Positions 1-64,000 of a stretch of 64,000 nucleotides of DNA are shown here, one piece after another. Both the position numbers and the translations under genes were made by a program. The stretch is from Bacteroidales bacterium (GTDB lineage: Bacteria > Bacteroidota > Bacteroidia > Bacteroidales > F082). The notes beneath the pieces are model-generated. The model worked only from the letters and a program-made list of their open reading frames with translations. It was not told the origin of the DNA and ran no database searches. The stretch spans positions 32,409-96,408 of the forward strand of contig JAFPWT010000016.1 in assembly GCA_017394865.1 (NCBI GenBank), given 5' to 3'. Every line of letters starts with the position of its first letter. Position 1 is the stretch's first letter.

Positions 1-874
1 CTATTAAAGAAAGAAGCACGCCAACAGCGGCAATCAGCATCGGGGCAAACACTGCCTTGTATTGCATTATGGGATTGGTTTGGGCATAAGCGGCAAAAGC
101 CGAGGCACCCAGAGCCATGGTAGCCAAGATGGAACCTGCATAGGACTCGTAAAGGTCAGCACCCATGCCAGCCACGTCACCAACGTTGTCACCAACGTTA
201 TCGGCGATGGTAGCGGGGTTACGCGGGTCGTCTTCAGGGATGTTATACTCCGTCTTACCGACAAGGTCAGCACCGACGTCAGCAGCCTTGGTGTAGATAC
301 CACCACCCACACGGGCAAACAAAGCCTGCGTGGAAGCACCCATACCGAAGGTCAGCATCGTAGTGGTGATGATGACCAACTTATTGGCATCGTCAATAAA
401 ATAATCCAGTACAAGGAACCAAACGGAGACGTCGAGAAGGGCAAGACCCACGACGACGAGGCCCATGACGGCACCCGAACGGAAGGCCACCTTCAAACCG
501 CTGTTCAATGTCTTACGAGCAGCATTGGCAGTACGAGCCGAGGCATAGGTGGCTGTCTTCATGCCGAAGAAGCCCGCCAAGCCCGAGAAGAAACCGCCGG
601 TGAGGAAGGCAAACCACACCCATTTGTTCTGTAAATCGAACAGACTCATGACATAGAAAATAATCGCCAAGATGACGAACACGATGATCACCACCTTGTA
701 CTGCTGCTTCAAGTAAGCCATGGCTCCCTTGCGGACATGTGCAGCGATTTTCTTCATCAAGTCCGTTCCTTCGTCCTCTTTCATCATCTGCTTAAAGAAG
801 ATGAAAGCAAATGCCAGTGCCAACACTGAGGCGACTAACACAATGTAAGGAATGTAATTAATGAATTTCTCCAT
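1..874 (-). CDS. hppA: Membrane-bound ion-pumping pyrophosphatase, 3' end outside window
   Basis: Couples pyrophosphate hydrolysis to H+ or Na+ pumping across the inner membrane. The ATG lies at 874-872 and about 291 codons are inside the window; the C-terminus lies beyond position 1. The translation opens with a hydrophobic helix (MEKFINYIPYIVLVASVLA) and contains the family's pyrophosphate-binding signature: GGGIYTKAADVGADLVGK, then EDDPRNPATIADNVGDNVGD. Several further membrane segments are visible. The residue that separates K+-dependent from K+-independent enzymes is not in the visible part, so the pumped ion cannot be decided. It is divergently transcribed from the nuclease gene, and each has its own promoter. 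A long plus-strand ORF at 62-634 is its antisense shadow. Confidence 0.95.
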   Translation of the reverse strand, partial: MEKFINYIPYIVLVASVLALAFAFIFFKQMMKEDEGTDLMKKIAAHVRKGAMAYLKQQYKVVIIVFVILAIIFYVMSLFDLQNKWVWFAFLTGGFFSGLAGFFGMKTATYASARTANAARKTLNSGLKVAFRSGAVMGLVVVGLALLDVSVWFLVLDYFIDDANKLVIITTTMLTFGMGASTQALFARVGGGIYTKAADVGADLVGKTEYNIPEDDPRNPATIADNVGDNVGDVAGMGADLYESYAGSILATMALGASAFAAYAQTNPIMQYKAVFAPMLIAAVGVLLSLI

Positions 875-928
875 AAAATATGATTTAAAGATTTATGATT
901 TTACTTGTTTCAAGCAGTTTTAAGCAGA

Positions 929-959
929 CAAAAATAGAAACAAATCCAGTAATTACAAA
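929..959 (-). promoter_or_regulatory. Promoter for the pyrophosphatase gene
   Basis: On the minus strand the box TATTTTTG (929-936) matches the Bacteroidetes -7 consensus TAnnTTTG, and a TTTG (956-959) lies 19 bases upstream. The leader would be about 50 nt. Confidence 0.6.
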
Positions 960-997
960 GACTTTTTTAAAAAATTTGTCCTTCGAGTTTTTTTCTT

Positions 998-1026
998 TTT
1001 GAAATGAAGTTTTTTTTCTATTTTTG
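998..1026 (+). promoter_or_regulatory. Promoter for the bifunctional nuclease gene
   Basis: TTTG at 998-1001 and TATTTTTG at 1019-1026 are separated by 17 bases, a fit to the Bacteroidetes sigma-ABfr consensus. It drives the gene starting at 1072 and possibly the following permease, thyA and folA genes. Confidence 0.6.
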
Positions 1027-1071
1027 TCATTTGAAGGGGAGTAGGTCTTTATTCTACCTATTGTTTTGACT

Positions 1072-1659
1072 ATGAACAAGATTCAACTGGAGATCAAGGA
1101 ACTTTTATACAGCCAGTCATCGAGTGGCGCTTATGTGCTCATCCTCGGTGACAAGCATTCGATGCGCCGTCTGCCCATCGTCATCGGCGAACACGAGGCC
1201 CAGGCCATCGCCTTGGGGCTAGAGGGCAACAAGCCTTCGCGTCCCCTCACCCACGACCTTTTCAAGAAGTTCGCCGAACAATACGGTGTCGACGTGATCG
1301 AGGTAGTCCTCACCCGTTTCCTCGAAGGAGTGTTCTACGCCATGCTCGTCTGCAAACAAGGCGACGACATCACCATGGTAGATGCACGGCCCTCCGATGC
1401 CATCGCCTTAGCCGCCAGGTTCAACTGCCCCATCTCGGCCTATGAGACCGTGATGAACGATGCCGGCATCGAGATGGAAGAGATCAAGGACATGGGTCCT
1501 TCACAGGATCAAGAATCCCCAGAAGTCCCCGAAGAGACCCCCGATACACTCGAAAACCTGACGGTGGAACAGCTTCAGAAACTGCTCCAGATCGCCATAG
1601 ACGAGGAAAACTACGAAAAAGCCGCAGAAATACGTGATATCATTAATAGTAAATCTTGA
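1072..1659 (+). CDS. Bifunctional nuclease-family (DUF151) protein with UVR domain
   Basis: 195 aa. Residues about 1-130 form the DUF151/BFN domain, with the family stretches GAYVLILGDKHSMRRLPIVI, EAQAIALGLEG and ARPSDAIALAARF. A charged, Pro-rich linker follows. The C-terminus (LTVEQLQKLLQIAIDEENYE then KAAEIRDII) is a UVR-type helical hairpin as in UvrB/UvrC. BFN proteins of plants have DNase/RNase activity; the bacterial role is unclear. I chose ATG 1072 over an in-frame TTG six bases upstream. It sits 3 nt before the nucleoside permease, so co-transcription is likely. Confidence 0.85.
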   Translation: MNKIQLEIKELLYSQSSSGAYVLILGDKHSMRRLPIVIGEHEAQAIALGLEGNKPSRPLTHDLFKKFAEQYGVDVIEVVLTRFLEGVFYAMLVCKQGDDITMVDARPSDAIALAARFNCPISAYETVMNDAGIEMEEIKDMGPSQDQESPEVPEETPDTLENLTVEQLQKLLQIAIDEENYEKAAEIRDIINSKS

Positions 1660-1662
1660 CAT

Positions 1663-3009
1663 ATGAAAGGAATTAAATTCAGACTCATTGTGATGAACTT
1701 CCTACAGTTCGCTGTATGGGGTGCTTATTTGACCTGTATGGGCAACTATCTTGGAAAAGCCGGTATGGGAGACGAAATCGAATGGTTCTATATCATTCAA
1801 GGACTGGTTTCCATCTTTATGCCAACACTCCTTGGCATCGTAGGTGACAAGTGGATACAACCCCAGAGACTATTGGGCTTTTGCCACCTGATCACCGCTG
1901 CTTGCATGATATGCTTGTTCTACCTTGGCCTGCAGGCTGCCAACGCAAGTACTCCTACCGTCCCCGTATATCCGAACAAAGTTTTGTTCATCACCATTTA
2001 TACCATTGGCGCAGCATTTTACATGCCTACACTCGCCCTGTCCAATACCGCCGCTTTCACCATCTTGAAAGACAATGGCATGGACACCGTCAAAGCTTTT
2101 CCGCCCATCCGTGTATTTGGCACCATCGGCTTCATTATCTCCATGTGGTTCGTCAACTGCGCCTTCCTTAAGGACGGACAATTTGGATTCACCTTCGGAG
2201 AGAACTCGGAGAAATTCCAATACACATATTACCAATTCCTTGTCTCGGGTATATTGGGAATCTTCCTTTTCCTCTACAGCTTTACGCTGCCACAATGCAA
2301 GATTATCAAGAAAGAAGCAACCTCACTGGCTGATTCATTGGGATTAAGTGCCTTTAAACTTTTCAAAGTGAAAAAGATGGCATTGTTCTTTATTTTTGCA
2401 ATGCTTTTAGGAATGGCCCTACAGGTGACCAACACCTATGCCACTCCTTTCCTTACCCATTTCAAAAGCATCGAATCGCTGTCTGGTACTTTTGCAGCCA
2501 ATAACGCCACCATGCTGGTTTCCATCTCTCAAGTATCCGAAGCCCTGTGCATTCTGCTCATCCCATTCTTCCTCCGCCGTTATGGCATCAAAGTGGTAAT
2601 GCTCATGGCCATGGTCGCCTGGGTACTTCGTTTCGGCTTCTTTGGAGTGGGCAGTCCTGATATGCCTGGTGTATTACTCTTCATCCTTTCTTGCATCGTC
2701 TACGGTGTCGCCTTTGACTTTTTCAATGTCTCAGGGGCAATGTTCGTCGACAAGGAATGCGACTCCAATGTGAAAGCCTCGGCTCAAGGATTGTTCATGC
2801 TTATGACCAACGGTCTGGGCGGTAGTATCGGCATCTTTATCGCTGGAAAAATAGTCAAAAATTATTGCAACTGGACTGCAGATGGATTCCTCGTTGGTGA
2901 CTGGAAGACTACATGGCTCATCTTTGCCGTCTACGCCCTCGTAGTTGCCATCCTGTTCGCCATCCTGTTCAAATACAAACACCAGCCAGAGAAAGAGACT
3001 AAGGCATGA
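1663..3009 (+). CDS. Nucleoside:H+ symporter (NupG-like, MFS)
   Basis: 448 aa with about 12 hydrophobic segments and no signal peptide. The N-terminus ([20 protein letters not shown]) is characteristic of the nucleoside:H+ symporter branch of the major facilitator superfamily, as in E. coli NupG and XapB. It would import nucleosides through the inner membrane. Its stop overlaps the thyA start (ATGA at 3006-3009). The placement before thymidylate synthase and dihydrofolate reductase fits a pyrimidine/folate operon. Substrate range is inferred from the family only. Confidence 0.85.
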
Positions 3010-3833
3010 AACAATACCTCGATCTGTTACAATACATCCTCGACCACGGCGTGCAGAAGGGCGACCGCACGGGGACGGGCACCATCAGCGTGTTCGGCTA
3101 CCAGATGCGGTTCGACCTTCAAGAAGGCTTTCCGCTGGTGACCACTAAGAAGGTGCATCTGAAAAGCATCATCTATGAGCTGCTATGGATGCTCCGGGGC
3201 GACACCAACATCCAGTACCTGCACGACCACAAGGTCAGCATCTGGGACGAGTGGGCCGATGCCAACGGCGACCTCGGTCCCGTGTACGGAGCCCAGTGGC
3301 GCAACTGGAACGGTGAAGGCATTGACCAGATCAAAGAGGTCATCAAGAGCATCAAGGAGAACCCTAACAGCCGCCGACATATCGTATCGGCGTGGAATCC
3401 TTCCGTGCTCCCTGACGAGCACGAGAAGGTTTTTGCGGCCAATGTGGCCGCGGGCAAGGCGGCTCTGCCACCTTGCCACGCCTTCTTCCAATTCTATGTG
3501 GCCGACGGAAGACTCTCGTGCCAGCTCTATCAACGCAGCGCCGACGTGTTTCTCGGCGTGCCGTTCAACATCGCCTCTTACGCCCTCCTCACCATGATGA
3601 TGGCACAGGTGTGCAACCTGCAACCCGGCGACTTCGTCCACACCTTCGGCGACGTGCACATCTATAACAACCTCATCGAACAGGTGAAGACCCAACTCGA
3701 GAGGACTCCTCGCCCACTGCCCACCATGCAGCTCAATCCCGAAGTGAAAGACCTTTTTGATTTCAAATACGAAGATTTTACCTTAATTAATTATAACCCT
3801 TATCCAGCGATTCGAGGCGAAGTGTCAGTCTAA
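3006..3833 (+). CDS. thyA: Thymidylate synthase
   Basis: 275 aa, close to the usual ~264 of ThyA. It methylates dUMP to dTMP using methylenetetrahydrofolate and yields dihydrofolate. Visible signatures are the N-terminal [20 protein letters not shown], the catalytic cysteine in [12 protein letters not shown], the phosphate-binding [20 protein letters not shown], and [12 protein letters not shown] near the C-terminus. The start overlaps the permease stop by 4 nt (translational coupling likely). folA follows 44 nt downstream and would recycle the dihydrofolate. A short repeat lies between the two. Confidence 0.97.
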
Positions 3834-3870
3834 GTAGATTGCCGCGTCGCTTCGCTCCTCGCAATGACAT
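3834..3870. repeat. Short interspersed REP-like repeat
   Basis: Between thyA and folA lies TTGCCGCGTCGCTTCGCTCC followed by TCGCAATGACAT. On the minus strand it reads ATGTCATTGCGAGGAGCGAA and onward, the pattern of an intergenic repeat common in Bacteroidales and other bacterial genomes. It has an imperfect GCGTCGCTTCGC palindrome at its centre. A possible fragment (CTCGCAATGACG) recurs near 49136, at the 3' end of the CobW gene. Confidence 0.5.
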
Positions 3871-3877
3871 ACCGATC

Positions 3878-4369
3878 ATGACTTTATCAATTATCGTAGC
3901 GATGGCCAAAAACAGAGCCATCGGCATCAACAACCAGTTGATCTGGCATAACAGCAACGACCTAAAACACTTTAAAAAGGTGACACTGGGCCATTGTGTC
4001 ATCATGGGCCACAACACCTGGCTCTCGCTGCCGGGACAAAAGGCACTGCCCAACCGCCGTAACATCATCATCTCCGACCGTCTCGACGAAGCGCCGGAGA
4101 ACTTCGAACTGGCCACCTCTATCCCCGAAGCCCTCCAGATGGTTCAAGACGAGGAAGAAGTCTTCATCATGGGCGGCGGCAGCATCTACGAACAGTTCCT
4201 TCCTAAAGCCGACAGATTGTACCTCACCCGACTCGACAAAGAATTCGAGGCTGACACCTACTTCCCCTTCGTCAACTTCGAGAACTGGAACCTCATTGAA
4301 CTGGAGGTGGTCGACGACGACCCACAGACCGATTACTCCTACCGGTTTGAGGTTTGGGAGAGGAAGTGA
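3878..4369 (+). CDS. folA: Dihydrofolate reductase
   Basis: 163 aa, normal for bacterial DHFR. Reduces dihydrofolate to tetrahydrofolate with NADPH. It starts SIIVAMAKNRAIGINNQLIW, followed by NDLKHFKKVTLG, the cofactor-binding VIMGHNTWLSLP (His where an Arg or Lys is commoner), and VFIMGGGSIYEQFLPKADRL. The longer reading frame begins at 3839 inside the repeat, so I placed the start at ATG 3878, where homology begins. A hairpin lies 24 nt downstream. Confidence 0.95.
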   Translation: MTLSIIVAMAKNRAIGINNQLIWHNSNDLKHFKKVTLGHCVIMGHNTWLSLPGQKALPNRRNIIISDRLDEAPENFELATSIPEALQMVQDEEEVFIMGGGSIYEQFLPKADRLYLTRLDKEFEADTYFPFVNFENWNLIELEVVDDDPQTDYSYRFEVWERK

Positions 4370-4393
4370 TAAGTCAGAAAACAGAATAAAAAA

Positions 4394-4425
4394 AGAAGGC
4401 GGAACCCGAAAAGATTCCGCCTTCT
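4394..4425 (-). terminator. Rho-independent terminator of the C10 peptidase cluster
   Basis: A perfect 11-bp stem AGAAGGCGGAA/TTCCGCCTTCT with a 10-nt loop. On the minus strand it is followed by a T-rich tract (TTTTTTTATT). The plus-strand tail (GATTT) is weak, so it mainly ends transcription from 4446, with possible bidirectional function for folA. Confidence 0.8.
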
Positions 4426-4445
4426 GATTTCCGTCTCCTGTCTTC

Positions 4446-6995
4446 TTACTTGACCACTGACAGTTTCTGGATGCTCTCGCCGTTGGCGGAGATCACCTTG
4501 ACCATGTAGATGCCGCTCTCGACATTGCTGAGGTTAAGTACAGCACTGTTGCCTTCGCAGACCTGGTTCAACACCATCTGACCGACGGTATTGAAGACCA
4601 TCACCTGCTGCAAGTTCTCGGCATTGACGGTGAAGCTACCCTTGGTCGGGTTCGGGAAGAGGCTGACCTGCTGGTCGACAACACTCTCGACACCAGTCGT
4701 GGAATAATAAATCTTCACGAAATACTCGTTACCATACATAGCTTTGAACGGAGCCGAGTTACAATCGATTTCCTCATAAGAAGCAACCACGCGGTAATAA
4801 TACCAGGTGTCTTCCTCCAAGGCTTTGGTTTCTTTGTATTGGGTCTTGTTGGGCGCAAGCAGTTTGACGCGTTCGTAATCTTCGCCTTCCTTCTTTCTGT
4901 AAACAGCGAAACCACTTAAGCCCTCTGTTTCCGGAGCCACCCAAGTAATGATAGGTTTGAAGCTGGCCTGCAAATCATACCACAGATCGGTACCCGGGTC
5001 ACAGTTTTCGCCAGCAGTAGCACAAACTTCGTTGGAGAAATCGGACTCGCCGCCGTCGCCAAGGGCGCAAACCATGTAGCAGTGACCACCGATAGTGGCA
5101 TCTTCATCGACAAATTCGGTCTCGTGGACCAGGCCACAGAGCACACCGTCGCGATAGACGTTAAATCCATAGTCGGTTTTGCCGGCCGTCCAACTGAGGA
5201 TGATGACACCACCCTCATCAGAAGCCATCAGCTCACCTTGGATGTTGGCGGGAGCAGCATTGCCACAGCCATTGTTGACGACACACAAGACACCTTCGGT
5301 CAACGTGTTCGAGTTGGCTTGAGGCTGTTCGTAAACCACATTGCCTGAAGCATCCTTGATCTTGAAGGAAAGCGACACATTGTCAGTACCAGCTTGCCAC
5401 ATGAACGTCACATGACCGATCGGGACATTAATGCTTTCCTGCACAGGAGTGCTATTGGTCATAGTGAACGAAGTGATCTCTTTACCAGCTCCGTCTACAG
5501 CGACAATCTTAGCGCCCTTCCAACCCGTCATATTGGTGCAAGTACCCTGCACTTGCCATCCGCAAGAAGGACCGAAAGTTTCCGTTGCCTTGGCTTTTTT
5601 GCTGTTGGCACCGTTCACCATTGCGTAGACTTGATAATTGAATCTGCTATAATACGGCACCTCGGTGTCGACAAACGTCATGGTAGCACCCGGAGTGGCA
5701 TTATCGCTGGTGTAGATCACCTTGCCGTCACGTTTAACAATCACCTGGTCGATACTGGTGAGATTGGTGTTCGAGAGGGTCTTGGAGGGATTCACCCAGC
5801 TGAGATTGGCCTCCAAAGCAGTCTCACTGGTCTTGGTCACCGTGAAGTTGGTGGGAGCCTGAGCAGTGTTGTTGTAGACGCTGGTGGGCACGAAGTTAAA
5901 GACAGCACCTGATTGACTGCTATATTCGATTTTGTCGAAATCCCAATAGGCGTTGTTGCCACTGCCGCCCCAGCCCCAGTTGTAACGGAACATGTCAGCG
6001 TCATTGTAGCCATCGCACACAAAAGCATGGCCACCCTCTGTGGAATGACCAGAATAATAAACCGGCCAACCAAGATCGAGGGACTCTTTCAGCTTCTCTT
6101 TCCAGTCATCGTAGGAATAATAGGCTCTTTGCTGATAAACTGCCTGGTTAGCATAGCTGAAATACTGGATGATGCGGCTCGGGACATCGGTGGAGTAAGC
6201 ACCGCTGCCGTCGATGGCATAATTCATGTCAACGGCAATACCGCAATGATACAGCAAAGTACCAATAGCGTCAATCTGTACTTGAGGCGAGTTGGCACTA
6301 ATCTCATTAGGCATATTGTCCCAGTCGTAAGTGGTGGCACCGAAGTTGACCGTCAAAGGGCCAAAACCTGAGTTGTAATCGGTGTGGCTGCCTGTGCCTT
6401 GGAGCGGGTGATTCCAATACTTCATAACCTGACCCATAGCCGTGGCAACACAACCCGCATAGGTACGTCCACCAGGACCACCTTGAGCCTGCGGGCAGAA
6501 ATAGTTGTAAGGATAATCCTGATTCCAATCGGTGCTCAACAGATGGAAAGCCTCACGACCACCATTGAACGACAACTGCTTGCCGTTGGTGAGCACGCTG
6601 TTCCATTCGGAAGCCACCAAAGGAGAAGCTTCGCCATAGTTGTGCGAAGTACGACCAGCAACCATCTCATCCAGCATATAAGCAAGCGCAGGATTGATGT
6701 TCTGAGGATCAAAAGCCTCCTCGTTTGAATAACCTACGATGGGACGGAAAGCATCATCAGCTGAAATCGCTACAAAGCCTTCGTTACCGAGGTTAAACAC
6801 ATAGAAGCAGGCTTCACCGCGAGTGGAAGTACCGGTGTAAACCAGTTCAAGATCCACATTCTGACGGTTCAGCTCAAAATTGGCCTGGACAAACTGTTGT
6901 CCGACCATCTTGGCCCTGTTTACATCAACTGGATTGGCATTCAACATGCCGACACCCAAGATCAAGGCCATCAATGTCATGAAATACTTTTTCAT
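4446..6995 (-). CDS. C10-family secreted cysteine peptidase with T9SS sorting domain (copy A)
   Basis: 849 aa. Signal peptide about 1-20, then a streptopain-type propeptide (NPVDVNRAKMVGQQFV). The C10 catalytic domain has the nucleophile Cys182 in YAGCVATAMGQVMKYW and His323 in GGHAFVCDGYND, followed by YNWGWGGSG. Two Ig/Fn3-like regions follow, with WYYYRVVASY typical of Fn3. The C-terminal ~75 residues (LFPNPTKGSFTV ... GIYMVKVISANG) form a T9SS type A sorting domain, so export to the cell surface or medium is expected. Third in a tandem minus-strand set, 35 nt after copy B and before a strong terminator. The family includes SpeB and Prevotella interpain A. Confidence 0.93.
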   Translation of the reverse strand: MKKYFMTLMALILGVGMLNANPVDVNRAKMVGQQFVQANFELNRQNVDLELVYTGTSTRGEACFYVFNLGNEGFVAISADDAFRPIVGYSNEEAFDPQNINPALAYMLDEMVAGRTSHNYGEASPLVASEWNSVLTNGKQLSFNGGREAFHLLSTDWNQDYPYNYFCPQAQGGPGGRTYAGCVATAMGQVMKYWNHPLQGTGSHTDYNSGFGPLTVNFGATTYDWDNMPNEISANSPQVQIDAIGTLLYHCGIAVDMNYAIDGSGAYSTDVPSRIIQYFSYANQAVYQQRAYYSYDDWKEKLKESLDLGWPVYYSGHSTEGGHAFVCDGYNDADMFRYNWGWGGSGNNAYWDFDKIEYSSQSGAVFNFVPTSVYNNTAQAPTNFTVTKTSETALEANLSWVNPSKTLSNTNLTSIDQVIVKRDGKVIYTSDNATPGATMTFVDTEVPYYSRFNYQVYAMVNGANSKKAKATETFGPSCGWQVQGTCTNMTGWKGAKIVAVDGAGKEITSFTMTNSTPVQESINVPIGHVTFMWQAGTDNVSLSFKIKDASGNVVYEQPQANSNTLTEGVLCVVNNGCGNAAPANIQGELMASDEGGVIILSWTAGKTDYGFNVYRDGVLCGLVHETEFVDEDATIGGHCYMVCALGDGGESDFSNEVCATAGENCDPGTDLWYDLQASFKPIITWVAPETEGLSGFAVYRKKEGEDYERVKLLAPNKTQYKETKALEEDTWYYYRVVASYEEIDCNSAPFKAMYGNEYFVKIYYSTTGVESVVDQQVSLFPNPTKGSFTVNAENLQQVMVFNTVGQMVLNQVCEGNSAVLNLSNVESGIYMVKVISANGESIQKLSVVK

Positions 6996-7030
6996 TTTTT
7001 GTTTAATTAAATTTATAATATTGCAGATAT

Positions 7031-9565
7031 CTATTTCTTAATAAAAGATTGTGATGTCACACCGTCAACATTTTGGATCCGTATCAGGTACATTCCAGGG
7101 ACCAAGTCGTCGACAGCCAAAGTCATGCGGGATGTCCCACTTTCACAACGCTGTTCGAACAACATCTGTCCAAGAAGGTCGTAAACCGTCACAACGGTAA
7201 TCTCCTGTCCTTCAACGGTAAGTTGGTTGTCGACAGGATTGGGATAGAGGCTCACCGACGACTCAGTGTGATCTTCAACGTTTGTCAAAGAATAATAGAT
7301 CTTCACAAAATACTCGTTGCCATACAGCGCCTTGAAAGGAGCCGACTCGCATTCAATGTCGCTGTAGTTGGCCGTCACCCTGTAATAATACCAATTGCCA
7401 TCCTGCAAGGTCTTGTTTTCTTTATACTCGGTCTTGTTGGCCGCCAACAGCTTGACACGTTCATATTCTCCGTCGTTCATCTTGCGGTATACGGCGAATC
7501 CGCTGAGACTCGGCGTTGTAGGAGCTTCCCATGTAATAATGGGTTTGCCGTTTTCCTGCATCTCAAACCACAGGTTACTGCCTGCGTCGCAGTTCTCACC
7601 TGTGGTGGCACACACTTCGTTGGAAGGTTCCGATTCGCCGCCGTCGCCAAGGACACACACTTGATAGCAGTGGCCTCCAACAGAGGCATCCTCATCGATG
7701 AATTCATTGGTGGTAGTCAAGCAGCAAAGCACACCATCGCGATACACATTGTAGCCGATAAGTTCTTTTTCGGCAGCAGCCCAATTTAGGATAACGACTC
7801 CATTTTCTTCAGATGCAGTCAACTCGCCAGAGATACCTGCAGGAGCGGCATTGCCACACCCGTTGTTACCTTCATAGAACACGCCAGCCTCCATTTCACC
7901 CATAGAGCCTGAATAACTATAGACCGAATTATTATTGGGGTCTTTCACATTGATGGTGATGTCATAATTCGTCATCTCATCATCAGAGCGAACCCAAACC
8001 AGTTCCATTCTGCCAAGAGGCACATCCACTTCGAGAACTGCAGGACTGCTACCACTGGTTTCAACGCGCGCAGCCTCGTGACCGGCACCGTTTCGGACGC
8101 TGATATAAGATCCTCTCCATCCTGAGATATTGGTGCTGGACACCACAAACCTCCAAGAGCAGGAAGGCCCGATGCTCACGTTGTCAACCGACATGGAACG
8201 ACCCCTTTGTCCACCGACGACAGAATACACCTTATATGAATAGATGTCGTAACAAGGTATCGAACTATCAACAAAACTCATGGTAGCTCCGGGGACGACA
8301 TTTTCTTCGGTGAACACCACCTCATTACCACGCATCACCACAATTTGGTCGATAGATGTCAATGGATGATTGGCTAGCGTCATGATAGGGTTGACCCACG
8401 ACACGGTAGCGGAGAGGCCATAACCTTCATCAGGGGTCACAACAAGGTCGGATGGTGCTTTGGGTGCTGCACCGTAAATATCTTCCGGCACATAGTTGTA
8501 GATGACGCTCTCGCCATCGGTATAATTATGGTTGTCAATGTCGAACCACGCATCGCCTGATCCGCCCCAGCCCCAGTTGAAGTGAACCAGACCATTGGCG
8601 TTGTAACCATCGAGCACATAAGCATGTCCGCCTCCACGGTGCACCATGGGCCATCCCATGTCGATAGCTTCAATGATCAAAGCCATGTAACTCTCATGAG
8701 TATGACCTTCGCGATAGATATTCTCCATCTGATCCGTGTAATAGAAATATTGCGGCATCACAGTGCAAAGCTTTGAGGTAGTAGCGCCACTGCTGCCGGG
8801 ACGATAGTTCATGTCGACCGACACGCCGACATGGAAGATCAGCTGACCCACCGCTTCAAGTTGTTGCACCGGCGAGTTGGCGTTGATGGATACTGGCATA
8901 TTCTCCCAATCGTAGGTAGTTTCGCCGAAGTTGGCTGTCAGTGGGCCGTACTCCGGATGATCCTGAGGGGTATAGGTATAGCTGCCCCTACCCTGTGCCG
9001 GGAAGTTCCAGAAGCGCATCAACTGAGCAGCGGCGGTAGCGACGCAGCCAGCGTAGACGTGCCCTCCGGGGCCGTCCGAATCCACCGGGCAGCAATAGTT
9101 GTAAGGATAGTTCTGATTCCATTTGGTTTCTACCAGATAGCTGTCATCCTTACCGCGGTAGGGCTCGTTGACATGGCCGTTTCGGCGGAGCGTCTCCCAT
9201 TCGTGTGCCACATTGGGATCCTGCACGGCGTTTCGATGGGAACGGCTGGCGGTAATGCCATCAAGATAGTCTTGCAAAGCCGGTGCCATATCATCGGGAT
9301 TGAAAATTCCCTCAGTGGAATAGCCGACCAATGGACGATAGCGGTCATCAGAGGAAAGGATTACAAAACCCGTGTTCCCAATGTTGAATACGTAAAACGA
9401 CGATTGAGAATACACCAGCGACAGGTCACCTCGCTGACACGTTATCCCAAAGTGAGCGTTGGCAAATTGTTGTCCGAGCAGACGCGCTTCCTCAACATCA
9501 ACTGGAGCAGCCTTGGCTACAGTGAAGGAGAGCAGAATGGTTAATACTGGCAGTATTCTTTTCAT
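7031..9565 (-). CDS. C10-family secreted cysteine peptidase with T9SS sorting domain (copy B)
   Basis: 844 aa with the architecture of copy A: signal peptide (1-19), propeptide (APVDVEEARLLGQQFA), a C10 domain with Cys174 in YAGCVATAAAQLMRFWN and His314 in GGGHAYVLDGYN, NWGWGGSGD, Fn3-like modules and a C-terminal sorting domain (LYPNPVDNQLTV ... GMYLIRIQNVDG). The last ~300 residues are nearly parallel in sequence to copy A (for example GGHCY.VC.LGDGGES and the EYFVKIYYS stretch). This suggests a recent tandem duplication with faster change in the catalytic half. It lies 19 nt downstream of copy C and is probably on the same mRNA. Confidence 0.93.
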   Translation of the reverse strand: MKRILPVLTILLSFTVAKAAPVDVEEARLLGQQFANAHFGITCQRGDLSLVYSQSSFYVFNIGNTGFVILSSDDRYRPLVGYSTEGIFNPDDMAPALQDYLDGITASRSHRNAVQDPNVAHEWETLRRNGHVNEPYRGKDDSYLVETKWNQNYPYNYCCPVDSDGPGGHVYAGCVATAAAQLMRFWNFPAQGRGSYTYTPQDHPEYGPLTANFGETTYDWENMPVSINANSPVQQLEAVGQLIFHVGVSVDMNYRPGSSGATTSKLCTVMPQYFYYTDQMENIYREGHTHESYMALIIEAIDMGWPMVHRGGGHAYVLDGYNANGLVHFNWGWGGSGDAWFDIDNHNYTDGESVIYNYVPEDIYGAAPKAPSDLVVTPDEGYGLSATVSWVNPIMTLANHPLTSIDQIVVMRGNEVVFTEENVVPGATMSFVDSSIPCYDIYSYKVYSVVGGQRGRSMSVDNVSIGPSCSWRFVVSSTNISGWRGSYISVRNGAGHEAARVETSGSSPAVLEVDVPLGRMELVWVRSDDEMTNYDITINVKDPNNNSVYSYSGSMGEMEAGVFYEGNNGCGNAAPAGISGELTASEENGVVILNWAAAEKELIGYNVYRDGVLCCLTTTNEFIDEDASVGGHCYQVCVLGDGGESEPSNEVCATTGENCDAGSNLWFEMQENGKPIITWEAPTTPSLSGFAVYRKMNDGEYERVKLLAANKTEYKENKTLQDGNWYYYRVTANYSDIECESAPFKALYGNEYFVKIYYSLTNVEDHTESSVSLYPNPVDNQLTVEGQEITVVTVYDLLGQMLFEQRCESGTSRMTLAVDDLVPGMYLIRIQNVDGVTSQSFIKK

Positions 9566-9584
9566 CTCTTTAAAGTGTTAATGA

Positions 9585-11858
9585 TTAATGGAACACAACG
9601 ATACGCTGCGAAGCCTTCCCATTGGAAGTCACCACGCTAACTGTGTAAACGCCCTGTTCAAGACGGGCTGTGTTGACCATATGGGTATCCGTATCGCCTT
9701 GGAAGCGATACACCACCTGACCGACCACGTTATACAGCACCACTTCCTGGATGCCGTCGGCCTTGATGGTAAGCGACTCTCTGGCGGGGTTAGGATAGAT
9801 CTTGGCGTTGGCAGCATGTTCGTCGACAGCGGTCACAGTGACATAAACATAGTCCTCGCCCTCGGCGGTAAAGGCCGGAGTGGATTCACAAGCAGTACTA
9901 AAAGCAGTTACCTTGTAATAATACGAACCGACAGCAGCCTCGTCGAGATATTCTTTCTGGTCGTTGTCGATTGCAGCGATCTCGGTATATTCCACGCCGT
10001 CGTCGCTACGGTAGATCTTGTATTTCGAAGGATCATAATCACAATTCCAAGTAAGACGGGTACCGAAAGTGCCGCTCTCGTAATAATACTCACCCATAAG
10101 ATCGGTAGGCGGTGTGCAACTTGGGCAGTCGTTGGTGGCATTGAAAATGGTGCCATTGAGTTGTGTGGACGAACCCGTGAAATTGTAAACCGACTGGTTT
10201 GCGGAATTCTTCAAGTTAATGGTGAGTGAAGGCACAGTCGCGGTTGGGGCGACCCAGTTCATCCGGATATCGCCTTCAGGCATCTGGAACTTCTCCGATA
10301 TCGGTGAAGAAGAGGTCATGGTGATTTCCTTGAAGACAACGCCATTATGATCAATCAGTTGCAGCTTACCGCCACTCCAGCCTTGGAAGTTGGAGGTCTG
10401 ACCGACCAGTTTCCAGGTGCAATTGGGTCCCACTAGAACAACTTTCTTGAAGGTCACGCCTCTGATATTATTGTTCACACCGTAAATGGAGTATTCATAG
10501 CAGCCATCATCACCAACGGTATCTTCGAAGGTGATCTGTTCACCCGGTTGCGGAGCGCTGTAGGTTTGAATGACGTTGCCATTGCGCATCAGTACGATGC
10601 TGGAAATGGATTCCAGCTGAGCGCCTGACTCACTCACTGTAGGTACAGTAAAGGAGAGGACAACGGTATGAGTGGAGGCATTGGCAACAACGGGATCGAA
10701 GCTTTCGATGGCAGGCACCATGGCGTCGTAGACATAATCAGGCACCATCTCGAACACCACCCTCTGATACAGATTGAAATTGCCATTGCCCGTGTTCAGT
10801 GCATCGATCTGATAGTAGTTATTATATGATCCGCTCCATCCCCAGTTGAAGTGGAAGTAGCGTTGATCGTTGTAGCCATCGCAGTTGAAGGCGTGGCCGC
10901 CATCGGTGTCAGAACCGGCATACACTACTGGGATGCCACGGTCGAAACTTGCGATCAGCATGTCCTCCCATGCGGTTCTTGAGAAGTCGTCACGACTTTT
11001 CAAGTTGGTGCAGGAGCCGTATCTGAAGTAATTGATCACAGCATCAGGCACATATTCGGTGTGGGAACCACTGCCATCGGGAGAAAAGTCCATGTCGACG
11101 GCAATACCGCAATGGTACATCAGGAAGGCCACTGCCTGAGCTGCTGCGTTGTTGGTAGAGCAGGAATTGGGCATAATTGACCAGTTATAGGTGGTGTTGC
11201 CGAAATTTGCCGACAGTGTGCCGCCATAAGAGCTGGTACTATAGGAATGCTCGCCGTTGCCAGTTTCAGGCCAGTTCCAATACTTCATCACTTGGCTCAT
11301 CGAGCAAGCCACACATCCAGCATAGCAATGGTTGTTGGTCCAATAGTTATTGCAAGCCGGTGCATAGTAGTTATAAGGCCACCCTTGGTCCCAAGTCGTC
11401 GCGAGCAACGGAGCCACGGCCTTTTCCATACGGGTCTTCATGATGACACCATCCTTATCGAGGAGGTACCATTGTTCCGCCACCTCGGGATCAACTGCAA
11501 GGTTCTCGTCGATGGCGTACTGTATCTGGCGTGCATAGTGACCGAGATAGTAGCGCAACCCTTCAGGCATATTGTCGACACTGAACAAAGCATCTTCGCA
11601 ATAGCCCAAGATAGGATGAGCGCGGTCGTCAGCGGCAACGACAACGTAACCATGATCATAATTGAACACATACAAGGCATCCACGCCCGAAGCGCAGGTC
11701 TCTGTGTAAACGAGGGAGAGCTCTGCCGATTTCATCCCCAAAGTGTTCTGGACATACTTCTGTCCCAAGCTCTTTGCCCGATTTGCATCGACAGGAGCAG
11801 CAAAGGCAGCACCCACAGTTAACGCCAGTGCGAGGCCCAAAAGTGACAGTTTTTTCAT
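9585..11858 (-). CDS. C10-family secreted cysteine peptidase with T9SS sorting domain (copy C)
   Basis: 757 aa, shorter than copies A and B because only one distal Fn3-like module is present. Signal peptide 1-20 (cleavage near AFA-APVDANRAK), propeptide, and a C10 catalytic domain with Cys182 (YAGCVACSMSQVMKYWN) and His322 (GGHAFNCDGYND). The C-terminal sorting domain is IYPNPARESLTI ... QGVYTVSVVTSNG. It is first in the three-gene cluster, and a TATCTTTG box lies about 45 nt upstream of its ATG. Divergence from A and B suggests an older duplication. Confidence 0.93.
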   Translation of the reverse strand: MKKLSLLGLALALTVGAAFAAPVDANRAKSLGQKYVQNTLGMKSAELSLVYTETCASGVDALYVFNYDHGYVVVAADDRAHPILGYCEDALFSVDNMPEGLRYYLGHYARQIQYAIDENLAVDPEVAEQWYLLDKDGVIMKTRMEKAVAPLLATTWDQGWPYNYYAPACNNYWTNNHCYAGCVACSMSQVMKYWNWPETGNGEHSYSTSSYGGTLSANFGNTTYNWSIMPNSCSTNNAAAQAVAFLMYHCGIAVDMDFSPDGSGSHTEYVPDAVINYFRYGSCTNLKSRDDFSRTAWEDMLIASFDRGIPVVYAGSDTDGGHAFNCDGYNDQRYFHFNWGWSGSYNNYYQIDALNTGNGNFNLYQRVVFEMVPDYVYDAMVPAIESFDPVVANASTHTVVLSFTVPTVSESGAQLESISSIVLMRNGNVIQTYSAPQPGEQITFEDTVGDDGCYEYSIYGVNNNIRGVTFKKVVLVGPNCTWKLVGQTSNFQGWSGGKLQLIDHNGVVFKEITMTSSSPISEKFQMPEGDIRMNWVAPTATVPSLTINLKNSANQSVYNFTGSSTQLNGTIFNATNDCPSCTPPTDLMGEYYYESGTFGTRLTWNCDYDPSKYKIYRSDDGVEYTEIAAIDNDQKEYLDEAAVGSYYYKVTAFSTACESTPAFTAEGEDYVYVTVTAVDEHAANAKIYPNPARESLTIKADGIQEVVLYNVVGQVVYRFQGDTDTHMVNTARLEQGVYTVSVVTSNGKASQRIVVFH

Positions 11859-11902
11859 AAGCAGTGTATTTTTCTTTTAAAACATGAATCCTATTAAAGG
11901 GG

Positions 11903-11910
11903 CAAAGATA
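11903..11910 (-). promoter_or_regulatory. Promoter -7 box of the C10 peptidase cluster
   Basis: The minus strand reads TATCTTTG, an exact TAnnTTTG match, with a leader of about 40 nt to the copy C start. No well-spaced -33 TTG was found. Confidence 0.45.
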
Positions 11911-11949
11911 ATAAAAAAACAAAAACCATGCCCACCTTATTTAAAAAAA

Positions 11950-13215
11950 TCATGTTTTTTGCTGTTTCTTTTTCGCAGCGGGAAATAATACATTGTTAAG
12001 AATCAGCCGATAACCTGGCGAATTGGGGTACATATCGAGTTCCGTCGGAGGGTCGCCCACCAAATGTCGGTAGTCCTCCGGATCGTGCCCCCCGAGGAAA
12101 GTCCAAAAACCATTGCCATAGTTACCGTGGATGTAGCGGTCCTCCCCCAACGCTGCATTGTCGCCCAAAACGACGACACTAGGCTTTACGTAGGCTTTTC
12201 TAAAAGCAGTGGTCTGACCCATGAAGCCTTTAACGAGACGTTCGTGGCATTGCGTGAGCATGGTGGGAACAGGATCCCATTTGGCCGAAAAGTCGAACAG
12301 CAGGAAATAATCGTTGTTTTCGTTAACCGTCCTGATACGTTCATTGGGGATGTCGATATTCGACACCTCGTATTCCTGTGGGTTGGTTGAAACCTTGAAG
12401 TCGGTGAATGCAAAGCAGTTGTCGTAGTTGAGTCTTTGAGGATCCCCAGGGTGAATCGGGTCGCCGTCAAACATATAGTCACAGATGTCGAGTCCCTCAG
12501 CTGCCAAAGCGATATCGAAGCTATCAGGGGCAGAACACATGGCAAACATGTAACCGCCACCGGCAACAAACTCTTTGATTTTCTTGGCTACAGCGAGTTT
12601 GAGCTGCGACACCTTCTTAAAGCCCCAACGGGCTGCCGTGGTCTCCTGTAGTTTCACATCTTCCTGATACCACGGATAACTATGATAGCGTGCCCAAAAC
12701 TTGCCATACTGTCCGGTGAAATCCTCGTGGTGAAGATGCAGCCAGTCATAGGACGGTAGCACGCCTTGCAGCACTTCGTCGTCGTAAACGACATCATAAG
12801 GGATCTCAGCATAGGTAAGCACCAGCGTCACCGCATCGTCCCAAGGCAAATTGTTCTTTGGTGCATACACCGCAATCTTCGGCACTTTCTGCAACTTCAT
12901 TTCGTCCATGTTGACGCCAGGATCAGCGATCTCCGCCAAGATGGCGTCGGCTTGCGCATCAGCGATCACCTGATAGGACACATTGCGCATCTTGCACTCT
13001 TTCGCAAAAATCTCGTGGTATGGGATAAGATAGCTGCCTCCCCTATAGTTGAGCAACCAACTGATCTCAACCTCACGCTCCAAAACGAAGTAAGCCACGC
13101 CATACGCCTTCAGATGGTTCGTCTGAGTTTCATCCATAGGAATCAGCAGGTAGGCGCCTCTTATAGGAAGCACCGCCATCATCAGACCCAGAAACAGAAA
13201 CAAGGCTTTCTTCAT
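11950..13215 (-). CDS. Exported protein of unclear function (asparagine synthetase B-like by annotation only)
   Basis: 421 aa. Signal peptide about 1-21 (MKKALFLFLGLMMAVLPIRG), then AYLLIPMDETQTNHLKAYG. The middle contains KIAVYAPKNNLPWDDAVTLV and a ThuA or glutamine-amidotransferase-like pattern (YDWLHLHHEDFTGQ, FVAGGGYMFAMC). I recall that Bacteroidetes relatives are often named asparagine synthetase B. I see no N-terminal Cys2 glutaminase or ATP-pyrophosphatase motif, so that name is probably wrong. Proteins of this look may bind sugars or act in the periplasm; I do not assign a reaction. Start moved to ATG 13215, which begins the signal peptide. It lies upstream of the C10 cluster on the same strand. 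Confidence 0.6.
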   Translation of the reverse strand: MKKALFLFLGLMMAVLPIRGAYLLIPMDETQTNHLKAYGVAYFVLEREVEISWLLNYRGGSYLIPYHEIFAKECKMRNVSYQVIADAQADAILAEIADPGVNMDEMKLQKVPKIAVYAPKNNLPWDDAVTLVLTYAEIPYDVVYDDEVLQGVLPSYDWLHLHHEDFTGQYGKFWARYHSYPWYQEDVKLQETTAARWGFKKVSQLKLAVAKKIKEFVAGGGYMFAMCSAPDSFDIALAAEGLDICDYMFDGDPIHPGDPQRLNYDNCFAFTDFKVSTNPQEYEVSNIDIPNERIRTVNENNDYFLLFDFSAKWDPVPTMLTQCHERLVKGFMGQTTAFRKAYVKPSVVVLGDNAALGEDRYIHGNYGNGFWTFLGGHDPEDYRHLVGDPPTELDMYPNSPGYRLILNNVLFPAAKKKQQKT

Positions 13216-13237
13216 CTTGCGAAAACATTTTAGCGTG

Positions 13238-13245
13238 CAAAGATA
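13238..13245 (-). promoter_or_regulatory. Promoter -7 box for the exported protein at 11950-13215
   Basis: Minus-strand TATCTTTG, giving a leader of about 15-20 nt to ATG 13215. This short leader supports the start chosen there. Confidence 0.45.
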
Positions 13246-13263
13246 AACTTTTTCTTCCAAATC

Positions 13264-13293
13264 TTGATATGTTTAAAAACTTTTATATTTTTG
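13264..13293 (+). promoter_or_regulatory. Promoter of the helix-hairpin-helix gene
   Basis: TTG (13264-13266), 19 bases, then TATTTTTG (13286-13293): an ideal Bacteroidetes spacing. The start codon at 13315 lies about 15 nt past the likely transcription start. Confidence 0.65.
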
Positions 13294-13314
13294 CAAATAA
13301 ATAAACAACATTAT

Positions 13315-14052
13315 ATGAAAAACAACAGAAAAAAGATCAACCGTGGTTTAATTGTGATGAATAAAGGTGAACGTATTGCTGTCATTACGCTCCTTGTTAT
13401 CATTGCTATTTTATTAGCTTTCAGTGTATTCCGTCCAGCGCTGCATTTCTCGGACAAGGATATGGTGGCATTCCATAACCTGGATTCATTAATTGCATTG
13501 CAGGAAAAAGCTGAATCCGAAAAAAAAGATAAACCTTATAGTTTCCCGGAGTCTTCCTCAAATTTCGCTTCAACAAATAAAACACCGAAGTCCATTCCAA
13601 AATCTGCTCCGTCAAAGTCTGAACCTCCGAAAAAAGGCTCCACAACACCCACTCCTAAAAAGATTCCTATTCTCGAGTTGAACGCCACGGATTCGGTTGC
13701 TTTGGTGGCATTGCCACAAATCGGCGAGGTGATGGCCAGCCGTATCCAGCGTTACCGCGACCGGCTAGGGGGTTATGTGTGCTACGAGCAACTTTACGAG
13801 ATCAAAGGCATGGATTCAGCGCGCTTCGCCACCGTCAGGCCTTACCTTTTGCTTGACATCTCAAACATCAGAAAGTTGGAGGTCAATCGTGATGAGTTCA
13901 AAACCCTACTGCGTCACCCCTATCTTGAATATGAGCAAGTGAAAGCCATCGTCAACTACCGTGAACGGAAAGGATTAATCCGCAACTGGGAGCAGCTGAA
14001 AGGAATTGTCGGCGAGGTGAATCCGCTGTTGGAACGGTATGTGTCTTATTAG
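13315..14052 (+). CDS. Membrane-anchored helix-hairpin-helix (ComEA-like) protein
   Basis: 245 aa. A basic N-terminus is followed by one membrane helix (about 20-38, IAVITLLVIIAILLAFSVF). A Ser/Pro/Lys-rich linker of about 60 residues comes next, then two helix-hairpin-helix regions. The first (about 121-180) has ALPQIGEVMASRIQRYRD and YEIKGMD; the second (about 185-245) has VKAIVNYRERKGLI. ComEA-type proteins bind DNA non-specifically outside the membrane during DNA uptake. Bacteroidetes carry many such proteins of unproven role. ATG 13315 was chosen because it lies just after the promoter. Confidence 0.75.
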   Translation: MKNNRKKINRGLIVMNKGERIAVITLLVIIAILLAFSVFRPALHFSDKDMVAFHNLDSLIALQEKAESEKKDKPYSFPESSSNFASTNKTPKSIPKSAPSKSEPPKKGSTTPTPKKIPILELNATDSVALVALPQIGEVMASRIQRYRDRLGGYVCYEQLYEIKGMDSARFATVRPYLLLDISNIRKLEVNRDEFKTLLRHPYLEYEQVKAIVNYRERKGLIRNWEQLKGIVGEVNPLLERYVSY

Positions 14053-14069
14053 AAGACAGAAGGAAGAAG

Positions 14070-15443
14070 TCAGGGGTTTAGGAGGCCCGAGATGAAGATG
14101 ACCGCAATAGCAAGCGGAGCTATAAACTTGATAATGAAATAGACGATTCCTTTTATAGAGAGTTTCAACTTGCCATCGTTGGTAAGTTCCGCATTGAACC
14201 ACCTCTTCCCCATGATCCAGCCAACGAAGATGACAATGAACAATGCACCAACAGGAAGCAGCACCTTTGCGGAAATGAAATCAAGATTCTCGAAGAACGA
14301 CTTACCGGCGATGGTGAAAATCGATCCTTCCTTAAGACTCAACGAAGCAAACACGCCTAATGCCATACAACCCACCGAAGCCAGCACCGTCGCCCAACGG
14401 CGTGGGAGATGCAGTTCCTCGACGAGATAGGCTACGATGACCTCAAGCAATGAGATGGTGGAGGTCAACGCTGCCACAGCCAGCAAGACGAAGAAGATGA
14501 TGCACAAAAAATAGCCAACACCTTCCATTTGGTTGAAAATCATCGGCAAAGTACTAAAAATCAAGCTCATGCCATTAACCTCAGTCCCAGGCTTAGGAGG
14601 TAGTTCTCCAAAAGAATATGCCGCAGGGAAAATAACCAAGGCGGCCAGCACAGCCACCATCGTGTCAGCCAAAACCACCGAGAGTGAGGTCGTCACCATG
14701 TTATCATCCTTTTTAATATAGGAACCATAAGTGATCAGCACTCCCATGCCCATGCTGAGCGAGAAAAACGCCTGTCCCAGGGCACTCACCAGCACCGATC
14801 CCGTGATTTTAGAGAAATCTGGCTTGAAAAGGAACGCCAAGCCTTCGCCAGCTTTGTCAAGGGTCAGCGTATAAACGCCCAGCACAATAAGGATGAGCAC
14901 CAACAAAGGCATGAGGATCTTGGTGTATTTCTCAATACCATTGGCAACGCCTTTGAACACCACGAAACCCGTCAAGAAAATGAACGCACCCTGCCACAAC
15001 ACGTTTTTCCATCCCATCTGTTGAAAGGCTTTGAACTCTGCCACTATCGTCTCATGATCTTTTGCGACACCGTTTTCGTGGAACTGATTGCCCACTGCTT
15101 TCACGATGTACTCCAACGTCCATCCTGCCACGGTGGAATAGAACGCCATGATAATGAAGGCGCAAATCACGCCGAGGTAGCCAAGTATCGGCCATGCCGA
15201 ACGAGGTCGCAACGTCCTGAAGGCACCTATAGGGTTCTTCTGCGTGGCACGTCCGATAACGAATTCGCTGAGCATCACAGGAACGCCCAGACAAAGCACG
15301 ATCAGCAGATAAACCAGAAGGAAGGCTCCTCCTCCATTGCCACTCAACTCACAGGGGAAGCGGTAAATGTTGCCCAGTCCCACCGCCGAACCCGCGGCAG
15401 CAGCAATGATGCCTATCTTGGAACCGAAACCGTCACGACTCAT
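14070..15443 (-). CDS. Sodium-dependent transporter of the neurotransmitter:sodium symporter family
   Basis: 457 aa, 11-12 membrane segments. The first helix contains the family Na+/substrate site GIIAAAAGSAVGLGNIYRFP and NGGGAFLLVYLL, as in LeuT and MhsT. It probably imports amino acids with Na+; the substrate is not predictable. It starts 19 nt after the upp stop and is probably co-transcribed with it. The 3' end faces the helix-hairpin-helix gene, and the 17-nt gap holds a purine-rich AGAAGACAGAAGGAAGAAGT repeat-like stretch. Confidence 0.9.
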   Translation of the reverse strand: MSRDGFGSKIGIIAAAAGSAVGLGNIYRFPCELSGNGGGAFLLVYLLIVLCLGVPVMLSEFVIGRATQKNPIGAFRTLRPRSAWPILGYLGVICAFIIMAFYSTVAGWTLEYIVKAVGNQFHENGVAKDHETIVAEFKAFQQMGWKNVLWQGAFIFLTGFVVFKGVANGIEKYTKILMPLLVLILIVLGVYTLTLDKAGEGLAFLFKPDFSKITGSVLVSALGQAFFSLSMGMGVLITYGSYIKKDDNMVTTSLSVVLADTMVAVLAALVIFPAAYSFGELPPKPGTEVNGMSLIFSTLPMIFNQMEGVGYFLCIIFFVLLAVAALTSTISLLEVIVAYLVEELHLPRRWATVLASVGCMALGVFASLSLKEGSIFTIAGKSFFENLDFISAKVLLPVGALFIVIFVGWIMGKRWFNAELTNDGKLKLSIKGIVYFIIKFIAPLAIAVIFISGLLNP

Positions 15444-15462
15444 AACGCTGATTTTCTAAGGA

Positions 15463-16125
15463 TTAACTGTGTTTCTCACCGAAAGCCAAGTCACCGGCAT
15501 CGCCAAGACCTGGAACCACATAAGCCCTCGCCGTAAGCTCATCGTCGACGGAGCCCACCCATATGGTGACTGGCATACGCGACATCTTAAGTTTCACATG
15601 GTTAAGGCCTTCGGCCGATGCCACCGCCACGGCGATGTGAATGTGTTTCGGCACCATGTCGTCACCCAACAGTCCTTCGATGGTTTTCACCAGCGACTCG
15701 CCTGTGGCCAGCAAAGGATCGCATACCACCAACACCCTGTCGTTCAAATCAGGCGCCGAGAAATACTCCACGCGAATCTCAGAATCGTCATCCTTGTCGT
15801 ACTTGCGGTATGCTGCCACAAAAGCGTTGTCGGCCTTGTCGAACATGTTAAGCATGCCGTTATGGAAAGGGATGCCAGCACGAAGTATTGTGGCGAGCAC
15901 CGGCTGTTCCTTCAGCACCCTGACCTCCTTGACACCCAAAGGAGTAATCACCTCTTTCGCCTCATATTCAAGGGTTTTGCTGATTTCGTAGGCCATGATC
16001 TCGCCCACCCGTTCCAGATTGCGGCGAAAACGCATACGGTCACGCTGGACCACCTCATCGCGAATTTCAGCCATCACATCATTGAAAAGACTGTCCTGCA
16101 GCCCAAGGTTGTTCACTTCGATCAT
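15463..16125 (-). CDS. upp: Uracil phosphoribosyltransferase
   Basis: 220 aa. Converts uracil and PRPP to UMP in pyrimidine salvage. Visible are the PRPP-binding loop VCDPLLATGESLVKTIEG, RAGIPFHNGML, and the C-terminal uracil-binding VPGLGDAGDLAFG. The open frame extends nine codons further up, but ATG 16125 matches the family start and lies about 20 nt after the likely transcription start. It fits functionally with the nucleoside permease and thyA elsewhere in the window. Confidence 0.95.
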   Translation of the reverse strand: MIEVNNLGLQDSLFNDVMAEIRDEVVQRDRMRFRRNLERVGEIMAYEISKTLEYEAKEVITPLGVKEVRVLKEQPVLATILRAGIPFHNGMLNMFDKADNAFVAAYRKYDKDDDSEIRVEYFSAPDLNDRVLVVCDPLLATGESLVKTIEGLLGDDMVPKHIHIAVAVASAEGLNHVKLKMSRMPVTIWVGSVDDELTARAYVVPGLGDAGDLAFGEKHS

Positions 16126-16149
16126 CGTAAAGAGCTTTTGAGTTTGAAA

Positions 16150-16178
16150 CAAAAATACAAAAAATTAGGTTAAAGCAA
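16150..16178 (-). promoter_or_regulatory. Promoter of upp
   Basis: Minus-strand TATTTTTG (16150-16157) with TTG (16176-16178) 18 bases upstream. Confidence 0.55.
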
Positions 16179-16198
16179 GAAAAAAAGCCAAAGTTTTT

Positions 16199-17110
16199 TC
16201 ATCGCAGAGGATTTTTCAAACGATAGGTGAAAGAAGGATAGAAAACCGGCGCTCCTCCAAACCCTTGGTAAAAACGAGCAAGGTTATCATCATCGGACCC
16301 TTCAAAATCAAAAGTCAAAGACTGACCTGCAAATTTCCTAATCACCTGGTCCATCAAAAACGACATTGCCTGGACTTCTTTGCCTTTCTTACTGTTTCCA
16401 GAAAACAAAAATGTCAATCGTTGATGACTAAGCACAAATAACACACCACATATAATATCATCGTTATCAATCGTTTTAATACCATAAACAAAAGCTTTAC
16501 TTGAAGATAAAGCAGTGGTCGTAAGATGTTCCAAACGGGCATATTCCACGTCGCCCCAATGCTTCACCGACGCTCCTCGATCATTCCGGAACAGTTCAAT
16601 GACTTTATGGATAGAAACTTCCTCTACCAACTGCAAATCATAATTTAATGATTTCTTTAGATTACGTTTTGTATTATCGTGATAATTAGATGATAAAATA
16701 TTATAGTCTTGATTCAAATCAAGCAAGTGATTCCGATGAAGATCGACACCCGGCCAAGTGTTATCGATAGGATTATTTTCATTGAGACGGATTTCAACGA
16801 GGCGGTATTTCTTGGGAATTGCCTGGAGGAAGGTTTTAGTGGTTTCAGGAGTAACATCAGCCAAAGAAAACACCCCCAACTGTTGAACGAAAAAAGGCTG
16901 GCAAAGGTAAGAGATACCATATTTTTTCTTACATGTCAACGGCATAATACTCAAATATTTACCATCCTTCATTTCAACTAATGCCTCCCATCCAGGATGC
17001 ACAACATCGAGGTACCACGACCAAGCATAGACGATCCCATTCGAAGCATGAGCCACGCAGTCGTCCCACAGGACTTTGTCAATCTTTTCGTGAGTCAGAT
17101 AGGTGATCAT
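16199..17110 (-). CDS. FemAB/GNAT-fold acyltransferase-like protein
   Basis: 303 aa, soluble. Features resembling peptidoglycan-type FemAB and related acyltransferases are YHDNTKRNLKKSL (the substrate-approach helix seen in this fold), VYGIKTIDNDDIICGVLFV and FDFEGSDDDNLARFYQGFGG near the end. That last motif is typical of the lipid or cell-wall FemAB branch in Bacteroidetes. The substrate is unknown. ATG 17110 overlaps the TGA of the upstream deacetylase-like gene (ATGA), so the two are translationally coupled and probably act on the same envelope polymer. An in-frame upstream start exists at 17158, within the neighbour. Confidence 0.6.
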   Translation of the reverse strand: MITYLTHEKIDKVLWDDCVAHASNGIVYAWSWYLDVVHPGWEALVEMKDGKYLSIMPLTCKKKYGISYLCQPFFVQQLGVFSLADVTPETTKTFLQAIPKKYRLVEIRLNENNPIDNTWPGVDLHRNHLLDLNQDYNILSSNYHDNTKRNLKKSLNYDLQLVEEVSIHKVIELFRNDRGASVKHWGDVEYARLEHLTTTALSSSKAFVYGIKTIDNDDIICGVLFVLSHQRLTFLFSGNSKKGKEVQAMSFLMDQVIRKFAGQSLTFDFEGSDDDNLARFYQGFGGAPVFYPSFTYRLKNPLR

Positions 17111-18399
17111 CGGCAGTTCTCCAAAATTTTCCGGTACATCTCTGGCCAGCCAGCCCATCGTTTTTCGCCTCCGAGCGTCTCATTATGGGTCAAATAAATA
17201 AAGGTACCGTTCACTTTCCTAACTTCATCAACTACTTTAGTTATCAAATTATAAGAATCTGATACACTCAAATTTAAATAATCCTTTAAAGTACCATCCA
17301 TCACTGCAAAAGGATGAATATGGAGGGAGGTTGGCATATCGCTTTCGAGGTCGAAGAAATTGAAGGTAGTGGCGGTTCCGGCGCGGAAACCGACTTGGGA
17401 GGCATAGCCCATGGTATAGTCATCGTGAATATCCAATTCGATAAGCCGCTGGTAACTTCTTGGGAGGGTCATCCTCAGAAAGTGTTGTCGGCTTTTGGTG
17501 ACATCACGGTTAAGCACGGAGGAGAGGCGTTCCACCTCTTTCTGAAGACGTTCCAGGTTAAGATACGATGAGAACGAGGGGTGTATGCCCACATCGGCAT
17601 AGTCGCCGATTCGCTTGATGAGGGTACGGAACGCATCTTTGCGGATTGAGATGCTTTTATCATTGGTGTCGTAATCGCCGCAATGGATAAAATAGATAGG
17701 CTTCAAATGAAACTCTTCCTGAAGTTGGATTTGAAAATCGAAGCTATCAAAGGGATCACGTTGATGTTTGAAAATCACCCTGTTACGTCGTCCAATCTCC
17801 TCCCATTCACCTGAGAAGAAATCTCTTGCATAGGCTCCGGCGGTGCGGAAGAAACCTTTGTGGAGGTAGGCCCATGCTGCATCAACATCATAGGTCGGTT
17901 GGAAAACATAAGTCCTTTTTTTTGTCGGTTCCTCCAAATGCAAGCATTTGGCCAGTTCCATCACCCAAAGGTCGACGACGGGTTTGTCGAGCACACCCAT
18001 TTGGTAAAGACACGACGATTCCGGAGTAAAGCGTCCATACTGGTCACGCACCTGAGGCAGGTATTCTTCGTAACGGGTAATGAGAAAGAAAATCGCCGAA
18101 AAGACATCGAACGGCATCAGGGAGCGGGAGGTATAAACTGGAAAAATCCCTTTAATATCTTGGAAGTCAAATGGTTTCAATTCTTGTTCATAGATATCAC
18201 GTTCGAAGAGCAGCCCCACAGATTTCAGGAAAGGCTCATCCCAAAGGGGATTTGGACCGTAACTCATCTTCGGCCCTTCGAAGTCGCGGAACGAAGCCAC
18301 GTCGGTGGTGACCGAAAAGTCCACACCCAACAGCGTACCGAAAACAAAATCAAGGGTATACTGCAGGCGGTTGGTGTTTTTGGGGGCGAGAATCAGCAT
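17107..18399 (-). CDS. Polysaccharide-deacetylase-like protein (DUF7033 type N-terminus)
   Basis: 430 aa, no signal peptide. The N-terminal half (LQYTLDFVFGTLLGVDF; SYGPNPLWDE) looks like the Bacteroidetes domain that precedes NodB-type deacetylase folds. The C-terminal half carries FQPTYDVDAAWAYLHKG, the likely metal-site Asp motif in place of the TFDDG form. It also has ADVGIHPSFSS with the His, LPRSYQRLIELDIHDDYTMG, and TFIYLTHNET. It could remove acetyl groups from a glycan, or be a degenerate member. It overlaps the FemAB-like gene by 4 nt. Confidence 0.65.
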   Translation of the reverse strand: MLILAPKNTNRLQYTLDFVFGTLLGVDFSVTTDVASFRDFEGPKMSYGPNPLWDEPFLKSVGLLFERDIYEQELKPFDFQDIKGIFPVYTSRSLMPFDVFSAIFFLITRYEEYLPQVRDQYGRFTPESSCLYQMGVLDKPVVDLWVMELAKCLHLEEPTKKRTYVFQPTYDVDAAWAYLHKGFFRTAGAYARDFFSGEWEEIGRRNRVIFKHQRDPFDSFDFQIQLQEEFHLKPIYFIHCGDYDTNDKSISIRKDAFRTLIKRIGDYADVGIHPSFSSYLNLERLQKEVERLSSVLNRDVTKSRQHFLRMTLPRSYQRLIELDIHDDYTMGYASQVGFRAGTATTFNFFDLESDMPTSLHIHPFAVMDGTLKDYLNLSVSDSYNLITKVVDEVRKVNGTFIYLTHNETLGGEKRWAGWPEMYRKILENCR

Positions 18400-18418
18400 G
18401 GCTCTGACAAATAATGAG

Positions 18419-18450
18419 CAAACTTACGGAAAAAAAACGGATGTTTTCAA
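18419..18450 (-). promoter_or_regulatory. Promoter of the deacetylase-like/FemAB-like pair
   Basis: Minus-strand TAAGTTTG (18419-18426) with TTG (18448-18450) 21 bases upstream; about 20 nt ahead of the start at 18399. It is back to back with the dnaX promoter. Confidence 0.45.
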
Positions 18451-18469
18451 GGGGAGAGCAAAAAAACCT

Positions 18470-18477
18470 TATCTTTG
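18470..18477 (+). promoter_or_regulatory. Promoter -7 box of dnaX
   Basis: TATCTTTG, ending 23 nt before ATG 18501. This supports that start over the longer frame that begins at 18414, upstream of the promoter. Confidence 0.5.
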
Positions 18478-18500
18478 TAGTTTCAATTTTTAGGAAACTT

Positions 18501-20204
18501 ATGGATAATTTCATCGTATCAGCGAGGAAATACAGGCCTGCGACCTTCGACACGGTTGTCGGACAGCAGTCCATCACCACGACGCTGAAAAACGCCATCC
18601 AGAACCAGTCGCTGGCGCAAGCCTACTTGTTCTGTGGCCCCCGCGGTGTAGGTAAGACCACTTGCGCGCGCATCATGGCCAAGACCATCAATTGCCTCCA
18701 CCCCACAGAGCACATGGAGGCCTGCAACGAATGCGAGTCGTGCCGGGCCTTCAACAACAACGCCTCGTTCAACATCTACGAGCTCGACGCCGCATCCAAC
18801 AACTCCGTGGAGGACATCCGCAATCTGGTAGAGCAAGTACGCATCCCCCCGCAGATCGGACGATACAAGGTCTACATCATCGACGAGGTCCACATGCTCA
18901 GCAAGGATGCTTTCAACGCTTTCCTGAAGACTTTGGAGGAGCCACCAGCGTATGCCAAGTTCATCCTCGCCACCACCGAGAAACACAAAATCATCCCAAC
19001 CATCCTTTCGCGTTGCCAAATATTTGATTTCAAGCGTATTACCATCGAAGATATCGAGAAACACCTGGCCTACGTCGCCAAGAGCGAAGGCGTCAGTGCC
19101 GAGCCTGAAGCCTTGAATATCATCGCCCAGAAAGCCGACGGAGCCTTACGTGATGCCCTCTCGATCTTCGATCAGATGGTCAGTTTCTCCGGCAACAACA
19201 TCACCTACAAGTCGGTCATCGAGAACCTCAACGTGCTCGACTACGACTACTATTTCAGGATAGTCGACGATTTGCTGCAGGGTAATACGAGCGACATCCT
19301 GCTGGTGGTCAACGATATTATTAATAAAGGTTTTGAGCCGCAGCATTTCATCAACGGTATGGGCAGCCATCTCCGCAGCCTCTTAGTGAGCAAAGACGCC
19401 GCCACTGTACAGCTTCTCGAAGTGAGCGAACAGCTTCGCGCACGTTATGTGGACCAAGCCACCCGCTGCCCCCTGCCCTTCCTGGTCAAAGCGCTCAGCA
19501 TCAACAATCAAAGTGACATCGACTACCGCAGCGTCAACAACAAACGACTGCATCTGGAGGTGAACCTATTGAAGATGATGTATGTGGAGATGAAGCAAGC
19601 CGTTCCGCCGCCAAACCCTCAGGTGGGCGGAGTTAATCCGCCACAACAACAACCACAGCAGCAGCCTCAGCCTCAACCACAGCCTCAGCAACAACCTCAG
19701 CAACCTATTCAGGCTGAAAGTCCTACAGCCGAGCAACCGCCTATGGTCCGTCAACGGCCAAGAGGCGGAGGCAGCACCATTTCCATCACCCAAAGCCTAC
19801 AACAAGCCACCGAGAAAGAAGAAGAGGAACCCACCTGGGACACGCCATTCACTCAAGAGCAACTGAAAGCAACGTGGCACGAATTCATTGACAGATACAA
19901 GAGAATCTCCCCTACCTTTGCTGCCGGGCTTAGCAAATACGAGCCCGAGCTACGCGAAGGCAACGAGATCCACTTCCACGTCGACAACATGCTCTTCGAG
20001 AACGACACTGACGGCATGAGCGCCCTGCGTAACCACTTGAAAAACACCCTCCACAACAACCAATACACGCTCCATCCCGAACTAATGGACAAACCCGCCG
20101 AGATAGAAGCTTACACTGACAAAGAGAAATTCGAGAAAATGGCAGAAGCCCATCCAGAACTCAGAAAACTACAAATGGAACTCAGGCTTGAAGGAGACCT
20201 TTAG
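18501..20204 (+). CDS. dnaX: DNA polymerase III subunit gamma/tau
   Basis: 567 aa. Clamp-loader ATPase of the replicative polymerase. It begins FIVSARKYRPATFDTVVGQQ and has the Walker A GPRGVGKTT. A four-Cys zinc module sits in NCLHP...ACNECESC, followed by ELDAASNNSVEDIRNL, the Walker B IIDEVHMLS, and LEEPPAYAKFILATTEKHKI. After the AAA+ and lid domains comes a Gln/Pro-rich linker of about 45 residues (19600-19750), then a tau-like C-terminal domain. The linker DNA is a CAA/CAG/CCT run, so alternative gamma product formation by slippage cannot be excluded but is not evident. Confidence 0.96.
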   Translation: MDNFIVSARKYRPATFDTVVGQQSITTTLKNAIQNQSLAQAYLFCGPRGVGKTTCARIMAKTINCLHPTEHMEACNECESCRAFNNNASFNIYELDAASNNSVEDIRNLVEQVRIPPQIGRYKVYIIDEVHMLSKDAFNAFLKTLEEPPAYAKFILATTEKHKIIPTILSRCQIFDFKRITIEDIEKHLAYVAKSEGVSAEPEALNIIAQKADGALRDALSIFDQMVSFSGNNITYKSVIENLNVLDYDYYFRIVDDLLQGNTSDILLVVNDIINKGFEPQHFINGMGSHLRSLLVSKDAATVQLLEVSEQLRARYVDQATRCPLPFLVKALSINNQSDIDYRSVNNKRLHLEVNLLKMMYVEMKQAVPPPNPQVGGVNPPQQQPQQQPQPQPQPQQQPQQPIQAESPTAEQPPMVRQRPRGGGSTISITQSLQQATEKEEEEPTWDTPFTQEQLKATWHEFIDRYKRISPTFAAGLSKYEPELREGNEIHFHVDNMLFENDTDGMSALRNHLKNTLHNNQYTLHPELMDKPAEIEAYTDKEKFEKMAEAHPELRKLQMELRLEGDL

Positions 20205-20247
20205 AGAGATTATAGATAAACATCAACAATATTAATATACAAAAAAA

Positions 20248-22275
20248 ATGAAAAAAACATTTATCGCTATGATGATAGCAGGAACGATGATTGCCGCAGG
20301 ATGCACCACCTCGGAAGAGCAGAAAGGCACCCCGGCTATTGATTTGAACAACATGGATTTAAACATTAATCCAGCAGAAGATTTCTTCCGTTATTGCAAC
20401 AACAACTGGTTGACAAACAACCCGATACCGGAGGAATACACCTCCTATGGCGCTTTCACCGAAATCGACCGGAAAACTGAAATCCTGATCCAAGATATTA
20501 TCAAGGAGATATCGGCCGACGTCAACGCCCAACCAGGTAGTGTATCACAAAAGATTCGTGACTTCTACAACGCAGGCATGGACAGCGTCGCCATCAACCA
20601 GAGAGGTTACAGCGAGCTTCTGCCCTATTTCGAGAAAGTGGATGCATTGAACGACAAGGCGAAGTTGGCTGAACTGTTGGGCTATCTGCACAGCAATGGC
20701 TCCAGCGGCTTCTTCTACGCCGGTCCTTCCACCGACCCGAAAGATGCCAACATGGTCATCATGCACCTCTACCAAGGTGGTCTGAGTCTCCCCGACCGTG
20801 ACGACTATCTCACCGAGGAAGCCCAGGAGATGCGCGATAAATATGTTGAACACGTATCCAAGATGTTCCAACTGGTGGGCGTCGAGGAACAAGATGCGAA
20901 CGCCAAGGCTAAGGCCATCCTCGCCCTGGAGACCGAGCTGGCCAACAACTCACTGAGCCGTGTGGAGCGCCGCGACCCCGACCGCACCTATAATAGACGC
21001 AGCGTCGCCGAGCTTCAGGCTTCCACCCCCGTCTTCAACTGGTCCGACTATTTCACCAACGCCGGCGCACCTGCCTTCGACAGCCTCAATGTTGGCATGC
21101 CCGACTTCATCGCCGCCTTGAACGGAATCATCCTCAACACCGACCTGAGCACCATCAAAGACTACCTGAAATGGAAAATCATCACCAACAGCGCAAGCCT
21201 GCTCAGCGATGATCTCGATCAGGAAAACTTCAACTTCTACAGCAACTACCTCTATGGACAAGAAGTGCAGCAGCCCCGTTGGCGCCGCATCCTCAACGCC
21301 ACTTCGGGCTGCCTCGGCGAAGCCGTCGGCCAAATCTACGTTGAGAAACACTTCCCGGCTGAATCAAAAGAGAAGATGCTGAAACTCATCGGCAACCTGA
21401 AACTCGCCCTCGGCGAACGCATCAAGAACGTTGAATGGATGAGCGATGAGACTAAGGCCAAAGCCCTTCACAAACTCGATTGCTTCCGTGTAAAGGTCGG
21501 CTACCCCGACAAATGGAAGGACTACAGTGGTCTTGAAATCACCGACGCATCCTATTTCCAGAACATGCATAACTATATCTGCTTCGAAAACGCCCGCGAG
21601 ATGGCTAAAATCGGCAAACCCGTCGACAAAGACGAATGGTTCATGACCCCTCAGACCGTCAACGCCTACTACAGCCCCGACATGAATGAGATCGTGTTCC
21701 CCGCCGCCATCCTTCAGCCTCCGTTCTTCAACCCTGATGCTGACGACGCTGTCAACTATGGCGGTATCGGCGTGGTGATTGGCCACGAGATGACTCACGG
21801 CTTTGACGACCAAGGACGCAAATACGATGAAAAAGGCAACCTCAACGACTGGTGGAGCGAAGACGATGCCGTCAAGTTCGGAGAACGCACCCAGCAGTTG
21901 GTCAAGCTCTTCAACGAATTCGAACTACGTGGCAACCATATCAACGGTGAACTCACCTTGGGCGAGAACATCGCCGACCTCGGTGGCCTCAACATCGCTT
22001 GGGACGCCTACCAGATGACCGATGAAGCCAAGGCAAACAAGAGCATCGACGGCTTCACTCCCGCCCAGCGCTTCTTCATCAGCTATGGCACCATTTGGCG
22101 CAACAACATCCGCGATAAAGCCCTCGAACGCCGCATCAAGGAAGACGTGCACTCCCCGGCGGAAGCCCGCGTAAACCGCACCCTCGGCTCCATGCCGCAC
22201 TTCTACGAAGCCTTTGACATCAAGCCCGAAAACAAGATGTATATCGCCCCCGAAGAGAGAGCTGCTATCTGGTAA
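20248..22275 (+). CDS. pepO: M13-family zinc metallopeptidase lipoprotein (PepO/neprilysin-like)
   Basis: 675 aa. The signal peptide ends in a lipobox (MIAAGC, Cys19), so it is probably anchored to the membrane facing the periplasm. The zinc site is H513-E-M-T-H517 in VIGHEMTHGFDD, with the third ligand Glu573 in GENIADLGG. NAYYSPDMNEIVFPAAILQP and the final RVNRTLGSMPHFYEAF are M13 hallmarks. It should cleave oligopeptides. It lies 43 nt after dnaX with no clear promoter between, and its stop overlaps the next start (TAATG at 22273-22277). Confidence 0.94.
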   Translation: MKKTFIAMMIAGTMIAAGCTTSEEQKGTPAIDLNNMDLNINPAEDFFRYCNNNWLTNNPIPEEYTSYGAFTEIDRKTEILIQDIIKEISADVNAQPGSVSQKIRDFYNAGMDSVAINQRGYSELLPYFEKVDALNDKAKLAELLGYLHSNGSSGFFYAGPSTDPKDANMVIMHLYQGGLSLPDRDDYLTEEAQEMRDKYVEHVSKMFQLVGVEEQDANAKAKAILALETELANNSLSRVERRDPDRTYNRRSVAELQASTPVFNWSDYFTNAGAPAFDSLNVGMPDFIAALNGIILNTDLSTIKDYLKWKIITNSASLLSDDLDQENFNFYSNYLYGQEVQQPRWRRILNATSGCLGEAVGQIYVEKHFPAESKEKMLKLIGNLKLALGERIKNVEWMSDETKAKALHKLDCFRVKVGYPDKWKDYSGLEITDASYFQNMHNYICFENAREMAKIGKPVDKDEWFMTPQTVNAYYSPDMNEIVFPAAILQPPFFNPDADDAVNYGGIGVVIGHEMTHGFDDQGRKYDEKGNLNDWWSEDDAVKFGERTQQLVKLFNEFELRGNHINGELTLGENIADLGGLNIAWDAYQMTDEAKANKSIDGFTPAQRFFISYGTIWRNNIRDKALERRIKEDVHSPAEARVNRTLGSMPHFYEAFDIKPENKMYIAPEERAAIW

Positions 22276-22868
22276 TGGGTTTAAAACGTTTTATTGCAAA
22301 AACCGGTCTCAAGGTCGGCAGGTGGCGTATGGTCTACGACGTCCCTGCCGACCTTGGCAACGCCGTATGCATCGTGGCACCCCACACCGCCATCGCGGAT
22401 TTCTTCGTGGGGATAGGCTACTACTGGTACTACGGCATCCCCTTCAAATTCATGATCAAAAAGGAGTTCTTCAAGACTCGCTTCATCAGCTGGTCACTGA
22501 ACAGACTGGGAGCCGTCAAAGTGGACCGAGGCAAAAAAAACCATCTGGTGGAACAGATGATTGACATGTTCCAGAAGAACCAAAACACCCATCTAATTAT
22601 CTGCCCAGAGGGCACTCGTAAAAAAGTAAACCATTGGAAGAAAGGATTCTACCTCATCGCCGAAGGCGCCAATGTACCAATTCTACTAGGTTTTATCGAC
22701 TATAAAAAACGCTACTGCGGCGTAGAGAAGGTGTTTTACCCCACCGGCGACTACGAGAAAGACCTTGCCGAAATTTGGGATTACTACAGATCCCTCAAAG
22801 TGATGGGGAAATATCCCGAACAGTTCAATTTGTACGACGATTACTCAACAGAGGGCGACAAGAAATGA
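22275..22868 (+). CDS. PlsC-like 1-acylglycerol-3-phosphate acyltransferase family protein
   Basis: 197 aa. Acyltransferase motifs are H37-TAIA-D42 (HX4D), the glycerol-phosphate-binding region around VKVDRGKKNH, and PEGTRKK at 111-117. It lacks a clear N-terminal membrane helix, as in the short Bacteroidetes members of this group. It would add an acyl chain to a lysophospholipid or a related acceptor. It starts within the pepO stop codon, so translational coupling is likely. The last 28 nt overlap the 3' end of the convergent GH3 gene. Confidence 0.85.
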   Translation: MGLKRFIAKTGLKVGRWRMVYDVPADLGNAVCIVAPHTAIADFFVGIGYYWYYGIPFKFMIKKEFFKTRFISWSLNRLGAVKVDRGKKNHLVEQMIDMFQKNQNTHLIICPEGTRKKVNHWKKGFYLIAEGANVPILLGFIDYKKRYCGVEKVFYPTGDYEKDLAEIWDYYRSLKVMGKYPEQFNLYDDYSTEGDKK

Positions 22869-25024
22869 AATTCGTCAACGGGAAAGTCCTTCCCTTTGAT
22901 TGAAAAAGATACCGTCTTCGTCTCACCTGATTTGAGATGAACACGTTGGAAAGCAACCAATTGTTCCGATGAAAGCGATAGCTCCGACACTTTTTGGCGG
23001 GCATAAAGTTGCACCACTTCGTCGCCATCGAAGTCACCAACGTTGCTTACCGTAACAACGACCTCGTTACCGTTGATTTCCAACTCACCATATTCAAACT
23101 GGGTATAACTCAATCCATAGCCAAAGGGATATAAAGGCTTGGCGGACTCCTCCACATAATCGCCCGTGACGGGCTGGGAGTAATACACCGGTATTTGTCC
23201 CACCGAACGTGGAATGGAGATAGGCAACTTACCGGAAGGATTGTAGTCTCCAAACAGGATATCAGCCAAAGCCGAACCGCCTTCCATACCAGGATACCAC
23301 AACAGCAGCAGGGCATTGCTCTTTTCAGAAGCCAAATTCATATCCATGGGTCGGCCGCAGACATACACCGTCACCACAGGTTTCTCGAGAGCATAGATGC
23401 GTTGCATCAGCTCCTCCTGACGGCCCAACAGTTTCAAACTGGAACGGTCGTAACCCTCGCCACAGTCCATATCCGAGACATGTGCATCTACAATGGCGGC
23501 ACCCGTATCTTCATAACTCGTCTTGAAATCGCGGGCTGAAGAGCCACCTACCACAAGCACAACAACATCAGCCTTCTGAGCAGTCTTCAATGCTTCCTCA
23601 ATGTCTGCATCGTTCTCATCACGCACAGCACAGCCTTTGGCATAAGTCACTTCTACCCTATTCTTGGAACATATACCTCCCAGCATAGTAACGACACCTA
23701 CGGGGTCTTGAGGGGCAGTGTAATCACCCAACTGGTTATAAATATTTTCCGCATTCGGCCCGATAACTGCTACCTTATTAATATTTTCGTCAAAAGGAAG
23801 GATGCCATCGTTTTTGAGTAAAATAGCCGATTCGAGCGCCACTTGATGGGCAATATCGATGTTTTCAGGCGTTCCCACCTCTTGTTCAGCCAGGTCTTCG
23901 TCGACATAAGGATTGTCGAACAATCCCAGATCAAACTTCAGTTGAAGCACATGACGAACGGCACGATCGATATCGGATTCGGTAACCATGCCGCGTTGCA
24001 AGGCCTCTTTGAGAAAACCACCATAGTTGTAGCCACCCAAGTCGATGTCCACCCCTGCTTTCAAAGCCAAGGCAGCGGCTTCGGCAGGGTCGGCGGCCAC
24101 ATGATGCGTAGCATAAAGCGCATTGATTGCATTTAAATCGGCAAAGACAACGCCTTTGAAGTCCCACGACTGGCGCAGCACCTCTTCGATAAGCCAGCGG
24201 TTGGCGGTGCAAGGCACCCCGTCGATGGTGTTGTAGGCTGTCATCACTGCGCCAGCATGACCGTCTTTCACAGCCATCTCGAAAGAAGGCAGATAGTCGT
24301 GCATCAAGCGGTTGGGGCCCACGTCGGCGGTAGCGGCGTTATGTCCCCCTTGAGGGATGCCGTAAGCAGCCATATGTTTTAGCGTAGCCACCACATGCTT
24401 TTGCATGCCCTTAACCACTGCAGTTCCTAAAACACCAGAGAGATAAGGATCTTCACCCATGGTCTCCTCCACTCGCGACCAACGTGGATCGCGGGCGATA
24501 TCGAGCACCGGACCGTAACCCACATGAGCACCTTGCAGACGGATCTCGCGGCCCATTACCTCGCCCATCTCTTCCAGCAGTTCAGGATCCCACGTGCTAG
24601 CTTGGGCAATGCCCGCAGGAAACACCGTGGTGCCAATGGCCATGTGGCCGTGAGGGGTCTCTTCGCAGAACAGGAGAGGTATACCCAATCGAGTGTTTTC
24701 AACGGCATAGCGCTGCATCAAATTCAGTGTTTTAGCCGACTCACGTGGATGCAGTCCCGTCTCCACGGTCTTTTGCGACCAAGGGTCTGCCCTCAGTACC
24801 GCCCAACACGAACCCAACGGCATGGTATCCATCATGCTGATAAAGTCTTCCGAAAGCCAAATGGAATCACCTTCTTTTCCGTAGTAGTTAAAGCCAATGG
24901 GACAAGTCAGCTGTCCGCACTTCTCCTCAATGGTCATCTGCGAAAGCAGCTGGTCGATCTTATCGGGTTTGTCACAGGCAACAAGCACCGTTAGCAACAA
25001 TATGGCAAGAGCCCAACGCTTCAT
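22841..25024 (-). CDS. Glycoside hydrolase family 3 lipoprotein (beta-glucosidase/xylosidase type)
   Basis: 727 aa. Lipoprotein signal with Cys at 17 (LLLTVLVAC). The GH3 N-terminal barrel shows EETPHGHMAIGTTVFPAGIA, ARDPRWSRVEETMGEDPYL, the KHMAAYG substrate motif, and the likely nucleophile Asp296 in GVVFADLNAI. The alpha/beta sandwich (AVIGPNA; VVLVVGGSS) and C-terminal Fn3-like domain (YPFGYGLSYTQFEYG) follow. It probably trims beta-glucosides or xylosides in the periplasm. ATG 25024 overlaps the ddh stop by 4 nt. No SusC/SusD pair or other glycan genes lie nearby, so this is not an obvious polysaccharide-utilisation locus. Confidence 0.92.
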   Translation of the reverse strand: MKRWALAILLLTVLVACDKPDKIDQLLSQMTIEEKCGQLTCPIGFNYYGKEGDSIWLSEDFISMMDTMPLGSCWAVLRADPWSQKTVETGLHPRESAKTLNLMQRYAVENTRLGIPLLFCEETPHGHMAIGTTVFPAGIAQASTWDPELLEEMGEVMGREIRLQGAHVGYGPVLDIARDPRWSRVEETMGEDPYLSGVLGTAVVKGMQKHVVATLKHMAAYGIPQGGHNAATADVGPNRLMHDYLPSFEMAVKDGHAGAVMTAYNTIDGVPCTANRWLIEEVLRQSWDFKGVVFADLNAINALYATHHVAADPAEAAALALKAGVDIDLGGYNYGGFLKEALQRGMVTESDIDRAVRHVLQLKFDLGLFDNPYVDEDLAEQEVGTPENIDIAHQVALESAILLKNDGILPFDENINKVAVIGPNAENIYNQLGDYTAPQDPVGVVTMLGGICSKNRVEVTYAKGCAVRDENDADIEEALKTAQKADVVVLVVGGSSARDFKTSYEDTGAAIVDAHVSDMDCGEGYDRSSLKLLGRQEELMQRIYALEKPVVTVYVCGRPMDMNLASEKSNALLLLWYPGMEGGSALADILFGDYNPSGKLPISIPRSVGQIPVYYSQPVTGDYVEESAKPLYPFGYGLSYTQFEYGELEINGNEVVVTVSNVGDFDGDEVVQLYARQKVSELSLSSEQLVAFQRVHLKSGETKTVSFSIKGKDFPVDEFHFLSPSVE

Positions 25025-25920
25025 ACAAGCTTCCCAATCCAATCTTCTCTTTTACCAGGGAGCATATCAATAACTGGAATCTCCACCATAGTGTAGCATC
25101 CAGGTTGCAGCCTCATGGAAGCACGGGCCACGTTCACGAGTACCTGTCCAGTAAGGGCAGGATTATTAATACTCATATTAAATTCAAGACGTTGGTTCTG
25201 TGTTTTTCCAGAAACGCCTTTTCGTACCAAGTTCACGCCATGGCCCATATCGCGCACCGCATCGACACTATCAACGGCAAACACATGGGTCTCGTCGTTA
25301 GCGAAGTACGGATCTGCCTTGATTTCAGCCGTTACCTGCTCCAAAGTGTAGCCATCCTCCAGTTCCACATACACCATGCGGCGATGGATGCCCTCACCCA
25401 GCGGGATGGTCACTGACAAAGCATTTTTAACGCCTTTCTTGGAACGCACACAAACACTGTGTCCCATCGACATGCCAGGACCAAAGTTAGTGTACGAAAG
25501 ACCTTTGGGCGCTAGGCTCTGCATCAAGGTACGGACGATTGAATCGGAGCCCGGATCCCAGCCGGCAGCAATCACACTCACGGTGTTCGTTGCCTTGTTA
25601 ATAGGCATCAACTCGCTACGGTATTCGGGAATGGAGGTATGGATATCAAACGAATCCACCGTATTGATGCCCAAAGGCAGGATTTGTTTGGCGTATTCAG
25701 GACAGGATCTTGTGGGACATGCCAAGATAGCCACATCCACTTTCCCGAGTTCCTTGATATCCTTCACCACCTTATAGTTAGTAAGTTCCAGAGGCAAATT
25801 GGCATTGCCATTGCGGCGCACGATGCCCGCTATTTCGAAGTCAGGAGCAACCTCCAAGGCTTCTAGGGCGAAACGCCCAACATTGCCGTATCCAACCACG
25901 GCAGCACGAATCTTTTCCAT
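25021..25920 (-). CDS. ddh: meso-Diaminopimelate D-dehydrogenase
   Basis: 299 aa. Forms meso-diaminopimelate directly from tetrahydrodipicolinate with NADPH and ammonia, for lysine and peptidoglycan. The nucleotide-binding start is IRAAVVGYGNVGRFALEAL. CPTRSCPEYA, DSFDIH, AAGWDPGSDSIVRTLMQ, NFGPGMSMGHSV and the EIPVIDMLPG tail match the enzyme. ATG 25920 was chosen because the frame further up covers the promoter. It is translationally coupled to the GH3 gene, an unexpected pairing. Confidence 0.93.
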   Translation of the reverse strand: MEKIRAAVVGYGNVGRFALEALEVAPDFEIAGIVRRNGNANLPLELTNYKVVKDIKELGKVDVAILACPTRSCPEYAKQILPLGINTVDSFDIHTSIPEYRSELMPINKATNTVSVIAAGWDPGSDSIVRTLMQSLAPKGLSYTNFGPGMSMGHSVCVRSKKGVKNALSVTIPLGEGIHRRMVYVELEDGYTLEQVTAEIKADPYFANDETHVFAVDSVDAVRDMGHGVNLVRKGVSGKTQNQRLEFNMSINNPALTGQVLVNVARASMRLQPGCYTMVEIPVIDMLPGKREDWIGKLV

Positions 25921-25940
25921 TTCATTCAATTTTAAAAGAG

Positions 25941-25948
25941 CAAAATTA
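25941..25948 (-). promoter_or_regulatory. Promoter -7 box of ddh
   Basis: Minus-strand TAATTTTG, about 20 nt before ATG 25920. It is divergent from the next box, so the two transcription units share about 30 bp of control region. Confidence 0.4.
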
Positions 25949-25959
25949 GAAAAAAATAT

Positions 25960-25967
25960 TATCTTTG
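25960..25967 (+). promoter_or_regulatory. Promoter -7 box of the C25 peptidase gene
   Basis: TATCTTTG followed by GC, matching the consensus and giving a leader of about 45-50 nt to ATG 26021. It may serve the long co-directional run to 35513. Confidence 0.5.
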
Positions 25968-26020
25968 CACTTTTAAATACCGTATTAGAATAAAAAAATA
26001 AACACAAAAAAGATAAAACA

Positions 26021-29000
26021 ATGAAGAAGTTATTATTAATTACTTTATTTTCAATGGTTTACGCATTCTCGTATGCCCAAACCGTTGAGATGAACTATTC
26101 TTTTGAGAAACCCAACATCACCACCTTGCAAGGTTACGAACAAATCCAGCTTCGTGGCTGCATGCAGTCGGCTATGGCCGGACAGCCTTCGTTGCCTTGG
26201 CAGAGTGTCAGTCTGATGCTTCCCCAGGGCCAAGAAGCCGAGTCCGTCGAAGTCATCTTATCCGACTTCCGGGAACTTGAAGGTGTACACGAGGTATTCC
26301 CTTACCAGCCCTCAAGGACAACCAACGACTTCACCTCAAGACCGTTGGTGAAAGACGAGCAGCTTTACGCCTCAAAAGCCGTTTATCCTGCGCAAAACCA
26401 CGGCATGGTGACCACACAATACAAAAACGGCTTTGCCTTCGCCTTCTCTGCTTTCACCCCCGTGCAGTACATTCCTGCCACTGGACAAGTGATGTATGCC
26501 CAAAAAGCCACGGTGCGTGTCCACACAAAAGCCGCCAAGGCCGACCATAGCGCCATGCTGTGGGCCACTCCCGAGGTGAAGAACAGCGTCAGACGCCTGG
26601 CACAGAACCCCGAGATGATGAGCACCTACAACACGAAAGGCCGCGAGGTGAACGCCTACGACATTCTGATCATCACCAGCCCGGATTTTATCAACAACTA
26701 TGACTCCTACCGTGCCTATTACAATACCATCGGACTCCGCAACAGGATCGTCTCTACTTCAGAGATCTACTCTGCTATGACGGGCGTCGACAATCAGGAC
26801 AAGATCCGCAACTACATCATCCAGGAATACCAGAACAACGGCATCCTCATGGTGGTGCTGGGCGGTGACGTTGATCTTGTCCCCTATCGCGGCCTGTACT
26901 GCTATGTGACCTCAGGCGGGGGTAACCAAGAGAGCAACAACATTCCTGCAGACCTTTACTACTGCGGCTTGGATGGCACCTGGAATGACAATGGCAACAA
27001 CCGTTACGGCGAGCCCGGCGAGGACGACCTATTACCTGAAATCGGCATGAGCCGCATGTCGTTCCAGACCGAAACCGACTTAGCCAACATGATCAACAAG
27101 ACCCTGTCGTACCAACAAAACCCCGTGCTGGGCGAATTCCACAAAGTGATCCTGGCTGGAGAGCATCTTTATGACAACCCTAACTCTAACGGTTCCGACT
27201 ACCTTGAACTCCTTATCGGCACGCACGACGACAATGGCTACACCACCACCTGCTATCCCGTCGATTTTGACTTCACCAAGCTCTACGAGGAGCAGGGCAA
27301 CTGGAGTGGTTCTTTACTTCGCAATGCCATCAACGCCGGCACCAGCTACGTACATCACGACGGTCATGCCAACACAGGCTATGTAGCTGGATGGTATAGC
27401 ATCGACAACAACGATTTCACAGGCGCTAACGGCATCACGCACAACTTCACCTTCTTCCACACACAGGGCTGCGACTGCGGCGCTTTCGACGAGAACTGCA
27501 TCCTCGAAAGGATGGTGAAGATCCCGAACTTTGCCGTCGCCGTCATCGGCAACTCACGTTACGGCTGGTTCAACGAAGGCCAAACCGAAGGCCCAGGCTG
27601 TCACTTGGAGCGTGAGATGACCGACGCCCAGTGGAACGACCGTATCGGCCTGCTCGGATGTGCTATTAGTGAAGGCAAATGCATGACCGCCCCATGGGTC
27701 ACCGCCCCCGGTCAATGGGAAGAAGGCGCCCTGCGCTGGAACTTCTACGACATGAACGTCCTTGGCGACGGTGCCGTCAACGTATGGCTCGACGAACCTT
27801 TCACCGCCACGGTCGAATGTGCTTCACAACTTGTCATCGGGACCACCTCTTTCGAGGTCACTATTACTGACGACAATGGTACACCTCAGAAAAACTTCCG
27901 TTGCCTTGTTTATATGGACGACGAGGTGATCGCCATGGGCTGCACAGGCGAAGACGGCATAGCCGAGATCTCTTTCGAGGGCGGACTTCAGAACGTCGGC
28001 GCCATGACCATGAAAGTCACCGGTGTCAACGCCTGGCCTCAAGAGGTCGAGTTGCTGGCCGTGCCGAGCAACACTCCTTATGTGGTCTACGACAGTTACA
28101 GTCTTAGCAACGACGTCGAGCAGATCGACTTCGGCGGCAGCTATGCCTTCGACATCACCATGAAAAACGTGGGTAACGTCAACGCCAGCAATGTCACTGC
28201 CACCCTCTTCACTGACAGCGAATACATCACCATCAACGAAGCCACAGCCACTGTAGGCAACCTCAACGGCAACCAAAGCATCACCCTCGAAAACGTCTTC
28301 GCCTTCAGCGTCAGCGACAACGTACCGAACAACACGCCGGTTCGCTTCAACCTCAGCTGCACCGACGGCACCGACACTTGGGAGAGCCACTTCAACGCCA
28401 GAGTCTACGCCCCTGAGTTCGAGATGGTGAGCATCACCATGGAAACCGAGACAGGCTCCTACCTGAGCCCTGGCGACGGCGGTACCGTGCAATTCGTGTT
28501 CAAGAACAAAGGTGGCGCCACAGCCCCGAGCGTCCGTTTCGATGTATACAACTCTCATCCCGAGATCAGCCTCTCCCCCAACCAATGGACCTTCGGCGAG
28601 ATGGCTCCAGAACAAGAATTTACCGTCGAGATGAGTTTCACGATTGGCGACGATGCTTCCATTGGCGCGATGTATGAGCTGCCTTACGCAGTGCAACACG
28701 GACAATATCTGTTGTTCGATTCGTATTACATCCCCGTGGGACAATCGATGGAAGGCTTCGAGACTGGCGACTTCAGCGCCTTCGACTGGCACAACGGTTC
28801 CATTATCACCGCATGGGAAGTGGTGCGGGAAAACCCCTACGAAGGCAACTACTGCGCCAAGTCATCAGCCATTAGTGACTATGAGACCTCGACCCTTTAC
28901 ATCGACCTTGACGTGGCCATCGCTGGCAACATCACCTTCTTCCTCAAGGTGTCTTCCGAGTCAGGTTACGACAAATTGAATTTCATCATTGACAACCAAG

Positions 29001-29413
29001 AGAGAGGTGCTTGGTCGGGCGAGATCGACTGGAACGAAGTGAGCTACCCGTTGACGCCTGGGACCCACCGTATAGAATGGAGTTACTCCAAAGACGTATC
29101 CTTCTCAAGCGGCAGCGACTGCGCCTGGATCGACAACGTCATCATCCCCGCCGCCACCATCATCACTGAAGTCGGCGAGGAAACCATCAGCAACGTAACC
29201 CTCTACCCCAACCCCAACAACGGAACCTTCAGCCTCAGCCTGCCTGATGAGGACTGCGACATCACCGTGTTCAACAGCCTCGGCCAAGTGATGCACCACA
29301 GCCAAGGCAACGGCCTGACCACACTCAATCTGAACGGCCTCAGTAGCGGCATGTACTTCATCACCGTGAAGTCGGCAAGCGTCTCAACCACACAGAAATT
29401 CATTAAGGAATGA
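26021..29413 (+). CDS. Gingipain-like C25 cysteine peptidase with T9SS sorting domain
   Basis: 1130 aa. Signal peptide 1-19, then a propeptide of about 190 residues. The C25 domain (about 210-590) begins NAYDILIITSPDFINNYDSY and holds the likely catalytic His449 in HHDGHANT and Cys484 in FFHTQGCDCGAFDE. An Ig-like domain as in gingipains (EPFTATVECASQLVIGTTSF), CARDB-like repeats and a concanavalin-like module (about 915-1045) follow. The last ~75 residues (LYPNPNNGTFSLSL ... SGMYFITVKSAS) are the sorting domain. It would be a surface or secreted peptidase, and the specificity is not predictable. Its stop overlaps the antiporter start (ATGATG). Confidence 0.92.
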   Translation: MKKLLLITLFSMVYAFSYAQTVEMNYSFEKPNITTLQGYEQIQLRGCMQSAMAGQPSLPWQSVSLMLPQGQEAESVEVILSDFRELEGVHEVFPYQPSRTTNDFTSRPLVKDEQLYASKAVYPAQNHGMVTTQYKNGFAFAFSAFTPVQYIPATGQVMYAQKATVRVHTKAAKADHSAMLWATPEVKNSVRRLAQNPEMMSTYNTKGREVNAYDILIITSPDFINNYDSYRAYYNTIGLRNRIVSTSEIYSAMTGVDNQDKIRNYIIQEYQNNGILMVVLGGDVDLVPYRGLYCYVTSGGGNQESNNIPADLYYCGLDGTWNDNGNNRYGEPGEDDLLPEIGMSRMSFQTETDLANMINKTLSYQQNPVLGEFHKVILAGEHLYDNPNSNGSDYLELLIGTHDDNGYTTTCYPVDFDFTKLYEEQGNWSGSLLRNAINAGTSYVHHDGHANTGYVAGWYSIDNNDFTGANGITHNFTFFHTQGCDCGAFDENCILERMVKIPNFAVAVIGNSRYGWFNEGQTEGPGCHLEREMTDAQWNDRIGLLGCAISEGKCMTAPWVTAPGQWEEGALRWNFYDMNVLGDGAVNVWLDEPFTATVECASQLVIGTTSFEVTITDDNGTPQKNFRCLVYMDDEVIAMGCTGEDGIAEISFEGGLQNVGAMTMKVTGVNAWPQEVELLAVPSNTPYVVYDSYSLSNDVEQIDFGGSYAFDITMKNVGNVNASNVTATLFTDSEYITINEATATVGNLNGNQSITLENVFAFSVSDNVPNNTPVRFNLSCTDGTDTWESHFNARVYAPEFEMVSITMETETGSYLSPGDGGTVQFVFKNKGGATAPSVRFDVYNSHPEISLSPNQWTFGEMAPEQEFTVEMSFTIGDDASIGAMYELPYAVQHGQYLLFDSYYIPVGQSMEGFETGDFSAFDWHNGSIITAWEVVRENPYEGNYCAKSSAISDYETSTLYIDLDVAIAGNITFFLKVSSESGYDKLNFIIDNQERGAWSGEIDWNEVSYPLTPGTHRIEWSYSKDVSFSSGSDCAWIDNVIIPAATIITEVGEETISNVTLYPNPNNGTFSLSLPDEDCDITVFNSLGQVMHHSQGNGLTTLNLNGLSSGMYFITVKSASVSTTQKFIKE

Positions 29414-30804
29414 TGCCCCAAGACAGCATACAACAAGTCATCGACACCATCGACACCATCGCCAACGATTCCGTTGCCCAAGAGTTGGTGCAGCAGACGG
29501 CCAAGGCTAACGCAGATTCCAACACTGGACTGGTCATCGCCTTCATCGGTCTGCTCATCTTCGCTGCGCACTTATTCACGGAGATCTTCAGCCGGAAACG
29601 CATCCCCGATGTACTGCTATTGATGATCATCGGCCTATTTCTTGGCCCAATCTTCCACTTGGTGAAGCCAGAGTATTTTGGGTCGGTGGCTAGCGTCTTT
29701 ACCACAATCACCCTTGTTATCATCCTGTTCCAGAGCGGCACCGAGCTGAACTTCAACACCTTGTTGAACTCCATCCGAGGTACAGCGAAGCTCACGCTGA
29801 TCAATTTCTTCATCACGATGATTGTAGTGGCGCTCCTGGGATTGATCGTAAAACTCGACTTCCTCACCAGCCTGATGCTGGGTGCCATCCTCGGCGGCAC
29901 CTCGTCGGCAGTGGTCATCCCCATGGTGAGCCAGTTGAAGATCAGCCAGAAAGGAGGTACCATTCTCATCCTTGAGTCGGCATTCAGTGATGTGCTATGC
30001 ATCGTCTTCGCTTGGGCTTACCTGCAAGCCATCCAGTCGGGAGGCGCAATGAATGTCGGCAAGGTTCTTGGTGACATCATCTCCTCCTTCATCCTGGCTA
30101 CCGTCATCGGCGTAATCTCTGCCATCCTTTGGTCGTATGTGCTTGAACGCGTACGCCACGTCAAGAACTCCATCCTGACCACGCCAGCCTTCGTTTTCAT
30201 CGTCTACGGTTTCAATGAATGGTTGGGGTTCAGCGGTGCCATCGCAGCGCTGGCTTTTGGCATTGGCATGGCCAACATCGACTCCATGTACAATAGCGGC
30301 ATCGTGATAAAGAAAATGTTCAAAAACGGTGAACCGACCAAGCTCAACGAGACCGAGAAACAACTCTTCAGCGAGGTCGTTTTCCTGTTAAAGACCTTCT
30401 TCTTTGTATATATCGGTGTCAGCATCCAGCTCAACCAACTTGTTCCCATCTTAATGGGTCTGGCCATCGCTGTAGTGCTGTTTGCATTGCGCATCCCCAT
30501 CGTCATGGCATCTGTCCATAGTAAGAAAGACAGCACCATGCCCATTGAGGACAAGATCTTCATGTCGGGCATTGTTCCCAAAGGACTGGCGGCGGCTGTA
30601 CTGGCCACCATCCCAGTGCAGAAAGGCATCGAAGGCGGCGAAATGATCCAAAACATCGTGTTTGCCGTCATCCTGTTCAGCATCATCTTTACTTCCGTGC
30701 TGGTACCCGTACTAGAAAAAGACAACGCCATCAGCCGTTTCTACAAGCGTTGGTTCACCCCCAAAAAGGATCCTACGATCAAGGAAATACTCGAAGAAGA
30801 ATAA
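29410..30804 (+). CDS. Cation:proton antiporter, copy 1
   Basis: 464 aa. A Ser/Gln-rich N-terminal stretch of about 35 residues precedes about 12-13 membrane helices. Antiporter features are FSRKRIPDVLLLMIIGLFLGP, LILFQSGTELNF, GAILGGTSSAVVIPMVSQL, and FGIGMANIDSMY. It should exchange Na+ or K+ for H+. It starts inside the stop of the C25 peptidase gene (MMPQ..., ATG 29410 or 29413). It is closely paralogous to the next gene, with strings such as FAAHLF, RRIPDVL and TTPAFVFI shared. Confidence 0.87.
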   Translation: MMPQDSIQQVIDTIDTIANDSVAQELVQQTAKANADSNTGLVIAFIGLLIFAAHLFTEIFSRKRIPDVLLLMIIGLFLGPIFHLVKPEYFGSVASVFTTITLVIILFQSGTELNFNTLLNSIRGTAKLTLINFFITMIVVALLGLIVKLDFLTSLMLGAILGGTSSAVVIPMVSQLKISQKGGTILILESAFSDVLCIVFAWAYLQAIQSGGAMNVGKVLGDIISSFILATVIGVISAILWSYVLERVRHVKNSILTTPAFVFIVYGFNEWLGFSGAIAALAFGIGMANIDSMYNSGIVIKKMFKNGEPTKLNETEKQLFSEVVFLLKTFFFVYIGVSIQLNQLVPILMGLAIAVVLFALRIPIVMASVHSKKDSTMPIEDKIFMSGIVPKGLAAAVLATIPVQKGIEGGEMIQNIVFAVILFSIIFTSVLVPVLEKDNAISRFYKRWFTPKKDPTIKEILEEE

Positions 30805-30822
30805 TCCAAGTGAAAAACGAAG

Positions 30823-32346
30823 ATGGACAGTACCAATCAAATAGGAGCCTTCAACGCTGCCAATGCAGCCTATAACGATTTGTCATCAAGCAAGATCGGC
30901 CTGATTATTGCCATCATCGGTCTGCTCATCTTTGCCGCCCACCTGTTCAGCTCCATCTTCAGCAGAAGAAGAATTCCCGACGTGCTATTCCTGATCCTGA
31001 TCGGGTTAGTACTCGGCCCACTCACCCACGTGGTCGATCCTGATAGAATCAAACTTTTGGGGAGCATCCTCTCAGCCGTCACCTTGGTGCTGATTCTATT
31101 TGAAAGTGGGATCCAATTGAGTTTCAACACTTTAAAAGACTCATTTTGGCCTTCTCTGAAACTAACAGCGGCAAACTTCATTATCTCGGCCATAGCTGTA
31201 TGGCTAGTGGCTTGGCTAGCGTTGAAGATCGATCCTATCATCAGTTTGATGTTGGGTTGCGTACTAGGCGGCACCGCCTCGGCTGTGGTCATCCCTACCG
31301 TGCGACAACTCCGGATGTCGCAGAAAAGCGCCACCATCCTGATCCTGGAAGCCGCCATCGGCAACGTGTTTAGCATCGTGCTTGCCTTGGCCTTATTGGC
31401 AGCCATCAAGTCACAACACGTTGAGTTCGGAATGATCTTCGGCAACATCTTCTCTTCATTCATCATTGCCACCGTCATCGGCCTCTTCGGCTCTATCTTC
31501 TGGGCATTGATTCTGGACAAGGTACGCGAAATCAAGTATTCCGTTCTCACAACTCCCGCCTTCGTCTTTATCATCTACGGCATCAACGAATGGATGGGCT
31601 ACAGCGGCGCCATCGCCGCATTGGCTTTCGGCATCGGCATGGCCAATATCGATGGCATCTACGACTCATTGCTCAGAAAAGTCATCAAGAAACGTCCCGC
31701 CAACCTCAACGACACCGAGCGTGCCCTCTTCAGCGAGCTGGTACTGCTGCTCAAAACCTTCTTCTTCGTCTATGTAGGCATGTCCATCCAGCTCAACGCC
31801 TGGCAGCCCATCGTCATTGGCCTGGCAGGTACCGTGATGCTCTTCATCCTACGCGTCCCCATCGTACGTCTGGCCATCTCCCGAAAAGACAACATCCCCG
31901 ACAAGGAGCTGATGTTCATGTCGGCCATCGACCCCAAAGGATTGACGGCAGCGGTTCTGGCGACACAAGCCGTCGCCTACATCCCCGAAACAGAGACCCT
32001 CTTTATCAACAGCGTGGAATTCCCCACAGGATTTTTTATCCGTAACGTGGTATTCTCGGTAATTCTGTTCAGCATCGTCATCAACTCCATCTTGATTCCG
32101 CTGATCTCTCGTGAGAAAGGCCTGTACCGTTTCTACAGCCACACCCTCGCCTTCCATCAGAAGATGAAGAACGTGGTCTCAAATACCAAACAAAAACAGG
32201 CCGAAAAACTGAGAAAAAACGAGAAAGCCCGCGAATTCGCCGACGAGATGTTCTACTCTGATGTAGTCGCCGACGTCTTCAAAGATCAAGATACACCAGG
32301 CGCACTCAACCACCCCATGTCGAACAACTCCGATGTTGCCGACTAA
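30823..32346 (+). CDS. Cation:proton antiporter, copy 2
   Basis: 507 aa, a paralogue of the preceding gene along its full membrane part (IGLLIFAAHLFSSIFSRRRI, LGCVLGGTASAVVIPTVRQL, AALAFGIGMANIDGIYDSL). It carries an extra cytoplasmic tail of about 70 residues rich in Lys, Glu and Asp (KNVVSNTKQKQAEKLRKNEK onward), with coiled-coil character. The two copies may form heterodimers or differ in regulation; this is inference. Spacing is 18 nt before and 15 nt after, so it is probably in one operon with the kinase-AAA gene. Confidence 0.87.
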   Translation: MDSTNQIGAFNAANAAYNDLSSSKIGLIIAIIGLLIFAAHLFSSIFSRRRIPDVLFLILIGLVLGPLTHVVDPDRIKLLGSILSAVTLVLILFESGIQLSFNTLKDSFWPSLKLTAANFIISAIAVWLVAWLALKIDPIISLMLGCVLGGTASAVVIPTVRQLRMSQKSATILILEAAIGNVFSIVLALALLAAIKSQHVEFGMIFGNIFSSFIIATVIGLFGSIFWALILDKVREIKYSVLTTPAFVFIIYGINEWMGYSGAIAALAFGIGMANIDGIYDSLLRKVIKKRPANLNDTERALFSELVLLLKTFFFVYVGMSIQLNAWQPIVIGLAGTVMLFILRVPIVRLAISRKDNIPDKELMFMSAIDPKGLTAAVLATQAVAYIPETETLFINSVEFPTGFFIRNVVFSVILFSIVINSILIPLISREKGLYRFYSHTLAFHQKMKNVVSNTKQKQAEKLRKNEKAREFADEMFYSDVVADVFKDQDTPGALNHPMSNNSDVAD

Positions 32347-32361
32347 CAAAACACATTCAAT

Positions 32362-34161
32362 ATGAGTATTTTTTCCCCAGGAAGCACGATTGAAAACTAT
32401 AAAGTCCTGCATCTGATCAAGCAGAACGAATATACCGAGACCTACAAGGTGGTGAACGAGAACGACAACCCTTATTTCATGAAGGTGTATGTCATGAAAC
32501 GAACCCCTGAGAAACTCATCGACAAAGGCACCAAGGAGGTCATCGAAATCGCGTTAATCAGAAAGATACAGCATAAAAACATCGTATCTTACATTAAACA
32601 CGGAAGGTTCATCAGCAACGTCGGCGAATGTCAATATGTGATTACCTCCTATTTCACCGGCGAAGTGCTTGCCGACAAAATCGCTCGCGAAGGAGTCTTC
32701 AGCCAAGAAAAAGCGATGGAGATCTTCAACGGCATCCTTTCGGGACTGAAAGCACTCCATGAGCTCAACATCTGCCACAACGACATCACGCCAGGCAACA
32801 TCATGCTCTCATCAAGCATGGACGGCACGCCAGAGATCATCGACATGGGACACGCCGCCAGAGCCTGCAAAGGCACCATTCCCTTCGACACCGCCGACCT
32901 CGACCCCATGTACTGCGCCAGCGCCAACTCGGCAGGGGTCTTCGACGAGCGTACCGACCTGTTTTCAGCCACGGCAGTGCTATATACGATGCTGACTGGA
33001 AACGCACCATGGGAGTTGAATTTCTCTCCTGAAATGCCCTTTGCCCAGAAGATGCTTAAGATAAAGCGGTTCCGGCTCGACAATCCTCTTGATTTCAGCA
33101 CATTGAATGTCAACAATACCTTGAAGCAGGTCATCAAGAAAGGTCTCTCCCCTTCCATCATGGATGGTTACCAGTCCGTCAACGAGATGCAAGCCGAGTT
33201 GCGTGGCGATAAGCTGGATTCAACAAACAATAACACTTCAGGGGTGGCTTCCCGCTCAAGCGAACCCGACAAAGACAAGGACGAAGACGATCACACAGCC
33301 CTCGACATTGTCGTCAAAAAAGGCAATGGACATGGCTTTGAGGACATCGCCGGAATGCACGAGCTTAAGGATCTGCTTCAAAAAAAGGTGATCTTTGTAC
33401 TGCAGAACAAAGCACTGGCCGAGGAATACAAACTCACGCCTCCCAACGGCATGTTGCTCTACGGTCCTCCCGGATGCGGCAAGACCTTCTTCGCCGAGAA
33501 ATTCGCCGAACAGACAGGCTTCAGTTTCATCCTGATCAAATCGTCGGATCTCGCCAGTGTCTACGTCCACGGAAGCCAGGAAAAGATCGGCAAGCTGTTC
33601 AAGGAAGCCGAGGCCAACGCTCCCACTGTGCTCTGCTTCGATGAATTCGACGCCTTCGTCCCCAACCGCTCCGCCCCGGGGAGCTCTTACGTCTCAGGCG
33701 AGGTGAACGAGTTCCTCACACAACTCAGCAACTGCTCGAAACGCGGCATCTTCGTAGTGGCCACCACCAACCGTCCCGACATGATCGATCCGGCAGTGCT
33801 CCGTACCGGACGCCTCGACAAGCACATCTATGTTCCAATGCCCGACCACGATGCGCGTAAGGAGATGTTCGCCATCTACCTGAAAGGCAGGCCCTACGAG
33901 GCAGAAGCTATGGATCTCGATGCACTCTCCGACCTCACCGACGGGTACATCGCCAGCGACATCGCCTTTATCGTGAACGATACCGCCATGAACGCGGCCT
34001 TCACCCACGTCAAAATCACCCAGGCCATGATCGAAGAGACCATCCGCAACACCAAGCCCTCCATCAACAAAGAACAATTGAGGACTTACGATGTCTTGCG
34101 CGACAAAATGGAAGGTCTGGAGCGGAGTAACGCTTTGCCACCCATTGGTTTTAGAAAATAA
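32362..34161 (+). CDS. Protein kinase-AAA+ unfoldase fusion
   Basis: 599 aa, cytosolic. Residues about 10-285 are a Ser/Thr kinase-like domain. It has the beta3 Lys41 (YFMKVYVMK), a catalytic loop H139-N-D141 with Asn146 (HNDITPGNIML), D161-M-G in place of DFG, and RTDLFSATAVLYTMLTG. The glycine-rich loop is degenerate (no GxGxxG). After an acidic linker (about 285-325), residues 325-580 are a classical AAA+ module of the Cdc48/PAN/FtsH clade. It has Walker A GPPGCGKT (368-375), a pore loop YVHG (401), Walker B VLCFDEFD, sensor-1 ATTNRPD, and arginine fingers in RTGRLDKH. The kinase domain may sense or select substrates for the ATPase. It lies 20 nt upstream of the YbjN-like gene. Confidence 0.82.
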   Translation: MSIFSPGSTIENYKVLHLIKQNEYTETYKVVNENDNPYFMKVYVMKRTPEKLIDKGTKEVIEIALIRKIQHKNIVSYIKHGRFISNVGECQYVITSYFTGEVLADKIAREGVFSQEKAMEIFNGILSGLKALHELNICHNDITPGNIMLSSSMDGTPEIIDMGHAARACKGTIPFDTADLDPMYCASANSAGVFDERTDLFSATAVLYTMLTGNAPWELNFSPEMPFAQKMLKIKRFRLDNPLDFSTLNVNNTLKQVIKKGLSPSIMDGYQSVNEMQAELRGDKLDSTNNNTSGVASRSSEPDKDKDEDDHTALDIVVKKGNGHGFEDIAGMHELKDLLQKKVIFVLQNKALAEEYKLTPPNGMLLYGPPGCGKTFFAEKFAEQTGFSFILIKSSDLASVYVHGSQEKIGKLFKEAEANAPTVLCFDEFDAFVPNRSAPGSSYVSGEVNEFLTQLSNCSKRGIFVVATTNRPDMIDPAVLRTGRLDKHIYVPMPDHDARKEMFAIYLKGRPYEAEAMDLDALSDLTDGYIASDIAFIVNDTAMNAAFTHVKITQAMIEETIRNTKPSINKEQLRTYDVLRDKMEGLERSNALPPIGFRK

Positions 34162-34181
34162 ATTTTCAAATATATAGCGTA

Positions 34182-34565
34182 ATGAAAACATCAGAACACG
34201 TATTCGATTATCTCAGAAACCAAGGTCTCGTGCCCAAATACGATGATCGCGGCAACATTGAGTTCAAATACCAGATGCGTTCTTTCATCTTTTTTTCCAA
34301 CGACGATGATGCGCAGTTTTTCCAACTGACCATGCCTTCCATTTTTGAGGTCACCGACGACAACCGCATGGCAGCCTTGGAGGCCATGAACGAGATCAAC
34401 GACACCACCAAAGTGATCAAACTCACTGTCACCAAGAGCAACCACGTATGGGAATCCACCGAGATCATGCTCGACAGCACTCCTGAGCTTGACGACCTAT
34501 TCCCTCGCCTGCTGAACATCCTGCTGAACACACGGCAGGCCTTCTATAAACTCATGGAGGTCTAA
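34182..34565 (+). CDS. YbjN-like small protein, probable partner of the kinase-AAA protein
   Basis: 127 aa, no signal peptide. The layout resembles YbjN and type III secretion chaperone-like folds: an N-terminal helix (SEHVFDYLRNQGLVPKYDD), strands (IEFKYQMRSFIFFSNDDD; FFQLTMPSIFEV), a helix (NRMAALEAMNEINDT), strands (KVIKLTVTKSNHVWESTEIM), and a C-terminal helix. YbjN-type proteins have been linked to stress and motility regulation in E. coli, and the fold often binds partner proteins. It is tightly spaced between the fusion gene and a radical SAM gene. An adaptor role is inference from context. Confidence 0.6.
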   Translation: MKTSEHVFDYLRNQGLVPKYDDRGNIEFKYQMRSFIFFSNDDDAQFFQLTMPSIFEVTDDNRMAALEAMNEINDTTKVIKLTVTKSNHVWESTEIMLDSTPELDDLFPRLLNILLNTRQAFYKLMEV

Positions 34566-34574
34566 AAAGTCCTC

Positions 34575-35513
34575 ATGAACACCTACGACTTCAACGGCCG
34601 ACGATTCAACAGTTACAGCAACTACTTCACGAAGCAGTTCGGAGGACGAGTGCAGAAAATCAGCATCGACGCTGGCTTCAGCTGTCCCAACCGCGATGGC
34701 AAGCTCAGCACCGGCGGATGTACATTTTGCAGCAATGCCGCCTTCAACCCCTCCTATTGCAAACCCGAGAAGAGCATTCAACAACAGATTGAGGAAGGCA
34801 TCGAGTTCCATAAACGACGCTACCGCAGGGCCGACAAATACCTCGCCTACTTCCAGCCCTATTCCAATACCTACAAGCCACTTGAGGAGCTTCAGAAGAT
34901 TTACAAGCAAGCCCTGGAGGTTCCCGAAATCGTTGGCATCGTCATCGGCACAAGACCCGATTTGATCGATAAGCCCCTACTCCACTATCTTAACGAGGTC
35001 CAGAAGACCCATTATGTGATGCTGGAATACGGCGTGGAAAGTGTTTATGACGAGACCTTAAAACGTGTCAACCGCGGCCACGATTTTGCTACCGCCGAAC
35101 GAGCCATCCGTATGACCGCGGAACACGGCATTCCCTGCGGAGCACATTTCATTTTCGGGTTGCCTGGCGAAACCAAGGAAATGATGCTCCATGCCGCCGA
35201 CGTCATCTCAGAACTGCCTCTAACCACAGTCAAGTTCCATCAACTGCAGATCTTCAAGAATACGCCGATGGCTTCGGAGTACCTTGAGCATCCCGAGTCT
35301 TTCCATTTATTTGATTTGGAAGAATACATCGATTTCGTCATCGACTTTGTCGAGCGACTCAGTCCCAACATCGTCATCGAGCGTTTCGCCGGTGAGGTAC
35401 CGCCACGTTATCTGGTCTCCGAGCCATGGATGAAACTCCGTTACGACGAGGTTTTAAACCGCATCGAGAAACGGATGGAAGAAAGAAATACTTGGCAGGG
35501 CCGTCTTATCTGA
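34575..35513 (+). CDS. Radical SAM protein, TIGR01212 (YhcC-like) family
   Basis: 312 aa. The [4Fe-4S] cysteines lie in DAGFSCPNRDGKLSTGGCTFCSN, the unusual spacing of this family. FGGRVQKISIDAGF, YFQPYSNTYKPLEEL, IVIGTRPDLIDKPLLHYLNE, GVESVYDETLKRVNRGHDF and CGAHFIFGLPGETKE complete the match. The biochemical role of the family is not settled. It lies 9 nt after the YbjN-like gene and is the last of the co-directional run. Its 3' end overlaps the convergent C10 peptidase gene by 8 nt. Confidence 0.9.
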   Translation: MNTYDFNGRRFNSYSNYFTKQFGGRVQKISIDAGFSCPNRDGKLSTGGCTFCSNAAFNPSYCKPEKSIQQQIEEGIEFHKRRYRRADKYLAYFQPYSNTYKPLEELQKIYKQALEVPEIVGIVIGTRPDLIDKPLLHYLNEVQKTHYVMLEYGVESVYDETLKRVNRGHDFATAERAIRMTAEHGIPCGAHFIFGLPGETKEMMLHAADVISELPLTTVKFHQLQIFKNTPMASEYLEHPESFHLFDLEEYIDFVIDFVERLSPNIVIERFAGEVPPRYLVSEPWMKLRYDEVLNRIEKRMEERNTWQGRLI

Positions 35514-37851
35514 CGCTCACCTTCCGGATCGTGGTACCATTGGCAGTCTCAATGCGAAGCATATAAACGCCTTGACCGTAACGGCTCAGATCAATAACGG
35601 TGTTGCCATCGGCTTCGGTCTCGAGCACCTTCTGTCCAAGGAGGTTCGTCACCGTGAGACGCATTACACTTTGACTTTCAATGTTAAGCAAGCCTGTGGT
35701 TGGATTGGGATAAACACGAAGGTCAGAGTTGTTTTCTGTGACATCGGTGATGGTCACCATTACCTCCCTGAATTCGGACTCGCACTGATAATACCCATTC
35801 GTGTAAAAGCTTCTGACAGAATAATGGGTGTTCTCCGGCACCATGCCATAGGTATTGTCGAAATAGGAGTAGCTTCCGCTTCCATCATAATCAACCTCCG
35901 CAATCAGTTCATAATCCTCTCCTGTGGCGCGATAAACCTCGAAATGATGGAGATATGGAGTGATTGTAGGCTTGTCCCATGTGAGATAGGCTCCGAACTC
36001 CTCGCCGTTGTGCCATTGGTATTCGCCCTGAAGATTTTCAACTGGATAGCAGCTCAAGGTGCCAAAATCGCAATTGTTGTTGTAAGTCATAAAGATGCCA
36101 TCCTCAAGTTCTTCAGAAGAGTATAGCATATTGTTATCAACATCAAAGATGAAGAACGAGCATTCATCGTCCGTGTCGTATTCCTCGGTAAGATGGTACC
36201 AGCCATGATTCCAGATGAAATTGAGGTTCTGCTTCAGCAAAGGCACTATAATCGTGTCAACAGATCCCTCGTCCATGCTAATGACAGCAATGCGTTGGCC
36301 ATTTTCAGCTGTCACACTGATGGCAGCACCTTTCCAGCCATCGCCACCTTCGTCTTGAAGCACAAAAGTAACAGGGCATTTCTCACCCACCAGAATCGTA
36401 CGATACACCATACGGCTGATGCCCGATGTATTGCACACACAAATGGAATACTCGTAGAGACCAGGCTCCAGGTTACCATCCTCATAACTTCCTGCCTCGC
36501 CCACTGTAGCGCTGGTCAGTGTCACCAGCGGTTGGTTGTTACGACGAATGGAAATCGAATCGATGGAAGCCAGCGGATTGCCTTGAAGATTCACCGAAGG
36601 ATTGGTCCAGGTGAGCAACACACCACCCCTATCCTCATTCTCCATCACAGTAAAGTCAATCACCGTATCAGCTCTCTGATAATAGGAAGAGTTTGAAGGA
36701 ACGATATGGCCGATGAATGCGTTCGCATCGTTGAATGCGTATTTCGTGGTATTGAGTGCACCGATGGGGCACCAGGCGTCATCGCGACCGCTCCAGCCCC
36801 AGTTGTAGTGGAAGTAGTCGTTCTCGTCATAACCATCGCACACAAAGGCATGACCGCCGGCACCGTTATCATCGGAACCGCTATAGTATAATGGGATATG
36901 CTCGTCAAGACCGCCATCTTTCAACATCTGGGCCCATTGTTCGTTGGTATAGAAGTTAAATCCCCAGAAACTCAAGGTCTCATATTCCCCTGTAGTGTAG
37001 CCGAAATAGTTTTGGACAGCAGTGATCACATCCTGCGAATAGGCACCGCTGCCATGACCGCTATACTGCATATCAACGGAAATACCGCAATGATGCAGGA
37101 ATTGGGCGATATAGAAATAATCTTCCTCAGTGCTTAACGAGTCAAGTGAATTGGGCATCAGCTCGAAGTGATACTCGGTTTCACCGAAGTTAGCGGTCTG
37201 GGGGGCATATCCTTCGGGATTATAGGTATATGAACCCGTCCCCTGCTCAGGATAATTCCAATATTTCATCACCTGGCCCATGGCAGTGGCCACACAGCCG
37301 GCATAGACATAGCCGCCGTTGCCTTCAGGATCCTCGGGGCACTGGCTGTTGTAGGGGAAGTTCTGGTTCCAGATGGTCTGGCAGAGCGGTCCCACCACGG
37401 CACGGGCCTGACGACCCTGGCGGAGATTACCTGTCGTTGCCACCGACCTCCATTCAGCGACGATATCCGGTGTAGCATTCAGATGATGTTCGCGAACATA
37501 TTGAATCTCCTCCTGAAAAACACCCAGTGTGTAGGCAAAGCCCTCGGCAACATCATCGGGATTGTAGGCACCTGTGGTGGAATATGCCAGAATAGGCTTC
37601 ACGCAGTCATCGCCAGCGATGATCACAAAGCCTCCGCCTCGAACGTTGAACACATAATAATCGATGGCACCACGTGTAAGGTCGGTAGCCACCGAAACCA
37701 GGTTTAACTGGATATCGGCGCTACGCTGGGCGACAGCAGTGGTACTCATGAAACGGGTTCCCAATTGTTGGGCTCTCTGCTGGTCAACGGGACCGGCGTT
37801 CAAGCCAGCTATGATGGCCATCAGGCCGAATAAAAGCGATAGTTTTTTCAT
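35506..37851 (-). CDS. C10-family secreted cysteine peptidase with T9SS sorting domain (copy D)
   Basis: 781 aa, dispersed paralogue of copies A-C. Signal peptide 1-19, propeptide (GPVDQQRAQQLGTRFM), and a C10 domain with Cys186 in YAGCVATAMGQVMKYWN and His334 in GGHAFVCDGYDE, followed by YNWGWSGRDD. Ig-like modules follow, one with the calcium-like VLQDEGGDGWKGAAISV typical of proprotein-convertase-like regions. A C-terminal sorting domain ends it (VYPNPTTGLLNI ... QGVYMLRIETANG). ATG 37851 leaves a leader of about 18 nt from the promoter; ATG 37860 would leave almost none. Confidence 0.93.
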   Translation of the reverse strand: MKKLSLLFGLMAIIAGLNAGPVDQQRAQQLGTRFMSTTAVAQRSADIQLNLVSVATDLTRGAIDYYVFNVRGGGFVIIAGDDCVKPILAYSTTGAYNPDDVAEGFAYTLGVFQEEIQYVREHHLNATPDIVAEWRSVATTGNLRQGRQARAVVGPLCQTIWNQNFPYNSQCPEDPEGNGGYVYAGCVATAMGQVMKYWNYPEQGTGSYTYNPEGYAPQTANFGETEYHFELMPNSLDSLSTEEDYFYIAQFLHHCGISVDMQYSGHGSGAYSQDVITAVQNYFGYTTGEYETLSFWGFNFYTNEQWAQMLKDGGLDEHIPLYYSGSDDNGAGGHAFVCDGYDENDYFHYNWGWSGRDDAWCPIGALNTTKYAFNDANAFIGHIVPSNSSYYQRADTVIDFTVMENEDRGGVLLTWTNPSVNLQGNPLASIDSISIRRNNQPLVTLTSATVGEAGSYEDGNLEPGLYEYSICVCNTSGISRMVYRTILVGEKCPVTFVLQDEGGDGWKGAAISVTAENGQRIAVISMDEGSVDTIIVPLLKQNLNFIWNHGWYHLTEEYDTDDECSFFIFDVDNNMLYSSEELEDGIFMTYNNNCDFGTLSCYPVENLQGEYQWHNGEEFGAYLTWDKPTITPYLHHFEVYRATGEDYELIAEVDYDGSGSYSYFDNTYGMVPENTHYSVRSFYTNGYYQCESEFREVMVTITDVTENNSDLRVYPNPTTGLLNIESQSVMRLTVTNLLGQKVLETEADGNTVIDLSRYGQGVYMLRIETANGTTIRKVSVR

Positions 37852-37874
37852 TTTCGTCATTTTAAAAGATGTTG

Positions 37875-37882
37875 CAAAGATA
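37875..37882 (-). promoter_or_regulatory. Promoter -7 box of C10 copy D
   Basis: Minus-strand TATCTTTG followed by GC, about 24 nt before ATG 37851. Confidence 0.5.
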
Positions 37883-37904
37883 CAAAAAAAACACAATCTT
37901 TGTA

Positions 37905-39128
37905 TTAATGTGATTCACCAAATTTAAAATCACCCAATTTAATGCCTGGATGATTCGTCAAATAAAAGTCGCCATCCTGGAAGCGGAACTGATAGGTAGC
38001 ATCCCCTGCATCACCGTAGACATAAACCTCCAAGACGCCATTATCTGAGATGAAATAATTACCGATATAGAAGTCTTTGAGGCATTCGTATACGCCAAAG
38101 CGGTTATACACTCCAGTCCCATCGTTGAGGTAAACGACCAATTCCTGCATTTCAAGATCATTGTTCACGAAATCCAGGAAACCATCGCCGTTAAGGTCGC
38201 CATCAAGGTCATAGTGCCCATCGCCCTTGCGAAGATCTTGAGCGCATTTGGCCGTTTTCATGAATTCATTGAATTTACGGAAATACTTCAAGTCCTCTTC
38301 CAGAGGCTTGTTGTCGGCATCACGCAGAAACTTCTCACCATCCCAATTGTAGGCTATCTTTGGGAAAATATCGTAGTTGCCTGCGCCAAGAGCTTCTCTT
38401 TGCTGATCTTCCGTGAAATCCTCAAACGATTCATCAATTTTCAGATAAAGTCCGCGAATGGCCTTCGGCAGAAACACCCTGATTGATTCTTCACAACCGT
38501 ATGGATCCAAAGTGACGGTCAGTTGTTTTAGGCTTTCGTCATACTGATAGATTCTGGAGCTTCCGCTTAGGATATCATAAGCTTCTTTTGGAAACTGATC
38601 TGCATTGGCATAGAAATCCCCGATGGTTGGACTAGGCAGCAGGTTTTCCATTTCGGTGAGTGCACCATCATCAAAACGACAGGTGTAATACGAAGTGGAA
38701 TAGCAAAGGCAGCAACCGCCAGCTCTCGAAAAGATCACTGCATAGCCACTGTCCTTAAGTGGGAAGCAATCCGAAGCCACATGCATTTCCTCTTCGTCGC
38801 CAAATGAATCGAAATAACAATGTTCTTCATCGCCATTCTCTTCTTGAAAGTCCACTTCCCCGATGGCTTCTCCATCCAAATAAAGCGGATTATCTTCCAT
38901 TGCCAACAACTGTTTCAGGGTCTCAACGGCAACATGAGGTATTCTCTCAAATGCAACAGTTTCATCAGACTGATTGGACTCGTCAACTTTTTCGGATTCG
39001 TCTGTTTTTTTGTTTGTGACAGTGTCAACAGTTTCGTCAGACTTAGTGGTTTCAGTTTTTTGATTCGTTCTTTCGCACCCCACGAAGAGGAATGCCAAGA
39101 GTGAAAGGATCAGGAGTTGGTGTTTCAT
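37905..39128 (-). CDS. Lipoprotein of unknown function with acidic Ca-binding-like motif
   Basis: 407 aa. Signal peptide with lipobox LFVGC (Cys18), then a Thr/Ser/Asp/Glu/Lys-rich tether of about 45 residues that would hold the domain away from the membrane. The folded part has a Cys-rich patch (FSRAGGCCLCYSTSYYTCRF). Near the C-terminus is DLDGDLNGDGFLDFV, a calcium-binding EF-hand or FG-GAP-like loop. No enzyme family is recognised. It has its own promoter and ends 23 nt before the copy D promoter. Confidence 0.6.
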   Translation of the reverse strand: MKHQLLILSLLAFLFVGCERTNQKTETTKSDETVDTVTNKKTDESEKVDESNQSDETVAFERIPHVAVETLKQLLAMEDNPLYLDGEAIGEVDFQEENGDEEHCYFDSFGDEEEMHVASDCFPLKDSGYAVIFSRAGGCCLCYSTSYYTCRFDDGALTEMENLLPSPTIGDFYANADQFPKEAYDILSGSSRIYQYDESLKQLTVTLDPYGCEESIRVFLPKAIRGLYLKIDESFEDFTEDQQREALGAGNYDIFPKIAYNWDGEKFLRDADNKPLEEDLKYFRKFNEFMKTAKCAQDLRKGDGHYDLDGDLNGDGFLDFVNNDLEMQELVVYLNDGTGVYNRFGVYECLKDFYIGNYFISDNGVLEVYVYGDAGDATYQFRFQDGDFYLTNHPGIKLGDFKFGESH

Positions 39129-39150
39129 AAATACAGATGTTTGTCATGGA

Positions 39151-39158
39151 CAAAAATA
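39151..39158 (-). promoter_or_regulatory. Promoter -7 box of the lipoprotein gene
   Basis: Minus-strand TATTTTTG, about 22 nt before the start at 39128. Confidence 0.45.
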
Positions 39159-39174
39159 AAAAAAAGAATAAAAC

Positions 39175-39206
39175 AAAAAGCGCATTCCAATCAGAACACG
39201 CTTTTT
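39175..39206 (-). terminator. Bidirectional-looking terminator after acyl-CoA dehydrogenase
   Basis: Stem AAAAAGCG/CGCTTTTT with an inner TTC/GAA pairing. On the minus strand it is followed by a T-rich tail. It lies 23 nt past the stop of the acyl-CoA dehydrogenase gene. Confidence 0.65.
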
Positions 39207-39228
39207 TTTGTCACAATCAAAGCAAGGC

Positions 39229-40956
39229 TTACTCAACCGCTTCCTGAGCCTTCGCCCTGAAGTTCACCAAGTCTTCCTCGATGAAGTTCTTCACGTAAAC
39301 ACTCTTGCCAATGACGTCTTCCTCCGCGGCGTGAACATAGACGTTGGCCGAACGGGAGAAGAGATGTGGGGCATGAGTAGCGTCGTCCAAGATAAGCAGC
39401 GACATAATGATGTCGCCAGTCATGTCGTAGAGACGGCGGGCCAAGAAGTCCTGAACCTCTTGGTTGTTGGCGCCCTTCACATAGTTGATGCTTTGCTCGT
39501 AGAGTTCCACCAAGGTACGCACGGTGTTCTGCAAAGGTTTCAGTTCCTCTGATACTTGGTTTTCGAGCATCTCCTTTATAATTCCAAGATACGTGCCGTT
39601 CATGACATAACGGATGGCGGCCACCACTTGCAGCTGCGTAGTACCTTCATAAATCGAGAAGATACGGGCATCGCGGTAGAGGCGTTGGCACTTGTACTCC
39701 ATGATGAAGCCACTACCACCGTGGATGCTGATGCAGTCGTAGGCGTTCTGGTTAGCGTATTCGGAGTTCATACCCTTGGCGATGGGTGTGAAAGCGTCGG
39801 CGAGGCGAGAATACTTCTTGCATTCAGCACGCTCCTCAGGCGTCAGCGGACGCTCGCGCTGGATGTCCTCCAAGCACTTGTAGATATCCACGTAACGGGC
39901 GGTCATGTAAAGCAGGGAACGACCTGCGTCAATCTTGGCCTTCATGCGGGAAAGCATGTCATAGACAGCAGGGAATTCGATGATCTTCTTGTGGAACTGC
40001 TGACGCTCACCGGCATACTTCAAGGCCTCGTTGTAAGCCTCTTGTCCCAGACCCACCGACTGTGCAGCGATACCGAGGCGGGCGCTGTTCATCAGAGCCA
40101 TGACGTATTTGATGAGGCCCATGCGGGTCTCGCCACAAAGCTCTGCCTTGGCGTTCTTGAACACCAATTCACAGGTCGGAGAGCCATGGATACCCAGCTT
40201 ATGCTCAATGTGACGCACGGTGACACCACCATTGCGCTTGTCATAGATGAACATCGACAGACCACGACCGTCCTTGGTACCTTCTTCAGAACGGGCCAAC
40301 ACCAGATGGATATGGGAGTCGCCATTGGTGATAAAACGCTTCACGCCGTTCAAACGCCAACAGTTCTCCTTCTCGTCAAAGGTGGCTTTCAGCATAACGC
40401 TCTGCAGGTCGGAACCGGCATCAGGCTCGGTGAGGTCCATCGACATGGTCTCGCCGGCACAAACGCGCGGGATGTATTTTATTCGTTGCTCCTCATTACC
40501 GAACTCATAGAGGGTGTCGATACACGACTGCAGGGACCAGATGTTCTGGAAACCAGCGTCGGCACTGGCCACCATCTCGCTCAGCATGGAGAAAACGGTG
40601 ATGGGCAGGTTGAGACCGCCATAACGGCGCGGCATGGAGACGCCCCAAAGGCCGCCTTTGGTGCAAGCATCAATGTTCTCCACCGTCTTGGAAGCATAAA
40701 TCATGCGGCCGTTCTCCAAATGCGGACCTTCAAGGTCGACGCTCTCGGAGTTAGGCTCCATGATATTACCGGTGATATCGCCCGTGATGTCAAGGACACG
40801 GCGGTAGTTCTCCATCGCGTCATCATAATCCACGGGAGCGTAATCATAATTATCCTTGTCAGCAAAGTTACGTTCCTTCAACTCGACGATACGCTTCATC
40901 AGCGGGTGGTCAAGGTAGAAATCAAGGTTCGGGTTATCGTTATAATAGTTTGCCAT
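39229..40956 (-). CDS. Acyl-CoA dehydrogenase, 575-residue type
   Basis: Flavoenzyme that introduces the alpha-beta double bond into acyl-CoA and passes electrons to ETF. Motifs are MSMDLTEPDAGSDLQSVMLK, GVKRFITNGDS, and the catalytic Glu437 in IFSIYEGTTQLQ. A C-terminal extension of about 120 residues distinguishes it from the ~380-aa short-chain enzymes. It ends the operon etfB-etfA-small membrane protein-dehydrogenase, so its electron acceptor is probably the ETF encoded next to it. In an anaerobe it may run in reverse, reducing enoyl-CoA. A long antisense frame (39556-40992) is its shadow. Confidence 0.93.
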   Translation of the reverse strand: MANYYNDNPNLDFYLDHPLMKRIVELKERNFADKDNYDYAPVDYDDAMENYRRVLDITGDITGNIMEPNSESVDLEGPHLENGRMIYASKTVENIDACTKGGLWGVSMPRRYGGLNLPITVFSMLSEMVASADAGFQNIWSLQSCIDTLYEFGNEEQRIKYIPRVCAGETMSMDLTEPDAGSDLQSVMLKATFDEKENCWRLNGVKRFITNGDSHIHLVLARSEEGTKDGRGLSMFIYDKRNGGVTVRHIEHKLGIHGSPTCELVFKNAKAELCGETRMGLIKYVMALMNSARLGIAAQSVGLGQEAYNEALKYAGERQQFHKKIIEFPAVYDMLSRMKAKIDAGRSLLYMTARYVDIYKCLEDIQRERPLTPEERAECKKYSRLADAFTPIAKGMNSEYANQNAYDCISIHGGSGFIMEYKCQRLYRDARIFSIYEGTTQLQVVAAIRYVMNGTYLGIIKEMLENQVSEELKPLQNTVRTLVELYEQSINYVKGANNQEVQDFLARRLYDMTGDIIMSLLILDDATHAPHLFSRSANVYVHAAEEDVIGKSVYVKNFIEEDLVNFRAKAQEAVE

Positions 40957-40960
40957 TGCT

Positions 40961-41332
40961 TTACTTTTTCTTGGTTAATTCTTTCTTATTAAAAACGCCA
41001 ACAATCTCACCAGATTCAACGTCAATACAGTTTATTGAACCATCTTCATAAATATCAACGACTTCCATTACGCTATCATGCGATTTGGCAGTAACTTTAT
41101 CGCCAACTTTATAACCAGTTCCATACGAGGAACATTTATAGCCATCGGATTGTTCATTGTCATTGACGTTAACATCTGATTTATTGGACTTGTTATTCTT
41201 CTTTTTCGGATTTGAACCTTCCAAATAGTTCTTTATGTCTTTGACATTATCTGTCATTCCCCATATTTTAAAGAATAAAACGAGGTTCAACAATCCAAAA
41301 ACAACAGCAATAACAATTAAAAAATCATCCAT
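40961..41332 (-). CDS. Small membrane-anchored protein of unknown function
   Basis: 123 aa. One N-terminal membrane helix (DFLIVIAVVFGLLNLVLFFKI), a Lys/Asn-rich linker, then a small C-terminal beta domain (GYKVGDKVTAKSHDSVMEVV; SGEIVGVFNKKEL) that resembles a KOW or SH3-like barrel. It sits in a fixed place between etfA (14 nt) and the dehydrogenase gene (4 nt). It could anchor the ETF/dehydrogenase pair to the membrane, which is speculation. The base composition is more AT-rich than its neighbours. Confidence 0.6.
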   Translation of the reverse strand: MDDFLIVIAVVFGLLNLVLFFKIWGMTDNVKDIKNYLEGSNPKKKNNKSNKSDVNVNDNEQSDGYKCSSYGTGYKVGDKVTAKSHDSVMEVVDIYEDGSINCIDVESGEIVGVFNKKELTKKK

Positions 41333-41346
41333 TTAATATCCCTTTA

Positions 41347-42369
41347 TTATTTACTATTCTGTTTATAATACTTTATCAATTTCGGTATTACTTCCTCCAC
41401 AGTACCAACAATTACGTAGTCTGCAATTTTATTGATGGGAGCATCGGGATCGCTGTTCACCGAGATGATGATCTTGGAATCCTGCATACCGGCGATGTGC
41501 TGGATCTGGCCGCTGATGCCGCAGGCGATATAGACCTTCGGGTGCACGGTCACACCTGTTTGTCCGATTTGACGGTCGGCATCGCAGAAGCCCGCATCGA
41601 CGGCGGCACGCGAGGCACCGACTTCGCCATGCAGCACCTTGGCGAGTTCAAACAGCATGTCGAAGCCCTCCTTCGAGCCCATGCCGTAACCACCAGCCAC
41701 CACGATGGGCGAGCCTTTCAGGTTGTGCTTGGCAGCCTCCACATGGTGGTCGAGGACCTTCACGACGTATGCCTCGGGAGAGACATACTTCGACACTTCG
41801 GGATAGACGACCTCGTTCTTGGCTTTGCCTTCATAGATGGCTTTCTGCATCACGCCCGAGCGGACGGTGGCCATCTGCGGACGGTGGTCGGGGTTGACGA
41901 TGGTCGCCACGATGTTACCTCCGAAAGCAGGACGAATCTGATACAGCAGGTTGTCGTAATGTTTCTTGGTCTTGATATCGTCGAAGTCACCGATTTCAAG
42001 TTGGGTACAGTCGGCGGTGAGACCGCTGGTCAAAGAAGAGCTGACGCGCGGACCAAGGTCACGACCGATGACGGTGGCGCCCATGAGGCAAATCTGGGGC
42101 TGTTCCTCCTTGAAGAGGTTGACAAGAATATCGGTGTGCGGAGCAGAGGTGTAAGGGAACAAGCCTTCGCCATCGAAAGCGAAGAGTTTGTCCACGCCGT
42201 AAGGCAGAATCTGTTCTTCCACCTTGCCCTTGATGCCCGTGCCAGCCACCACGGCGTGCAGTTCCACGCCCAGCTGGTCGGCCAGTTTACGCCCTTTGGT
42301 GAGCAACTCCTGAGACACTTCGGCCACCTGTGTGCCTTCGGTCTCGATATATACAAACACGTTGTTCAT
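41347..42369 (-). CDS. etfA: Electron transfer flavoprotein subunit alpha
   Basis: 340 aa. The C-terminal FAD-binding region is PKVYIACGISGQIQHIAGMQ, then SKIIISVNSDPDAPINKIADY and VIVGTVEEVIPKL. The N-terminal domain (VFVYIETEGTQVAEVSQELL) is typical. Forms the heterodimer with EtfB and exchanges electrons with acyl-CoA dehydrogenase. Its ATG shares one base with the etfB stop. Confidence 0.95.
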   Translation of the reverse strand: MNNVFVYIETEGTQVAEVSQELLTKGRKLADQLGVELHAVVAGTGIKGKVEEQILPYGVDKLFAFDGEGLFPYTSAPHTDILVNLFKEEQPQICLMGATVIGRDLGPRVSSSLTSGLTADCTQLEIGDFDDIKTKKHYDNLLYQIRPAFGGNIVATIVNPDHRPQMATVRSGVMQKAIYEGKAKNEVVYPEVSKYVSPEAYVVKVLDHHVEAAKHNLKGSPIVVAGGYGMGSKEGFDMLFELAKVLHGEVGASRAAVDAGFCDADRQIGQTGVTVHPKVYIACGISGQIQHIAGMQDSKIIISVNSDPDAPINKIADYVIVGTVEEVIPKLIKYYKQNSK

Positions 42370-43256
42370 TATCCGATAATCTTTTCGTCCAACAATTCTT
42401 TAATCAATCCTTCCACATCGGCGTCCTTAGCCGTGAGGGTCTTGCTCTCTTTGGCCTGGAAGACGATGTTCTGCACGGTTTTCACCTTGGTGGGGCTACC
42501 TGAGAGGCCGCACTGGTTCGGGTCGCCATCCACGTCGGCCACGCTCCACTGGTTCAGCGTCAAGTAAGGTCTGTCTTTGCTCAATTCTGAATTCCGTCTT
42601 CCGGCTTCTGTATTCTCATCCACCTCAAGCGGGCACATGGCATACTTGTATTTCATCACCAGTTTGGCGTTGCAGGGACGGCAGGGCGCCGCACTACCAT
42701 TGACAGTAATCACGCAGGGTAGCGGCACTTCCACGGTCTCCACACCACCGTCGATATGACGGCGGATGGTGGCAATGTTGTTTTCAATTTTAAGGATTTC
42801 CTCAGCGTAAGTCACTTGGTTGAGGCCCAGTTTCTGTGCCACTTGCGGACCCACTTGGGCGGTGTCGCCGTCGATGGCCTGACGGCCTCCGATGACGATA
42901 TCCACATCACCGATCTTCTTGATGGCGGTGGCGAGGGCGTATGAAGTAGCTAAGGTATCGGCACCAGCAAATAATCTGTCGGTGAGCAGCCAGCCTGTAT
43001 CGGCTCCACGGAAGAGACCTTGGCGGATGATCTCACCAGCGCGGGGCGGGCCCATGGTGAGCACGCCGACGGTGCTGCCGGGGTTTTGTTCCTTGAGGCG
43101 TAAAGCTTGCTCAAGGGCATTCAGATCTTCAGGATTGAAGATGGCGGGCAGGGCGGCACGGTTCACAGTCCCCTCGGGCGTCATGGCGTCCTTACCCACA
43201 TTTCTAGTATCGGGCACTTGCTTGGCAAGCACCACGATTTTCAATGCTTTTGTCAT
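42369..43256 (-). CDS. etfB: Electron transfer flavoprotein subunit beta
   Basis: 295 aa. IVVLAKQVPDTRN at the start, EQALRLKEQN, VGVLTMGPPRA, VIGGRQAIDGDTAQVGPQVA and LPCVITVNG match EtfB. An unusual piece ENTEAGRRNSELSKDR (from 42580-42617) is encoded by DNA resembling a purine-rich intergenic repeat and appears inserted in frame in a loop. First gene of the ETF/dehydrogenase operon. Confidence 0.94.
   Translation of the reverse strand: MTKALKIVVLAKQVPDTRNVGKDAMTPEGTVNRAALPAIFNPEDLNALEQALRLKEQNPGSTVGVLTMGPPRAGEIIRQGLFRGADTGWLLTDRLFAGADTLATSYALATAIKKIGDVDIVIGGRQAIDGDTAQVGPQVAQKLGLNQVTYAEEILKIENNIATIRRHIDGGVETVEVPLPCVITVNGSAAPCRPCNAKLVMKYKYAMCPLEVDENTEAGRRNSELSKDRPYLTLNQWSVADVDGDPNQCGLSGSPTKVKTVQNIVFQAKESKTLTAKDADVEGLIKELLDEKIIG
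42580..42617 (-). repeat. Purine-rich interspersed repeat within etfB
   Basis: Minus-strand AGAATACAGAAGCCGGAAGA then CGGAATTCAGAATTGAG. Similar stretches (AGAAGACAGAAGTCAGAAGA) occur at the 3' end of hydE (45300-45338) and, weaker, at 14052-14075 and 4371-4390. The family likeness is by eye. Confidence 0.4.
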
Positions 43257-43287
43257 AAAATAATAAAACTCGTTTTCAAATCGGCGG

Positions 43288-43295
43288 CAAAGATA
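43288..43295 (-). promoter_or_regulatory. Promoter -7 box of the etfB-etfA operon
   Basis: Minus-strand TATCTTTG, about 32 nt before ATG 43256. Confidence 0.45.
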
Positions 43296-43381
43296 GAACT
43301 TTTTTTCTTTGTAGCGATTTTTTATTTTATAAGAGGTGACGAAGGCACGTTATTTTATTAACACCACCATTATTCAGAGAA

Positions 43382-43726
43382 TCACAACACCGCCACCATC
43401 TTTCGAATTTCTTTGATGCGACGCATGATGGTTTTATCTGTTTTTGCGACTTGAAGGTTATAATCCGCCTGCATTTGGATCCACAATTGGGCATCCACAC
43501 CCAACACCGCCTCAAGATATAAGGCATACTCCACCGAAATGGGACGTTTGCCGTTGAGGATTTCATTCAGCACCGTATAAGAAACACCCATCTGCTTAGC
43601 CAAACTCTTCTGCGTAATGCCACGACATTCTATTTCTTCCTTTAAGAGAAGGCCTGGATGAACTGGCTCTGACGGCTTTAGGTTGTTAGCAATCATTCGA
43701 GGATCAACATCATTCACCTTAATCAT
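43382..43726 (-). CDS. higA: HigA-type antitoxin
   Basis: 114 aa from ATG 43726. The HTH region begins PGLLLKEEIECRGITQKSLA, then KQMGVSYTVLNEILNGKRPI, the HigA/VapI pattern. DAQLWIQMQADYNLQVAKTD follows. It would neutralise the HigB toxin encoded just upstream and repress the operon. The frame is open further up to 43759, overlapping the toxin gene; I prefer ATG 43726, 8 nt after the toxin stop. About 125 nt separate it from the ETF operon start. Confidence 0.88.
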   Translation of the reverse strand: MIKVNDVDPRMIANNLKPSEPVHPGLLLKEEIECRGITQKSLAKQMGVSYTVLNEILNGKRPISVEYALYLEAVLGVDAQLWIQMQADYNLQVAKTDKTIMRRIKEIRKMVAVL

Positions 43727-43733
43727 TTCTGCA

Positions 43734-44048
43734 TCATTTATAATGGTTTGACAACTCAAGTATGTTACAGATAGTCACGACAGGTTCTTCTTGATAACTG
43801 ACAGTGAACTCAATACGATATTTGTCATTGACACGTATGGATGAAATCCCAGCCTTATCGCCTTCTAACACTTCATAATTCAACGAATTCAACTGATATA
43901 ATGTCTCAATCCGAGGAGCCGACTCCAGAATCTTAATCCTCTGTTGGTATCGCTTCACAATATCAGGTTGATAACGATGCTTTTTTTCACTGGTCTTCCC
44001 TTGTTCATATAACTCTTGAAGATAGACCTTGTCAAATGTTACTATCAC
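43734..44048 (-). CDS. higB: HigB-type (RelE/ParE superfamily) toxin
   Basis: 104 aa, ribosome-dependent mRNA interferase by family. It starts with GTG at 44048 (IVTFDKVYLQELYEQGKTSE), followed by YQPDIVKRYQQRIKILESAP, LNSLNYEVLEGDKAGISSIR, VNDKYRIEF and ICNILELSNHYK, which are all HigB hallmarks. The toxin gene precedes the antitoxin gene, as usual for hig loci. The nearest promoter box ends only 4 nt before the GTG. Confidence 0.88.
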   Translation of the reverse strand: MIVTFDKVYLQELYEQGKTSEKKHRYQPDIVKRYQQRIKILESAPRIETLYQLNSLNYEVLEGDKAGISSIRVNDKYRIEFTVSYQEEPVVTICNILELSNHYK

Positions 44049-44052
44049 GATG

Positions 44053-44124
44053 CAAAAATAATAAAAGATTCTAAATAATTCGATTTTTTGCGAATTTTTT
44101 CATTGTTTTCGATTTGCAAATATA
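44053..44124 (-). promoter_or_regulatory. higBA promoter region with palindromic operator candidate
   Basis: Two minus-strand -7 boxes, TATTTTTG (44053-44060) and TATATTTG (44117-44124), flank an inverted repeat AATTCG/CGAATT (44077-44082 and 44091-44096, 8-nt spacer). Such a palindrome between promoters is a plausible HigA operator. Confidence 0.35.
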
Positions 44125-44205
44125 ATAAATTAATACAATTTAGCTAAAATATAGATACATTTTATAAATTCTTTTGAAGCAGACTACCGCCTCGGCTTTT
44201 TTTAC

Positions 44206-44213
44206 TACTTTTG
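44206..44213 (+). promoter_or_regulatory. Promoter -7 box of hydE
   Basis: TACTTTTG followed by CAA, 21 nt before ATG 44235. Confidence 0.45.
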
Positions 44214-44234
44214 CAATTGTTTTAAAAACAAACT

Positions 44235-45341
44235 ATGTCCATCACCGACATCCTACATAAAACCGACCTTTCCCATGAGGACATCAAACTCCTGCTAGCT
44301 GCCGAAGGCGAAGACAAGAAGCAACTCTTCGACCGTGCCTTGCAGGTGAAGTTGGAGCATCTGGATAATTATGTCCATCTCCGTGGGTTGATTGAGTATA
44401 GCAACATCTGCACGAAATACTGCCTCTATTGTGGGGTACGCTGCAAGAATTTGAAAGTAGAACGCTACCAGCTCAGCGATAAGGAGGTTCTGGAATGCGC
44501 TAAATTGGCGCATGAGTTGGGTTACGGCTCAGTGGCATTGCAAAGCGGCGAACGAAGCGACAAGGCTTTTGTGGATAAGATCACCTATTTGGTACAGGAA
44601 ATCAAGAAGATCGACAACGGAAGTCTCGGAATCACGCTCTCGTTGGGCGAACAGACCGAAGACACCTACCGCCGTTGGTTTGAAGCGGGCGCGCACCGTT
44701 ATCTTCTAAGGATCGAGGCCTCCAACGAAGAACTTTATTATAAGATTCATCCGCATGATGCGAAACATGATTTCAAAACCCGGTTGAACTGCATTGATAC
44801 ATTGCTGAAACTGGGTTATCAGACAGGCACCGGCGTGATGGTGGGCCTCCCCTTCCAAACGCTTGACGATCTTGCCGACGACCTGCTCTTCTTCAAACAA
44901 AAAGACGTGGCCATGGTCGGCATGGGACCTTTCATCCCCCACCCCGACACACCGCTTTGGCAATACCGAGACCAGATCCCTTCCGCCGAGAAACGCATGG
45001 AGTTAACCCTCAAAATGATCGCCGTCCTCCGCCTGATGATGCCGGAAATCAACATGGTGGCCGCCACCGCCAACCAAACGGTTGATCCACAAGGCCGTGA
45101 AAAAGCCATCGTGGCAGGCGCTAACGTTATCATGCCCAACCTCACGCCCAACGAGTTCCGTGAAAACTACCTCATCTACCCCGACAAGGCCTGTGTGAAG
45201 GACAAACCCGACGAATGCCACAGTTGCCTTGACATACGTTTGGCCGCCATTGGACATAAAGTGTTATATAACGAATGGGGAGATTCGCTTGCTTTTTTAA
45301 GAAGACAGAAGTCAGAAGACAGGAGACAGAATAATGGATAA
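44235..45341 (+). CDS. hydE: [FeFe]-hydrogenase H-cluster maturase, radical SAM HydE
   Basis: 368 aa. The radical SAM cluster motif is C59-TKY-C63-LY-C66 (NICTKYCLYCGVR). A second, optional cluster site is conserved as C320-x7-C328-x2-C331, the same spacing as in Thermotoga HydE. VALQSGERSDKAFVDKI and GITLSLGEQTEDTYRRWFEA are HydE features. It helps build the H-cluster from tyrosine- and cysteine-derived precursors. No hydF, hydG or hydrogenase gene is in the window. The last residues (RRQKSEDRRQNNG) are encoded by a purine-rich repeat. The stop overlaps the thioesterase start by 8 nt. Confidence 0.9.
   Translation: MSITDILHKTDLSHEDIKLLLAAEGEDKKQLFDRALQVKLEHLDNYVHLRGLIEYSNICTKYCLYCGVRCKNLKVERYQLSDKEVLECAKLAHELGYGSVALQSGERSDKAFVDKITYLVQEIKKIDNGSLGITLSLGEQTEDTYRRWFEAGAHRYLLRIEASNEELYYKIHPHDAKHDFKTRLNCIDTLLKLGYQTGTGVMVGLPFQTLDDLADDLLFFKQKDVAMVGMGPFIPHPDTPLWQYRDQIPSAEKRMELTLKMIAVLRLMMPEINMVAATANQTVDPQGREKAIVAGANVIMPNLTPNEFRENYLIYPDKACVKDKPDECHSCLDIRLAAIGHKVLYNEWGDSLAFLRRQKSEDRRQNNG
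45300..45338 (+). repeat. Purine-rich interspersed repeat at the hydE 3' end
   Basis: AGAAGACAGAAGTCAGAAGA then CAGGAGACAGAATAATGG. It encodes the C-terminal tail of HydE and runs into the start of the thioesterase gene. It resembles the stretch inside etfB. Confidence 0.45.
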
Positions 45342-46089
45342 AGTAGGTAAATACGAATTCATCGCCGAGCCGTTCCACTGCGACTTCTCGGGACATCTGT
45401 GTTTGGGACATCTTGGAAACCAGATGCTCAACGCCGCCGACTTCCACTCCACTGACCGCGGTTTCGGCATGAAATACCTCATGGGCATCCACCGCTCGTG
45501 GGTGCTGTCCCGACTGGCCATCGAGATGACCGAAATGCCAGCACAATACGAACATTTCACCGTGGAGACTTGGGTGGAGGACGCCATGAAATATTTCACC
45601 CAACGCAACTTCCAAGTCAGCGGAATTGACAGCAAGGTCTATGGCTACGGTCGCTCCGTTTGGGCCATGATCGACACAGAGACAAGGCAACCCTCCGACA
45701 TCTACGCCATCGACAACGGCGCCATCAACAATTGGATTGTGACCGACAAGCCCTGCCCCATCGAGAAAGGCGACCGCGTGAAGATGAGCCCCAACGCGGA
45801 ACTCATCCGCAGTATCGACACCTATTATCACGACGTGGACATCAACGGACATGTCAACTCCATCAAATACATCGAACATGTGATTGATCTATGGGACATC
45901 CCCTGGTACCGCGAGCACCAGATCAAACGTTTCGATATCGCCTACGTGGCGGAGACCCACCAAGGTGACAAACTGCATTTCTACAGGGAACAAATCGGAG
46001 AACAGACCTACTGCATCCGTTTGGTGAAAACGGATCAAAACACGCAGGATAACGTGGAGGTTTGCCGGTGTAAGATTCAGTTTAATTAA
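45334..46089 (+). CDS. Acyl-ACP thioesterase
   Basis: 251 aa, double hot-dog fold of the FatA/FatB type found in anaerobes. KYEFIAEPFHCDFSGHLCLG, LMGIHRSWVLSRLAIEMTEM and IDTYYHDVDINGHVNSIKYI (with the catalytic Asp/Asn/His cluster) are visible. Releases free fatty acids from acyl-ACP in the cytosol. It overlaps hydE by 8 nt, an odd partner functionally. It meets the convergent permease gene with a 4-nt overlap. Confidence 0.9.
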   Translation: MDKVGKYEFIAEPFHCDFSGHLCLGHLGNQMLNAADFHSTDRGFGMKYLMGIHRSWVLSRLAIEMTEMPAQYEHFTVETWVEDAMKYFTQRNFQVSGIDSKVYGYGRSVWAMIDTETRQPSDIYAIDNGAINNWIVTDKPCPIEKGDRVKMSPNAELIRSIDTYYHDVDINGHVNSIKYIEHVIDLWDIPWYREHQIKRFDIAYVAETHQGDKLHFYREQIGEQTYCIRLVKTDQNTQDNVEVCRCKIQFN

Positions 46090-47237
46090 CCGCCAATGAT
46101 TTCATCCTCCTTGCTCAAGTCAGGATCCAACCGCTGGATCGGCTTGAATCTGTGGAAGAAACGCAAGGCAATGACACGCAGAACAGTATAGGCCGGAATG
46201 GCCACGAGCATGCCCACCATGCCGCCGATAAAGCCTGCCATCAACAACACGATGAAGATCTCCAAAGGATATGCTTTGATACTCGTGGAATAGATGATCG
46301 GTTGGTAAACAAGGTTGTCCACCAACTGTGCTCCGAACATAATAGCAAAAATAATTAATGCGAAGACCCACACATTCACATCAAGTCCTGCGCCTATTCC
46401 AAGTTTAAGCATGACACCAAGGACGACGCCAAGGATCTCTCCCATCAGCGGGCCCAAGTAAGGGATCACATTCAAAACACCCGCCACAAAAGCAATACCG
46501 ATGGCATAATTGACATCCAAACGGGCGATCAGCCAAAGTCCCAGAAAATCAATCAACGCGACGCCCAGCATCTCTATCACCAAGCCGACAAAATAACGCG
46601 AAAGCAGCTGTTTGATATCGTTAAGCGTCATCTTCGTCTTCTGTTCGATACGGTCGGGCACCAAGGCACAGATAATCCTTTCAAACAAATCGGCATCTTT
46701 CAGGAAAAAGAACGAGATGAAAACAACCGCAAAAGTCCCAATAAAGGTATTGGAGACCAACGACACCACCGATCCGACAAGGCCAGAGACGTTGCCGTAA
46801 TCAACCACCTCGCGCAATTTTTCCGTGATCAACGCCAGCAAGTCAAAATCAGTGCCCAAACCGGGAAACATCCCTATCAGCCAGGTGTTGAGTCCTTCGA
46901 AAATGCTTGAATCCAGCTTCATGCTGTCATTCACCGCTGTGGCATCACGGACGATATTCGTCACCATAGGCACCATCTGTGTGACAATCAGCACCAATAA
47001 GCCGAGAATCACCACGATGGTCAACACCGCCGAAAACCAGTCGGGAAGATGGAATTTCTTGATGTGGACGCCTTTCAAAAATTTCATGACTGGCCGCCCG
47101 ATCAACGACACCACAAAAGCAATGATGATGTAGACCAACACTATCCTGAAGTACCAGCACAAGGCGGCAATAATGGCGAAGATACCCAGTTTGATCAGAT
47201 ATCCAGCCAGTTTATCGGTATTCCTTTCTTCTTCCAT
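46086..47237 (-). CDS. AI-2E family (PerM-like) membrane transporter
   Basis: 383 aa, about 8 membrane helices. Family features are FRIVLVYIIIAFVVSLIGRP near the start, VPMVTNIVRDA, FLKDADLFERIICALVPD, VALIDFLGLWLIARLDVNYA, and GVLNVIPYLGPLMGE. The group includes TqsA and PerM, and some members are Na+/H+ antiporters; the substrate is open. ATG 47237 is used; the frame extends six codons further up into the promoter. Confidence 0.88.
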   Translation of the reverse strand: MEEERNTDKLAGYLIKLGIFAIIAALCWYFRIVLVYIIIAFVVSLIGRPVMKFLKGVHIKKFHLPDWFSAVLTIVVILGLLVLIVTQMVPMVTNIVRDATAVNDSMKLDSSIFEGLNTWLIGMFPGLGTDFDLLALITEKLREVVDYGNVSGLVGSVVSLVSNTFIGTFAVVFISFFFLKDADLFERIICALVPDRIEQKTKMTLNDIKQLLSRYFVGLVIEMLGVALIDFLGLWLIARLDVNYAIGIAFVAGVLNVIPYLGPLMGEILGVVLGVMLKLGIGAGLDVNVWVFALIIFAIMFGAQLVDNLVYQPIIYSTSIKAYPLEIFIVLLMAGFIGGMVGMLVAIPAYTVLRVIALRFFHRFKPIQRLDPDLSKEDEIIGG

Positions 47238-47252
47238 GATCGTAAAAAAAAG

Positions 47253-47260
47253 CAAAAATA
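47253..47260 (-). promoter_or_regulatory. Promoter -7 box of the AI-2E family gene
   Basis: Minus-strand TATTTTTG, about 16 nt before ATG 47237. Confidence 0.45.
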
Positions 47261-47282
47261 ACGATAATTATTTGAATCTTCC

Positions 47283-47290
47283 TATCTTTG
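47283..47290 (+). promoter_or_regulatory. Promoter -7 box of the secreted protein at 47310
   Basis: TATCTTTG followed by CA, 19 nt before ATG 47310. Confidence 0.5.
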
Positions 47291-47309
47291 CATTTTAAAC
47301 GTTGGAAAA

Positions 47310-48317
47310 ATGAAAAAATTGCTTTTGATATTGGTGATAGGGCTTCAACCGGTATTCTCTTTCGCATCAGGTATTCTATTCGAAAGCTTTGAATATGCGA
47401 ACCATGACATGACCTCGCCTATCGGCTGGACTTGCGATGACCAGTCGTGGCTTTGCGGGCATTTTGACAAAGATCACAACCGGACGGCACATGCAGGCGA
47501 CTGGTATGCCTTCACCAACGCTGATGATTCATGGATGTTCATGGAGTTGTTTCTCAGTTCCCAATTAAAATACCGGTTTTCGAGCTGGGTGATCTCCGAC
47601 GGGGCCTACGAGTTGGAGTTCTGGGCAGGCACTGAAGACAATGCCGAACATATGGACCAGCTTCTTTTCACCGTCACGGTAGACGAAGGCAACTATAATA
47701 AAGTATCTGCTTATATCGAGACCATCACAGCCGACTATCCATATTTCGGCATCCACGCCGTCGCCTCCGAAGGAGCTTATCATCTCACCATTGATGAAGT
47801 GAGCGTCGACATGGTATCCAAATATGACTTCCAAGCAACGCCAACCACCATCCAGACCTCGCTTTACCCTGGCGAACAGATTGTTTTCCGCTTCGACGTC
47901 CAGAATCTGGGTTATGAGCCCATTGATGTCATCTTCTCGCCTTCGTACGAATATTTCACCGATATCCACTTCACCGTGGAAGGTACTCCCTGCACCGTCT
48001 TCCACCTCGAGCCCGACGAGACCAAACAAGTCATCACGGAAGCGACGCTGTTGCCGACCGTCGCTGTCGGCTCTACCTGCTGGCTCGATATCATGCTAGT
48101 GCTCGACTGTAACTGTGCCACGTCCATGACCACTTTGTTGGTCGATGTGATCGAATCAGATGGGCTTGCAGAATTTGAAAACGAAAATGAAGCACTTCAG
48201 GTGGAATTGTTCGATCTCACCGGAAAGAAGGTTGACCCCTCCCACCTGAAAGCTGGGATTTACATCGAGCGGACGGTTTCAGCGCAGGGCGTTTCGACAC
48301 GTAAGATCGTAAAATAA
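47310..48317 (+). CDS. Secreted protein with cleaved-adhesin-like domain and T9SS-like tail
   Basis: 335 aa. Signal peptide 1-19 (VFSFA-SG), then a jelly-roll domain (ILFESFEYANHDMTSPIGWT, SWLCGHFD, AYELEFWAGTEDN, HLTIDEVSVDMV) resembling the choice-of-anchor or cleaved-adhesin module of gingipains. An Ig-like domain follows. The end (VELFDLTGKKVDPSHLKAGI then YIERTVSAQG) has the beta pattern of a T9SS type A sorting domain but lacks the YPNP entry. No enzyme motif. Probably a surface adhesin. Confidence 0.65.
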   Translation: MKKLLLILVIGLQPVFSFASGILFESFEYANHDMTSPIGWTCDDQSWLCGHFDKDHNRTAHAGDWYAFTNADDSWMFMELFLSSQLKYRFSSWVISDGAYELEFWAGTEDNAEHMDQLLFTVTVDEGNYNKVSAYIETITADYPYFGIHAVASEGAYHLTIDEVSVDMVSKYDFQATPTTIQTSLYPGEQIVFRFDVQNLGYEPIDVIFSPSYEYFTDIHFTVEGTPCTVFHLEPDETKQVITEATLLPTVAVGSTCWLDIMLVLDCNCATSMTTLLVDVIESDGLAEFENENEALQVELFDLTGKKVDPSHLKAGIYIERTVSAQGVSTRKIVK

Positions 48318-48543
48318 TCTGCTTCGATAGGCTCAGTCCGATCCCTGTACCGTACCCTCTTCATTCCAACAACCAATAAAGTATTAATAATTTTTATTAA
48401 TTTAATAATAATTATTATATATTTTTGATTATTTATCTATTTTTGCAAAAAAAGAAGAAAAATCTATCTAATAATAGTAAAATTACTATTTTTGCAAAAT
48501 CAAATGATCAATGAAGATTGTTTAAACCAGTAAAATCTTAAAA
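48318..48543 (+). promoter_or_regulatory. Intergenic region with tandem promoter boxes ahead of hicA
   Basis: No gene. At 48321-48345 there is a likely remnant of a common intergenic repeat (GCTTCGATAGGCTCAGTCCG). A very AT-rich stretch (48375-48425) follows. Then two copies of CTATTTTTGCAAAA occur 49 bp apart, each with a -7 box TATTTTTG (48438-48445 and 48487-48494). The duplicated box could be a double promoter or a paired binding site for HicB. Confidence 0.45.
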
Positions 48544-48708
48544 ATGTTAGCCAGAGACGGTTGGTACTTAGTTCATCAGGTCGGAAGCCATCGGCAATTC
48601 AGGCACCCCACAAAAAAGGGGAAGGTTACCGTAAACGGAAAACCCAGTGACGACACGTGGGGAGATGAGCTAAAAAGCATCGAGAACCAGTCAGGACTTA
48701 AATTCTAA
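48544..48708 (+). CDS. hicA: HicA-type toxin, apparently N-terminally truncated
   Basis: 54 aa from ATG 48544. The dsRBD-like core DGWYLVHQVGSHRQFRHPTK and KGKVTVNGKPSDD is clear HicA, with the catalytic His in GSHRQF. In the same frame a better start ATG 48511 (MKIV) is followed by TAA at 48523-48525 and then TSKILKMLARDGWY, the normal first helix. So an early stop separates the natural start from the core. The product may lack the first helix or be inactive. It lies 5 nt before hicB. Confidence 0.75.
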   Translation: MLARDGWYLVHQVGSHRQFRHPTKKGKVTVNGKPSDDTWGDELKSIENQSGLKF

Positions 48709-48713
48709 AAAAA

Positions 48714-49121
48714 ATGGAACAAGTAATCATTTCTACTTCGAAAACCGACAATGGATTCAGTGCCAGCTGCGAGTTGATACCAGGATGGATCGTGGCCTAT
48801 ACTGGCAGGTTTTCTGATTTCGTTAAATATGTTCGAGAAAGCATTGACTTTTATGTGGATTGTGCCAAGGCTGACCATGAGGCCTATCCTGTTGTGTTTG
48901 ATTCAGACTACGATTTGCTTTTTCGCATGGACATTCAAAGCCTGCTGTACTGCTACGACAAAATACTCACCCGGGCCGCCCTCTCGAGAATGACTGGCAT
49001 CAACCAACGACAGCTAGGTCATTATATTTGTGGAAGGAGCAAACCTCGCAAACCACAAAGCGACCGAATTGTGAACGCGTTGCATGACTTAGGCAAAGAG
49101 CTCCAAGCCATCACCACATAA
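48714..49121 (+). CDS. hicB: HicB-type antitoxin with C-terminal HTH
   Basis: 135 aa. The N-terminal partial RNase H-like fold (SASCELIPGWIVAYTGRFSD and FVKYVRESIDFYVD) precedes a helix-turn-helix (LSRMTGINQRQLGHYICGRS). The HTH should bind the promoter region upstream of hicA. It neutralises HicA. The antitoxin looks intact, in contrast to hicA. Confidence 0.82.
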   Translation: MEQVIISTSKTDNGFSASCELIPGWIVAYTGRFSDFVKYVRESIDFYVDCAKADHEAYPVVFDSDYDLLFRMDIQSLLYCYDKILTRAALSRMTGINQRQLGHYICGRSKPRKPQSDRIVNALHDLGKELQAITT

Positions 49122-49145
49122 TATCATCCAGTTCTCGCAATGACG

Positions 49146-50378
49146 CTAAACGCTCAGGCACTCATCCAAAGCTTTCTCGATCGCTTTTTGATCCATGTGC
49201 TGGCCGATGAAGACCAGTTTCTGCATGCGGTCGCCGTACTTCTCGTCCCAGTCACGACGCAGACCCTCATCCTGTTCCATCATCTCACGGAGCTCGTCCT
49301 TCGGCATGGTGGCAAACCATGCACCAGCATTGCGGAGCTGCACCTGTTTACCGGCCTGTTCGAAGATGTAGCACACCTCGTCCTCACCTTTGAACCAGCA
49401 GATGCCTTTGGCACGAATTACGTTGCGAGGCAACTTACGGGCCACAAACTCATCGAAACGAGCTAAGTTAAAGGGCTCCCGACGGAAATAGACAAAAGTA
49501 CCGATACCATATTCCTCGGCTTCCCCTTCGTCATGATCGTGATGATGGTGGTGATGATGTTCCTCGTGGTCATCATCGTGATCATGGTGGTGATGTTCCT
49601 CGTGGTCATCATCGTCGTCTTCGTCATGGTCATCGTGATCTTCATCATGGCCCTCCACTTTCTGAATCCATGTAGCGGAGGTAGCCACTTCATCGAAGTC
49701 GAACATGTGGGTGTTCAAAATCTTATCAAAGTCGATGTCGCAGTAGTCGCATTCGATGATCTCGGCCTTCGGCTGGATGGCGCGGATGATCTGCTTGATG
49801 CGGCCACGTTCCGATTCGGAGATTTCAGAGGCCTTGTTGAGCAAAATAATGTTGCAGAATTCCATCTGTTGAATGACCAGGCTCTCCAGGTCATCCTCCT
49901 TCAGGGTTTTCTTCACAAGGTCATCACCGCAGGCAAACTCATCCTGCAAACGCAGGGCGTCGACCACCGTGACAATGCAGTCAAGACGAGCCAGTCCGTC
50001 CTTATAGAACTCGTAGCCCATGCGGGGATAGGTGCAGATGGTTTGGGCTATCGGCTCCGGCTCGCAGATGCCGCTGGCCTCGATGACGATATAATCGAAC
50101 TTGCGCATGGCGGTGAGTTCCTTCAACTGTTTCACCAGATCCATCTTCAGCGTGCAGCAGATACAGCCATTCTGAAGCGCCATCAAGCTGTCGTCACCCT
50201 GTCCAACGACACCGCCTTTTTCAATCAAGTCAGCGTCGATGTTCACCTCACCGATATCGTTGACGATGACGGCGAACTTGATGCCCTTGCGGTTGTTGAG
50301 AATCTTGTTGACCAGCGTGGTCTTGCCGCTGCCGAGGTATCCTGTGAGCAGCAAAGTAGGTATTTGAGGTACTGCCAT
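49146..50378 (-). CDS. CobW/COG0523 GTPase with His/Asp-rich metal-binding insert
   Basis: 410 aa. G3E GTPase metallochaperone: Walker A GYLGSGKTTL (13-22), the conserved C72-I-C74-C75 metal motif in NGCICC, and VIEASGICEPEPIAQT. An insert of about 45 residues (roughly 240-285) is almost only His, Asp and Glu, a probable Zn or Ni reservoir. A CobW C-terminal domain follows (FNLARFDEFVARKLPRNVIR, AKGICWF). It likely delivers zinc to client proteins. The hydrophobic antisense frame at 49533-50393 is an artefact of the His/Asp codons. Confidence 0.92.
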   Translation of the reverse strand: MAVPQIPTLLLTGYLGSGKTTLVNKILNNRKGIKFAVIVNDIGEVNIDADLIEKGGVVGQGDDSLMALQNGCICCTLKMDLVKQLKELTAMRKFDYIVIEASGICEPEPIAQTICTYPRMGYEFYKDGLARLDCIVTVVDALRLQDEFACGDDLVKKTLKEDDLESLVIQQMEFCNIILLNKASEISESERGRIKQIIRAIQPKAEIIECDYCDIDFDKILNTHMFDFDEVATSATWIQKVEGHDEDHDDHDEDDDDDHEEHHHHDHDDDHEEHHHHHHHDHDEGEAEEYGIGTFVYFRREPFNLARFDEFVARKLPRNVIRAKGICWFKGEDEVCYIFEQAGKQVQLRNAGAWFATMPKDELREMMEQDEGLRRDWDEKYGDRMQKLVFIGQHMDQKAIEKALDECLSV

Positions 50379-50403
50379 GATGTTCGTTTTTAGAATTGGA
50401 GTG

Positions 50404-50411
50404 CAAAAGTA
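50404..50411 (-). promoter_or_regulatory. Promoter -7 box of the CobW gene
   Basis: Minus-strand TACTTTTG, 25 nt before ATG 50378. No zinc-uptake-regulator palindrome was recognised. Confidence 0.4.
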
Positions 50412-50452
50412 AGAAATAATTAAGAATTTAGAATTATGAATTTAGAGATGTT

Positions 50453-50460
50453 TATTTTTG
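50453..50460 (+). promoter_or_regulatory. Promoter -7 box of the SprT-like gene
   Basis: TATTTTTG followed by CAGT and then ATG at 50465. With a usual start site 5-8 nt downstream the mRNA would be leaderless or nearly so. Confidence 0.45.
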
Positions 50461-50464
50461 CAGT

Positions 50465-51082
50465 ATGACAGACAAAGAGCTTCAGATTCTGCAACGATAT
50501 TTTCCTGCGGCGGCTGTGCCAATGGTAGTGGAGGCTTATACGCACTCGCGTTTCCAGTTGAAGTTCAAGAAGCCGAGAAATTCGAAATTGGGTGATTTTC
50601 GGCCTCCGCAAGACGGCAATGGTGTGTGCTGCATCACTTTAAACGGTGACCTCAACCCCTACCAGATGCTGGTCACCTTCGTTCATGAACTAGCGCATTA
50701 TACTGTCTATGTAAACTATCCCGAGCGCTATTTGGAACCCCATGGCGAAGAATGGAAGCAGACCTTTGCGCAACTGCTTCTTCCCTATTTGAGGCCTGAT
50801 ATTTTCCCTAAAGACGTTATTGTCGCTTTGGAAAAACACCTTCAGCACATCAAAGCCAGTTCCACTGCCGACGCCAATTTAGCCAAGGTGATGAAACGTT
50901 ACGATGCCAATGCGTCTGGCGAGAAACCGATTACAGTGGACGACCTCCCCGAGGGTGCAATCTTCCAGCTTGCCGATGGTAAAACCTTTAGAAAAGGTCC
51001 GAAACGTCGCACCCGCTATCAGTGCGAGTGTTTGGATAATGGCAGGACATATTCCGTTTCAAGCATGGCGGAGGTAAAATAG
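50465..51082 (+). CDS. SprT-like zinc metalloprotease-domain protein
   Basis: 205 aa, cytosolic. The SprT-like active site is FVHELAHYTVYV (HExxH) with a third ligand His in EPHGEEWKQTF about 22 residues on. The N-terminal KFKKPRNSKLGDFRPPQ and a C-terminal basic beta region (FRKGPKRRTRYQCECLDNGR) are typical. The usual paired Cys of the zinc ribbon are reduced to CEC. The eukaryotic relative Spartan degrades DNA-protein crosslinks; the bacterial role is not settled. Confidence 0.82.
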   Translation: MTDKELQILQRYFPAAAVPMVVEAYTHSRFQLKFKKPRNSKLGDFRPPQDGNGVCCITLNGDLNPYQMLVTFVHELAHYTVYVNYPERYLEPHGEEWKQTFAQLLLPYLRPDIFPKDVIVALEKHLQHIKASSTADANLAKVMKRYDANASGEKPITVDDLPEGAIFQLADGKTFRKGPKRRTRYQCECLDNGRTYSVSSMAEVK

Positions 51083-51214
51083 AATTCTTCGTTTCAGGCA
51101 TTTTTTTCGATAAAAACGTTGCAGTGAATCGAAAAAGTAGTATTTTTGCATCGGATTAACCTCCTAAACCGTACACATTCCAAATCACAATAAGGTAATG
51201 TAGAGTGCGGTTTT

Positions 51215-51641
51215 TTATTTGGTGCATTCCACTTTGTTGACGCAGTATTGAACATGTTTTCCATCCATATCCGTCCTGAACATGTACTCGGCATGCCATT
51301 GGGCCTTTTCTCCCGAATTGAGGATTCTTTCTGGCGATCATTCCATTGAAAGAACCTTCTTTAAGACCTCTCGCTCCACAATGCGATAATGCGGGTGATA
51401 GGCCTCACGGTAGGCTTGGCTATGGTGGACCGCCTGATGGTTTTGTGCTGCCTCCGACAACATGGGTTGTAAAGCTTCAAAATCTTTCACTATCAAGTCG
51501 TATTTCCGGATGACACCAACAATGTCTTCCCAATCCGAAGCCCATTCCGTCTGCGGCTCTTGAACTGCATTGGCACTCTGAACAAAGGCATCCAACGGTC
51601 AAATAGCCCAAGGCCAACCCGATTTGTCCGGCATTGTTCAT
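51215..51641 (-). pseudogene. Decayed gene of unknown family (frameshift plus in-frame TGA)
   Basis: A promoter box is followed by ATG 51641 (MNNAGQIGLALGYLT). The frame then shifts near 51597 into a second frame, 51595-51338 (DAFVQSANAVQEPQ ... HPHYRIVEREVLKKVLSME). After a TGA (51340-51338) the same frame continues for 40 codons (SPERILNSGEKAQWHAEYMF onward) to TAA at 51217-51215. The continuous amino-acid character argues that these are parts of one former gene, or two adjacent ones. The family is not recognised. Confidence 0.5.
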
Positions 51642-51658
51642 TCGGAAGAAATCGGAGA

Positions 51659-51666
51659 CAAAAGTA
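51659..51666 (-). promoter_or_regulatory. Promoter -7 box ahead of the decayed gene
   Basis: Minus-strand TACTTTTG, 18 nt before ATG 51641. Confidence 0.4.
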
Positions 51667-51725
51667 CAAAAAAACCGCAATCCGAGCCTTCGACCGAGTT
51701 ACGGATTATATTCATTGTCGGAGAA

Positions 51726-52262
51726 TTAAACGTTTTTTCCCAGCCCGTACGCCTCCTGCAACTTGGCATTGCCTTCAATCTCTTTCGGAGCGCCCACACC
51801 GCCGCAGAAGATATGGCCTTTAAGACTTGACTTGCCGTAGCAGTCGATCCAGCCCTGCAGACCGCTTTCAGCGCGCTTCGGGACAAATTCCTCGTTCTCG
51901 GCCGCGGTGGTCAGCAGATAGACGTCGCGGAACTTGTAATCCTTGGGATACATGGCGTTCATGCGGTCGATGAGGGTCTTCATCTGTCCGCTCATCTCGT
52001 AGTAGTAGATGGGCGTAGCCCAGCAGACCACGTCGGCGTTCAAGACGCTCTCCATAATGGCGGGCACATCGTCCTTGATGACGCAGGCACCCGTCTTCTG
52101 ACACGACAAGCAGCCAATGCAAAACTTGATTTCCTTGCCTCGCAGCGAGACAAATTCCACTTGATGCCCAGCGGCTTCCGCGCCCTTGGCAAATTGCTCC
52201 GCTAAAGCGTTGCTGTTCGAGCCGGGGCGGAGACTGGTTGAAATAACGATTACTTTTTTCAT
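51726..52262 (-). CDS. Flavodoxin-fold NAD(P)H-dependent reductase (iron-sulfur flavoprotein-like), copy 1
   Basis: 178 aa. FMN-binding start VIVISTSLRPGSNSNALAEQ. A Cys cluster CIGCLSCQKTGAC follows, then WATPIYYYEMSGQMKTLIDR and LTTAAENEE. Such proteins reduce quinones, nitro compounds or other small electrophiles. The Cys cluster could hold a metal or Fe-S site but is shorter than in true Isf proteins. It overlaps the acetyltransferase gene by 4 nt and is last in the operon. Confidence 0.87.
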   Translation of the reverse strand: MKKVIVISTSLRPGSNSNALAEQFAKGAEAAGHQVEFVSLRGKEIKFCIGCLSCQKTGACVIKDDVPAIMESVLNADVVCWATPIYYYEMSGQMKTLIDRMNAMYPKDYKFRDVYLLTTAAENEEFVPKRAESGLQGWIDCYGKSSLKGHIFCGGVGAPKEIEGNAKLQEAYGLGKNV

Positions 52263-52903
52263 ATTTTTATCTTTCTGATTAACGATAGATTGCCACTTGA
52301 CAAGGCCTCGAAATTGGCCTCAATCCTCTCAATGTTCCAATCCCACCATTTCAGTTCCAGCAGATAAGCGATGAATTCGTCGTCGAAGCGCTTTCTGACC
52401 ACACGGCAAGGGTTACCCACGGCGACAGCGTATGGAGGAATGTCCGAGGCCACCACCGAGTTGGCACCGATAATGGCTCCGTCGCCAATATGGACACCTG
52501 GCATGATGGTGACATGCTGACCAATCCAAATGTCGTTGCCCACAATGGTATCGCCTTTCAGAGGCAATTCATCTTTCACTGGAGCAATTGCGCTGCCCCA
52601 GTCACCGCCTATGACATAAAACGGATAAGTCGTCACGCCGTCCATCCTGTGGTTGGCACCATTCATCACAAACTCCACACCTTTGGCGATAGCGCAAAAC
52701 TTGCCGATAATCAGCCGGTCACCAATGAAGTCGTAGAAATGAGTGACGTGCTTCTCGAATTGGTCTGCACCATCCACGTCATCATAATAGGTATAGTCGC
52801 CAATGATGATACGCGGGCTCTTCACCACATTCTTGATGAAGCAGAGGCTTGGGATGTTGGGATTCGGAAAAGCCTCGTTGGGGTTGGGCCTGTTTTTTAT
52901 CAT
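52259..52903 (-). CDS. CatB/Vat-type xenobiotic O-acetyltransferase
   Basis: 214 aa, left-handed beta-helix hexapeptide fold. GDYTYYDD, IGKFCAIAKGVEFVMNGANH (with the catalytic His), HRMDGVTTYPF and the repeats VGNDIWIGQHVTIMPGVHIG match the chloramphenicol/streptogramin acetyltransferase group. Many genomic members have unknown natural acceptors, so drug resistance is possible but not shown. It is embedded in the redox-type operon. Confidence 0.88.
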   Translation of the reverse strand: MIKNRPNPNEAFPNPNIPSLCFIKNVVKSPRIIIGDYTYYDDVDGADQFEKHVTHFYDFIGDRLIIGKFCAIAKGVEFVMNGANHRMDGVTTYPFYVIGGDWGSAIAPVKDELPLKGDTIVGNDIWIGQHVTIMPGVHIGDGAIIGANSVVASDIPPYAVAVGNPCRVVRKRFDDEFIAYLLELKWWDWNIERIEANFEALSSGNLSLIRKIKI

Positions 52904-52924
52904 TGCTATAGATTAAAATGGATC

Positions 52925-53107
52925 CTACTTGTTCATCATTGGCTTTAAAACCAGAAAGAAGATAGCCAACATAAAACTACCGATTGCCATGAGAGTCATT
53001 GGGGTTTTCTTGCGTTTTTCATTCTTCCAGTCGATAAAAGTCCACACCCCACCAGTGACTAACAAAACCAGTTGAACAATCATCCAAATATAAAGGAAAA
53101 CTCTCAT
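52925..53107 (-). CDS. Small two-helix membrane protein
   Basis: 60 aa. Two membrane helices (MRVFLYIWMIVQLVLLVTGG; MTLMAIGSFMLAIFFLVL) are joined by a basic loop (DWKNEKRKK). It fits neatly between its neighbours (13 and 21 nt gaps), which supports it as a real gene. Function unknown. Confidence 0.6.
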   Translation of the reverse strand: MRVFLYIWMIVQLVLLVTGGVWTFIDWKNEKRKKTPMTLMAIGSFMLAIFFLVLKPMMNK

Positions 53108-53120
53108 ATCTTACTAAAGT

Positions 53121-53738
53121 TTATCGGATGAAATTGGTGTATTTCGTCACTTCCTTTTCAGGCAGTCCATTGCGTTCGCGCTCGGCGGCGATGGCGCGCA
53201 TGAGGAAAGCCATGTTACGGCCCAAGATGCGCATGATTTGCACCCCTTCTTCGTCTTGCATCACGTCTTCAGCGGAGTATCCATGCACCATGTTCCAATA
53301 GCGGCTGCTCACGATGGGCATCTCGCTGATGGTGAAATACTTGTTAAGCCGGTCGAAAGCGGCTGTCGTTCCACCACGTCGTGCCGAGACGACCGCTGCG
53401 CCCACTTTCATACGTTTGTCGAACGGGGTGCTGAAAAACAGGCGGTCGAGCAGGTTGGTGAGCGTTCCGTTGGGGCCAGCGTAATACACCGGCGAGCCGA
53501 CCACGAGGCCGTCGGCATGCTCCAACTTGGGCGCCACTTCGTTCACCATGTCGTTGAACACGCAATGGCCCAATTCGGCGCACTTGCCGCAGGCGATACA
53601 GCCTCGGATGTCCTTGTTCCCGATATGGATGATTTCGGTCTCTATGCCGTTTTTCTGTAGTTCTTCCGCCACGATGCTTAAGGCGGTGAAGGTGCAGCCG
53701 TTAGCGTGCGGGCTGCCGTTGATGAGGAGTGCTTTCAT
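53121..53738 (-). CDS. Flavodoxin-fold NAD(P)H-dependent reductase, copy 2
   Basis: 205 aa. MKALLINGSPHANGCTFTAL is the FMN-phosphate loop. CIACGKCAELGHC is the Cys cluster. VVGSPVYYAGPNGTLTNLLD and VSARRGGTTAAFDRLNKYF follow. It is related to iron-sulfur flavoproteins and NADPH-dependent FMN reductases. It lies 23 nt after the glutathione peroxidase gene. With copy 1 it gives the operon two flavin reductases. Confidence 0.88.
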   Translation of the reverse strand: MKALLINGSPHANGCTFTALSIVAEELQKNGIETEIIHIGNKDIRGCIACGKCAELGHCVFNDMVNEVAPKLEHADGLVVGSPVYYAGPNGTLTNLLDRLFFSTPFDKRMKVGAAVVSARRGGTTAAFDRLNKYFTISEMPIVSSRYWNMVHGYSAEDVMQDEEGVQIMRILGRNMAFLMRAIAAERERNGLPEKEVTKYTNFIR

Positions 53739-53761
53739 TTGTAATACGCTTGTTTTTCTTC

Positions 53762-54436
53762 TTATTCTCTTCCCAATAGCTCTTGTACGGCTCCTTCCAT
53801 CATGTCGGGCGTCACCATAGGCTCAAAGCGAAGGATGGTCTTGCCATCTTTGGAGACCAAAAACTTGCCGAAGTTCCAGCGGATGGCATCACCTTGGTCA
53901 AAGCCAGTGCCAGTCTTTTGGTGGATCTCGTCAAGTTGTGCGGCGAACTCCTCGGCACCCTCGGGATAGCCCTTGAAAGGTGCTTGTTCCTTGAGGTAGG
54001 TATAGAGCGGACTCTCCGACTCACCATTGACGTCAATCTTGGCAAACAGCGGGAAGGTGACGTTGTAGTTCAGCGAACAGAAACTCTGGATCTCCTCATT
54101 GGTGCCAGGCTCTTGCCCCAAGAATTGGTTGCAAGGGAAGCCCAGAATCTCCAAGCCTTGCTCATGATACTTTTGATAAAGTGCCTCAAGGCCTTGGTAC
54201 TGTGGGGTCAAGCCGCATTTGCTGGCCACGTTGACGATGAGCAGCACCTTGCCTTTGTAGTTGGCCAGCGACACATCGCTTCCGTCCATGTCCTTGACCG
54301 TGATGTCATAGATGCCACTGGTCTGCTCGACCACAGGTTCAGGTTCGGTCGTCACTTGTGTGGTCTTGTTGTTCTGATTATTGCAGCCTGTAGCCATCAT
54401 CAGGGCTACTGCTGCGAGAAAGAATAGTTTTTTCAT
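53762..54436 (-). CDS. Glutathione peroxidase-family lipoprotein
   Basis: 224 aa. Lipobox ALMMATGC (Cys18), so it is membrane-anchored on the periplasmic side. Peroxidase site Cys74 in NVASKCGLTPQY, then LGFPCNQFLGQEPGTNEEI and IRWNFGKFLVSKDG (Trp/Asn of the tetrad). It uses Cys rather than selenocysteine. It probably reduces lipid or organic peroxides with thioredoxin-like donors. The export of a peroxidase is notable. Part of a six-gene operon. Confidence 0.93.
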   Translation of the reverse strand: MKKLFFLAAVALMMATGCNNQNNKTTQVTTEPEPVVEQTSGIYDITVKDMDGSDVSLANYKGKVLLIVNVASKCGLTPQYQGLEALYQKYHEQGLEILGFPCNQFLGQEPGTNEEIQSFCSLNYNVTFPLFAKIDVNGESESPLYTYLKEQAPFKGYPEGAEEFAAQLDEIHQKTGTGFDQGDAIRWNFGKFLVSKDGKTILRFEPMVTPDMMEGAVQELLGRE

Positions 54437-54462
54437 ATTGAATTAGGATTAAGATTTTATAG

Positions 54463-55116
54463 TTATTTCAGCACTTTCAAAACCTGCTTTCGTGTAGCCG
54501 TTCCATCTGTCAACTTCGTGATGTGGTCGACTAAAAACTCCAGCGACTCCTCTGGAGTGCGGTCGGTGTGGAGCGAGGTGAAGTCTTCGAATAGCGACTC
54601 GGGCGTGCAGAAATACGACACCTGCCAACCGTTGTAAACCTGTTCGGGCCCCCGATACACCCGCTCAATGGCTCCCGTGACGACACGGCACTGCTGCATC
54701 AACTTGCCTATGGCCGCATCGGCTTGGCCTTTCTTCACGCCGAGCAAGTTGCGTACCTCTTTGATGGTGATGCTGCCTTGCTTTTCGATGTATTCCATGA
54801 TGCGCTCGCCGTTCTTGTCGGGCGTTGTCGTGGCGCGGCGGACGTTCATCAGTTCGCGGTAGAATGGTATTGTCGCGAAGGCGGCTTTTCCTCCGCAGAG
54901 GAACTTCCCGTAGGCGATGCCGCCGTTTTGTAGGCAGTCGATCTTCCAGTCCCACGGCCCGAGCGAGTCCTCCTCACCGTCAAACCAAAACCCAGGCTGG
55001 GTGAGTTCTTTGATGGAATAGCCCGGGATGGCACTAGTGAAAAATGGGACGATGCCCAACTCGCAGATGGCTCGCTCCATTGTTTCGGGACTGGATATTT
55101 GGTAGTTTAAGACCAT
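54463..55116 (-). CDS. Winged-helix protein, AlkZ-related by impression
   Basis: 217 aa. The middle has a winged-helix-like pattern (GERIMEYIEKQGSITIKEVR, NLLGVKKGQADAAIGKLMQQ). Upstream are GIVPFFTSAIPGYSIKELTQ and a Trp-rich PGFWFDGEEDSLGPWDWK. I recall similar Bacteroidales proteins being called AlkZ-related, after the DNA glycosylase. I cannot see the QΦ[D/Q] catalytic motif. First gene of the operon, with a leader of about 50 nt from a TATTTTTG box. Confidence 0.55.
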   Translation of the reverse strand: MVLNYQISSPETMERAICELGIVPFFTSAIPGYSIKELTQPGFWFDGEEDSLGPWDWKIDCLQNGGIAYGKFLCGGKAAFATIPFYRELMNVRRATTTPDKNGERIMEYIEKQGSITIKEVRNLLGVKKGQADAAIGKLMQQCRVVTGAIERVYRGPEQVYNGWQVSYFCTPESLFEDFTSLHTDRTPEESLEFLVDHITKLTDGTATRKQVLKVLK

Positions 55117-55174
55117 GAACAGGATTGTTTTGATGCGATTTTTGGCTTTCAGCAGTCAACTTTCAGCCTCGGTG

Positions 55175-55182
55175 CAAAAATA
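55175..55182 (-). promoter_or_regulatory. Promoter -7 box of the six-gene redox operon
   Basis: Minus-strand TATTTTTG, about 59 nt before the ATG at 55116. Between them lies a repeat-like stretch with two copies of CTTTCAGC. Confidence 0.4.
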
Positions 55183-55330
55183 AGAATAATAATGTTTTAA
55201 CCACAAATAACCGAGCGATTTTTGATTTTATTTTTTAGCATTCCAGCTCCTCCCATTTCATTTTCAATTTTCCCAACTCCTTTTTCACCTTAAATTAGGG
55301 TCGTTGTCGTAACATGGTTTTGTTTTTGAA

Positions 55331-55360
55331 CTAAAAATTGCCATTATTGGCATTTTTTAG
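55331..55360. repeat. Near-perfect 30-bp palindrome
   Basis: CTAAAAAT TGCCA TTAT TGGCA TTTTTTAG: 12 paired positions with a single T:T mismatch and a 4-nt loop. It has the form of a rho-independent terminator in both directions. It lies immediately before the ATPase remnant and may mark its truncation point. Confidence 0.55.
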
Positions 55361-55366
55361 TCATAA

Positions 55367-55588
55367 GCAGTTGGCCGATTGAAATTAAAGTATTATGTGC
55401 AATCGGCTTTGTCAATCCCTGATAGAGAAAAGGAAATACAAGAATCCCGTTCGCTAACAAACATCAATGATTCATTCAAGAAGGTTATTGTTGTCAAAGA
55501 GCACATCATGCCGCGCAGAAACGAAGATGGGATACTCACTATTGGGCTGTTCGATTTTCTCCTCAAGGAAGATAGTTTAGACATGTAA
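55367..55588 (+). pseudogene. C-terminal remnant of a DUF4143-type AAA ATPase
   Basis: An open stretch encodes YYVQSALSIPDREKEIQESR, SLTNINDSFKKVIVVKEHIM and PRRNEDGILTIGLFDFLLKE. This is the C-terminal end of the ATP-binding (AAA plus DUF4143) proteins common in Bacteroidales. No ATPase part lies upstream: an in-frame TAA is at 55364-55366, next to the palindrome. So only about the last 70 residues of a ~400-aa gene remain. Translation from TTG 55379 is possible but unlikely to be useful. Confidence 0.7.
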
Positions 55589-55632
55589 ACGGACCCACCA
55601 AGCCTACCCTCAATACTACAGCAGTAATACTC

Positions 55633-55797
55633 TCATTCAAGATGATGGTTCCCAATAAAAGCGAAGTATGCACCATTGGGATGGCCCCAACTTTCCACGG
55701 TGTAGCCTTTCCCCTGCAGTTGCGCGGCTTCACGTACATTGCGTAGCAACCTTCGTTCCGAAAAATGATTCGATGCTCTTACCTTGCGTCCATCCAT
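55633..55797 (-). CDS. Small ORF of unknown function
   Basis: 54 aa from ATG 55797 (MDGRKVRASNHFSERRLLRN ... GYTVESWGHPNGAYFAFIGN). It is basic at the front and aromatic/Gly-rich at the end, which looks protein-like rather than random. No family is recognised. It could be a fragment of a larger gene, since it lies between a remnant and an AT-rich stretch. Confidence 0.3.
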   Translation of the reverse strand: MDGRKVRASNHFSERRLLRNVREAAQLQGKGYTVESWGHPNGAYFAFIGNHHLE

Positions 55798-55876
55798 TTT
55801 TAAAAGAATAGGACGCAAAATTAAAGATTATTTCTATACTAGAAATAAAATTATATATATTAATTCATAAATTCTA

Positions 55877-57517
55877 TTAATTCAATAGTGATAAACGCAC
55901 CACCGTCACCCAACCCTCAGTGTCGGTAACACGAAGCAGATAGGTACCAGCAGGCAAATCACTCACCATAATCTCATTGGAGCCATTAACAGTCTTTAAC
56001 AACTGTCCGTTCACATTATAAACACGGATCTCTGTGGCTTCTACTCCATCGATGTGGACGATGTCCGAAGCAGGATTGGGATAAACTGAAACCTCGGGTA
56101 CCGTCGACGAAGCTACGGCGTCATATTCTTCAGTAACGAAATATTGCGGCGCGCCCACCCAGGTGATGCCGTCATCGAACTTCAAAGAGATCATGAATCC
56201 ATATTCCGTCTCTGGCATAAGGCTGTCAATGTCAATCTCGACATGATCCCCCACCTCTATTTCAACGAAATACATCTCATTAATCGCACCGTTATCCATA
56301 TCGTAATAGATGAACTTGGCTTCTGCAAAGTGGTCGTTGCCCACGTGAATGTCAGCCGACAGTTTGGCCGAATGACAGGTGACCTCCTTTGCCTCCCAAA
56401 GCTTGTAACCTGCGAGGGAATGGATGGGATAGCCGTTGTTGGTGCCGTTGTCCATCACATAAGCGTGCGAACTCTGGTCGATTTGATTCTTGAATTCCTC
56501 AGTTTTCATCTCACTTGACGTTTTCGAAGTACCATAATTGGTAGTTCCCCCGCAAGTATTGAGGTAAAAGCAGTCCTTCACTAACAATGAGGTCTCGCCC
56601 TTGGTTGGATTGATCGGGCTGATCATGCCGAAGATACCGCCTTTTGTCATGGCATTGACTGTTCCAACGTTGTAACACCGTTCGACGGTCACTTCATTTT
56701 CCTGCAAAGTAGCGCCAAGGATGCCCGCAGCCACGCTCATCATCATCGCAGTACCATTGATGGTACCGGTGTTGTAACACTCTATGATACTGGCTTTGTT
56801 CATCGCAATTCCAACAATGCCTCCGGCACCTGCGGCATTGGTAAAGCCTCCGTTATTGGTAGCGTTGATGCTTCCTGAGAACGAGCATTCCTCTATCTTC
56901 GAGTTTTCGGCCGCGGCCGCCACAATGCCTCCCGCACCACAAAAGCTACCGTTGTTGCTGACGCTGACGGTACCTGAAAAGCTGCATTGAACCACCGTGG
57001 CATTGCCTGCCACGCCACCCACGATGCCCGCAGCACCAGTGCCAGTGGAGACGACATTGCCATTGGTCACCGACAGATGCTTGATTTGTCCGTAACTGTC
57101 AGCCATCGTTCCGTCCCATTCGCCACCCAGTCCCGAAAAAAGACCGCAAACATCGGCATTCGTCTGAATATGCAGATGGTCAATGTTGTGATACCAACCG
57201 TCAAAGACACCGGCAAAATAATAGCCTTCCATGCTCATATTAATATTCCCGATAGGCGTCCAGTTGATATTGTTCAAGTCAAAATCATCCGTCATCAAAA
57301 AATAGGTGTATCTGAACACCGCCATGCCCTGAGCTTGGTAACCTTCGTTGACCTTCTCAGCAAGATACGCCAGATTAGAGGCGGTTTCAATCAGATAAGG
57401 ATCGTTGGCCGTGCCGCTACCGTTGGTCCAAGGTTCAGACGTGCCGTCCCATACGTTGACGGCCATCATGTTGCATGTCAGCGCAATAGCGCCCATCAGC
57501 ATAAAAAGCTTTTTCAT
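55877..57517 (-). CDS. Secreted GLUG-repeat protein with T9SS sorting domain
   Basis: 546 aa. Signal peptide 1-19, then WDGTSEPWTNGSGTANDPYL and IETASNLAYLAEKVN, the usual entry to GLUG-type beta-helix proteins. Four or more GLUG-like repeats follow (VGGVAGNATVVQCSFSGTV; GGIVAAAAENSKIEECSFSG; GGIVGIAMNKASIIECYNTG). An Fn3-like region comes next, then a C-terminal sorting domain (VYPNPASDIVHI ... GTYLLRVTDTEG). Probably a surface adhesin or glycan-contact protein. Divergent from pcrA with overlapping promoters. Confidence 0.87.
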   Translation of the reverse strand: MKKLFMLMGAIALTCNMMAVNVWDGTSEPWTNGSGTANDPYLIETASNLAYLAEKVNEGYQAQGMAVFRYTYFLMTDDFDLNNINWTPIGNINMSMEGYYFAGVFDGWYHNIDHLHIQTNADVCGLFSGLGGEWDGTMADSYGQIKHLSVTNGNVVSTGTGAAGIVGGVAGNATVVQCSFSGTVSVSNNGSFCGAGGIVAAAAENSKIEECSFSGSINATNNGGFTNAAGAGGIVGIAMNKASIIECYNTGTINGTAMMMSVAAGILGATLQENEVTVERCYNVGTVNAMTKGGIFGMISPINPTKGETSLLVKDCFYLNTCGGTTNYGTSKTSSEMKTEEFKNQIDQSSHAYVMDNGTNNGYPIHSLAGYKLWEAKEVTCHSAKLSADIHVGNDHFAEAKFIYYDMDNGAINEMYFVEIEVGDHVEIDIDSLMPETEYGFMISLKFDDGITWVGAPQYFVTEEYDAVASSTVPEVSVYPNPASDIVHIDGVEATEIRVYNVNGQLLKTVNGSNEIMVSDLPAGTYLLRVTDTEGWVTVVRLSLLN

Positions 57518-57544
57518 GACATAAATCTTTTAAAAATCATGACG

Positions 57545-57575
57545 CAAAAATAACAAAATCTGCGTATCTTTGCAA
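57545..57575 (-). promoter_or_regulatory. Promoter of the GLUG-repeat protein
   Basis: Minus-strand TATTTTTG (57545-57552) with TTG (57573-57575) 20 bases upstream. The -33 side lies against the -7 box of pcrA on the other strand, so the two promoters may exclude each other. Confidence 0.5.
57565..57572 (+). promoter_or_regulatory. Promoter -7 box of pcrA/uvrD
   Basis: TATCTTTG followed by CAA, 24 nt before ATG 57596. Confidence 0.5.
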
Positions 57576-57595
57576 GTTATTTTGATTTCCCGAAA

Positions 57596-59986
57596 ATGTC
57601 CAGCATACTCGACCAACTCAACGAGCCCCAGCGCGAAGCCGTCACCACGGTGAACGGCCCCGTGATGGTCATCGCCGGTGCCGGCTCGGGCAAGACCCGC
57701 GCCCTCACCTACCGCATCGCGTATATGATCTCCGAAGGCGTAGACCCCTTCTCGATCATGGCGCTGACCTTCACCAACAAAGCTGCCCGCGAGATGAAAG
57801 ACCGTATCGTCAAACTCGTCAACGCCGACGACGCCCGCAACGTGTGGATGGGCACCTTCCACTCCATCTTCGCCCGCATCCTCCGCATCGAAGCCCAGTA
57901 CATCGGCTTCACCTCCACCTTCACCATCTACGACACCGACGACTCCAAGGCGCTTATCAACCAAATCCTAAAAGAGATGCAGTTGGATACCAAGGTCTAC
58001 CCTGCCAAGTCCGTGCTCGCCCGCATCTCCGCCGCCAAGTCGAGCCTCTACTCGCCCCAAGACTACGCCAACGACGCAGAAATACAGGAGACCGACCGCA
58101 AGGCCAACAAACCCCTCATCGCACAGATCTTCCAAGTCTACAACGACCGGCTGCACCGCGCCAACGCCATGGACTTCGACGATATCCTCTATTACACCAA
58201 CGTCCTGCTCCGCGATAACCCCAACATCCTCTATAAATATCAGAACCACTTCAAGTATATTCTGGTCGACGAGTACCAGGATACCAACTTCGCCCAGTAC
58301 CTCATCGTCAGAAGGCTGGCCGCCCTCTTTGAGAACATCTGCGTGGTAGGCGACGACGCCCAGTCCATCTATGGATTCCGCGGCGCCAACATCCAAAATA
58401 TCCTGAACTTCAAAAACGACTATCCCGACTACAAACTCATCCGGCTGGAACAGAATTACCGCTCCACCAAGACCATTGTCGAGGCATCGAACAATATCAT
58501 CGCGCACAACAAAGACCAGATCAAGAAACGCGTTTGGAGCGACAAAGAACAAGGCGAACTCATCACCCTGCTGCACGCCTCCACCGACTCCGAAGAAGGC
58601 GTCATGGTGGCCAACTCCATCTTCCACTATAAGATGTCGAGGCAGCTCAACAACAAGGACTTCGCCATCCTCTACCGCACCAACGCCCAGTCGAGATCGA
58701 TGGAAGCCGCCCTGCGCAAACAAAACATCCCTTACAAGATCTACGGAGGCCTCTCGTTCTACGACCGCAAGGAGATCAAAGATCTGCTAGCCTATTTCCG
58801 TGTCACCATCAATCCTGAGGACGAGCAGTCGCTTTTGAGGATCATCAACTACCCCATCCGTGGCATCGGCGAGAAGACCGTTGAACGGCTCATGGTGTTT
58901 GCCAACGAACGCAAGACCTCCATCTGGCAGTGCATCGCCAACGACCAGTATCCGCAGGACTTCAACATGGGCACGGTGAACCGTGTGCGTGACTTCGTGG
59001 TGCTCATTAAGAGTTTCCAAAGCCTGCAAGGCAAGATGAACGCCTTCGAGCTGGCCAAGCACATCACCAATACCATCGGCATCATCAAACTCCTGAAAGA
59101 AGAAGACACCCCCGAGAGCATCAGCCGTGTGGAGAACATCGAAGAGCTACTCAACGCCATCATGGAATTCAGCGACCAGCAAGTGGACGAGACCACCGGC
59201 GAGGCCGCACAAGTGGATTTGGTACGCTTCATGGAAGACGTGGCCCTGCTCACCGACAATGAGATGAAGAAGGACGACAACACCGAGGACTGCGTGAGCC
59301 TGATGACCATCCACTCTGCCAAAGGATTGGAGTTCCCTTATGTCTACGTGGTTGGCATGGAAGAGAACCTCTTCCCTGGCATCCTTTCTTTGAGCACAAG
59401 AGAAGAGCTTGAAGAAGAACGCCGTCTGTTCTACGTGGCTGTCACCCGTGCCATGACCAAGCTCACGCTAAGTTGTGCTGAGACACGATACAGATATGGC
59501 AACCTCACCCTCAGTGAACCATCGAGATTCATCGACGAGATTGACGAGAAACTCATCGACAAGCCAAGGAAAGCCTCTTTCCACGGGACTTCGTCATTCG
59601 ACGAAGAACGTCGAGGCTGGGGACGCAGACCCGGCTTTGGATCAAGCGGAGGAGGATATGGAACAAGCGGAAGCGGTTATGGCTCTAGCGGAAACAAGTC
59701 CCAGACTGGGAGGACCATCTCCGAACCAGAGAAACACGGCTTCACAAGAGTCAGCGCCACATCAAACACTCCTTCCTATCAGCCCGCTGCTAGCACAGGT
59801 GAGCCTTTCGAAGCCTCCAACCCCGACCTCATCCAGGAGGGTTTCCGTGTGATGCACCAGAAGTTCGGCGAGGGCACCGTGGTCTCCGTCGACGGCGCTG
59901 GCGCCAACAAAAAAGCCACCGTCCATTTCGACAACAGCGGCACAAAACAATTAATGCTTAAATTTGCAAAATTAAAAATCATCTAA
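57596..59986 (+). CDS. UvrD/PcrA-type superfamily 1 DNA helicase
   Basis: 796 aa. Motor motifs: Q-motif LNEPQREAVTTVNGPVMVIA, Walker A AGAGSGKT (27-34), TFTNKAAREMKDRI, Walker B ILVDEYQDTN, VVGDDAQSIYGFRGANIQNI, LEQNYRS, VSLMTIHSAKGLEFPYVYVV and FYVAVTRAM. These define a 3'-5' helicase acting in repair and in removing blocks to replication. A Gly/Ser-rich low-complexity linker (about 680-705) leads to a C-terminal Tudor-like domain (VMHQKFGEGTVVSVDGAG) that in PcrA contacts RNA polymerase. Followed after 1 nt by the DUF4290 gene. Confidence 0.95.
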   Translation: MSSILDQLNEPQREAVTTVNGPVMVIAGAGSGKTRALTYRIAYMISEGVDPFSIMALTFTNKAAREMKDRIVKLVNADDARNVWMGTFHSIFARILRIEAQYIGFTSTFTIYDTDDSKALINQILKEMQLDTKVYPAKSVLARISAAKSSLYSPQDYANDAEIQETDRKANKPLIAQIFQVYNDRLHRANAMDFDDILYYTNVLLRDNPNILYKYQNHFKYILVDEYQDTNFAQYLIVRRLAALFENICVVGDDAQSIYGFRGANIQNILNFKNDYPDYKLIRLEQNYRSTKTIVEASNNIIAHNKDQIKKRVWSDKEQGELITLLHASTDSEEGVMVANSIFHYKMSRQLNNKDFAILYRTNAQSRSMEAALRKQNIPYKIYGGLSFYDRKEIKDLLAYFRVTINPEDEQSLLRIINYPIRGIGEKTVERLMVFANERKTSIWQCIANDQYPQDFNMGTVNRVRDFVVLIKSFQSLQGKMNAFELAKHITNTIGIIKLLKEEDTPESISRVENIEELLNAIMEFSDQQVDETTGEAAQVDLVRFMEDVALLTDNEMKKDDNTEDCVSLMTIHSAKGLEFPYVYVVGMEENLFPGILSLSTREELEEERRLFYVAVTRAMTKLTLSCAETRYRYGNLTLSEPSRFIDEIDEKLIDKPRKASFHGTSSFDEERRGWGRRPGFGSSGGGYGTSGSGYGSSGNKSQTGRTISEPEKHGFTRVSATSNTPSYQPAASTGEPFEASNPDLIQEGFRVMHQKFGEGTVVSVDGAGANKKATVHFDNSGTKQLMLKFAKLKII

Positions 59987-59987
59987 T

Positions 59988-60665
59988 ATGGACAAACAAG
60001 GATTGCTATACAACACCGAACGCGGCCAGATCATCATCTCAGAATACGGCCGTAACATGCAAGAGATGATCCGTCATCTGATGGAGATCGAGGATCGGCA
60101 GAAACGTACCGAAGCCGCCAACTTCATCATCTCCATCATGGCCCAGATGAATCCCCAAGTCAAGCAATCGGATGACTATATCCACAAGCTTTGGGACCAT
60201 CTCTACATCATCTCCGACTATCAGCTCGATGTGGACAGCCCCTTCCCTGCCCCGGAGCCAATGAGCGAAGCCACCAGGCCACAGCACGTTGGCTATCAAA
60301 ACAATAAGATTGAATACGGTCATTACGGTCACTACATGGCCAAGATGATCGAACTTGCCGCACAGGTGGAAGACGAAGAGATGCGTCATGCCCTGAGCCT
60401 CTCCATTGCCAACCAGATGAAACGCAATTACGTGGAATGGGGTGGCAACGTCGTCAGCGACCAGCAAATCATCGCCGATCTGAAGGCCATCTCGAAAGGG
60501 CGTCTGGTGCTTGACGAGGAGACTAAGCTCAACGGTGCCGAGGCCATTCAAAAGCCTGGACAGCAAGGCCAAGGCAAGAAAAAGAAGAAAAAGAAACAGT
60601 CGAACCTCAAGGCCGACATGAACAACCCCAACAACCCCGCATACAAGAAACGTAAACTGCAATAA
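59988..60665 (+). CDS. DUF4290 domain protein
   Basis: 225 aa, cytosolic, mostly helical. YNTERGQIIISEYGRNMQEM and IRHLMEIEDRQKRTEAANFI, SIMAQMNP, and LWDHLYIISDYQLDVDSPFP match the Bacteroidetes-specific DUF4290 family, whose role is unknown. The C-terminus is a Lys-rich tail (GKKKKKKKQSNLKADMNNPN) that might bind nucleic acid. It lies between pcrA (1 nt) and murA (3 nt), a tight operon. Confidence 0.9.
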   Translation: MDKQGLLYNTERGQIIISEYGRNMQEMIRHLMEIEDRQKRTEAANFIISIMAQMNPQVKQSDDYIHKLWDHLYIISDYQLDVDSPFPAPEPMSEATRPQHVGYQNNKIEYGHYGHYMAKMIELAAQVEDEEMRHALSLSIANQMKRNYVEWGGNVVSDQQIIADLKAISKGRLVLDEETKLNGAEAIQKPGQQGQGKKKKKKKQSNLKADMNNPNNPAYKKRKLQ

Positions 60666-60668
60666 GCC

Positions 60669-61970
60669 ATGGGATCATTTCGTATTGAAGGAGGCTACAA
60701 GCTAAAAGGCGAGATCGTGCCTCAAGGTGCCAAGAACGAGGCCATGCAGATCATCTGCGCCAGCCTGCTCACCGACAAGGAAGTCATCATCGAGAACCTG
60801 CCCAACATCCTTGACATCAACAACCTCATCGACTTATTGAAAGGCATGGGGGTCAAAGTGCGCCGCGACACGCCCGACAAGGTCAGCCTGCAGGCCAGCG
60901 AGATCGATTTCGATTATTTCCAGACCGAAGACTTCATCCAGAAGGCCTCACGGTTACGCGGAAGCGTGATGATGATGGGACCTTTGATTGCCCGTTTCGG
61001 CACAGCCTATATGCCAAAACCCGGTGGCGACAAGATCGGACGTCGCCGTCTCGACACCCACGTCATCGGACTCATGAAGCTCGGCGCCGTCTTCAACAAC
61101 GACGGCATCGTGCAAAAAGCCACCGCACCCAACGGACTTCATGGATGCTACATGCTCCTTGACGAGGCCTCCGTCACCGGTACCGCCAACATCGTGATGG
61201 CAGCCGTCATGGCTGAGGGCGAGACCACCATCTTCAACGCCGCCTGCGAGCCTTATCTGGTGCAGCTGTGCAAGATGCTCGTCTCCATGGGCGCCGACAT
61301 CAAAGGCATCGGGTCAAACCTCCTCACCATCCACGGCGTCAGCCAGCTTCACGGCACCAAACACCGTCTACTCTCCGACATGATCGAGGTCGGCTCCTTC
61401 ATCGGCATGGCTGCCATGACCGGCTCGGAGCTCACCATCAAGAACGCCGGCATCGAACAACTGGGCATCATCCCAGAGATGTTCCGCCGCATCGGTATCA
61501 AGATGGAATACAAGGGTGATGACATCTACATCCCTGCTCAGGACCATTACGAGGTGGAGACCTTCATGGACGGCAGCATCCTCACCATCGCCGACGCTCC
61601 GTGGCCCGGCTTCACCCCTGACTTGATCAGTATCATCCTCGTGGTCGCCACCCAAGCCAAAGGCACCGTACTCATCCACCAGAAGATGTTCGAGAGCCGT
61701 TTGTTCTTTGTGGACAAGCTCATCGACATGGGTGCCCAGATCATCCTCTGTGATCCTCACCGCGCCAATGTCATCGGTCTCGACCATCACCATGCGTTGA
61801 GAGGCATCCGCATGAGCTCGCCCGATATCCGTGCCGGCGTAGCCTTGCTCATCGCCGCCATGTCAGCACAAGGCGTCAGCATCATCGACAACATCGACCA
61901 AATCGACCGCGGCTACCAGTATATCGACTTGCGACTCAATAGTTTGGGAGCCAAGATTGAGAGAATCTAA
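60669..61970 (+). CDS. murA: UDP-N-acetylglucosamine 1-carboxyvinyltransferase
   Basis: 433 aa. Adds enolpyruvate to UDP-GlcNAc, the first committed step of peptidoglycan synthesis. Visible are FRIEGGYKLKGEIVPQGAKN with the substrate Lys22, LRGSVMMMGPLIARFG, SVTGTANIVMAAVMAEGET and the C-terminal RGYQYIDLRLNSLGAKIERI. The loop that carries the catalytic Cys115 in E. coli reads PGGDKIGRRRLDTH here, with Asp121 at that position. The change is active in other bacteria and known to prevent fosfomycin alkylation. Confidence 0.96.
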   Translation: MGSFRIEGGYKLKGEIVPQGAKNEAMQIICASLLTDKEVIIENLPNILDINNLIDLLKGMGVKVRRDTPDKVSLQASEIDFDYFQTEDFIQKASRLRGSVMMMGPLIARFGTAYMPKPGGDKIGRRRLDTHVIGLMKLGAVFNNDGIVQKATAPNGLHGCYMLLDEASVTGTANIVMAAVMAEGETTIFNAACEPYLVQLCKMLVSMGADIKGIGSNLLTIHGVSQLHGTKHRLLSDMIEVGSFIGMAAMTGSELTIKNAGIEQLGIIPEMFRRIGIKMEYKGDDIYIPAQDHYEVETFMDGSILTIADAPWPGFTPDLISIILVVATQAKGTVLIHQKMFESRLFFVDKLIDMGAQIILCDPHRANVIGLDHHHALRGIRMSSPDIRAGVALLIAAMSAQGVSIIDNIDQIDRGYQYIDLRLNSLGAKIERI

Positions 61971-61991
61971 ATCTGAATTATTTAAAAATCA

Positions 61992-61999
61992 TATATTTG
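61992..61999 (+). promoter_or_regulatory. Promoter -7 box between murA and the PLD-helicase
   Basis: TATATTTG, 20 nt after the murA stop. The transcript would begin near 62006 and carry a leader of about 215 nt before the helicase start. Confidence 0.45.
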
Positions 62000-62083
62000 T
62001 ACCCTATTAAGCGTTAACAATTCGAAGAGATACAAGAGCATAATAATTTAGACATAGAATAAAAAGCGTTTTTGCTTTTCTAG

Positions 62084-62195
62084 TGGAACGGAAATCGGCA
62101 AATTTCTAAATTAACCACACAAGAAAGTGAAACGCTCACGGAATATCCGTGGGCTTTCTTGTTTGTGGTTAAGGTTTTGCCGAACCTCCGTTCCA
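62084..62195 (+). ncRNA. Long imperfect hairpin (112 nt), leader RNA or small RNA
   Basis: Four nested stems: TGGAACGGA/TCCGTTCCA (62084-62092, 62187-62195), TCGGCAAA/TTTGCCGA (62095-62102, 62176-62183), TTAACCACA/TGTGGTTAA (62111-62119, 62164-62172) and CAAGAAAG/CTTTCTTG (62120-62127, 62154-62161). It closes with CACGGA-ATA-TCCGTG (62137-62151). A central asymmetric bulge (9 nt against 2) gives a rod shape somewhat like 6S RNA. It could also be a MITE-like inverted repeat. A small hairpin AAAAGC/GCTTTT precedes it (near 62062-62079). Confidence 0.55.
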
Positions 62196-62220
62196 GACAG
62201 AAGTTCACGGATTTTTTTTT
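62187..62220 (+). terminator. Possible terminator or attenuator arm before the PLD-helicase
   Basis: TCCGT (62187-62191) can pair with ACGGA (62207-62211), which is followed by TTTTTTTTT up to 62220. The same TCCGT is also the 3' arm of the outer stem of the long hairpin. So the terminator and the closed hairpin exclude each other. The stem is short (5 bp). Confidence 0.35.
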
Positions 62221-62223
62221 GTG

Positions 62224-64000
62224 ATGCCTCGGAAAGGCAAAGCGCCTAACACGCCAAGCCTTATGAGCACCAAGTTCTTCAATAATACCGAGACGAGGCT
62301 GATGGACAAATTCCACGGCATCGCCTCCGCAATGGCCAACTTCGACATCTTTCATGCCGTGGTTGGCTATTTTCGTAGTAGTGGCTACTTCAAACTACGC
62401 AAGGAACTGGAAAACGTCAGCGAGATACGCATCCTCGTCGGTATCAATATCGACAATCTCTTCCGCCAATCGCAACTCACTGGTAAGTTTTTCTTCGAGA
62501 ACAAAGAAGCAACCCTTGAACAGTATTGCGAGGACTTCCTTCGTGATGTTTACCAGTCCGAATACTCGTCAGAAGTCGATGAAGGCATCCGTCAGTTCTG
62601 CGCCGACATTGCCAACAATCGGTTGCAATTGCGTATCCATCCCACCAAAGACCTTCACGCGAAATTCTACCTCTGCTTGCCGAAAAGCCATAATGAACAT
62701 AGCGACGGCTGGGTCATCATGGGTAGCAGCAACCTTAGCGCACAGGGGCTCGGCACCACCGAACCGCCACGCTACGAATTGAACGTGGCCATGAAGGACT
62801 ACGACGATGTGCATTACTGCGAGGAAGAGTTTCAAAGCCTTTGGAAAGATGCCATCCCAGTGACAATGGACGATGTGAACCATATCGTTCGCAAAACCCA
62901 TCTGACCCCAGAAGAACATCAGCCCACACCCTACGAACTTTATATGCGGATGCTCATCGACCATTTCGGCGATCAGGTTGAAGATGATTTCATTCCTCAT
63001 CTGCCCGACAATTACGACAACCTCACCTACCAACGTGACGCCGTAGTGCAAGGTTATAATATCATGATGCAGCATGGTGGTTGTTTCATTGCCGATGTGG
63101 TGGGTCTGGGCAAAACCGTGGTGGCAGCTATGATTGCCCAGCGGTTTATCGCCGCCAACGGCAACAACACCCGTATTCTTGTCATCTTCCCTCCTGCGGT
63201 GCAAAGCAACTGGGAAGACACTTTCCGCGATTTCCAAATCAAGAACAACTATAGCCAGTTTGTCAGCAACGGTAGCTTGGATAAGGTCATTGAGGGCACC
63301 AACAACTACAGCCAGCCTGGTTACTACGACCTCATCATCGTTGATGAGGCGCACAATTTCCGTCACGACAGCACAGGCAATTACGACCTGCTGCAACGCA
63401 TCTGCAAGTCGGCACGATTGAATAAAGGTAATGTCAAAGGCAACAAGCGTGTGCTGCTGCTTTCGGCCACGCCGCTCAATAACACGCCCGAGGACATCAA
63501 GAACCAACTGCTGTTGTTCCAGGACACCGTCCGTTGCACGATTGATGGTGTCTCCAACATTGCCGATACCTTTGCCCCTTGGATTAAGGAATTCAAGAGC
63601 CTCATGTCGCAACGTCGCACCTTGAGTGCCGAGTTCCTTACCAGCCGCATCGATGCCATAAATCAGGAACTTAGACACAAGGTGCTGGAGAAGGTGATGG
63701 TGCGCCGTACCCGCAGCAACATCCAGCATGAGCCTCGCTATGCCAACGAGATACACTTCCCTCAGTTGCTTGACCCCACCGACCGTACCTATCAAATGTC
63801 TCCTCAAGTACTTAAACTCTTTATTGACACCTATATCAAGTTAGTGGACACGCCATCGACTAACCTGAAAGAGGTAAACCCGGACATGTTCGACGGAAGC
63901 GGTTTGCGTTATGCCCGTTATCGTGCCATAGAGTATTGCCCGTCCTACAAAGTTACTTCTGGGAAAATGGCAAAGCACATGGCCGATTCGTTGGCCTCCA
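62224..64000 (+). CDS. PLD-nuclease/SNF2-type helicase fusion, 3' end outside window
   Basis: 592 residues visible. ATG 62224 (MPRKGKAPNTPSLMSTKFFN) follows the T-run; ATG 62263 is an alternative. N-terminal phospholipase D-like nuclease domain: DIFHAVVGYFRSSGYFKLRK, H145-A-K147 in DLHAKFYL and G167-SSN in MGSSNLSAQGLG, one HKD-type half-site as in dimeric PLD nucleases. Then a superfamily 2 helicase: YQRDAVVQGYNIM, motif I GLGKT (Lys297), motif II DEAH (374-377), motif III LLLSATPLNNT. Such fusions occur in restriction and anti-phage loci. No partner gene is visible on the left; the right side is cut. Confidence 0.88.
   Translation, partial: MPRKGKAPNTPSLMSTKFFNNTETRLMDKFHGIASAMANFDIFHAVVGYFRSSGYFKLRKELENVSEIRILVGINIDNLFRQSQLTGKFFFENKEATLEQYCEDFLRDVYQSEYSSEVDEGIRQFCADIANNRLQLRIHPTKDLHAKFYLCLPKSHNEHSDGWVIMGSSNLSAQGLGTTEPPRYELNVAMKDYDDVHYCEEEFQSLWKDAIPVTMDDVNHIVRKTHLTPEEHQPTPYELYMRMLIDHFGDQVEDDFIPHLPDNYDNLTYQRDAVVQGYNIMMQHGGCFIADVVGLGKTVVAAMIAQRFIAANGNNTRILVIFPPAVQSNWEDTFRDFQIKNNYSQFVSNGSLDKVIEGTNNYSQPGYYDLIIVDEAHNFRHDSTGNYDLLQRICKSARLNKGNVKGNKRVLLLSATPLNNTPEDIKNQLLLFQDTVRCTIDGVSNIADTFAPWIKEFKSLMSQRRTLSAEFLTSRIDAINQELRHKVLEKVMVRRTRSNIQHEPRYANEIHFPQLLDPTDRTYQMSPQVLKLFIDTYIKLVDTPSTNLKEVNPDMFDGSGLRYARYRAIEYCPSYKVTSGKMAKHMADSLAS

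Follow-up and report, generated by a model that had tools for sequence, protein, structure and literature searches.

What does a bacterial protein that joins a protein-kinase fold to an AAA+ motor do, and does the small gene that follows it belong to the same machine? The window, meaning the whole 64,000-nucleotide stretch of DNA that was analyzed, raises this question with one gene pair on its forward strand. A sequence-only reading had described the pair as a 599-residue kinase-fold/AAA+ fusion followed after 20 nt by a 127-residue YbjN-like protein, and the open reading frame list and Pfam confirm both proteins and the gap between them. The residues named in that reading are present: K41, HND, DMG, the missing glycine-rich loop, the Walker motifs, Tyr401, Arg481, and Arg484. 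Kinase motif names and kinase (PKA) numbering follow general usage. The pair has the following features.

32362..34161, + strand: fusion gene, kinase-fold N-terminal part and a single AAA+ domain, 599 aa (ATG-start ORF; Pfam domains; 63-sequence alignment)
32416..32451, + strand: position of the glycine-rich loop, residues 19–30, IKQNEYTETYKV, zero glycines (alignment)
32425..33066, + strand: protein-kinase fold, residues 22–235 (Pfam PF00069, E 4.1e-26)
32482..32484, + strand: K41, beta-3 lysine (invariant in 37/37 full-length YbjN-linked rows)
32776..32784, + strand: HND, residues 139–141, catalytic loop, HRD with Arg replaced by Asn (alignment)
32842..32850, + strand: DMG, residues 161–163, DFG equivalent (alignment)
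33202..33327, + strand: fast-evolving linker, residues 281–322 (12–50% identity to five orthologues; flanking parts 57–90%)
33451..33837, + strand: AAA+ domain, residues 364–492 (Pfam PF00004, E 1.7e-34)
33463..33486, + strand: Walker A GPPGCGKT, residues 368–375 (Lys374 in 63/63 rows)
33562..33564, + strand: pore-loop aromatic Y401 (Y, F, or W in 62/63 rows)
33628..33645, + strand: Walker B VLCFDE, residues 423–428 (D427 in 62/63 rows, E428 in 63/63)
33802..33813, + strand: arginine fingers R481 and R484 (R481 in 63/63 rows, R484 in 38/63)
34182..34565, + strand: YbjN/TY-chaperone-like small protein, 127 aa (ATG-start ORF; Pfam YbjN)

The window protein has the motif set of an AAA+ unfoldase, namely Walker A and B, sensor 1, arginine fingers, and a pore-loop aromatic. 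Relatives were aligned with the window protein, 63 distinct sequences in total, and assigned by hand to group I (n = 8, the window's orthologues), group I′ (n = 5), group II (n = 25, the type of a paralogue in the same genome), group III (n = 17), and the divergent group IV (n = 5); three long-branch relatives (L063, L071, and L072) lie near the window's group. The sensor-1 Asn is kept in 61 of the 63 rows. Cys takes the place of the second arginine finger throughout the 25 group II rows, so the ATPase of the paralogue type may be impaired. The best-scoring models for the AAA part were Cdc48 (TIGR01243; 188 bits, cut-off 803) and PAN (TIGR01242; 148 bits, cut-off 500), and the best of 987 matches in a PDB sequence search were VCP-like ATPases and p97/Cdc48. 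The window protein thus resembles Cdc48/p97 and PAN in its models, pore-loop aromatic, Walker motifs, and two arginine fingers. It differs from Cdc48/p97 in that it has a kinase-fold head, has one AAA+ domain instead of two, and scores below the curated cut-offs, and it failed TIGR01243 membership for the last two reasons.

Both domains and the small gene are under purifying selection, and the open reading frames are more than chance. Compared with an 84%-identical orthologue (L009), dN/dS was 0.074 for the kinase part, 0.058 for the AAA part, 0.068 for the small gene, and 0.163 for the linker. The ranges across five orthologues were 0.07–0.26 (kinase part), 0.06–0.12 (AAA part), and 0.05–0.21 (YbjN), and all of these ratios are rough because dS exceeded 1 in every comparison where it was computable. 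Rfam gave no match at gathering scores in the window, and no tRNA was found there.

The family is mainly found in Bacteroidota. In a set made up of the window's own genome and 99 relatives, 42 of the 100 genomes, most of them from the same genus, have a match with an E of 1e-40 or lower, and an even sample of the phylum gave 6 matches in 395 genomes, including the window's own, at E 1e-100. Among the best 80 loci from named genomes, 20 (L057–L075 and L080) also match kinase-part residues, and in the remaining 60 the match begins no earlier than residue 275. The hosts of these 20 are Bacteroidales MAGs, Prevotella, Muribaculaceae, an Alistipes MAG, Empedobacter, Daejeonella, Plebeiobacterium, and one MAG labelled Clostridiales. 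Two gas-vesicle-type clusters, named by eye (L161 and L162), gave AAA-only matches and were set aside. Trees built separately from the kinase part and the AAA part each recover groups II and III as one clade, and groups I and I′ together needed 2 and 3 changes. The agreement of the two trees on groups II and III argues that the two halves have travelled together at least since these groups split. The window's own genome (2.08 Mb, 19 contigs, 73% complete) also encodes another full-length fusion, which shares 35% identity with the first and overlaps by 4 nt with a YbjN-like gene of its own downstream. Neither this second pair nor the group III operon described next was mentioned in the sequence-only reading.

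The neighbours of group III place the family in a chaperone setting. At 13 of the 17 loci, the fusion lies in one run of genes encoding an NPYRxLGL protein, a coiled-coil protein, an Hsp70, the fusion, and a TerB-like protein. The NPYRxLGL-type reading frames are 486–674 aa long, and most begin with NPYRxLGL or NPFRxLGL; the coiled-coil proteins (295–345 aa) look exported, with a start that resembles a signal by eye. The Hsp70s are 826–854 aa long (HSP70 E 6e-62 in L070). TerB has a Pfam match in 10 of 10 members at E up to 1, with a best value of 6.3e-7. At some loci additional genes separate Hsp70 from the fusion, and TerB of L048 is one gene further away. L018, on a short contig, has Hsp70 and TerB. 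In L176, TerB was not found in the ~530 nt available downstream, and L177 has TerB and a J-like gene downstream on a contig that ends just past Hsp70. L074 has Hsp70, a 91-aa NPYTILGL protein, and a GrpE-like protein (2.9e-9), with no TerB. The annotation of a Haliscomenobacter hydrossis plasmid gives the order CFI-box protein, septum formation initiator, Hsp70, AAA family ATPase, and TerB, with BREX adjoining. The N-terminal 90 residues of the NPYRxLGL protein have 15 PDB matches, 11 of them named DnaJ, with a best E of 0.042. None of nine members had a Pfam DnaJ match at E up to 1, and an HPD motif was not seen in the J-like part. A J-domain identity was rejected on these values, and the protein is kept here as weakly J-like.

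Given the Hsp70 setting, a protein-handling role explains the family most economically. In the window's own genome, a TerB-like gene was not found, a weak negative at 73% completeness, and the single full match to Hsp70 is on a different contig. Nothing therefore ties the window pair itself to Hsp70. To our knowledge, few bacterial Cdc48-like motors have known partners, and the group III operon supplies testable ones in Hsp70 and TerB.

The candidate partner of the window fusion is the YbjN-like gene. Partner genes were located by a profile search of all open reading frames, and a YbjN-like gene adjoins the fusion at 8 of 8 group I loci, 5 of 5 in group I′, and 25 of 25 in group II. These 38 of 38 loci are not independent events because 32 come from the window's own genus. 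The stronger argument for the pairing is that groups I, I′, and II have YbjN in common as a neighbour and differ in the rest of their surroundings. At L061 the YbjN-like gene is upstream of the fusion instead of downstream. The YbjN profile has 51 matches in the same 100 genomes, and 47 lie within 800 nt of a fusion on the same strand; four lie away from any fusion (G013:C5, G080:C8 twice, and G046:C106). Conversely, 46 of the 58 fusion or AAA rows in these genomes have a YbjN neighbour. The other 12 comprise five group III rows, three divergent or head-swapped rows (G021:C12, G034:C6, and G049:C47), two gas-vesicle-type AAA proteins, one row at a contig edge (G027:C32), and one row for the front half of a gene that was counted through its other half (G036:C61). 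The co-occurrence that the sequence-only reading wanted checked is borne out by these counts, and the fusion with its adjacent YbjN-like gene is a conserved unit. When the first start codon is taken, a 4-nt overlap joins 16 of the 25 group II pairs, an arrangement suggestive of translational coupling. In the stretches examined, a YbjN-like gene was not found at any of the 17 group III loci or at L063, L071, and L072. Within group IV, L160 carries two YbjN-like copies, and none was found at L051, L052, L073, or L164, the last at a contig edge. A quick tree of 53 sequences, which has several long end branches and an unsure placement of L062, needs 4 changes for the partner labels YbjN, TerB, and none, compared to a mean of 15.8 for shuffled labels.

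The small protein matches YbjN (PF10722) at E 2.9e-6 and 28 bits (cut-off 22) and TY-Chap1 (PF22551) at E 6e-4, below the cut-off of that family. Among 18 aligned members, YbjN matches 15 and TY-Chap1 matches 9 at E up to 1. Neither a single-protein nor a profile sequence search found a YbjN entry in the PDB, although crystal structures of the family have been published, so the TY-type fold is predicted here from Pfam. The profile gave six PDB matches that were dismissed as chance: the two below 0.001 are designed proteins that align in several weak segments, followed by ORC5 and others. According to the available parts of PMC5398634 and PMC3575483, the fold of YbjN proteins resembles that of class I T3SS chaperones, and protein contacts are their presumed mode of action. 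The window protein resembles the YbjN/DR1245/TY-Chap proteins in being small, scoring above the Pfam cut-off, and belonging to a T3SS-chaperone-like family (PMC9503650, PMC5398634, PMC3575483, in the parts available). It differs in its setting, since the accessible text of PMC9503650 describes TY-Chap families in ADP-ribose-linked systems and the link here is to a kinase-AAA+ fusion. YbjN proteins have a chaperone-like fold but are not known to have an agreed client, and the conserved pair offers a direct, testable partner.

Taken as a whole, the sequences suggest, with a probability of roughly 0.6, that the two genes encode one protein-remodelling machine of a chaperone-linked family, made up of an AAA+ ring, an ATP-binding kinase-fold head, and a YbjN-like adaptor. 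The fusion protein would form a single-ring AAA+ hexamer that pulls clients through a pore lined by Tyr401. The kinase-fold N-domain would bind ATP and serve as a regulatory or docking head. The YbjN-like protein would bind clients or the head and hand clients to the ring, and the window's group would use this small chaperone in place of the Hsp70/J-like/TerB set. Observations against the remodelling machine include the Cys finger of group II, the four stray YbjN matches among 51, the three relatives, L063, L071, and L072, in which no YbjN-like gene was found, the origin of 32 of the 38 adjacency loci in a single genus, and the lack of any sign that the window protein works with Hsp70. The tight pairing and the probable translational coupling fit equally well an antitoxin-like or inhibitory small protein, which would make it a client or inhibitor of the fusion and not its adaptor. 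This alternative is unlikely, given that YbjN/TY proteins are described as peptide-binding chaperones in the portion of PMC9503650 at hand and that YbjN-like genes occur with no fusion in the stretches read at L157 and L159.

The head of the fusion matches Pkinase PF00069 at 92.4 bits, above the gathering score of 31.7, and the sequence-only reading had suggested a kinase-controlled remodeller. On that point the residues speak both ways. The window protein retains the beta-3 Lys, HRD Asp, catalytic-loop Asn, and DFG Asp of an active kinase, and none of these residues (K41, D141, N146, and D161) varies among the 37 full-length YbjN-linked rows. The invariance persists in 16 of 16 rows after removing rows at least 80% identical. 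In the YbjN-linked rows, 28 of 280 kinase columns are invariant, and four random columns would all be invariant with p ~8e-5. One relative, L176, has a near-canonical motif set of GEGAFGEVY, HRD, and DFG, and its glycine loop is the only complete one in the 63-row alignment. These findings favor an active Ser/Thr kinase that would phosphorylate clients or the YbjN-like partner and thereby gate the ring. Other active-kinase features named in the motif set are lost: the glycine-rich loop, the HRD Arg, and the APE Glu are absent from the window protein. At the place of the glycine loop, the window protein includes IKQNEYTETY, and K20, E26, and Y28 of this region are invariant across the 37 YbjN-linked rows. 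The HRD Arg is Asn in 37/37 of these rows, and E62 varies among them. All eight group I rows have Thr at the Lys168 position and have lost the APE Glu, which is kept in all group III rows and all full-length group II rows.

PrkA of Bacillus is one of the nearest known systems. PrkA carries PrkA AAA and PrkA C-terminal domains, and no PrkA Pfam domain was found in the window fusion among 25 of the 27 families listed. Like the window protein, it joins an AAA+ motor to a kinase-like domain that lacks a P-loop, but the domain order is reversed (PMC13001217, as far as its available text goes). Kinase activity of Bacillus anthracis PrkA was not detected, which the same part of that source ascribes to the missing P-loop. 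The other groups of the fusion family also bear on the question. Only 2 of 17 group III rows retain the catalytic Asp; the other 15 have Glu (11), Asn (2), Gly (1), or Ser (1) there. The Lys is kept in 16/17 rows and the DFG Asp in 14/17. Group III is more diverse, with 19 invariant kinase columns, and none of the K41, E62, D141, N146, and D161 positions is among them. Group IV has lost both Lys and Asp in 5 of 5 rows. The family therefore tolerates a dead head. In L052 of group IV, a BspA-type leucine-rich-repeat region replaces the kinase fold on the same AAA+ part, which indicates that the head is exchangeable. The losses in groups III and IV and the exchange in L052 support a pseudokinase that acts only as a docking or sensing N-domain, a reading to which we give nearly even odds; against it, the YbjN-linked rows, to which the window protein belongs, are exactly those in which the catalytic residues do not vary. 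For the active kinase, the odds run somewhat against it, and we hold that proposal tentatively. The groups of the family form a natural series, since one retains the kinase site and another has mostly lost it.

The sequence-only reading knew of no described system with this gene order, and none was found in the literature searched. That search covered titles and the starts of abstracts, with most subscription journals outside it, and among the papers listed it found no description of the fusion or of the five-gene operon. With a conserved adjacency and no such family in the literature searched, the outcomes named as refuting that reading did not occur. The available portions of PMC7159879 and PMC11090510 describe other AAA+, Hsp70, and kinase conflict systems. 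The module is real and conserved, and its kind, the AAA+ chaperone-type remodellers, is already known. One known counterpart is the ClpB-DnaK-DnaJ bichaperone system. The resemblance lies in the sister group, where Hsp70 and weakly J-like genes adjoin an AAA+ remodeller, with a GrpE-like gene in L074. The differences are an AAA+ part of the Cdc48 type and not Hsp100, a J-like part with no HPD, and a kinase-fold head; the window pair differs further in having no Hsp70 or J-like genes beside it.

The phage-response role suggested by the sequence-only reading is unsupported for the window copy and only hinted at for the TerB group. A defence-type or mobile-element gene lies in the stretch read at 6 of 17 group III loci, a raw count with neighbours picked by eye and Pfam-scanned: BREX (L165), type I RM (L173), NACHT (L176), an OLD-family ATPase (L069), a phage-type integrase (L174), and a relaxase (L064). 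Two PADLOC models also match, each covering one half of the fusion only; IetA matches the AAA part (8.3e-31) and PD-T4-6 the kinase part. IetAS pairs IetA with an adjacent IetS protease. The scanned flanks of the window copy (two genes on each side) hold two Na+/H+ exchanger-type genes upstream and, downstream, the YbjN-like gene and an MnmL/YtqA-type tRNA-modification radical SAM gene. The upstream gene order recurs in several relatives. An anti-phage defence module, although it would account for the defence-type genes near group III and the PADLOC matches, is improbable in view of this setting and the viral and phage results given below. A broader picture, which we consider doubtful, would have kinase-headed, single-ring Cdc48-like unfoldases with exchangeable feeders, either Hsp70/J-like/TerB or a TY-type protein. 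The constrained phosphotransfer site of the small-chaperone groups might then gate client loading, the site would mostly have decayed where Hsp70 feeds, and the TerB group might have been recruited into defence islands.

Viral contigs yielded no relative with a single-protein query, which detects close relatives only, and none of 179 matching records in a phage collection covers 80% of the query. Plasmid records gave 2057 matches, two of which cover 80% of the query. One is a full-length relative, from Haliscomenobacter hydrossis, and with one such plasmid relative and the viral and phage results, a phage or plasmid origin was rejected. The other, from Thermococcus peptonophilus, has separate neighbouring kinase, AAA, and PP2C genes.

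The fusion of a kinase fold with a single Cdc48-like AAA+ domain lies directly downstream of a pair of transporter genes, and this gene order is retained in several relatives of the same genus.

Window 29410-32346: tandem pair of Na+/H+ exchanger-type genes, directly upstream of the fusion.

Three kinase-fold matches cluster upstream of the window, about 38 kb from its fusion (G000:C15:22468-26857, minus strand), in open frames of 468-581 aa.

The same genome encodes a paralogue. The second arginine finger is replaced by Cys in all 25 aligned rows of this fusion type.

G000:C5:118208-119935 (loci L002 and L045): another kinase-AAA fusion, accompanied by a separate YbjN-like gene.

YbjN-like stretches are also contained in two exported-looking ORFs of 544 and 146 aa at another locus (L158, 698-2779), and no fusion was found on its 4.8-kb contig.

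Group III, a group of fusion relatives in which no YbjN-like gene was found in the stretches examined, is represented by a five-gene run that is kept in 12 further group III loci from Bacteroidota. BREX adjoins the NPYRxLGL/Hsp70/fusion/TerB run in Haliscomenobacter.

L165, 3802-11327: NPYRxLGL/CFI-box protein, exported-looking coiled-coil protein, Hsp70, kinase-AAA fusion and TerB.

Two further loci carry an AAA part with a different head or a Cdc48-like AAA gene apart from the kinase.

L052, 7731-9551, minus strand: BspA-type leucine-rich-repeat region joined to the same AAA part as in the fusion, in the place of the kinase fold.
L166, 3341-6968, Thermococcus peptonophilus plasmid: kinase, Cdc48-like AAA and PP2C phosphatase as three separate genes in a row.

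Profile searching identified a 304-aa ORF upstream of the L052 AAA gene as a match to the NPYRxLGL-protein profile.
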